Assembly (NCBI GenBank): GCA_002339265.1
Contig: DDKG01000021.1
Location: forward strand, 1-27,705
DNA: 27,705 nucleotides
Source of the DNA: Massilia sp. UBA2604
Lineage (GTDB): Bacteria; Pseudomonadota; Gammaproteobacteria; Burkholderiales; Burkholderiaceae_D
Direction of reading: 5' to 3'
Positions 1-27,705 of the stretch are shown one piece after another; position 1 is the first letter of the stretch, and every line of letters starts with the position of its first letter. The notes under the pieces were generated by a model, which was not told the origin of the DNA, did no database searches, and saw nothing but the letters and a program-made list of their open reading frames with translations. A program made the position numbers and the translations under genes.

Positions 1-353
1 ACCGAGGCCGAGCGGGTCGAGCCGTTGATCAGGGCGATCTCGCCGAAGAAGTCGCCGGCCGCCAGCATGCGCAGGCCGACCGCGCGCCCGTCTTCGGTAA
101 CGTCGATCACCTGCAGCTGGCCCGACAGCAGGAACAGCAGCGCGTCGGCGTTGCCGCCCTTGTGCAGCACCACCGAACGCTTCGGGAAGTGGCGGTAGCG
201 CAGCTCGGTCTTGACGCGCGCGATGTCCTCGTCGCCCAGGTCGGCCAGCAAGGGAATCTTGCGCAGGTGGACCTGGATCTGGCGTTCCTGCAGCTGCGGG
301 GCCGCGCCCGGCGCGGCTTCGGCATTCTGGGAAAGCTTGGCGGTGGAAGTCAT
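1..353 (-). CDS. Cyclic nucleotide-binding domain protein (partial, cut by window edge)
   Basis: The reverse strand from an ATG at 353 reads without stops to the window edge, giving 117 N-terminal residues. After a ~25-residue Ala/Gln-rich lead-in comes a cyclic-nucleotide-binding beta-roll, with HKGGNADALLFLLSGQLQV followed by the phosphate-binding-cassette-like GDFFGEIALINGSTRSAS (residues ~100-117). The Gly-Glu-[IL]-[AS]-Leu and Thr-Arg-[ST]-Ala elements are those of CRP/cNMP-sensor domains. Whether a DNA-binding helix-turn-helix or another output follows cannot be seen. It starts 7 bp after the VanZ-like gene and is probably the last or a late gene of the operon led by the CHASE2 cyclase, so it is a plausible sensor of that cyclase's cAMP. 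The upstream Shine-Dalgarno is weak. The domain call is firm; the exact role is unknown. Confidence 0.85.
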   Translation of the reverse strand, partial: MTSTAKLSQNAEAAPGAAPQLQERQIQVHLRKIPLLADLGDEDIARVKTELRYRHFPKRSVVLHKGGNADALLFLLSGQLQVIDVTEDGRAVGLRMLAAGDFFGEIALINGSTRSAS

Positions 354-360
354 CTGGGGT

Positions 361-771
361 TCAGTCTCGTACAAATCCGGGAGGCATGGCCGACGGCGTT
401 GGCGCCGTCCCGACAGTATTTTCTGCCGGGCTGGCCCTGGTCAAGTCCATCTGGCCGGCGAGCGCCACCGCCAGCACGGCGCAGGCGATGCCGGCGGTAT
501 TGGCGGCCATGTCACGCCAGCAAAAGCGGCGGTCGGGCACCAGGGACTGCAGGCATTCGATCAGCCAGCCCCCGACCAGCAAGCCGGCCAGCCAGCACGC
601 CGTCTCGACGACGCCGTCGGCGATGCGCAGGGCCAGCACGGTCAGCACGGCAAAGGCGGCGAAATGCAGGAATTTATCGTTGGGCAGCGGTGGCAGCCAG
701 CGGTTCGGCACCAGGCAGCCAATACATACGGCGGCCGCGGCGCAGACAAACAAGATCGCTTCCAGCCCCAT
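361..771 (-). CDS. VanZ-like family membrane protein
   Basis: This is a small hydrophobic protein (136 aa from the ATG at 771; a GTG at 795 would add 8 residues). It has about four predicted membrane segments: residues ~3-20, ~37-50, ~57-74 and ~90-106. The layout matches VanZ-like proteins: a short first helix, then NDKFLHFAAFAVL (DK-hydrophobic-xH motif, ~31-43), then GGWLIECLQSLVPDR (~67-81, with the family-typical E-x-x-Q) and WRDMAANTAGI (~85-95, D-x-x-A-N-xx-G). VanZ-like domains occur in many envelope-associated proteins and their biochemical role is mostly unknown. It sits between the TPR/beta-barrel gene (49 bp upstream) and the cNMP-binding gene (7 bp downstream), so co-transcription is likely. 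The ATG is preferred because it begins directly at the first membrane helix. Confidence 0.78.
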   Translation of the reverse strand: MGLEAILFVCAAAAVCIGCLVPNRWLPPLPNDKFLHFAAFAVLTVLALRIADGVVETACWLAGLLVGGWLIECLQSLVPDRRFCWRDMAANTAGIACAVLAVALAGQMDLTRASPAENTVGTAPTPSAMPPGFVRD

Positions 772-819
772 GCCGCCGACAACCCTACAGTTCACAAAGC
801 GGCGATTGTACCTGTCATC

Positions 820-2064
820 TCAGGGATAAAGCCACTGCCAGCTCAGCTGCAACTGGCGGTTATTGTACTGAAAGATCGAAATATTCTCGCGATTGCGCAC
901 CGCCCGTGCCTCCAGCACAACGTTTTGGCGCTTGGCCAACTGGTACGTCAGCGAGGCGCGCAGCACCTGCGTGCGCTGGGCGCGCACCTGGTCGATCAGC
1001 AGCTCCGGGGAGTACGCGCTGGCGCTGTCCCAGGTCTGGCGCGTGTACGCCAGCTCGGCCACCGTGCCCCAGCCGAGCGGCTGGCGCAGGTTGACGCTCA
1101 GGTAGCTGCCGTGGCGGTTGCCGCCGGGACGGTTGTCGCGCGCGCGGTCGGACAGCAAACCAAACGTGGCGCTGGTGCTGAACGAGCCCGTGTGGTGGCT
1201 GAGCAGGGCGCGCGCCTCGACCATCTCGGAATCGAAAGTGTCGAGGGTGGCGTACTTGGTGAGCGTGGCGGCGCCGATCAGGTGAAGCTGGGTGCGCGGC
1301 GGCAGCGGCAGCGGCGGCGTGACGCGCAGCTGCCCCTGGGCCTGGCGCTGGTACAGGTGGCCGCCCATGCCGGATACGCCCAGCGAGCCGGTGCCGCGCA
1401 CCACCCAGCGCCCGAAGCGCCACGGCGATTCGACGCCGGCGTATAGCGACGCGGTGTCGTAGTCGCGCAACTGGTCGTAGCGCCGGCCCTGGAATTGCAG
1501 GAAGCCCATGGTGCCGTTGGCGGTGAGGTCGCGCACGTAGTCGCCCCCGACCTGGGTGTACCCGTCGCGCTTGGGCAAGAAATCCTCCAGCAGCGGCAGT
1601 TCGAGCTGGCCGTCCGGACCTTCGACGACGAAGGTCGAATTGCTCGCGCCCTGGTTGACGTTGTCGTCCACGCCGCGCGTGACGCTCAGCGTGCCGGCGC
1701 TGGACGGGGCCCAGGCCACGCAGCCGGTGTCGCGCGCCTCGGCGATCAGTTCGAGGATTTCGCGCGCCGGATCGAAGCGCGTCTCGACGGTGGCGAACAG
1801 GCGCTCGGCTTCGTTGGTCTGGCCCAGGCTGCACTGGATCAGGGCCAGGTCGAGCCAGGCGCCGGCGTGCTCCGGCACCATGCCGATCAGGCGCATCATC
1901 TGGTCCGAGGCATCGCTCTTGCGGCCTTCGGCCAGCGATTCCAGGGCTTGCTGGTAAAGCCGTTCTTCGGCGGTCAGCGTCGGCTCTGCCGGCGCTGGCT
2001 GGGCCAGGGTCCAGACGGGGGCCAGCAAAAGGGCCAGCGCGGCCATCGTGCGCATGGGGTTCAT
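820..2064 (-). CDS. TPR domain plus outer-membrane beta-barrel protein (Slam/DUF560-like architecture)
   Basis: The 414-residue protein has an N-terminal signal peptide (hydrophobic core ~7-18, likely cut near residue 21-22). A periplasmic helical region with TPR-like pairs follows (ERLYQQALESLAEGRKSDA, then AWLDLALIQCSLGQTNEAERLF, ~35-95). From about residue 115 it turns into alternating-polarity strands (GTLSVTRGVDDNVNQGASN and many later repeats), ending in LQLSWQWLYP, the aromatic terminus typical of an outer-membrane barrel. The order signal peptide, TPR, barrel of ~290 residues resembles surface lipoprotein assembly modifiers and related DUF560 proteins. That family places or assembles proteins at the cell surface, but this assignment is by architecture only. 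Its ATG overlaps the cyclase stop (ATGA, 2061-2064), which implies translational coupling. A surface-assembly role would suit the neighbouring secretion cluster. Confidence 0.7.
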   Translation of the reverse strand: MNPMRTMAALALLLAPVWTLAQPAPAEPTLTAEERLYQQALESLAEGRKSDASDQMMRLIGMVPEHAGAWLDLALIQCSLGQTNEAERLFATVETRFDPAREILELIAEARDTGCVAWAPSSAGTLSVTRGVDDNVNQGASNSTFVVEGPDGQLELPLLEDFLPKRDGYTQVGGDYVRDLTANGTMGFLQFQGRRYDQLRDYDTASLYAGVESPWRFGRWVVRGTGSLGVSGMGGHLYQRQAQGQLRVTPPLPLPPRTQLHLIGAATLTKYATLDTFDSEMVEARALLSHHTGSFSTSATFGLLSDRARDNRPGGNRHGSYLSVNLRQPLGWGTVAELAYTRQTWDSASAYSPELLIDQVRAQRTQVLRASLTYQLAKRQNVVLEARAVRNRENISIFQYNNRQLQLSWQWLYP

Positions 2065-4004
2065 GGCGCGCCTTTCGCGAGATCGCGGGGCGCGCCGCCG
2101 GCTTGCGGATCGCTGGCGTCGTCCGTGTTGGTCATATCGAGGGTAAACAGAGGAGTCGCTCTTTCTTTGCCACGTAATAAACGTTCGCCCAGGGCGAGGA
2201 AGCGGTGTCGTTTGGCGCGGGATACGGCGCCCGGGCCGATGATGATGTCGTGCGGGAAATCGCGCGCCACTTGCTCCAGGCGCGCGGCGGTGTTGACGCT
2301 GTCGCCGACCGCAGTATAGATGCTGCGGAACGACGTGCCGAAATCGCCCGCCATCGCGTTGCCGCTCTCGACCCCGATCCGCACCCGCAACGGCAGATAG
2401 CCCTGGCGCACCCGTTCGGCGCTGAGCGCCGCCACGCGGCGCGTCATCTCGCGCGCGGCGTCCAGCGCCAGGTCGGCATGCTGCTCCAGCGGCAGCGGGG
2501 CGCCCCAGAACGCCATCATGCCGTCGCCCGTGTATTTATCCAGCGTGCCCTGGTGGGCAATGACCTGGCCGGTGAGGCAGTCGAGGAAGTCGCGCGTCAG
2601 TTTGGCGGCGTCTTCCACCGGCAGCGATTCGACCTGGGTCGTGTAACCCTCCATGTCGGCCACCAGGGTCGTCACGTCGCGCTGGCGCGGACGCAGCGGG
2701 TCTTCCTCTTCGCTGCGCAACAGTTGTTCGACCACGGCCGGCGCGACGTACTGGCGCAGCGTCTGCAGCAGGTGGCGCGAGCGGCGCTGGGCCTGGTGCC
2801 ATTGATAAGGAACGGCCACCGCCAGCAGGAACAGGTTGGTGGCGAGCGGGCCGATCGGCGCGAAATCGGGATCGTGGCGCACCAATACATAGGCGATGGC
2901 GAGCCACAGGGCCGAACTCAGGCCCAGCAGCGCCACGCCGGCGGCGGCCGACAGGCGCGGGAAGGCCAGCATGCAGCCGACGGTCGAGGCCAGCGCGAAC
3001 AGGCAGGCGGCCAGGCGGCCGGGCCAGGGTGCGGGCAGCTTGCCTTCCTGGCGGTCGAGCAGGGCCGACAGGATGGTGGCTTGCACGCCCAGGCCGGGGC
3101 GGCTGGCGGCAAGCGGGGTCGAGACGCGGTCGCCCATGCCCAGCGACGACGAGCCGATCAGCACCAGGCGCCCGCTGGCACTGGACGGCACGATGCGCTG
3201 GGCCAGGATGTCGGCGGCGCTCACCACGGTATAGGCGCGCCAGTCGCGGCGGTAGGGGATGCGCATCATGCCGTCGCCAGGGAGCGTCAGCGCCGGTTTG
3301 CCGCTGCAGCAATCGAGCAGGGCCAGGCCGAGGGCGGGATATTGTTTGCCGGCGAATTGGGTCACCAGCGGGATGCGGCGCAGCGAACCGTCGGGGTCGG
3401 GAATGAAACCGATGGCGCCGATGTGCGGCGCCGCGGCCAGCGCCGGATAATTGCCGACATAGCCGGTGGCCGGCACGCCGTCGCGATAGCGGGTGCTCGC
3501 TCCGCCCAGGTTGCCGTCGCGCACCGGTTGCGGGCGGTTGCCGGCGAAATCGAAGTCGAAGGCCTGGGCCGGCACCAGCGGGCCGTGGGCGGCGAGCAGG
3601 GCCAGGCGGTCGTCGCCCGCTTCGTCTTTGCTGCTCGATGGCAGCACGATGTCGAGCGCCACGCCGCGCGCCGCGTATTCGGCCAGCAGGATTTCGACCA
3701 GGTGGGCCAGGCGCTCGCGCGGCCAGGGCCACGGGCCGAGCTCGGACAGCGAAGCTTCGTCGATGTCGACCACCAGGATGCGCGGTTCGGGATCGTCGCT
3801 CACGTGCAGGCGCAAGAAGGCATCGCGCAGCCATTCGTTGGGCAGGAACGACACCTGGTTCAGGATGGTGCGGGTCCAGATGTTGTCAGCAAGCGACAGT
3901 GGCGCGACGATCGCGTATTGCGACCATAACGTGACCATGAAGGCCAGCGCGGCGATGATCCAGCGACCCCGGGGGCGCCGTGCTTGTGAGTTAGGTTGCG
4001 CCAC
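2061..4004 (-). CDS. CHASE2 domain-containing adenylate cyclase (class III)
   Basis: The 647-residue membrane sensor starts at GTG 4004. Helix 1 (~15-38) leads into a periplasmic CHASE2 domain (~45-320; ILVVDIDEASLSELGPWPWPR at ~76-96 is the hallmark). Three membrane helices follow (~328-349, 353-376, 382-400), then a cytoplasmic class III cyclase domain (~440-625). Catalytic residues are all present: metal-binding Asp450 (LVADMEGYT) and Asp494 (TGDGMMAFWG), adenine-selecting Lys490 and Thr564 (YTAVGD), and transition-state Asn571 and Arg575 (SVNTAARLE). The Lys/Thr pair is that of cyanobacterial CyaB1-type adenylate cyclases, so cAMP is the predicted product. It heads a minus-strand operon (ATGA overlap with the TPR/barrel gene) and is divergent from a FecR-domain gene, a recurrent partner of CHASE2 cyclases. 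The external signal is unknown. Confidence 0.93.
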   Translation of the reverse strand: MAQPNSQARRPRGRWIIAALAFMVTLWSQYAIVAPLSLADNIWTRTILNQVSFLPNEWLRDAFLRLHVSDDPEPRILVVDIDEASLSELGPWPWPRERLAHLVEILLAEYAARGVALDIVLPSSSKDEAGDDRLALLAAHGPLVPAQAFDFDFAGNRPQPVRDGNLGGASTRYRDGVPATGYVGNYPALAAAPHIGAIGFIPDPDGSLRRIPLVTQFAGKQYPALGLALLDCCSGKPALTLPGDGMMRIPYRRDWRAYTVVSAADILAQRIVPSSASGRLVLIGSSSLGMGDRVSTPLAASRPGLGVQATILSALLDRQEGKLPAPWPGRLAACLFALASTVGCMLAFPRLSAAAGVALLGLSSALWLAIAYVLVRHDPDFAPIGPLATNLFLLAVAVPYQWHQAQRRSRHLLQTLRQYVAPAVVEQLLRSEEEDPLRPRQRDVTTLVADMEGYTTQVESLPVEDAAKLTRDFLDCLTGQVIAHQGTLDKYTGDGMMAFWGAPLPLEQHADLALDAAREMTRRVAALSAERVRQGYLPLRVRIGVESGNAMAGDFGTSFRSIYTAVGDSVNTAARLEQVARDFPHDIIIGPGAVSRAKRHRFLALGERLLRGKERATPLFTLDMTNTDDASDPQAGGAPRDLAKGAP

Positions 4005-4045
4005 GCGCTACTCTTTGTTTGCAACGACAGTTGAATAAGGCAGCA

Positions 4046-4051
4046 AGTATA
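4046..4051 (-). promoter_or_regulatory. Possible -10 element for the cyclase operon
   Basis: On the reverse strand the hexamer TATACT (5 of 6 to TATAAT) lies about 42 bp before the cyclase GTG, in the divergent intergenic region 4005-4199. No convincing -35 was found at 16-18 bp, so this is tentative. Confidence 0.3.
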
Positions 4052-4134
4052 TCGTCAGGGTTGCTGTAACGCATTGTTTATTTGGAAATCAAACAAACTA
4101 TGTTGCAACTATTTGGCGCGCCGTTCAGATAAAA

Positions 4135-4150
4135 TGTGATGTCCGTCACA
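4135..4150 (+). promoter_or_regulatory. CRP-type binding site upstream of the FecR-domain gene
   Basis: TGTGA-TGTCCG-TCACA is a perfect match to the CRP core TGTGA-N6-TCACA. A -10-like TACAGT follows at 4173-4178. With a start near 4185 the site centre would lie about 42 bp upstream, the class II activator position. It is 50 bp before the FecR gene and 131 bp before the divergent cyclase operon, so it could serve either. Two further perfect sites occur at 5814-5829 and 7875-7890. Confidence 0.75.
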
Positions 4151-4199
4151 GAGCCTTGTCTCCGCAACACGGTACAGTGGAAAGGAAAGGGGACCCATC

Positions 4200-5570
4200 T
4201 TGCATAAATTTCTTATCGCCGCAACGCTTGCATGCGCCGCGCAGTTCGCTCATGCCGCGGAGGCGGGCAAGATCATTTTCGTCGCCGGCGCCGCCAAGGC
4301 AGGCGACCGTCCCGCCGTGGAAGGCGCGCAGGTCGAAGAAGGGCAGATGCTCACGACCGGCGCCGACGGCTATATCTATGTAAAGACGGCCGATAATGGG
4401 TTGTTCATTCTGCGTCCGCAGACGCAGGCGCGCATCGTCACCTATCACATTGACAAGAACAATCCGGCCAATACCAAGGTCAAGTTCGAGCTGATCAGCG
4501 GCACGGCGCGTAGCCGGTCGGGGGATGCGGTTAAGCATGCGCGGCAGAATTTCAGGTTCAATACGCCGGTCGCGGCCATTGGCGTTCGTGGCACTGATTT
4601 TACCGTTGTGACCGATAACGATACGTCGCGTGTGTCAGTGTTCTCGGGCGGCGTGGTGGTCAGTGGATTTGCCGGTGGTTGCCGTCCGGAAGGGGCGGGG
4701 CCGTGTGAAGGGGCGTTGAGCCGTGAGTTGAGTGCTGCGCAGCGTGGACAGTTGCTGCAGGTTAGCCGAGGGCAGGCTGCTCCGCAGGTGGTGGAGGCTG
4801 GCTCTGAAGGTCCAAATCAGGCCTCGCCGCGTTCGGATGAACCGTTGAGCAAGAATGGCAGTGGTCAACCAAATGTCAGCGTTGAAGCGGCGAAGAATCT
4901 TGGTTTGGTTGCAGTGATCGACAAGATTGTTCCTCCAAGTGATGAGCCGACTCCAGTACCGAATCCTGGGACGAACCCGGATCCAGGCCCTACCCCTATT
5001 CCAGTTCCAACTCTTCCTGTCGATCCGCCTGTAGTTGTTGCGCCTGTTCAGCCGGAGCGTAGGGTTGTTTGGGGGCGTTGGGTCGAAATGAACTCCATGC
5101 CTGCCGAAATCGACTTTTCGGCTGAGCGTAGGAAAAACGATTTGATTGCTGTAAACGGCTATTTCGCGCTTTTCCGGACTCCCGGTAAGGAATACGTGAC
5201 GCCTAATAATGGCAGTATTGGCTTTAGTTTGCGGAGCAGCGAGGTATATGTCATTACTGAACATGGTGGAGGTTTGACCAGCGCCCGTAGCGCTAGCCTC
5301 TCGAACGGAGCGCTTAATGTCGATTTTGGGAGGCGCAGTTTCGACACCAGCATGGATCTCACCACGAAAGACGACGTCGTGAAACTACGGGGGGAGGGCA
5401 CAGTGCTTGGCGATGGACGTTTTTACGGCGATGCAGGAGGCCGGATGGGCTACCTGAATATCCAGGGCGTGCTGAGTAACGAGCGTGTTACCACAGGTAC
5501 GGCTGCTACCATCTTCGATGGTCGTATAGATGAGCGTAGAAGAGTTAATGGTGGCGCGATATGGCGTTAA
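4200..5570 (+). CDS. FecR-domain surface/periplasmic protein with C-terminal beta-rich domain
   Basis: The 456-residue protein starts at TTG 4200, chosen because a strong Shine-Dalgarno (AAGGAAAGGGGA) ends about 6 bases earlier and because it gives a proper signal peptide (cut after AHA, ~residue 19). The FecR domain covers ~22-155 (GKIIFVAGAAK, then a DGYIYVKTADNGLFILRPQTQ strand set, then FNTPVAAIGVRGTDFTV at ~120-136). A Pro-rich linker (~240-285) follows, then a C-terminal beta-rich domain ending in VNGGAIWR. That tail resembles the small beta-barrel seen in TbpB-like surface proteins, which is a weak inference. FecR-domain proteins of this exported type are often encoded next to CHASE2 adenylate cyclases, as here in divergent orientation, and may supply the extracytoplasmic signal. 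From about 4690 onward the gene is visibly less GC-rich, which may mean the tail has a separate history. Confidence 0.85.
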   Translation: MHKFLIAATLACAAQFAHAAEAGKIIFVAGAAKAGDRPAVEGAQVEEGQMLTTGADGYIYVKTADNGLFILRPQTQARIVTYHIDKNNPANTKVKFELISGTARSRSGDAVKHARQNFRFNTPVAAIGVRGTDFTVVTDNDTSRVSVFSGGVVVSGFAGGCRPEGAGPCEGALSRELSAAQRGQLLQVSRGQAAPQVVEAGSEGPNQASPRSDEPLSKNGSGQPNVSVEAAKNLGLVAVIDKIVPPSDEPTPVPNPGTNPDPGPTPIPVPTLPVDPPVVVAPVQPERRVVWGRWVEMNSMPAEIDFSAERRKNDLIAVNGYFALFRTPGKEYVTPNNGSIGFSLRSSEVYVITEHGGGLTSARSASLSNGALNVDFGRRSFDTSMDLTTKDDVVKLRGEGTVLGDGRFYGDAGGRMGYLNIQGVLSNERVTTGTAATIFDGRIDERRRVNGGAIWR

Positions 5571-5594
5571 TGTAAGCCGCTGAGAGTATAGAAA

Positions 5595-5618
5595 GCCCTG
5601 GCGTGACCAGGGTTTTTT
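5595..5618 (+). terminator. Rho-independent terminator after the FecR-domain gene
   Basis: A 6-bp stem CCCTGG/CCAGGG (5596-5601 with 5607-5612) with a 5-base loop is followed directly by six T (5613-5618), 25 bp after the stop codon. Confidence 0.85.
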
Positions 5619-5946
5619 ATTATCTTGGATGTTTATAAATGGCAGCTACAAAATGTATGCGATGTTTCAAGATGTAACAAGGCACCGTATGCATCGATCA
5701 CATCAGAACCCATGTGTAAATTTGTGAGAATTATAATAAAAACATCGTTTTGATTCCCTTTGAAAAGAGATTTGTCCTGATTTTGTACATTCGGCTAAAA
5801 ACTTTGTCTGTTTTGTGACGACCATCACACATGAGCTCGCTTCGCTTCTGTCATGATGCGGTCCGTTGGGCTTACAGGGGTGCACTAGCTCCCTTGCAAT
5901 ATTGATTCAACATTTCGATCGATCGATCTTTTAATTGGAGTTATAC
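5619..5946 (+). other. AT-rich regulatory region upstream of the S-layer-like DUF4214 gene
   Basis: These 328 bp hold no credible gene. They contain a perfect TATAAT hexamer (5732-5737) without a clear -35, the CRP-type site at 5814-5829, a -10-like CATGAT at 5852-5857, and an alternating GATC tract (5917-5928) in the presumed ~83-base 5' leader. The TTGGAG at 5935-5940 is the Shine-Dalgarno for the ATG at 5947. Confidence 0.6.
5814..5829 (+). promoter_or_regulatory. CRP-type binding site upstream of the S-layer-like DUF4214 gene
   Basis: TGTGA-CGACCA-TCACA is a perfect CRP core match. A -10-like CATGAT starts 23 bases after it (5852-5857), the same spacing as at the FecR gene and fitting class II activation. 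Confidence 0.78.
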
Positions 5947-7758
5947 ATGGCAATCGTCGCTACCCACGTCGCAGCAGTTCAAGAACTGTACGTTGCATAC
6001 TTCGGCCGTCCTGCTGACGTCGCTGGCCTGGACTACTGGACCAACGTTGTTGAAGCCCAAGGCGGCTCGACCACCGCTGTGTCGGCATCGTTCGCTACCC
6101 AGCCTGAATACATCGTTGCTTTCTACCAGAAGACCCCTGCTCAGATCATCGACCAGATCTACGCAAACATGTTCGCTCGCGGTCCTTCGACCACCGACGG
6201 CCGTTCGTACTGGGTTGACCTGCTGACCAAGGGCACCGTTGGCGTGAGCACCATCGTTGCTGAAGTCGCTAACGGCGCCAAAGGCACCGACGCTACCGCT
6301 ATCGAAAACAAAGTCGAAGCAGCTACCGCCTTCACCAACGCTCTGGACCTGGAATCGGAACAAGCTGGCTACGAAGGCCCAGACGCACTGGCACTGGCTA
6401 AGGCATGGATCACCGGCATCACCACCGATGCAACCCTGACCGCCGCCATCACCCCTGCCGCCCTGGACGCGCAAGTTGCCGCTATCGTTAAAGCTGGCAC
6501 TCCATTCACCCTGGCATCGGCTCTGGGCGAACTGCAAACCGCTGAGCGCGCACTGGACAAGTTCCTGGCAGACAACGAACTGCCGGCAGCTGTTGCTGCA
6601 GCTAAGCTGGAAGTCACTGGTGATCTGAATACCGCAACCGCCGCAGTGAGCGCTAAGGTTGCTGGTGGCTACGATCCAACGACTTCGGCATCTGTTGCGG
6701 CAGCACGTCTGGCCGACCAGCAGAAGACCAACAGCGATAACCTGAAGGCTGCAAACACCGAACTGGCGAATGCTAATGCAGAAGCTGCTGCAGTGACTGG
6801 CCTGAGCGCTGCTATCGCTAACCTGCGTACCGCTACTGACGCAAGCACCGCAGCGACCAAAGCTGCTGGTGAAACCCAAGTCGATCTGACCGTTGCTACC
6901 AACGAGTTCAACACCCGTAATTCCGAAACCGCCGACGTCGAAGTTCTGGTCGATGCTACCGGTAAGCCAGTGACTCTGACTCCTAACATGGCAGTCGTGA
7001 CCATCGGCGATGCAACCGCTACGCCTTCGACCGAAGTCGAGCTGATCGTCGTCAATGCACGTGGCAATCTGGTGCTGGCCACCGGCATTACCGAAGCTGA
7101 CTACCCAGGCATCACCGCTCTGCGCGATGCACTGACCGCTGACTTCTACGCTGATACCGAAGCATATGCAGCGGCTCAGACCCTGAAGAGCGCTGGCGAA
7201 GTCAAAGTGATCACCGACAACACGGTCATCGTTGATCGCGTCATGGATGCATACGACGATACGGATGGCGTGACTGCTGCTCAGAAGGCAATCGACGATC
7301 TGGCAGAAGCCGTCGCTGATCGCGCTGAAGTTGTTGCTCTGCAAACCGCGCTGAACAAAGCAGACAAGGCTGTGACCGACCTGCGCACCGAGTTCACCAC
7401 CAACGGCTTCGCTACCCCAGCACCGCTGGATCTGGCAACCGCATCGGGCACCGCAGCTTCGGACATCTTCATGCTGGGCGATGCTGAGAACGTCTCGATC
7501 ACCGGTTTCGGCCGTCTGGGCGAAGACTCGCTGTACGTTGGCAACAACTACGTCCTGAACAGCGGCGAACTGTCGTCGGGCAACAACTCGGCAATGGAAG
7601 TCTTCTTCGTTCAGAACGGCAACCGCGCTGAAGTCCACGTCGAAACCGCAGCTTACGGTTCGTCGAGCGACGACGTCATCGTCGTCAGCCTGGTTGGTGT
7701 TGAAGTTGCTGACCTGCAACTGGTCGATGGCATCATCTCCCTCAAAGCTGGCGCTTAA
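5947..7758 (+). CDS. DUF4214 domain protein, probable S-layer-like type I secretion substrate
   Basis: The 603-residue protein starts at ATG 5947, with TTGGAG six bases before it. An in-frame TTG at 5935 is part of that ribosome site and is rejected as the start. Two DUF4214 motifs open the protein: LYVAYFGRPADVAGLDYW (~14-31) and IYANMFARGPSTTDGRSYW (~65-83). A long Ala/Thr-rich helical region (~185-490, partly coiled-coil-like) follows, then a beta-rich C-terminal domain (~495-603) ending GIISLKAGA. There is no Sec signal peptide and no cysteine. Codon use is strongly biased (GCT, GTT, CGT, AAC, CTG), unlike the neighbours, which indicates very high expression. The cognate exporter lies 243 bp downstream behind a strong terminator. 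The acidic, Ala/Thr-rich composition recalls Caulobacter RsaA, but homology beyond DUF4214 is not demonstrated. The S-layer role is inferred. Confidence 0.82.
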   Translation: MAIVATHVAAVQELYVAYFGRPADVAGLDYWTNVVEAQGGSTTAVSASFATQPEYIVAFYQKTPAQIIDQIYANMFARGPSTTDGRSYWVDLLTKGTVGVSTIVAEVANGAKGTDATAIENKVEAATAFTNALDLESEQAGYEGPDALALAKAWITGITTDATLTAAITPAALDAQVAAIVKAGTPFTLASALGELQTAERALDKFLADNELPAAVAAAKLEVTGDLNTATAAVSAKVAGGYDPTTSASVAAARLADQQKTNSDNLKAANTELANANAEAAAVTGLSAAIANLRTATDASTAATKAAGETQVDLTVATNEFNTRNSETADVEVLVDATGKPVTLTPNMAVVTIGDATATPSTEVELIVVNARGNLVLATGITEADYPGITALRDALTADFYADTEAYAAAQTLKSAGEVKVITDNTVIVDRVMDAYDDTDGVTAAQKAIDDLAEAVADRAEVVALQTALNKADKAVTDLRTEFTTNGFATPAPLDLATASGTAASDIFMLGDAENVSITGFGRLGEDSLYVGNNYVLNSGELSSGNNSAMEVFFVQNGNRAEVHVETAAYGSSSDDVIVVSLVGVEVADLQLVDGIISLKAGA

Positions 7759-7764
7759 TGCCAT

Positions 7765-7779
7765 GCCCGCTTAGCGGGC
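7765..7779 (+). other. Small hairpin after the DUF4214 gene
   Basis: A perfect 6-bp stem GCCCGC/GCGGGC (7765-7770 with 7774-7779) with a TTA loop lies 6 bp after the stop, just before the strong terminator. It may stabilise the 3' end of an abundant mRNA. Confidence 0.5.
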
Positions 7780-7793
7780 TTGCATAAGTACTG

Positions 7794-7826
7794 AAACCCG
7801 CCACCGTTAGGTGGCGGGTTTTTTTT
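7794..7826 (+). terminator. Strong rho-independent terminator after the DUF4214 gene
   Basis: The stem ACCCGCCAC/GTGGCGGGT (7796-7804 with 7811-7819), extendable by two A-T pairs, is followed by an eight-T run (7819-7826). It separates the substrate gene from the exporter operon, allowing the two to be expressed at different levels. Confidence 0.93.
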
Positions 7827-7874
7827 CGCCTGTCGTCGTTAAACGACGAAAGCGTGATAAGAGTGATAATATTT

Positions 7875-7890
7875 TGTGACGAATATCACA
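7875..7890 (+). promoter_or_regulatory. CRP-type binding site upstream of the type I secretion operon
   Basis: TGTGA-CGAATA-TCACA is a perfect CRP core match. CATAAT (5 of 6 to TATAAT) begins 20 bases downstream (7910-7915), so the site overlaps the -35 position, a class II arrangement. It lies 112 bp before the ABC transporter start. Confidence 0.78.
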
Positions 7891-8001
7891 GAATTGGAGG
7901 GTTTTGCGGCATAATAGGCGCGCCGAACAGTCACTTGATCCTTGGAAACTGCTTGGCCGGTCGAGCTCTCCTCGATCTGATCTGTTCTCAGACTACAGGC
8001 C

Positions 8002-9771
8002 ATGAAAAAACTGCTAAACGAAAAAAACGAAATCGAGCGCGCGTTACTCGCCTTCAAGAGCACATTCATCACCGTCGGTGTGTTCAGCGCGGTCATCAAC
8101 TTGCTGGCCCTGACCCCATCGATCTACATGCTGCAGGTCTACGACCGCGTACTAGCCAGCCGTAACGAAATCACACTCTTGATGCTGACCTTGCTGATGC
8201 TCGGCGCTTTCCTGTTCGTAGGCGCGCTCGAGGTCGTGCGTTCCTTCGTCCTGGTACGCGTCGGCGCCAAGTTCGACATGATGCTCAACAAGCGCGTCTA
8301 TACGGCAGCGTTCGAGCAAAATCTGAAGCAAACCGGCGGCAATGCCGGCCAAGCACTGAATGACCTGACCAGCCTGCGCCAATTCCTGACGGGTAATGCG
8401 CTGTTCGCCTTCTTCGACGCGCCTTGGTTCCCGATCTACCTGATCGTCATCTTCCTGTTCGAGCCATCGCTCGGCTGGTTCGCGCTCGGCGGCACCCTGA
8501 TCCTGGTGGTGCTGGCGATCGTCAACGAACGTGTGACGCGCGCCCCGCTGTCGGAAGCCAATTCGATGGCCGTGTCGGCCAGCACCATGGCAACCAACAA
8601 CCTGCGCAACGCCGAGGTGATCGAATCGATGGGCATGCTGCCCAACCTGATGGGACGCTGGTTCAAAACCCATGGCAAATTCCTGTCGCTGCAGGCGGAT
8701 GCCAGCCAGAAGGCCGGCACGATCGGAGCCGTTACCAAGTTCGTGCAGACCGCACTCCAGTCACTGGTGCTCGGCTTTGGCGCGCTGTTGGTTCTTGAGA
8801 ACAAAATTACTCCGGGCATGATGATTGCCGCGTCGATCCTGGTCGGCCGTACGATGCAGCCGGTACAGCAGGTGATCGGCGTGTGGAAGAGCTGGAGCAG
8901 CACCCGCAGCGCCCATGAGCGCCTGACCAAGCTGCTCGAAACTAATCCTGCACGTGCGGCGGGCATGGAGCTGCCAAAGCCAAACGGCGCCCTGACCGTC
9001 GAAGGCGTCACCGCGGCCCCACCGGGCGTGAACACCCCGATTGTGCGCAATCTGAGTTTCGCGATCGCCCCTGGTGACGTGCTCGGCGTGATCGGTCAGA
9101 GCGGTTCGGGTAAATCGACCCTGGCGCGCCTGCTGGTCGGTATCTGGCCCGCAATGATGGGCAAGGTGCGCCTGGACGGCGCCGACATCTATCAGTGGAA
9201 CAAGGCCGAGCTGGGCCCGCACATCGGCTACCTGCCGCAGGACATCGAACTGTTCAGCGGAACCGTGAGCGAGAATATCGCCCGCTTTGGAGAAGTCGAT
9301 GCCGAGAAAGTCGTGACGGCCGCCCAGCGTGCCGGCGTGCACGACATGATCCTGCGCCTGCCGAAGGGCTATGACACGCCGCTCGCGGACGGCGGCGGCG
9401 GCCTGTCGGGCGGACAGAAGCAGCGCCTGGCCCTGGCCCGTGCGATGTATGACGATCCTGCACTGCTCGTGCTGGACGAACCCAACTCGAACCTGGACGA
9501 GATCGGCGAGCAGTCTCTGGTGCAGGCCGTGCTTGACCTGCGTCGCCGCGGCAAGACCATCGTACTGATCACGCATCGTTCAAGCATCCTGGGGGCGACC
9601 AACAAACTGCTGGTGATGAAAGAAGGTTCGGTGCAGGCATTTGGCCCGACCCAGCAGGTGATGACAGCAATCCAGGAAGCGAACAAGAAAGCGATCGAAG
9701 CCGCGCAAGCGGCGCGCGCGACAACCGCGTCACCCGCGGCCGCGCCTGCGACTACCGGAGAATCGAACTAA
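8002..9771 (+). CDS. Type I secretion ABC transporter/ATPase (PrtD/RsaD-type)
   Basis: The 589-residue exporter is an inner-membrane fusion of a membrane domain and an ATPase. The six-helix membrane domain (~20-310) includes the family-typical LLALTPSIYMLQVYDRVLAS (~34-53) and FFDAPWFPIYLIVIFL (~137-152). The ATPase has Walker A GQSGSGKST (365-373), a Q-loop in GYLPQD, signature LSGGQKQR (468-475), Walker B LLVLDEP (488-494) and the switch His525 in THR. The C39 peptidase domain is absent, as in PrtD/AprD/RsaD exporters whose substrates carry uncleaved C-terminal signals. That fits the DUF4214 substrates here. The last ~30 residues are Ala-rich. Its TAA overlaps the next ATG by one base (TAATG), so the membrane fusion protein is translationally coupled. 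The ribosome site is weak. Confidence 0.95.
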   Translation: MKKLLNEKNEIERALLAFKSTFITVGVFSAVINLLALTPSIYMLQVYDRVLASRNEITLLMLTLLMLGAFLFVGALEVVRSFVLVRVGAKFDMMLNKRVYTAAFEQNLKQTGGNAGQALNDLTSLRQFLTGNALFAFFDAPWFPIYLIVIFLFEPSLGWFALGGTLILVVLAIVNERVTRAPLSEANSMAVSASTMATNNLRNAEVIESMGMLPNLMGRWFKTHGKFLSLQADASQKAGTIGAVTKFVQTALQSLVLGFGALLVLENKITPGMMIAASILVGRTMQPVQQVIGVWKSWSSTRSAHERLTKLLETNPARAAGMELPKPNGALTVEGVTAAPPGVNTPIVRNLSFAIAPGDVLGVIGQSGSGKSTLARLLVGIWPAMMGKVRLDGADIYQWNKAELGPHIGYLPQDIELFSGTVSENIARFGEVDAEKVVTAAQRAGVHDMILRLPKGYDTPLADGGGGLSGGQKQRLALARAMYDDPALLVLDEPNSNLDEIGEQSLVQAVLDLRRRGKTIVLITHRSSILGATNKLLVMKEGSVQAFGPTQQVMTAIQEANKKAIEAAQAARATTASPAAAPATTGESN

Positions 9772-11123
9772 TGAAGCTGGTGAAGAAAGACGCAGCGGAA
9801 GTCATCACCCACGACGTGACGCCGCTTGAAGTGAAGACCGATGCGAAAGCGTTCAGCCGTATCGGCTGGCTCGTCGTGTTGATCGGGTTTGGTGGTTTCC
9901 TGCTGTGGGCGTTGTTCGCTCCGCTCGACAAGGGTGTGCCGCTGTCGGGCACCGTGGCGACTGAATCGAACCGCCAGGCCGTGCAGCATCAGGCTGGCGG
10001 TACGGTCCAGGAACTGCTGGTGCGTGATGGCGACGTGGTTAAAAAAGGCCAGGTACTGGTGCGCATGAACCCGATCATGGCGCAATCTGCCTTTGAGGCC
10101 ACTGAAGCAGCCTATTTGTCGGCGCTGGCGAACATCGCGCGCCTGACTGCGGAAAGTACCGGCCAGAAGACGATCAAGTTCCCGGACGAACTCGAGAAGC
10201 GCCGTGCGGAGCCGCGCGTGAGCGAACTGATGACACTGCAAAACCAGTTGTTGATGTCGCGCCAAAGTGCGCTGCAAAGCGAGATGTCCGGTATCGACGC
10301 CAGCATCGAAGGGCTGAAGATGCAGATCTCTGGCCTGCAGGAATCACGCGACAGCAAGAAGGAGCAGGTCGAGTTTCTGAAGGAACAGCTAGGCGGAATG
10401 CGAGACTTGGCAAAAGAAGGTTACGTTGCCCGTAACCGCCTACTTGATTTGGAACGCACCTATGCTCAATTAGGGGGCGCCATTTCGGAAGATGTCGGCA
10501 ATATCGGTCGTTCGCAGCGCCAGGTGATTGAATTGACCATGCGTCGTGCGCAGCGTCAGCAGGACTATCAGAAGGAAGTGCGTGCACAGCTGACCGACTA
10601 TCAGCGCGAAGTCGATACCCAGAGCGCACGCTTGCAAGCGCAGAACTTCGAGCTGTCGAACGTCGAGGTCCGTTCCCCAGCCGACGGTGTTGTGGTCGGT
10701 CTGGCAGTGTTCACCAATGGCGGCGTGGTTCCGGCCGGCTTCAAGATGATGGACATCGTGCCAAGCAATGCGCCGCTAATCGTCGATGGTCAGTTGGCGA
10801 CGAACCTGGTCGACAAAGTGCATCCAGGCCTGCCGGTCGAGCTGATCTTCTCGGCTTTCAATACCAACAAGACCCCGCACATCGATGGCGAGGTGCTGTA
10901 CATCTCGGCCGACCGCAGCGTCGATGAGCGTACCGGCAATCCTTACTACAAGGTGCATGTGAAGGTCACGCCAGAAGGCGAAAAGAAGGTTGCCGCCCAC
11001 AAGATGGACATCCGCTCCGGCATGCCGGTCGAGCTGTTCGTCAAGACCGGCGAGCGCACCATGATGAGCTACCTGCTCAAGCCGATCATGGACCGCGCCC
11101 ACTCGGCGCTGAGCGAGGAGTAA
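9771..11123 (+). CDS. Type I secretion periplasmic adaptor, HlyD family (PrtE/RsaE-type)
   Basis: The 450-residue membrane fusion protein links the ABC exporter to the outer-membrane channel. It has a short cytoplasmic N-terminus, one membrane helix (~30-50), the first half of a lipoyl-like domain (VQHQAGGTVQELLVRDGDVVKKGQVLVRM, ~71-99), a long periplasmic coiled coil (~105-300) and the second lipoyl half (LSNVEVRSPADGVVVGL, ~296-312). A beta-barrel segment and the conserved C-terminal region (GMPVELFVKTGERTMMSYLLKP, ~415-436) follow. Length and order are those of the PrtD-E-F class. It overlaps the ABC gene by one base and stands 3 bp before the TolC-like gene, so the three form one operon. 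Confidence 0.95.
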   Translation: MKLVKKDAAEVITHDVTPLEVKTDAKAFSRIGWLVVLIGFGGFLLWALFAPLDKGVPLSGTVATESNRQAVQHQAGGTVQELLVRDGDVVKKGQVLVRMNPIMAQSAFEATEAAYLSALANIARLTAESTGQKTIKFPDELEKRRAEPRVSELMTLQNQLLMSRQSALQSEMSGIDASIEGLKMQISGLQESRDSKKEQVEFLKEQLGGMRDLAKEGYVARNRLLDLERTYAQLGGAISEDVGNIGRSQRQVIELTMRRAQRQQDYQKEVRAQLTDYQREVDTQSARLQAQNFELSNVEVRSPADGVVVGLAVFTNGGVVPAGFKMMDIVPSNAPLIVDGQLATNLVDKVHPGLPVELIFSAFNTNKTPHIDGEVLYISADRSVDERTGNPYYKVHVKVTPEGEKKVAAHKMDIRSGMPVELFVKTGERTMMSYLLKPIMDRAHSALSEE

Positions 11124-11126
11124 ACC

Positions 11127-12488
11127 ATGGCGTCGACCAACAAGTTTCGCTTGCGCGGCCTGGCGGCGGGCGCGCTGCTGGCCGCCGGCATGCTCGGCGC
11201 CGGCAATGCCAACGCGATCACCCTGGAAGAGGCGTACCAGGCTGCACTCAAGAACGATCCGGTGTTCCGCATGCGTTTCTTCGAGAACGAGAGCGGCAAG
11301 GAAAATGCGATCCTGGGCCGCTCGCAGTTGCTGCCGCAGGTGTCGGCCAGCCACACTATCAACCAGAACCGGGTGGATCGCGAGTCCACCCAACTGGTCC
11401 TTGGCGTACCGCAATTGGTGGAGGATTATCCGAAATACCTGAGCCGCTCCTCGGTCGTGCAGCTGCGCCAGTCGCTGTTCAATATGGACGCGATCCAGCG
11501 CTACCGCCAGGGCAAGGTGCAGAGCGCGCAGGCCAAGGAAGCTTATGAGGCAGGCGCCGACGAGGTCTCGGTGCGCCTGGTCACCACCTATATGGATGCC
11601 TTGTTCGCCGAAGACCAGTTGGCGCTCGCGCGTGCCCAGCGCGACATGCACGCCGAACAGCAGAAGGTGAACCAGTTCCTGTTCGAGAAGGGCGAGGGTA
11701 CCCGCACAGACATGCTGGAAACCCAGGCCCGGCTCGATGTGGCCGAAGCGGCGCTGGTCGAAGCCCAGGACCATGTGACCGCGGCGCGCAACACGCTGGC
11801 CGGCGTGATCGGCATGGATCCGGGCACGCTCGACCAGATCGGCGCCAACTTCCGTCCGGTCACACTGGACCTGACCACGTACGAGGAATGGCAGCAACTG
11901 GCGCTGCGCCAGAACAACACGCTGGCGGCGCTGCGGCTGGCAGTGGAAAACTCGCGGCTCGAGATCGGCCGCAACAAGGCGGGCCACCTGCCGCGCGTCG
12001 ACATGGTTGCTTCCTACGGCAAGAACCTCAGCGAGAGTTTGAGCGTGGCGGGCCAGGACACGCTCAACCGTTCGATCGGCCTCCAGGTGAATATCCCGAT
12101 TTATTCGGGCGGCGCGATCAACGCGCAGACGCGCCAGGCCGCTGCCAACTACGGACGTGCACAAGCCGAACTGGACGCACGCACCAATGAAATCATGGTC
12201 GAGCTGCGCCGTTCCTACGACCTCGTGCAGAGCAGCGGCCGCAAGATCGATGCCCTGGTCAAGGCGGTCGATTCGGGCAAGGAACTTGTCAAGGCGACTG
12301 AGCAGAGCATCAAGGGCGGGGTGCGCATTAACCTCGACCTGCTCAATGCCCAGTCGCAGCTGACTACCACCCAGCGCGACCTGGCCCAGGCTCGCTATTC
12401 CTATATGGTAGGCCTGATGCGCCTGCGCGCTGCGTCCGGCACCATGGCGCCGGACGCCGTTCGCGAGATCGGTGCCTTTTTCCGCTGA
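11127..12488 (+). CDS. TolC-family type I secretion outer-membrane protein
   Basis: The 453-residue protein has a signal peptide (cut after NANA, ~residue 30) and the two-fold internal repeat of TolC. The first half opens ITLEEAYQAALKNDPVFR and includes GRSQLLPQVSAS (~64-75); the second contains GRNKAGHLPRVDMVASYG (~280-297) and IYSGGAINAQTRQA (~325-338). Long helices between them form the periplasmic tunnel. The last ~60 residues include LLNAQSQLTTTQRDLAQARYSYM, the family's conserved closing helix. A good Shine-Dalgarno (GAGGAG) lies at the end of the HlyD gene. Encoding the channel in the same operon, rather than relying on a housekeeping TolC, marks a dedicated exporter for the DUF4214 proteins around it. 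Confidence 0.94.
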   Translation: MASTNKFRLRGLAAGALLAAGMLGAGNANAITLEEAYQAALKNDPVFRMRFFENESGKENAILGRSQLLPQVSASHTINQNRVDRESTQLVLGVPQLVEDYPKYLSRSSVVQLRQSLFNMDAIQRYRQGKVQSAQAKEAYEAGADEVSVRLVTTYMDALFAEDQLALARAQRDMHAEQQKVNQFLFEKGEGTRTDMLETQARLDVAEAALVEAQDHVTAARNTLAGVIGMDPGTLDQIGANFRPVTLDLTTYEEWQQLALRQNNTLAALRLAVENSRLEIGRNKAGHLPRVDMVASYGKNLSESLSVAGQDTLNRSIGLQVNIPIYSGGAINAQTRQAAANYGRAQAELDARTNEIMVELRRSYDLVQSSGRKIDALVKAVDSGKELVKATEQSIKGGVRINLDLLNAQSQLTTTQRDLAQARYSYMVGLMRLRAASGTMAPDAVREIGAFFR

Positions 12489-12495
12489 TCGTTAT

Positions 12496-12520
12496 TCCGG
12501 CCGCCCAACTGGCGGCCGGA
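12496..12520 (+). terminator. Terminator-like hairpin after the secretion operon
   Basis: A perfect 10-bp stem TCCGGCCGCC/GGCGGCCGGA (12496-12505 with 12511-12520) with a CAACT loop starts 8 bp after the TolC-like stop. Only two T follow directly, so termination may be partial and leave some read-through to the small DUF4214 gene. Confidence 0.6.
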
Positions 12521-12688
12521 TTCTCCGCCCCGAGCGTCGACTCGGGAAAAGCAATTCCCCATAACTCGCAGCAATCAACGTTATATTGCGTTCAAACGAC
12601 GTGATCTCGCGGAATCTGTTCAATTTGTGCGCCGCCAACTATTCGTTTTGAGTAATATCGAAACACCAATTATTTGCGGAGGTAACAA

Positions 12689-13291
12689 ATGGCAATCGCC
12701 GAACTCGATATCCAGGAAATGTACGTTGCATACTTCAACCGTCCTGCCGACGTTGCCGGGCTGGAGTATTGGAAGGATGCCCTCGACGCGAACCCCGATG
12801 CAATGAACGAAATGTCGCGTAACTTCTCGACCTCGCAGGAATACCGTGACTCCTTCGCCGGCATGGACAATCGCGCCGTGGTCAATGAGGTCTACATGAA
12901 CCTGTTCGGCCGCGCGGCTGAAACTGCAGGTGTCGACTACTGGGCGAATCTGCTCGACAACAAGATGATCACCATCGACAACGTCGTGACCCAGATCGCC
13001 GACGGCGCCGAGGGGCAGGATGAAGTTGCCTTCATGGGCAAGATCGCCGCCGCGACCCTGTTCACTGACCGCCTGGACGAGGCGCATGAAATCGCCGCCT
13101 ATAAGGAAGGCGACGCGGCCAACGATATCGCTGCCGAATTCCTGGCCACGATCAAGGACCTGTCATCGGCCGCCGATGCGCTCGACACCGACGTGGTCGA
13201 CGCCTGGATCGACCGCATCGTGGACGCGCATACTGCCGGCGAAACCGCGCTGGTGGGTGTGCAGACCGCCGTCGAGCTGCCGATCGCGTGA
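12689..13291 (+). CDS. Small stand-alone DUF4214 protein
   Basis: The 200-residue acidic protein is preceded by an excellent ribosome site (GGAGGTAA, 6-7 bases before ATG 12689). Two DUF4214 motifs fill the first half: MYVAYFNRPADVAGLEYW (~11-28) and VYMNLFGRAAETAGVDYW (~70-87). The rest is helical and ends QTAVELPIA. It has no signal peptide, no Ig-like or RTX part and no long C-terminal beta domain, so it is essentially the N-terminal module of its larger relatives standing alone. The wording near its start is close at DNA level to the 5947 gene, showing common origin. It lies 200 bp after the TolC-like gene with its own leader. It may be a minor exported surface component or an anchoring partner; the function is unknown. 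Confidence 0.85.
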   Translation: MAIAELDIQEMYVAYFNRPADVAGLEYWKDALDANPDAMNEMSRNFSTSQEYRDSFAGMDNRAVVNEVYMNLFGRAAETAGVDYWANLLDNKMITIDNVVTQIADGAEGQDEVAFMGKIAAATLFTDRLDEAHEIAAYKEGDAANDIAAEFLATIKDLSSAADALDTDVVDAWIDRIVDAHTAGETALVGVQTAVELPIA

Positions 13292-13295
13292 TGCA

Positions 13296-13317
13296 TGCGC
13301 AGCATCGACGCTGCGCA
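13296..13317. other. Inverted repeat after the small DUF4214 gene
   Basis: An 8-bp perfect stem (TGCGCAGC/GCTGCGCA) with a 6-base loop lies a few bases after the stop. No T tract follows. Together with the next hairpin it sits between two convergent genes. Confidence 0.5.
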
Positions 13318-13328
13318 ATGAAGATGTA

Positions 13329-13352
13329 TGCCGGCGCGGCCTCGCGCCGGCA
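13329..13352. terminator. Bidirectional-type hairpin between convergent genes
   Basis: A 10-bp perfect GC-rich stem (TGCCGGCGCG/CGCGCCGGCA) with a 4-base loop lies 10 bp beyond the trhO stop and 37 bp beyond the small DUF4214 stop. There is no U tract on either strand, so it may act as a weak or Rho-assisted terminator. Confidence 0.5.
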
Positions 13353-13361
13353 ACCAGAAAA

Positions 13362-14252
13362 TCAGGCCGCTGCCTGGCCCGGCGCCTTTTCATCGGCCGC
13401 AACCTGCGCCGACTTGCCCACGCAATGCGGGCACGACACACCCACGACGTAGTCAGCCGATAGCTGCTGGCGCGGCGTCACCACGGCGCGGCAGGCGAAG
13501 CACTGCACGGTCTCGGTCGGTTCCAGTTTCGGATTGAGTGCGGTGCGGTAGTCGAACACGAAGCAGTCGCCCGTGTAGTGATCTCCACCCACTTCCTCGA
13601 AATACTTCAGAATGCCGCCCTCGAGCTGGAAGACGCGGTCGTAGCCGATTTCCTTCATGTGGATCGCGGCCTTTTCGCAGCGGATGCCGCCGGTGCAGAA
13701 CGTCACCACGGTCTTGCCGGCCAGCTCATCCTTGTGCTCGGCCGCGACGGCCGGGAATTCGGTGAACTTGTCGATGCGGTAGTCGAGCGTGTTGTTGAAC
13801 GTGCCGACGTCCACCTCGAAGGCATTGCGGGTTTCCATCATCACGACCGGCACGCCATCGTCGTCATGGCCCTGGTCGAGCCAGCGCTTGAGCGTTTTCG
13901 CCTCGACTACCGGCGCGCGGCCCAGCTCGGGCTTGATCAACGGCATGCGCATGGTGATGATCTCTTGCTTGATCTTCACCAGCATGCGCTTGTGCGACTG
14001 CTCGGCCGACAGGCTTTCTTTCCACTGCAAGTCGGCCAGGCGCGCATCGCTGCGCACCCACGCCAGGAAGCGGTCGATGTTTTCGCGGGTGCCGGACAGG
14101 AACATATTGATGCCTTCCGGGGTCAGCAGGATCGTGCCCTTCAGCGCCAGCTCGTTGCACAGCGCCTGATATTGCGGGCGCAAGTCCTCCAATCCCTCGA
14201 GGGTGACGAATTTATAGGCGGCGATATTGACGTACTGTGGTGCGGAGGACAT
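13362..14252 (-). CDS. trhO: tRNA uridine(34) hydroxylase (rhodanese domain)
   Basis: The 296-residue enzyme is predicted to hydroxylate wobble uridine 34 of certain tRNAs to 5-hydroxyuridine in the cytoplasm, the oxygen-dependent first step of the cmo5U/mcmo5U modification. The N-terminal UPF0176 domain ([30 protein letters not shown], ~7-54) is followed by a rhodanese domain (~115-220) with the active loop [11 protein letters not shown], catalytic Cys186 and conserved Cys192. A C-terminal four-cysteine cluster (Cys251/254 and Cys274/277, CxxC pairs) is present, as in the longer TrhO forms. It is a housekeeping gene facing the surface-protein cluster. The stretch before its ATG is pyrimidine-rich with no clear Shine-Dalgarno. 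Confidence 0.93.
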
Positions 14253-14384
14253 GGCAGAAAGAGAGGAAGGAAGAGAGGGAAGAACAGGGCGACATTATAA
14301 GTCAGCCACGCACGACGACTGCAAATACCCGACTATTTCAGGGCAGTACCGTTACAATGTTTGTCTCTGACAACGGGGAACAGC

Positions 14385-15494
14385 ATGCAGTCGCTGAACA
14401 TCCAATACAACCCGCGGATCGATCAATTGCGCTGGCTCGCTGCCACGCTCGTGTTCCTGTTTCACTTTCACCTCGAATACCGCGGCCTCGGCGGCACCGG
14501 GCTGAGCTCGCCGTGGGCGGCCCTGATCGTCGAAGGCCATACCGGGGTGGGTCTGTTCTTCACCCTGTCCGGTTTCCTGTTCATGCTGATCGCGCTGCAC
14601 CAGCGCCAGATCGTGTATGCCGACTTCCTGCGCAACCGTATCCTGCGCATCATGCCGCTGTACCTGCTGATCTTTTTGGTTGCCACCTCGATCGGGCGCG
14701 ACAAGTTCCAGCCGGCCGATCTGCTGTACGTGTTTGCGACCAACCTCGGCCTGGCGCCGACGTCCGGCACGCCGATCACCGGGGCGGCCTGGACCATCTC
14801 GCTCGAATTCCTGTTTTATCTCGTATTCCCGTTCCTGGCGCGCTTCGCGATGGAGAGCGGCATCCGCTACCTGGCGGGCTGGCTGGTGCTGCTGCTGTTT
14901 TTCAAGGCGGCCTCGTTCACCGTCAATACCAACAGCACGCTGATGTTTTTCAGCACCTTCGTCGGCCGCTTCGACCAGTTCATCATCGGCATGATCGCGG
15001 CCATGGTGTACGCGCGCCATGGCGCGCTGCTGCAGCGGTTCGCGCCGTTACTGGTGCCGGCCAGTCTTGCGTTGGTCATGTGGGATACGGCGCTGATGAA
15101 CCGGCTGGCGAGTTTCGGCAGCGTGCCGCATTCGCCGTTCTGGATCGTGTGGTCGCTGATCGAAAGCGCGGGCTGGGCATTGTTGATCCTCGGCTGGACC
15201 GCCTTCAGGCCGCGCCTGCCGGGTGTCGTGGAGCGGGTGCTGACGCATGGGGGCAAGATCAGTTTTTCCTTCTACCTGCTGCACATGGCGCTATTGCACC
15301 TGCTGGCCACCCAGGTTGGTACGGTACGGCCGTTCGAGATCGGTTGGGCGGATGCGTTGTTCATGATTGTCGTCACCTATGCGGCGACCTGGGCGTTGGC
15401 AACCCTCAGCTATCACATCGTCGAAGAGCCGTTCTTGCGCATGCGCCGCAGGTATGGTGCAACTGCTAAAAAGGAAACGGTTCCTTTGAGTTGA
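14385..15494 (+). CDS. Membrane acyltransferase (OafA/YrhL, acyltransferase 3 family)
   Basis: The 369-residue protein starts at ATG 14385, chosen for the GGGGAA ribosome site at 14375-14380; an in-frame TTG at 14361 lacks one. About ten membrane helices are visible. The N-terminal IDQLRWLAATLVFLFHFHLEY (~12-32) has the His-rich end of helix 1 typical of acyltransferase 3 proteins, and GHTGVGLFFTLSGFLF (~55-70) and LRNRILRIMPLYLL (~84-97) are further family landmarks. The C-terminus (KISFSFYLLHMALLHLL, then SYHIVEEPFLRMRRR) is also typical. Such enzymes move acetyl or other acyl groups onto surface sugars such as O-antigen or exopolysaccharide. The substrate cannot be told from sequence; surface glycan decoration would fit the setting. 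Confidence 0.9.
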   Translation: MQSLNIQYNPRIDQLRWLAATLVFLFHFHLEYRGLGGTGLSSPWAALIVEGHTGVGLFFTLSGFLFMLIALHQRQIVYADFLRNRILRIMPLYLLIFLVATSIGRDKFQPADLLYVFATNLGLAPTSGTPITGAAWTISLEFLFYLVFPFLARFAMESGIRYLAGWLVLLLFFKAASFTVNTNSTLMFFSTFVGRFDQFIIGMIAAMVYARHGALLQRFAPLLVPASLALVMWDTALMNRLASFGSVPHSPFWIVWSLIESAGWALLILGWTAFRPRLPGVVERVLTHGGKISFSFYLLHMALLHLLATQVGTVRPFEIGWADALFMIVVTYAATWALATLSYHIVEEPFLRMRRRYGATAKKETVPLS

Positions 15495-15564
15495 AAATGG
15501 GTAGCAACCGGATGTGGTAATTATTTGCCGTGTCGAAATTTCTTACAGTAAATACAATCTAGTT

Positions 15565-15578
15565 TTGATTTAAATCAA
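15565..15578. promoter_or_regulatory. FNR/Anr-type palindrome upstream of the PEP-CTERM gene
   Basis: TTGAT-TTAA-ATCAA is a perfect 14-bp palindrome and a perfect match to the FNR-family consensus TTGAT-N4-ATCAA. Its centre is ~66 bp before the start point expected from the sigma-54 promoter. It could equally be the upstream site of another dimeric activator. Confidence 0.6.
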
Positions 15579-15611
15579 CTAAGTTGTTGATACATAAGGA
15601 TTGTGACTTGA

Positions 15612-15627
15612 TGGCATGGTAATTGCT
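15612..15627 (+). promoter_or_regulatory. Sigma-54 (RpoN) promoter of the PEP-CTERM gene
   Basis: TGGCATG-GTAA-TTGCT matches the -24/-12 consensus TGGCAC-N5-TTGC[AT] with one difference, and the invariant GG (15613-15614) and GC (15625-15626) are exactly 10 bases apart. Transcription would start near 15638, about 33 bases before the ATG. RpoN-dependent expression with the PrsK/PrsR pair is known for PEP-CTERM genes in other Betaproteobacteria (Zoogloea). Confidence 0.75.
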
Positions 15628-15670
15628 CTATATGGCATGTTCTTGATCTTTAACCAACTAGGGATATAAC

Positions 15671-16330
15671 ATGCTTCGCAAACTCGCCTTCCTGACCTTT
15701 GCACTCGCCGCTGGCACTGCATCGGCCGCCCAGATCCTGCCGTCGAAATCGTTCACGACCGACTCGAACGTCGCCTACACTCACACCTTCGCGGAAGCCC
15801 AGACCGGCAGCTTCCTGCTGGACTTCACGTTCAGCTTTACCGGCAAGGTAGAAAACAACGACTTCCTGGGCGTATGGTTCGGCAATGCGAACAATATCAA
15901 CGAAGGCTACAAGGGTCCAAACGTGGGCTTCAAGGCCAACTGCGACGAAAAGGGCAGCTGCACCAACGACCTGTTCGTGCGCACCGTCGGCACTGGCGGC
16001 TACTTTGTCCCGAACAGCGACCTGGTCGAAGGCGAGACCTACCGCCTGTTCGCCCACCTTTACAAGAGCACTGCCGGCGGCTTCTATGATCGTTTCGACC
16101 TGTGGCTGAACCCGACCGCGGCCGAAATGACCTCGCTGACCGGCGCCGACGCATCGGCCACCGAGAAAACCAACCTCAAGTCTTTTGACACCATCGGCAT
16201 TCGTACCGCCAACATCAACGGCGGTCCGGTACTGAACATCAACCCGGCTGAAGTGCCAGAGCCGAGCAGCGTCGCACTGCTGGGTCTGGCAATGGCCGGC
16301 CTGGCGTTCACGCGCCGCAAGCGCGCCTGA
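15671..16330 (+). CDS. PEP-CTERM sorting domain-containing exported protein
   Basis: The 219-residue protein has a Sec signal peptide (MLRKLAFLTFALAAGTASA, cut at ~19-20) and the C-terminal sorting signal VPEPSSVALLGLAMAGLAF followed by a basic tail (~195-219). That signal combines the Pro-Glu-Pro motif, a membrane helix and an Arg/Lys cluster, and directs processing by an exosortase, normally coupled to exopolysaccharide export. The mature part (~20-190) is beta-rich with one Cys pair (NCDEKGSC) and no family I recognise. A Shine-Dalgarno-like AGGGATA precedes the ATG. The upstream sigma-54 promoter agrees with known PEP-CTERM control. No exosortase gene is in the window, so the sorting machinery must lie elsewhere. 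This is a different export route from the type I system next door. Confidence 0.92.
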   Translation: MLRKLAFLTFALAAGTASAAQILPSKSFTTDSNVAYTHTFAEAQTGSFLLDFTFSFTGKVENNDFLGVWFGNANNINEGYKGPNVGFKANCDEKGSCTNDLFVRTVGTGGYFVPNSDLVEGETYRLFAHLYKSTAGGFYDRFDLWLNPTAAEMTSLTGADASATEKTNLKSFDTIGIRTANINGGPVLNINPAEVPEPSSVALLGLAMAGLAFTRRKRA

Positions 16331-16377
16331 TCGTCGCCCGGCCTGACCGGACGCGCAAGCGTTCCGGCGCCAACTCG

Positions 16378-16404
16378 AACCCGCTGGCAACAGCGGGTTT
16401 TTTT
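16378..16404 (+). terminator. Rho-independent terminator after the PEP-CTERM gene
   Basis: The stem AACCCGCTG/CAGCGGGTT (16378-16386 with 16391-16399) with a GCAA tetraloop runs into a seven-T tract (16398-16404), 47 bp after the stop. Confidence 0.92.
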
Positions 16405-16461
16405 ATATCAAAGTCGATGCGTCGCGCTGCAGATGCCGGTGGCCTGGCATCCGCGCAGATT

Positions 16462-17450
16462 TGATGTAAAGTTACATACGCAAAAACGCAATAATATTTG
16501 CCGAATTTGCATATATATGTCGCGAAAATTCAACAAAAACGAATAAATCAGAAATAATTTCCGGTGCGCAATCTCTTTTGCCCGACACTTGCGCTGCATG
16601 GCGACTGGCCCATGCTCCTCACATATCGATCATGAGCACCTTCAGCACCTACGATTCCACCGTCAATTCGTTTTACCTCGCTTTCTACGGCCGCCCGGCC
16701 GATCCGGCCGGCCTGAAATTCTGGTCGCAGCAGCTGGCCGCCAATAACGGCGAACTCGGCGCGATCACGCAAGCCTTCGCCACCTCGGAAGAAGCGCAAG
16801 TGCGCTTCGGCACCGACAGCGTCAACGACCGCATCGCCGAGATCTACCAGCAGCTGTTCAACCATACGCCCGACGCCGAAGGCCTGGCCTACTGGACCAG
16901 CGTGCTCGAGCAGGGCCACGCCTCGATGGCCGACGTCGCCGTCGCCATCCTGGGCGGCGCCAAGGACAGCGACGCGACCCTGTCGCAGCTGCGCCAGCAA
17001 GCCGCCGACGCCTTCACCGCCCAGGTCGAAGCCGGCAGCACGCAGTACGACGGCTATGCATCGATCGAAGCAGCCCGCATCCTGGTGCGCGCCGTGACCG
17101 CGGATGTCACCGCCGCCGACCTGGACGTGCTGGTGAAAGCCGCCGTCTCGTTCGCCGACACTGCCACCAAGACCCCGCAAGTCGTGGAAGCGATCGCCGT
17201 CAACACCACCTTGCTGGCGCTGTTCGACACCGCGCGCGGCGTGAAGGAACCAGTCGCGCTGGCCAAGGCCCTGGCCGATACCGCCAAGGCAGCGGCGGGC
17301 GATCCGGCCACGCTGGAATCGCTGCTGCGCGGCGGCGGCATGGACAAGGTGCTGAAAGTGATGCCGGCCAAGGCTACCCTGGAGGACGTGGTCGATGCGC
17401 TCGGCACCGGCGGCCTGCCGGCCGCGGTGGAGGTCGTGTATCCGACCGAG
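16462..17450 (+). repeat. Segmental duplication, copy 1 (leader plus constant N-terminal coding region)
   Basis: From TGATG at 16462, through an AT-rich leader and the first ~272 codons of the 944-aa gene, this ~990 bp aligns base for base with 24507-25490 with few changes. The similarity ends where the two proteins diverge into different tails. It also contains a 14-bp dyad (ATGTAA-AG-TTACAT, 16464-16477) that is degenerate in copy 2. Confidence 0.88.
16596..16615 (+). promoter_or_regulatory. Leader hairpin before the 944-aa DUF4214 gene
   Basis: The stem GCATGG/CCATGC (16596-16601 with 16610-16615) with an 8-base loop ends 16 bases before the ATG at 16632, which has no visible Shine-Dalgarno. 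A matching hairpin occurs at 24640-24659, and a shifted equivalent at 21103-21121. Confidence 0.5.
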
Positions 17451-19466
17451 CCGGCTGCTCCGACCCCGACCCCTGTTCCGGTTCCGCAAAAGACCTTCAA
17501 CGTCAGCGGCCTCGAGCATGACGTGGTCATTTCGGGCACCGCCACCGACGACGTCACCGTCGATCTGACCACCAATACGATCCTGCGCGCCGGCCACACC
17601 CCGATGCACAGCATGAACGACCTCACCACCGTGTTCGCCAAGGACTATGCCGGCAAGGTGACGGTCACCGGCACCGCGGCCGAGATCGACGTAGCGCTGC
17701 ACGACGCCAAGGTCAGCGGCGTGCACGGCTACGGCGTCATCGACGTCAAGAGCGCGATCTTCGTCGGCGAGCCGGGCGAGCGCACCTTCGCGCCGGAGAT
17801 CGCGCGAGTCATCGACCGCGCCGCGTCGGTGAAGGTCATCGATGTCCTGTCCATGGAAGAGCAGAAGCTGTTCGAAGACATCATCGGTTTCGACATCGCA
17901 AAGCTGGATGCGAAGGTCGACGAGACCATCCCGTCCATCCCCACTGTGGTCCTCGATGTCGACAGCGGCCACGCGGCCTCGTCGGACAACGACAAGGTGA
18001 CCAATGACGGCGCCTATTCGGTCAAGGACCAGGAAGCCGGCACGACCCTGCAGTTCAGCCTGAATGGCGAGACCGGCTGGAGCCGCGAGAAGCCGGCCGC
18101 AAAGGAAGGCGATAACACGATCTACGTGCGTCAGGTGGACCAGGCCGGCAACGTCGGCCAAGGCGCCAAGCTCGCGTTCACGCTCGATACGATCAAGCCC
18201 GAGTACGTCGATTTCAGCGTGGACGAGACCGGCGTGGTCGAGATCCTGGGTGTCGAAGAGGGCGACGTGTACGTCGAGTACCGCACCGGAAGCGACAGCG
18301 AGTGGCACCACGCCGACGTCCGCAATGACAAGGGCAATCCCGTCGTCACCCTGAAGGGAGAAGGCGATATGTACATCGAAGTGCGCCAGACCGACCAGGC
18401 TGGCAACGAAAGCGACATCGCGTCGTTCAGCTTCTCGCTGGACCCGACCGCGCCGTCTGATCCGGTTCCGCCGCCGACCCTTCCGCCGGTGACCCCGCCG
18501 GCTCCCCAGATGGATATCTACCAGCGCGCCCTGTATCAGTTCGCGGGTAGCCAGGACCAGATGACCCTGCTCAGCTACACCGGTAGCGTGACCGGTGTGA
18601 ACGACACGAAGTCGCTGATAATGAGCAATTACTCTGGTAATAACTGGCTGTCGGTCGAAAGCCAGTACCTCGCCAACGGCTTCTCCATGACCGGCAATAC
18701 CATGAAATTCGGCGCCGAACTGAATGCTGGCCTGTACTTGCTGCGCTGGACTGTGGATACCTTTACCAGCACCAACGGTTACTTGAGCAACGGAACGCAG
18801 GTGTTCGCCGGCGGCACCGCTGGTGCGTTCACGCATGACGGAACCTCCATCGCCCGTACCGAGTACGCGACTGGCGACACTATCCGTGACGCAAGCTATG
18901 GAACGACCGACGCCATCATCGCTACCAGCAAGGGCCTCTCGCACATCGTGCCAGGCAAGGCAGCGAATGTTGTGGTGGACAGCGGTACGCTCACGATCGG
19001 CTATCAGGACTTCTCGCTCGCAGGTGGCAGCCTCATTCTGGGTTTCGATACCGGCAGCGACAAGATCGCCATTGAAGGCATTGCCGCCAACGCTCTCGAT
19101 CGCAGCAACAAGGGCAAGATCGACTGGAACATCGCAGGCGAAGACCCGGTTACCGTCACTGAAATGGATGAAGGTGTTGCTATCACGCTGAATCTGGGTG
19201 ACATCATCGGCGTCGGATCGAATGCTGCGCTGGCGAAGTCGGCCGCTGTGCTCAACAACTACATCGATGTTGGCCTGGCCGACCAGGACCTGCTGATCTA
19301 TGTCACTGAGCCCAACAACAGCAATAGCAGCGTACTGTTCCACTATAGCGATCTGGACGGTAACAGCAAGATCGATGGCGCCGAGCTCACCTATCTGGCG
19401 ATGTTCAACGGCGGTATTGCAGAGCTGAACGACATCATCGTGGTTGGCACGCAGCCTGTCATCTGA
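16632..19466 (+). CDS. Large DUF4214 surface protein A with Ig-like domains (type I secretion substrate)
   Basis: The 944-residue protein is called from ATG 16632. Upstream in-frame TTG 16578 is not supported, since all three paralogs become alike at this MST[FL]STYDSTVNSFYLAF start. DUF4214 motifs are FYLAFYGRPADPAGLKFW (~14-31) and IYQQLFNHTPDAEGLAYW (~71-88), within a helical constant region to ~272. Next come a Pro-rich joint, a ~155-residue module also found in paralog B (~288-445), two Ig-like repeats with the VRQxDxAGN signature (~437-610), a second Pro-rich linker and a C-terminal beta domain ending IIVVGTQPVI. There is no Sec signal and no classical GGxGxD nonapeptide. The closing SSVLFHYSDLDGNSKIDGAEL is shared with the orphan fragment downstream and probably belongs to the secretion tail. 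Export by the type I system at 8.0-12.5 kb is inferred. Confidence 0.85.
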   Translation: MSTFSTYDSTVNSFYLAFYGRPADPAGLKFWSQQLAANNGELGAITQAFATSEEAQVRFGTDSVNDRIAEIYQQLFNHTPDAEGLAYWTSVLEQGHASMADVAVAILGGAKDSDATLSQLRQQAADAFTAQVEAGSTQYDGYASIEAARILVRAVTADVTAADLDVLVKAAVSFADTATKTPQVVEAIAVNTTLLALFDTARGVKEPVALAKALADTAKAAAGDPATLESLLRGGGMDKVLKVMPAKATLEDVVDALGTGGLPAAVEVVYPTEPAAPTPTPVPVPQKTFNVSGLEHDVVISGTATDDVTVDLTTNTILRAGHTPMHSMNDLTTVFAKDYAGKVTVTGTAAEIDVALHDAKVSGVHGYGVIDVKSAIFVGEPGERTFAPEIARVIDRAASVKVIDVLSMEEQKLFEDIIGFDIAKLDAKVDETIPSIPTVVLDVDSGHAASSDNDKVTNDGAYSVKDQEAGTTLQFSLNGETGWSREKPAAKEGDNTIYVRQVDQAGNVGQGAKLAFTLDTIKPEYVDFSVDETGVVEILGVEEGDVYVEYRTGSDSEWHHADVRNDKGNPVVTLKGEGDMYIEVRQTDQAGNESDIASFSFSLDPTAPSDPVPPPTLPPVTPPAPQMDIYQRALYQFAGSQDQMTLLSYTGSVTGVNDTKSLIMSNYSGNNWLSVESQYLANGFSMTGNTMKFGAELNAGLYLLRWTVDTFTSTNGYLSNGTQVFAGGTAGAFTHDGTSIARTEYATGDTIRDASYGTTDAIIATSKGLSHIVPGKAANVVVDSGTLTIGYQDFSLAGGSLILGFDTGSDKIAIEGIAANALDRSNKGKIDWNIAGEDPVTVTEMDEGVAITLNLGDIIGVGSNAALAKSAAVLNNYIDVGLADQDLLIYVTEPNNSNSSVLFHYSDLDGNSKIDGAELTYLAMFNGGIAELNDIIVVGTQPVI
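17494..17966 (+). repeat. Shared ~155-residue protein module, copy in paralog A
   Basis: Residues ~288-445 of protein A align with ~648-811 of protein B. Shared landmarks are DYAGKVTV[TS]GT, GY-x-[IV]-[IV]-DVK-xx-IF and LSM[ED]E-xx-L followed by FD[IM]. The module directly follows the constant region here but lies near the C-terminus in B. I recognise no named family. Confidence 0.65.
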
Positions 19467-19511
19467 TGCATTGGCTCACCTCGTCCCGGCTTTGAGGGGA
19501 TGAGGACCTAT

Positions 19512-19540
19512 TGGCCCTGCCTGTCCGGCAGGGCCATTTT
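19512..19540 (+). terminator. Rho-independent terminator after DUF4214 gene A
   Basis: A perfect 10-bp stem TGGCCCTGCC/GGCAGGGCCA (19512-19521 with 19527-19536), loop TGTCC, is followed by TTTT. It lies 46 bp after the stop of gene A and immediately before the orphan C-terminal fragment. Confidence 0.85.
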
Positions 19541-20782
19541 GCCGTTCGCGAGGGACTGGCCGACGGCGTCGTCCAGTGGAAACTCGCGGGCCAGGACGCA
19601 TGGACCGACGTCACCGGCAAAGGCAGCGACGGCAGCTTCACGCTGGAAGGCATCGACCTGTCGGCCAGCGATCCGACGGTCGACGTGTGCGTGATCGATG
19701 CCGCCGGCAACATCGGCGATACGATCAGCCGCACCATCGATGGTCCGTTCGCGCCCAAGCTGATCTTGACGCCGACGGTGGACGGCCTGGAAGTGACCAG
19801 CCCGGTTGCCGGCACGCTGATGATCGCTTTCGGTACGCTGCATTCGACGGATGAGAGCCGCGGCGCAATCGCGGGCACCGTCCTGGTCGAAACCCAGGAA
19901 TATGCAAAGGGTGGCCGTGTGCAGGTGGTGCCCGAGGGGGGCGGCGCCAACCTGACGGAAGAAGCCTGGACCAGCTATTACCTGGGCAGTACCGCGAACA
20001 ATACCCTGACTGGCCAGTATCAATGGGGCTTCGACGGCGACGACATTCTGACCGGTACCGACGGCGACGACTTCCTCAGCGGCGGCAACGACAGCGACAT
20101 CATCCTGTCGAAGGGCGGCCGCGACACCATTTCGGGCGGCAGCGGCGCCGACAAGATCACCCTGGTCGCCGATCAGCAGGCAACCGACCAGGGTTTCGCC
20201 AAGTCCGGCGAGGTGATCTTCGCTGGCGGCCAGGATGGCCCGTTCCATCACCAGGGCTTCGCGCTGGCCGACTTCAGGGAATACCTTGGCGGCGCAAACT
20301 ACGGCAACGCGGTCAGCATGAACCAGGGCTTCAGCACCAGTCCGCTGGCGAATGGCGCGATCATCCACACCAGCGGCGGCAATGATGTGGTGGTCGATAC
20401 CGGCGGCCGGCTGATCGTCGAGTACGACGCGATCAATAACGCGGCGCAAGACCTGATCCTGGGTTTGCGCAGCGATGAGCGGGTGCGGATCTCGGGCGAG
20501 GTGGCGGCGCTGATCGAAAAGGATGGCAACGAGGGCATCCAATGGAATGAGAACATCGCCAATGGCAGGACCGAAGGCCTGACGATCACCGTGCGTGAGG
20601 ATAATGGTGTCGAGGCCGACAGCAGCGTCCTGTTCATCTTCCAGAACCTGCAGAACGACGGCCTAGTCCAGGCGAATGAACTGACGACGATCGCCATGTT
20701 CGCAGATGGTGCGATCACGACCGGCAGTGTCGAGCTCATCAGCACCCAGACCGAGGGTGGCTTCGTTACTGAAGCCCCGTAA
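19541..20782 (+). pseudogene. Orphan C-terminal tip of a DUF4214/RTX-type surface protein (5'-truncated)
   Basis: An open frame of ~413 codons lacks any DUF4214 N-terminus. The only upstream start candidate (TTG 19511) lies inside the terminator of gene A, so it has no believable initiation site. It opens in the middle of an Ig-like repeat (GLADGVVQWKLAGQDAWTDV, then VDVCVIDAAGNIGD), continues as in protein C (VDGLEVTSPVAGTLMIAF, GQYQWGFDGDD) with RTX-like calcium-binding repeats (GTDGDDFLSGG, SGGSGADKITL, ~20029-20157), and closes with SSVLFIFQNLQNDGLVQANEL, similar to the tail of protein A. It is in a different frame from gene A. The frame is intact apart from the missing start, so it is either a recent displaced tail or a silent cassette. 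Gene finders may call it a 423-aa CDS from 19511. Confidence 0.75.
20029..20157 (+). repeat. RTX-like nonapeptide repeats in the orphan tip
   Basis: Successive G-D/N-D-rich units (FDGDDILTG, GTDGDDFLSGG, NDSDIILSKGG, RDTISGGSGADK) fit loose GGxGxDxUx calcium-binding repeats. Confidence 0.7.
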
Positions 20783-20800
20783 TCTGCTGGCTCCGAAACG

Positions 20801-20832
20801 CCCTGTCTGGATCGTTCCAGGCAAGGTTTTTT
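20801..20832 (+). terminator. Rho-independent terminator after the orphan tip
   Basis: An imperfect stem built on CTGGA/TCCAG, extended outward with one G-T pair and one mismatch (20801-20811 with 20816-20826), is followed by six T (20827-20832), 18 bp after the stop. A terminator here supports the fragment being the real 3' end of a former gene. Confidence 0.75.
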
Positions 20833-21141
20833 CTGCGTGAACGGCAAGAACGTTATGCAACGCCCTGAAACTCTCAGCCGGGCTCCTATGACCAGCTGCG
20901 CGCCAATTGCAACTCGAAAAATCCATCGATTCACAAAATTCGCAAATTCAAGCAATAACTTCACAATTATTGATACTGAATTGTTGTTCAATAATAAAAT
21001 AATTGCCAATATCTAATGCTTTTCTGTCGGAGAAATGCGACAGTACCGTAAAAACAGAAAATATGTATATGTCTGTAATCTCCGGTGTGGCGATAATTGA
21101 TGCATGGCAACTCTCGCCATGTCTATTACTGTTTATCTTCT
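20833..21141 (+). other. AT-rich leader and promoter region of DUF4214 gene B
   Basis: These 309 bp hold no credible gene. They include an inverted repeat CTGTCG/CGACAG (21024-21029 with 21038-21043), a stretch resembling the leaders of genes A and C (TTGCC, AATGC, TGTCG, then ATCTCCGGTG), and the start-proximal hairpin at 21103-21121. No clear -35/-10 pair was identified. Confidence 0.5.
21103..21121 (+). promoter_or_regulatory. Leader hairpin before DUF4214 gene B
   Basis: The stem CATGGC/GCCATG (21103-21108 with 21116-21121) with a 7-base loop ends 20 bases before the ATG at 21142. Relative to genes A and C the pairing register is shifted but kept by matching changes on both arms. No Shine-Dalgarno is visible. 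Confidence 0.5.
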
Positions 21142-21955
21142 ATGAGCACACTGAGCACTTACGATTCGACGGTCAATTCCTTCTACCTGGCTTTCTACGG
21201 CCGACCTGCCGATCCAGCCGGCCTGAAGTTCTGGTCGCAGCAACTCGCAGCCAGTAACGGCGAACTGGGCGCCATCACCCAAGCCTTCGCCACCTCGGAA
21301 GAAGCGCAAGTGCGCTTTGGCGACGATACGGTCGGCGATCGCGTCGCCGAGATCTACCAACAGCTGTTCAACCGCACCATCGATGCCGATGGCCTGGCCT
21401 ACTGGACCGGCGTCATCGAACAGGGCGACGCCTCGCTGGCCGACGTCTCGATCGCCATCCTGAACGGCGCCCGCGACAGCGACGCGACCCTGTCCGCGCT
21501 GCGCCAGCAGGCAGCCGACGAGTTCACCGCACAAGTCGAAGCATCGGGCACCCAGTACAGCGGCTACGCTTCGATCGAAGCGGCCCGCATCCTGGTGCGC
21601 GCCGTGACTGCGGACGCTACCCAAAACGACGTAGCGCAACTGGTCAAGGCAGCAGTCTCGTTTGCCGATACCGCCACCAAGACCCCTGCGGTGGTCGAAG
21701 CGATCGCCGTCAACACCACGCTGCTGGCGCTGTTCGACACCGCACGCGGCAAGGGCGATCCGGTCGCGCTGGCCCAGGCCCTGTCCGACACCGCCAAGGC
21801 TGCCGCCGGCGACCCGGTCACGCTCGAATCGCTGCTGCGCGGCGGCGGCATGGACAAGGTGCTCAAGGTGATGCCGGCTGCGGCCACCCTGAAGGACGTG
21901 GTCAAGGCGCTGGCCGACGGCGGCCTGCCGGCTGCGGTAGAGGTCGTGTACCCGA
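21142..21955 (+). repeat. Constant N-terminal region, diverged copy in gene B
   Basis: The first ~272 codons are clearly homologous to 16632-17450 and 24676-25490 but less similar than those two are to each other. Homology stops at the short Pro/Thr/Ser-rich joint after VEVVYPTAPTAP. Confidence 0.8.
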
Positions 21956-23937
21956 CTGCACCGACTGCACCAAGCAACCCTGGCACCCCGAGCTCGTCGG
22001 CATTCAAGCTGAAGTTCGACCACGTCATCGAAAGTGATCTGGACGTCAATAAAAAAGATAACGTCACCAACTACAGCCAGTCCGACGTCACGTTCAAGTA
22101 CACCGGCGATCACCTGGCCAAGGGCCAGCACGTCCAGGCAAGCGTCGACGGCAAACACTGGACCGAACTGATGGTGGAAACCGACACCGTCAGCAAGACC
22201 GTCACCGTCCTGGGCGTCAAACTGGCCGGCCAGTCGACCAATATCGAAATGTTCGCATCGCCGAACATCTCGATCCAGGAGAGCGCGCCACAGAACATAA
22301 CCACCACCATCAGCCTGCGTGTGGTCGATGCCGAGAACAAGCCGGTCGCATCGTTTACCCCGTTCAAGCAGGACATCATCTTTGACGGTTATGTGGCAAT
22401 GCCGGGCCTGAACTTCGGTTCGGGCGAGAGCAAGAATGCGTTTGAGCTGGCAACGTCGGGCGTCATCACGACTTCCAAGGCAGTGTACGGAATCGACACG
22501 ACCGAAGAAGGCGCTTATATCCAGTACGACACGAGCCTGGCGCCGAAGAATATCTTCCTGGGTGGTTCCTCCAACTGGAGCAAGGATAAGCCAGTCCTGA
22601 AAGAAGGCGAGATCACCACGTTCGATGTGCGCCAGGTCGACGTCGCAGGCAATACCAGCTTCATCCAGACTGTCAAGGTCGTCCTCGACACTGTCAAGCC
22701 AACAGGCACGCCAGTCATTACCCTGGCGGAAGCAAGCAGCGGCTCCACTACGCCGATCATTGACGGTGACAGCGCGAGCGACAGCGACAACGATAGCGAC
22801 ATCATGCCGATCGGTTTCGGTCCAAGCACCACCCCGGTCACCACCAGCCCGAATACCGTCAACCTGACGATCGGCGGCCTGGAAAAATCGACCAACGTCG
22901 GCTGGGAATACAGCACCGACAAGGGCGCATCATGGAAGTTCGGCGGACGTAACAATGAAAGCGGCACTGCTTCGCTCACCGTGGAGAAAGTAGCCGCTGG
23001 TCCATTCGAGGTCCTGGTTCGCCAGCTCGACGCGGCAGGCAATGTCAGCCCGCAGTCGACGGCTTACCCAATCGAGGCTCTTGACGTGGCGACCTTCGTC
23101 GTCAGTAGCCAGCTCACCACGCTGATCATCAGCGGTGCGAGCACCGACAGCGTCCACGTCGACCTCACCGCCGATAGCTATACCCGCGGTAGCCTCGAGG
23201 AAGTAACGTATTCGCACCCGTTCTCGCTGGTCCACGCGGTCGATTATGCCGGTAAGGTCACTGTGAGCGGCACTGTTGACGAGATCAGCTATGCGCGGGA
23301 AAGCTTCATGGTGGGCAACATCGATGGCTACTCCATCGTCGATGTCAAGGACCATATCTTCAGCGGCGCACCTGGTGCACGCGTCATCGCTGACGAATAC
23401 ATCAGCTTCCTGTTGGACTTCGCCGATTCCGTGACCATCAGCGACACGCTGTCGATGGATGAGGAAGCCCTGCTTGAGGCGTTGCCGAACTTCGACATGA
23501 AGACGCTGATCGCCACAGTCGATAACGAGGCACCTGCGAAGCCACTGCTGGACATCGATGAGAATTCCGGTTTGCCTACCGAGACCACCGTAGGAGAAGT
23601 CCAGGTGATGGCGCTGGAATCGGATGGCACATTCCAGTACCGCACCAGCTCTGACGGTCAATGGCAGAATGGCTCCGGGATCGTGGACGGCATGGCGACC
23701 ATCACCCTGACCGATGCTGGCCAGAAGTACCTCGACGTGAAACAGTTCGATGCAGCCGGCAACGAAAGCGAGGTCGCGCACCTGGAATTCTTGCTGCTCC
23801 CTAAACAGGATGAGGAAATGGGTTCGGGCGCGGAGTCGGACGATCAACCGTACAGCGGCTCTGACCTGCCTCCTGAGTCGGACAGCGATGTGGTCGACGT
23901 CGACCTGATCGGCGCCCCGTCTGGCGGCAACCCGTAA
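21142..23937 (+). CDS. Large DUF4214 surface protein B with Ig-like domains and acidic segments
   Basis: The 931-residue protein is called from ATG 21142 by alignment of MSTLSTYDSTVNSFYLAF with its paralogs; in-frame ATG 21097 is possible but unsupported. The constant DUF4214 region covers ~1-272 (GRPADPAGLKFW, IYQQLFNRTIDADGLAYW). A beta-rich region (~285-530) ends in an Ig-like repeat with FDVRQVDVAGN. A short Asp/Ser-rich acidic linker follows (~548-560), then an Ig-like repeat (VLVRQLDAAGNVSP, ~622-635), the module shared with protein A (~648-811) and a last Ig-like repeat (LDVKQFDAAGNESE, ~865-878). It ends in an acidic, Ser/Pro-rich tail and has no RTX nonapeptides. The tail is unlike those of A and C. 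It is a likely substrate of the nearby type I exporter, although its secretion signal is not obvious. Confidence 0.85.
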   Translation: MSTLSTYDSTVNSFYLAFYGRPADPAGLKFWSQQLAASNGELGAITQAFATSEEAQVRFGDDTVGDRVAEIYQQLFNRTIDADGLAYWTGVIEQGDASLADVSIAILNGARDSDATLSALRQQAADEFTAQVEASGTQYSGYASIEAARILVRAVTADATQNDVAQLVKAAVSFADTATKTPAVVEAIAVNTTLLALFDTARGKGDPVALAQALSDTAKAAAGDPVTLESLLRGGGMDKVLKVMPAAATLKDVVKALADGGLPAAVEVVYPTAPTAPSNPGTPSSSAFKLKFDHVIESDLDVNKKDNVTNYSQSDVTFKYTGDHLAKGQHVQASVDGKHWTELMVETDTVSKTVTVLGVKLAGQSTNIEMFASPNISIQESAPQNITTTISLRVVDAENKPVASFTPFKQDIIFDGYVAMPGLNFGSGESKNAFELATSGVITTSKAVYGIDTTEEGAYIQYDTSLAPKNIFLGGSSNWSKDKPVLKEGEITTFDVRQVDVAGNTSFIQTVKVVLDTVKPTGTPVITLAEASSGSTTPIIDGDSASDSDNDSDIMPIGFGPSTTPVTTSPNTVNLTIGGLEKSTNVGWEYSTDKGASWKFGGRNNESGTASLTVEKVAAGPFEVLVRQLDAAGNVSPQSTAYPIEALDVATFVVSSQLTTLIISGASTDSVHVDLTADSYTRGSLEEVTYSHPFSLVHAVDYAGKVTVSGTVDEISYARESFMVGNIDGYSIVDVKDHIFSGAPGARVIADEYISFLLDFADSVTISDTLSMDEEALLEALPNFDMKTLIATVDNEAPAKPLLDIDENSGLPTETTVGEVQVMALESDGTFQYRTSSDGQWQNGSGIVDGMATITLTDAGQKYLDVKQFDAAGNESEVAHLEFLLLPKQDEEMGSGAESDDQPYSGSDLPPESDSDVVDVDLIGAPSGGNP
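23084..23575 (+). repeat. Shared ~155-residue protein module, copy in paralog B
   Basis: Residues ~648-811 of protein B match ~288-445 of protein A (VDYAGKVTVSGT, GYSIVDVKDHIFSGAPGAR, LSMDEEALLE). Its different position relative to the constant region points to module shuffling. Confidence 0.65.
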
Positions 23938-23974
23938 GCGCAGCGCCGGCGTGCCGGTCTGATGCAAACCCGTA

Positions 23975-24006
23975 AAAACCCTGCTGCGATTGCAGCAGGG
24001 TTTTTT
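23975..24006 (+). terminator. Rho-independent terminator after DUF4214 gene B
   Basis: The stem CCCTGCTGC/GCAGCAGGG (23979-23987 with 23992-24000), extended by A-T pairs, with a GATT loop and six T (24001-24006), lies ~40 bp after the stop. Confidence 0.93.
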
Positions 24007-24084
24007 ATATCCTGACAGGGGGCAGGTGCTAGAATCACCGGCACCCGCGTGCAACCGTGGCGCCACATCACCGGCAGGCAAACT

Positions 24085-24509
24085 ATGCAAGACTGGTCCC
24101 AAGGCTATATGACCGAGGTGGCCTACACCTTCGGTTACTACCCGAGCTGAACCCGCTGCGCGCGCATCGGGCCTGCCGCACGCATCGACGCCGCGCTCGA
24201 CTTCGCCGACCAATTGATGAAGCGGGCCTGCGCGAGACCGCCCGCGATTTCAGCGTCAACCGATTGTTCCGCGGCGACTACTGGGTGCGCGGCGCGCGCT
24301 GCTTGGCGCCAGCCGACCGCGCCGAGCGCCTGCGCGCCCAGTGCGTCGTCCTGGCCTAGGCGCCAGGCAAGATCAAACTCAAGGTCGCAGGCGCCCAGGG
24401 CGAGGCCAGCCTGCACGAAGACGTCTACTGGCCGATCCTCGACGCGCTCGCAGATCACCGGCCGTGGTCGCTCGGCGAAATCGGCACTGCCTTCGACAGA
24501 CAAATCTGA
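24085..24509 (+). pseudogene. Decayed SAM-dependent methyltransferase with regulatory domain (internal deletion, frameshifts, stop)
   Basis: An ATG at 24085 opens MQDWSQGYMTEVAYTFGYY, the N-terminus typical of class I methyltransferases that carry a methyltransferase regulatory domain. A one-base frameshift near 24140 moves the reading to ELNPLRAHRACR. A large internal deletion then removes the SAM-binding core, resuming at IDAALDFADQLM and, after another frame change, LRETARDFSVNRLFRGDYWVRGARCLAP (~24228-24310). A TAG at 24357-24359 interrupts the frame before IKLKVAGAQGEASLHEDVYWPILDALADH and the final TGA. About 140 codons remain of a gene normally near 500. The family identity rests on recalled sequence patterns. 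The remnant ends exactly where the duplicated leader of gene C begins. Confidence 0.75.
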
Positions 24510-25490
24510 TGCAAAGTAAATTACGAAAAATTATAATTAATTTGCAGAATTTGCATATTTATGTCGCGAAAATTCAACAAATACGAATAAATCACAAATA
24601 ATTTCTGGTTCGCAATCTCCTTTGCCCGATACTTGCGCTGCATGGCGACTGGCCCATGCTCCTCACATATCGATCATGAGCACTTTCAGCACCTACGATT
24701 CCACCGTCAACTCGTTCTACCTGGCCTTCTACGGCCGCCCGGCCGACCCGGCTGGCCTGAAATTCTGGTCCCAGCAGCTCGCCGACAATAATGGCGAACT
24801 CGGCGCGATCACCCAGGCCTTCGCCACCTCGGAAGAAGCGCAAGTGCGCTTCGGCACCGACAGCGTCAACGACCGCATCGCCGAAATCTACCAGCAACTC
24901 TTCAACCATACGCCGGACGCCGCGGGTCTGGCCTATTGGACCGGCGTGATCGAGCAGGGCCATGCTTCGATGGCCGATGTCGCCGTCGCCATCCTGGGTG
25001 GCGCCAAGGATAGCGATGCGACCCTGTCGCAGCTGCGCCAACAGGCAGCCGACGCGTTCACCGCGCAAGTCGAAGCGTCCGGCAGCCAGTATGACGGCTA
25101 TGCATCGATCGAAGCAGCCCGCATCCTGGTGCGCGCCGTGACCCCGGACGCCACCGCCGCCGACCTCGACGTGCTGGTAAAAGCCGCCGTCTCGTTCGCC
25201 GACACCGCCACCAAAACCCCGCAAGTGGTCGAGGCGATCGCCGTCAACACCACCCTGCTGGCGCTGTTCGACACCGCGCGCGGCACGAAGGAGCCGGTGG
25301 CGCTGGCCAAGGCCCTGGCCGATACCGCCAAGGCGGCCGCCGGCGATCCGGTGACGCTGGAGTCGCTGCTGCGTGGCGGCGGCATGGACAAGGTGCTCAA
25401 AGTGATGCCGGCCAAGGCGACGCTGGTCGACGTGGTCGATGCGCTGGCCAAGGGTGGCCTGCCGGCCGCGGTCGAAGTCGTGTACCCAAC
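24507..25490 (+). repeat. Segmental duplication, copy 2 (leader plus constant N-terminal coding region)
   Basis: This matches 16462-17450 from TGATG at 24507, through the whole AT-rich leader with small indels near its 5' end, to codon ~272. By eye the two encoded N-termini differ at roughly 15 positions. The left boundary coincides with the stop of the methyltransferase remnant. Confidence 0.88.
24640..24659 (+). promoter_or_regulatory. Leader hairpin before DUF4214 gene C
   Basis: The stem GCATGG/CCATGC (24640-24645 with 24654-24659) with an 8-base loop is identical to that before gene A and ends 16 bases before ATG 24676. No Shine-Dalgarno is visible. Confidence 0.5.
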
Positions 25491-27411
25491 CGCTCCGACC
25501 GCACCGGGCGGGATCGTCAAGCCAGCTCCGCTCGAGCCGATCACCTTCCAGTTCCTGGGTGTGCAACAGGGTGACGGCGACACCAGCACCGATAACGTCA
25601 CCAGCGTCGCGAAGACGCCGGTCATCTATGTCTATGAGGGTCGCGAACTGACCCGTGACGAGCACTTCCAGTACCGCCTCAACGGCGGCGAGTGGACCGA
25701 TGCCAATCTCAAGACTGGGGCCGAGAAGGGCTATAACATGATCGCGATCACCGAGGTGGACCTGAGCAAGGGTACGCCGGTGAAAGCCGGTGAGCACGCC
25801 GATCGCAGCACCATCCTGGAGCTGCGCGCCATCGACGCCAATGGCAAGACGACCGCCATCAGCACTGCGCAAGAACTGGTCTACGACAACTACGTGGCGG
25901 CGCCGATGCTGGCACTCGAGAAGGACACGGCCAGCAAGTTCATCGGCTCCAGCGACGACAAGGTGACGTCGGTCGGCGTCATCGAGGTGACCGGTGTCGA
26001 CGCTGGTGACAAGATCGAGTACATGGCCGTCGCCAAGCAGGCGCCGTCGGCGTTCCCGATGGTCGAGAACGACTCGGACCTGGACGATAACGATAGCGGC
26101 AACGATAACGGCAACGTGGATGCCGACGCCGACAAATGGAGCCCGACGGCGCCGGAGCTGGTCGAAGGCGAGAACACGGTGCGCGTGCGCGTAACCGACA
26201 AGGCCGGTAATACCAACGAAAACTCGATCACCTTCACCTATGACAGCAAGGCGCCCGAAGCGCCGACCGTGACGCTGGCGAAGGACACCGGTGTCGCGGG
26301 CGACCGCACCACCAGCGACGCCACGCTGAAAATCGGCAACCTTGAGAAGACGCTCACGGGCGCCTGGCAATACAGCCAGAATGGCGGCGCAACCTGGCTG
26401 TTCGGCGACTTTACCGACGGGACCGGCACTGCCGAATTCGTCCTGCCGTCGCAAGCCGATGGCCAGAAGGAGATCCTGGTGCGCCAGGTCGACCTGGCCG
26501 GCAACGTCAGTGTCGACTCGGTCAAGCTATCGTTCACGCTGGATACGACCGCACCGGTCGAAGTGACACCGTCCTTCACCTTCAAGCCGCTTGACGCGGG
26601 CATGGAGATCAGCTCGACGGTTGCCGGCAAGCTCTGGGTGTCGGGCCCTTATGGCGACTTCGACCTCGTGACGACCGACGCCAGCAAGAGTGCGATCGTC
26701 GGCACCACGCTGATCGGCGTACAGAAGGAAATGTCGATGGGTATGCTGCTCCTGACGCCGGACGACGGACGGACCATCGTCGCCAGCAATGCCAGCAACT
26801 CGACGTATGTATCGTTCGGCAGTAATGGTCGTGACGATCTGGCGGGACAGTACCTGTGGGGCTACGACGGCAACGATGAGCTCAGCGGTACCAGCATGGA
26901 TGACCTGCTCAGCGGCGGCGCTGGCGACGACCTCATTCACGCCAAAGGCGGCAACGACCGCGTCATCGGCGGCAAGGGCGCCGACACGATCGTACTCGGC
27001 AACGACAAGGCCGTCGACACGATCGTGATCAATGCGGGCGATACCGCGACAGGGCCGTTCTTCGGTGGCAGCATTGCTGGCATGGACCGGATCCAGGGCG
27101 CCGATATCGGCGACATCCTGGAATTGGGCCAAGTCTTCACCAACACGCCGTCGGTCTACTCGACCTACCTGATGGGTGAAAGCGCCAACCAGGTGGCGAT
27201 TGTGCGCGGCACCGATGTCGAGGGCACGTTCAGCGCTGACGAATTCGGCGACGTCTACCTGCTCCAGTGGGCGGATGGCAAGGATGTGAACAGTGTCGTG
27301 CTGTATGAGTACGGCGACGGCATCCCGGCGCTGGAATTCGACGTTGCTGGCGGCACGATGACGCTGGCCCTCGTTGGCATTCCGTCGAACGACGGCGAAG
27401 CCGTTGGTTGA
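24676..27411 (+). CDS. Large DUF4214 surface protein C with Ig-like and RTX-like repeats (type I secretion substrate)
   Basis: The 911-residue protein is called from ATG 24676 by paralog alignment. The constant DUF4214 region (~1-272) is nearly identical to protein A (FYLAFYGRPADPAGLKFW, IYQQLFNHTPDAAGLAYW). After a short Pro-rich joint come a beta-rich region (~285-400) and Ig-like repeats with VRVRVTDKAGN (~502-512) and ILVRQVDLAGN (~600-612). An Asp/Asn-rich acidic insert (~461-489) sits inside the first of these. RTX-like calcium-binding repeats follow (YDGNDELSG, SGGAGDDLIHAKGGNDRV, IGGKGADTIVL, ~729-772), then a C-terminal domain with DRIQGADIGDILEL and a hydrophobic beta end (TMTLALVGI). 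RTX repeats and lack of a Sec signal fit export by a PrtD-type system such as the one at 8.0-12.5 kb. Calcium-triggered folding outside the cell is expected from the RTX family. Confidence 0.87.
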   Translation: MSTFSTYDSTVNSFYLAFYGRPADPAGLKFWSQQLADNNGELGAITQAFATSEEAQVRFGTDSVNDRIAEIYQQLFNHTPDAAGLAYWTGVIEQGHASMADVAVAILGGAKDSDATLSQLRQQAADAFTAQVEASGSQYDGYASIEAARILVRAVTPDATAADLDVLVKAAVSFADTATKTPQVVEAIAVNTTLLALFDTARGTKEPVALAKALADTAKAAAGDPVTLESLLRGGGMDKVLKVMPAKATLVDVVDALAKGGLPAAVEVVYPTAPTAPGGIVKPAPLEPITFQFLGVQQGDGDTSTDNVTSVAKTPVIYVYEGRELTRDEHFQYRLNGGEWTDANLKTGAEKGYNMIAITEVDLSKGTPVKAGEHADRSTILELRAIDANGKTTAISTAQELVYDNYVAAPMLALEKDTASKFIGSSDDKVTSVGVIEVTGVDAGDKIEYMAVAKQAPSAFPMVENDSDLDDNDSGNDNGNVDADADKWSPTAPELVEGENTVRVRVTDKAGNTNENSITFTYDSKAPEAPTVTLAKDTGVAGDRTTSDATLKIGNLEKTLTGAWQYSQNGGATWLFGDFTDGTGTAEFVLPSQADGQKEILVRQVDLAGNVSVDSVKLSFTLDTTAPVEVTPSFTFKPLDAGMEISSTVAGKLWVSGPYGDFDLVTTDASKSAIVGTTLIGVQKEMSMGMLLLTPDDGRTIVASNASNSTYVSFGSNGRDDLAGQYLWGYDGNDELSGTSMDDLLSGGAGDDLIHAKGGNDRVIGGKGADTIVLGNDKAVDTIVINAGDTATGPFFGGSIAGMDRIQGADIGDILELGQVFTNTPSVYSTYLMGESANQVAIVRGTDVEGTFSADEFGDVYLLQWADGKDVNSVVLYEYGDGIPALEFDVAGGTMTLALVGIPSNDGEAVG
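26860..26991 (+). repeat. RTX-like nonapeptide repeats in protein C
   Basis: About four GGxGxDxUx-like units in tandem (YDGNDELSG, GGAGDDLIHA, GGNDRVIGG, KGADTIVLG) should form a short calcium-binding beta-roll. Confidence 0.8.
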
Positions 27412-27451
27412 TGTAGGTAAAAGCAGGCACGCACTGCTTGCGTGACTGAGC

Positions 27452-27481
27452 GGGGCGGAAAGGAGCAATCCTTTCCGCCCC
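27452..27481 (+). terminator. Terminator-like hairpin after DUF4214 gene C
   Basis: A perfect 13-bp stem GGGGCGGAAAGGA/TCCTTTCCGCCCC (27452-27464 with 27469-27481) with a GCAA tetraloop is followed by a broken T-rich stretch. A smaller hairpin (AAGCAG/CTGCTT, 27421-27439) precedes it. Confidence 0.75.
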
Positions 27482-27665
27482 CTGTTATTTGGTGCTCGTC
27501 AACGCGCACGAGCTGGCATTGATCGGCATCTGCTACGACGGTGCGCCGCAGGCTGCGCAGTCGACGCTGGCATGACGTCGGCTGGCGCCGGCCTGCTTGG
27601 CAAAATCGCCACAAGGCGTCAAGCCCGGCATGCCGCGCCGGTCCGGCACGCGGTAAAATACCCGG

Positions 27666-27705
27666 ATGACTTCCCCGACTTTCTCCCACCTGCGCGTCCA
27701 CTCCG
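27666..27705 (+). CDS. dnaE: Probable start of DNA polymerase III alpha subunit (partial, cut by window edge)
   Basis: Only 13 codons are visible: MTSPTFSHLRVHS. The F-x-HLR-x-HS pattern right after a short N-terminus is the opening of the PHP domain of DnaE, which normally continues with a [DE]YS-x-x-DG motif outside the window. The upstream 90 bp hold no other gene. This would be the housekeeping gene flanking the surface-protein cluster on the right. Confidence 0.6.
   Translation, partial: MTSPTFSHLRVHS

Follow-up and report, generated by a model that had tools for sequence, protein, structure and literature searches.

Does a bacterial locus that carries its own cyclase and its own cyclic-nucleotide-binding protein also carry the promoters that the two control? 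The question is raised by three copies of the palindrome TGTGA-N6-TCACA in the window, by which we mean the whole stretch of DNA analysed (27,705 nucleotides, 27.7 kb). The original prediction had placed one perfect copy before each of three different genes and had read a self-contained circuit from them. All three copies were found with 0 mismatches, against an average of 0.01 in shuffled sequences, and they precede the genes for a FecR-domain protein, a DUF4214 protein and the ABC transporter of a type I exporter (Table 1). The self-contained circuit is supported, as far as sequence evidence goes, by conserved sites, the genome-wide rarity of the motif, the near-constant spacing to the -10 hexamer and a regulator encoded in the cluster. 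We put the probability that a dedicated cAMP-CRP circuit, confined to this one locus, controls the three neighbouring promoters at roughly 0.85.

Table 1. Features of the locus, with positions counted from the first letter of the window.
Feature	Position	Strand	Basis
CRP-type regulator, N-terminal 124 aa; gene runs past the window edge	3..374	-	Pfam cNMP_binding
VanZ-like protein, its gene flanked by those of the TPR protein and the regulator	361..795	-	Pfam VanZ
N-terminal signal-like helix, TPR and 14-strand outer-membrane-type barrel	820..2064	-	TPR_19; AlphaFold; Foldseek
CHASE2 class III cyclase	2061..4004	-	Pfam CHASE2 and Guanylate_cyc
CRP-type site 1, FecR promoter, between the divergent CHASE2 and FecR genes	4135..4150	+	motif scan; kept in relatives
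-10-like hexamer TACAGT, gap 22	4173..4178	+	sequence
Secreted-type FecR-domain protein with C-terminal TbpB/NHBA-like barrel	4200..5570	+	Pfam FecR; structure model
CRP-type site 2, DUF4214 promoter	5814..5829	+	motif scan; kept in relatives
-10-like hexamer CATGAT, gap 22	5852..5857	+	sequence
DUF4214 protein, putative type I cargo or surface protein	5947..7758 (5935 with upstream TTG)	+	Pfam
Hairpin and T run resembling a terminator, downstream of the DUF4214 gene	7798..7817	+	sequence
CRP-type site 3, exporter promoter	7875..7890	+	motif scan; kept in relatives
-10 hexamer CATAAT, gap 19	7910..7915	+	sequence; GATAAT/CATAAT in relatives
Type I secretion ABC transporter	8002..9771	+	Pfam
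HlyD-type adaptor	9771..11123	+	Pfam
TolC-type outer-membrane channel	11127..12488	+	Pfam

Sites and promoters in the window

That no other gene has a comparable site in front of it had also been claimed, and the scan of the window agreed. Allowing up to two mismatches added only 2 places in 27.7 kb, where 9 were expected by chance, and therefore no other gene start carries a comparable site. The window has four more DUF4214 genes, at 12689, 16632, 21142 and 24676; none of them is preceded by a perfect site, which counts against the proposed circuit.

The gap, taken as the number of bases from the end of the site to the -10-like hexamer, had been given as 20-23 bases. This was correct for sites 1 and 2 with 22 bases each, and not for site 3, where the gap is 19. 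Assuming that transcription starts 7 nt after the hexamer, the predicted site centres are at approx. -42 for the FecR and DUF4214 promoters and at -39.5 for the exporter promoter. In class II CRP-dependent promoters the site is centred near -41.5 and overlaps the -35 region. Complete sigma-70 promoters were searched for between 3900 and 8050 and none was found, compared with 2.1 expected from shuffles; as weak evidence, this would fit promoters that depend on an activator. A second hairpin with a T run follows the FecR gene at about 5596-5618. Given this hairpin and the one after the DUF4214 gene, each target can form a separate transcription unit; the number of terminator-type hairpins in the region (7, with 4.2 expected) was not unusual.

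A regulator and a cyclase in the same cluster

The cyclic-nucleotide-binding protein predicted beside the cyclase turned out to be a CRP-type regulator, as judged from its full-length ortholog in Massilia arenae. The fragment in the window is 99% identical over 118 aa to a protein of M. arenae GEM5 (L001), in which the whole regulator gene lies at the equivalent place in the locus, and this ortholog (P0001) contains a cyclic-nucleotide domain (cNMP_binding, PF00027) and a Crp-type helix-turn-helix (HTH_Crp_2, PF13545). The regulator aligns with E. coli CAP (4i0a) through SRETV.R and through GE..L / RSA, which we take to be the recognition helix and the cyclic-nucleotide pocket, i.e. the residues that read TGTGA and bind the ligand. 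Given the helix-turn-helix domain and the alignment with CAP, the cluster therefore encodes a CRP that should read TGTGA-N6-TCACA. The cyclase combines a CHASE2 domain with a catalytic domain that has a full active site according to Pfam and alignment: D, K, D, T, N and R, presumably the catalytic residues, are all kept in the alignment with adenylate cyclase 1wc1.

Proteins of the locus

Structural models and Pfam alignments covered a hand-picked 25 of 45 TPR proteins and 23 of 45 FecR proteins, together with all 44 proteins at the DUF4214 position. The AlphaFold model of the TPR barrel protein had a pLDDT of 88.7, and the 14 strands were counted from this model. Foldseek matched its barrel to those of CymA and BcsC; a Slam structure was absent among these matches, to which we give no weight either way. 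The modelled FecR protein starts with a short helix, followed by the FecR fold, a domain of cell-surface signalling, and the TbpB/NHBA-like barrel. Pfam found FecR alone in this protein, and no cytoplasmic anti-sigma part with an inner-membrane helix. The barrel sequence gave no match when it was searched against solved structures. A protein search with the FecR protein returned 1670 relatives, and those with names among the 120 matches listed are Massilia FecR family proteins or hypothetical proteins.

The DUF4214 domain was present in all 44 proteins at the DUF4214 position (the window and 43 relatives) and RTX repeats in 8 of them. The S-layer label given to this protein is neither supported nor excluded, the only domains found being DUF4214 and RTX; among the open-access papers that mention DUF4214, none appeared to deal with such a system. 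The VanZ match is absent at some other loci in relatives.

Distribution of the sites in the genus

Genome-wide counts were taken from relatives, starting with M. arenae GEM5. Perfect sites proved rare in the genome-wide scan: the 6-Mb M. arenae genome has exactly three, all of them at the locus. Sites with one mismatch numbered 27 compared with 14 for the control, so that weaker targets may exist and the regulon may widen.

The genus set comprised 62 genomes, with the reversed motif as control. A strong ortholog of the regulator was present in 44 of them (46 copies, E 7.5e-96 or better), and in the remaining 18 the best match had E 2.3e-15 or weaker, or there was none. Each of the 44 genomes with the regulator has 2-5 perfect sites, 132 in total, and 113 of these are at the locus. 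The 19 sites elsewhere compare with 15 for the reversed control, and one of them is the exporter site of G014, which belongs to the same locus on the next contig (L151). The 18 genomes without the regulator contain 6 sites in total, 0-1 each, with 3 for the control. The presence of the regulator, encoded in the same cluster, tracks perfect sites, and in the genus relatives most perfect sites of a genome fall at this locus.

In 15 of the 44 genomes bearing the regulator, the search for class III cyclases found none besides that of the locus. The other 29 have at least one further class III cyclase, which counts against a private system. In 13 of the 18 genomes lacking the regulator no class III cyclase was found. 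A class I adenylate cyclase was found in 0 of the 62 genomes, and the control genome, that of E. coli, was detected.

All 46 regulator loci were fetched and 44 full loci were used; those left out are second copies, L096 (G062) and L099 (G060), with no CHASE2, FecR or exporter match nearby. One full locus (L091) stops at a contig end, leaving 43 in which the exporter and DUF4214 sites are testable. Both sites were perfect in 43 of 43, as expected if the sites are conserved. The FecR site was perfect at 27 of 44 loci, and at the other 17 a site with one mismatch stood at the matching place, the altered base always being the last. This may mean that the FecR promoter is deliberately weaker.

Taking the best 16-mer within 250 nt upstream of the exporter gene, without preselection, gave a perfect site in 43 of 43 cases. 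Over the same distance no perfect site was found before the control genes HlyD (0/41), TolC (0/41) and TPR (0/44), before the regulator gene (0/46), the acyltransferase gene (0/17) or UPF0176 (0/33, with one one-mismatch case). The value for DUF4214b was 13/43; it is an unclean control because its query often matches the target gene itself.

Among the 113 sites at the locus the spacer takes 63 different forms, but position 6 is always a pyrimidine and position 11 always a purine (Y6/R11). Exporter promoters carry GATAAT or CATAAT at gap 19 in 41 of 44 cases, the window included, with on average 4.8 of 6 matches to TATAAT at this gap and a maximum of 2.23 in shuffles. The -10 peak of the DUF4214 promoters is at gap 22, and the -10 offsets of 28 FecR promoters peak at 20 and 22; both are less sharp than that of the exporter.

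The wider family

The family set of 392 genomes, for which up to 6 candidates were scored per genome, was divided into 129 genomes in which the regulator has a strong ortholog (E below 1e-85), 21 middle-tier genomes and 242 others. Because the genomes are related to one another, their counts cannot be treated as independent. In the strong-ortholog group 446 perfect sites were found, a mean of 3.46 with 0.75 for the control; 127 of the 129 genomes had at least two sites and none had zero. The middle-tier genomes had 66 sites (control 21), two genomes being without any. The 242 others had 267 sites (mean 1.10, control 0.67), with 89 genomes having zero and 66 at least two. Eight sites each were counted in G103 and G178 and seven in G168, all without a strong ortholog. 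With so many sites in some genomes lacking the ortholog, the motif is not unique to this regulator, and other factors may use it there. At least seven perfect sites, some of them before other genes, were also found in 9 of the 129 genomes bearing the ortholog, which counts against a private system; two of these nine genomes have 6-7 control matches, and in one, G325, two sites precede further DUF4214 genes. The exporter site of G043, present without a strong regulator ortholog, counts against the circuit as well.

Outside the genus, 20 strong loci and 17 of the 21 middle-tier loci were fetched, hand-picked mainly for long contigs; contig ends truncate L111 (2.8 kb) and L129 (8.3 kb). The strong loci had a site between FecR and the exporter in 19 of 19 cases, an exporter site in 18 of 18 with contig room and a perfect FecR site in 10 of 19. 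Middle-tier regulators are about 40% identical and the gene order at their loci is changed. At least one perfect site was present at 11 of the 17 middle-tier loci; the 6 with none in the fetched stretch count against the circuit. Nine of these 11 have a site upstream of a gene for a DUF4214 protein, a type I ABC transporter or FecR.

Among the middle-tier loci, the sites before the type I ABC gene come in close pairs at L142 and L143, and L131 and L140 fall outside the 9 of 11.

Extra sites, 21 in number, occurred at 20 fetched loci, 7 of them inside a called open frame, the calls being longest-frame calls. Five of these loci (L154, L157, L161, L164 and L168) are the regulator's own contig and locus. 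One downstream protein was scanned at each of 10 of the 20 extra-site loci: two were DUF4214 proteins, one an ABC exporter, three had repeat folds (beta helix, beta propeller, PQQ), two had no Pfam match and two were enzymes (inositol monophosphatase and GDP-mannose dehydratase).

Alternative explanations

The palindromes could be due to chance, or could have been selected for something other than a CRP-type protein. We found no point in support of this and regard its probability as negligible: shuffled sequences gave 0.01 sites, all three sites of M. arenae are at the locus, sites track the regulator both in the 62 and in the 392 genomes, the promoter spacing is conserved, the half-sites stay constant around 63 spacers, and the exporter promoters were perfect in 43 of 43 cases although perfect sites had not been selected. 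A chance origin was therefore rejected. The sites could also be part of a global CRP/Vfr-type regulon in which the locus is one of many targets; a point in favour is the motif, which we take to be the E. coli CRP consensus. The nine site-rich family genomes and the excess of one-mismatch sites in M. arenae point the same way. With all perfect sites of M. arenae at the locus, off-locus sites near the control level in the 44 genomes and at most one site in any genus genome lacking the regulator, this explanation is very unlikely. In addition, G060 and G062 each have one extra copy of the regulator, but its next CRP/FNR relatives in these genomes score no better than E 2.6e-17. For the perfect sites in most genus genomes a global regulon was rejected by the site counts; it may apply to the weak sites and to the nine site-rich family genomes.

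Two further explanations accept a local regulator and change what it does. It might repress one or more of the promoters by acting as a roadblock, since a TAAAAT hexamer overlaps site 1 in the window and the TAAAA ahead of this site shows good conservation among the 28 FecR promoters with a perfect site. A/T-rich flanks are also a feature of the extended CRP consensus, class II activation is consistent with the hexamers that follow all three sites at near-constant gaps, and the region from 3900 to 8050 offered no complete sigma-70 promoter; repression is thus unlikely. We think it similarly improbable that cGMP or another nucleotide takes the place of cAMP as ligand, as the Lys and Thr of adenylate cyclase 1wc1, presumably the residues that set adenylate specificity, are both retained in the catalytic domain. 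For such a ligand speaks the description, in the available text of PMC10127613, of Clr from S. meliloti as a receptor of both cAMP and cGMP.

Proposed circuit

In the dedicated cAMP-CRP circuit, an envelope sensor consisting of the TPR outer-membrane barrel, the secreted FecR-barrel protein and the CHASE2 domain would control the local class III cyclase. cAMP would then load the CRP-type regulator, whose gene is the last in the row of the cyclase, and the regulator would bind the three strong sites and activate the three promoters in class II fashion. These promoters would drive the DUF4214 protein, the type I exporter that probably serves it, and FecR, the last as a feedback on the sensor. 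We infer cAMP as the ligand and activation as the direction of control, the DUF4214 protein as the cargo of the type I exporter, and the signal flow through FecR along with the sign of the FecR feedback. More tentatively, and with less than even odds in our judgement, the locus could be a form of cell-surface signalling that puts out cAMP and not a sigma factor. The TPR barrel would expose or hold the TbpB-like barrel of FecR in a Slam-like manner, CHASE2 would read this client via FecR, and the private CRP would adjust production of the surface protein and of its exporter to the condition of the cell surface.

On this last reading, it would be the only recognisable cAMP system of the cell in several species. 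In contrast to the global CRP of the textbooks, a CRP with the textbook motif here appears to serve as the private switch of a single export locus, which is conserved across many genomes of one family. If private, it would be a minimal model of cAMP signalling with one cyclase, one receptor and three promoters. The locus also offers a testable output for the poorly understood CHASE2-FecR type of sensor and places DUF4214 proteins that go with type I exporters in a regulatory context.

Comparison with known systems

The motif, the recognition helix and the cyclic-nucleotide pocket resemble those of E. coli cAMP-CRP, and the class II-like promoter spacing is common to E. coli CRP. The E. coli protein regulates globally and receives its cAMP from a class I cyclase, whereas no class I cyclase was found in the 62 genomes and most strong sites are at one locus. 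The locus also differs from FecA-FecR signalling: the FecR protein is of the secreted type and ends in a barrel, Pfam recognised no anti-sigma part in it, and its neighbour is a cyclase.

A Slam or type XI layout has been described in which a translocon of TPR and barrel serves a client with a TbpB-type barrel (PMC8406197, available part). The modelled locus is similar, with TPR and a 14-strand barrel near a protein that begins with a signal-like stretch and is predicted to end in one TbpB/NHBA-like barrel, and the TPR is N-terminal in the model, as in Slam. The TPR_Slam match was weak (E 0.036, in 4 of 25 TPR proteins), and the Slam barrel family (DUF560) was not among the best 25 of the 32 families matched by the TPR proteins. 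Unlike in Slam, the would-be client carries a FecR domain, which does not appear in the available part of PMC8406197.

A close likeness in the set of parts is with Sinorhizobium meliloti, where the outer-membrane barrel NsrA, the CHASE2 cyclases CyaD1/D2/K, cAMP and Clr form one pathway and the FecR-domain gene SMc02177 is among the predicted Clr targets, according to the available parts of PMC13001267, PMC7529298 and PMC5498481. The locus likewise has an outer-membrane barrel, a CHASE2 cyclase, a CRP-type regulator and a FecR-domain target. As given in those parts, S. meliloti differs in the Clr box, HGTYHCNNNNGRWACA, found before nine or more predicted targets, in its 28 class III cyclase genes, and in NsrA, whose barrel is residues 600-1200 of a larger protein. 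In Campylobacterota genes for a CHASE2 cyclase, a FecR-domain protein and a TPR protein lie side by side and have been proposed to form one pathway (PMC9239204, available part); that cluster adds a phosphodiesterase, and the same part of the paper names no regulator sites or outputs. Searches of the open-access literature turned up no report of a CHASE2 cyclase with FecR, a CRP and a DUF4214 protein with a type I exporter together in such a circuit. The locus departs from S. meliloti in uniting the regulator, the cyclase, the sensor and the strong sites, and in its output, a DUF4214 protein together with a type I exporter. New compared with both S. meliloti and Campylobacterota is that the regulator and the outputs are gathered in one place.

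The exporter promoter

Two perfect sites (TGTGA-N6-TCACA), with centres 37 bases apart, are found at the gene of the type I exporter in two of the middle-tier genomes (L142 and L143), and this spacing suggests cooperative activation. The exporter of M. arenae still has its own site despite the integrase gene, the IstB-type gene and the reverse-transcriptase-domain frame which separate it from the DUF4214 gene.

Locations of features in the window and in related genomes
Feature	Location	Remark
PEP-CTERM protein gene	window 15671-16330	located among DUF4214 genes
Large DUF4214/Ig-like genes (three)	window 16578, 21097, 24622	
Integrase gene, IstB-type gene and reverse-transcriptase-domain frame	L001:14585-17060	M. 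arenae, between DUF4214 gene and exporter
Perfect site 5' of type I exporter	L152:5109	G043
Cyclase match	G021:C1:3914752-3915099	G021

Copies and possible loss of the regulator and cyclase genes

G043 lacks a strong ortholog of the regulator (E below 1e-85), yet the perfect site 5' of its type I exporter was kept; this may reflect a recent loss or an assembly gap. The cyclase gene of G021 may be broken while the sites are still present, because the open frame that holds its match is just 132 aa long. G062 (L096) and G060 (L099) each carry a second regulator copy, and no cyclase, FecR or perfect site was found near them within the 19.9 kb fetched.

DUF4214 genes and wider sets of sites

The 5' ends of the three large DUF4214/Ig-like genes of the window are near-identical, with a mean column identity of 89% computed over about 460 bases, leader included, and the genes are likely duplications. 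A CRP-type site was found at none of the three.

Three family genomes of 2.6–3.6 Mb without a strong ortholog (G103, G168 and G178) contain 7–8 perfect sites each, versus 0–2 for the reversed control motif, and therefore may possess a different CRP-type regulon. Among the genomes with more sites, some perfect sites of G325 precede further DUF4214 genes (L158 and L165) and one of G238 lies 5' of a GDP-mannose dehydratase gene (L162), which hints at a wider surface regulon in these two genomes.
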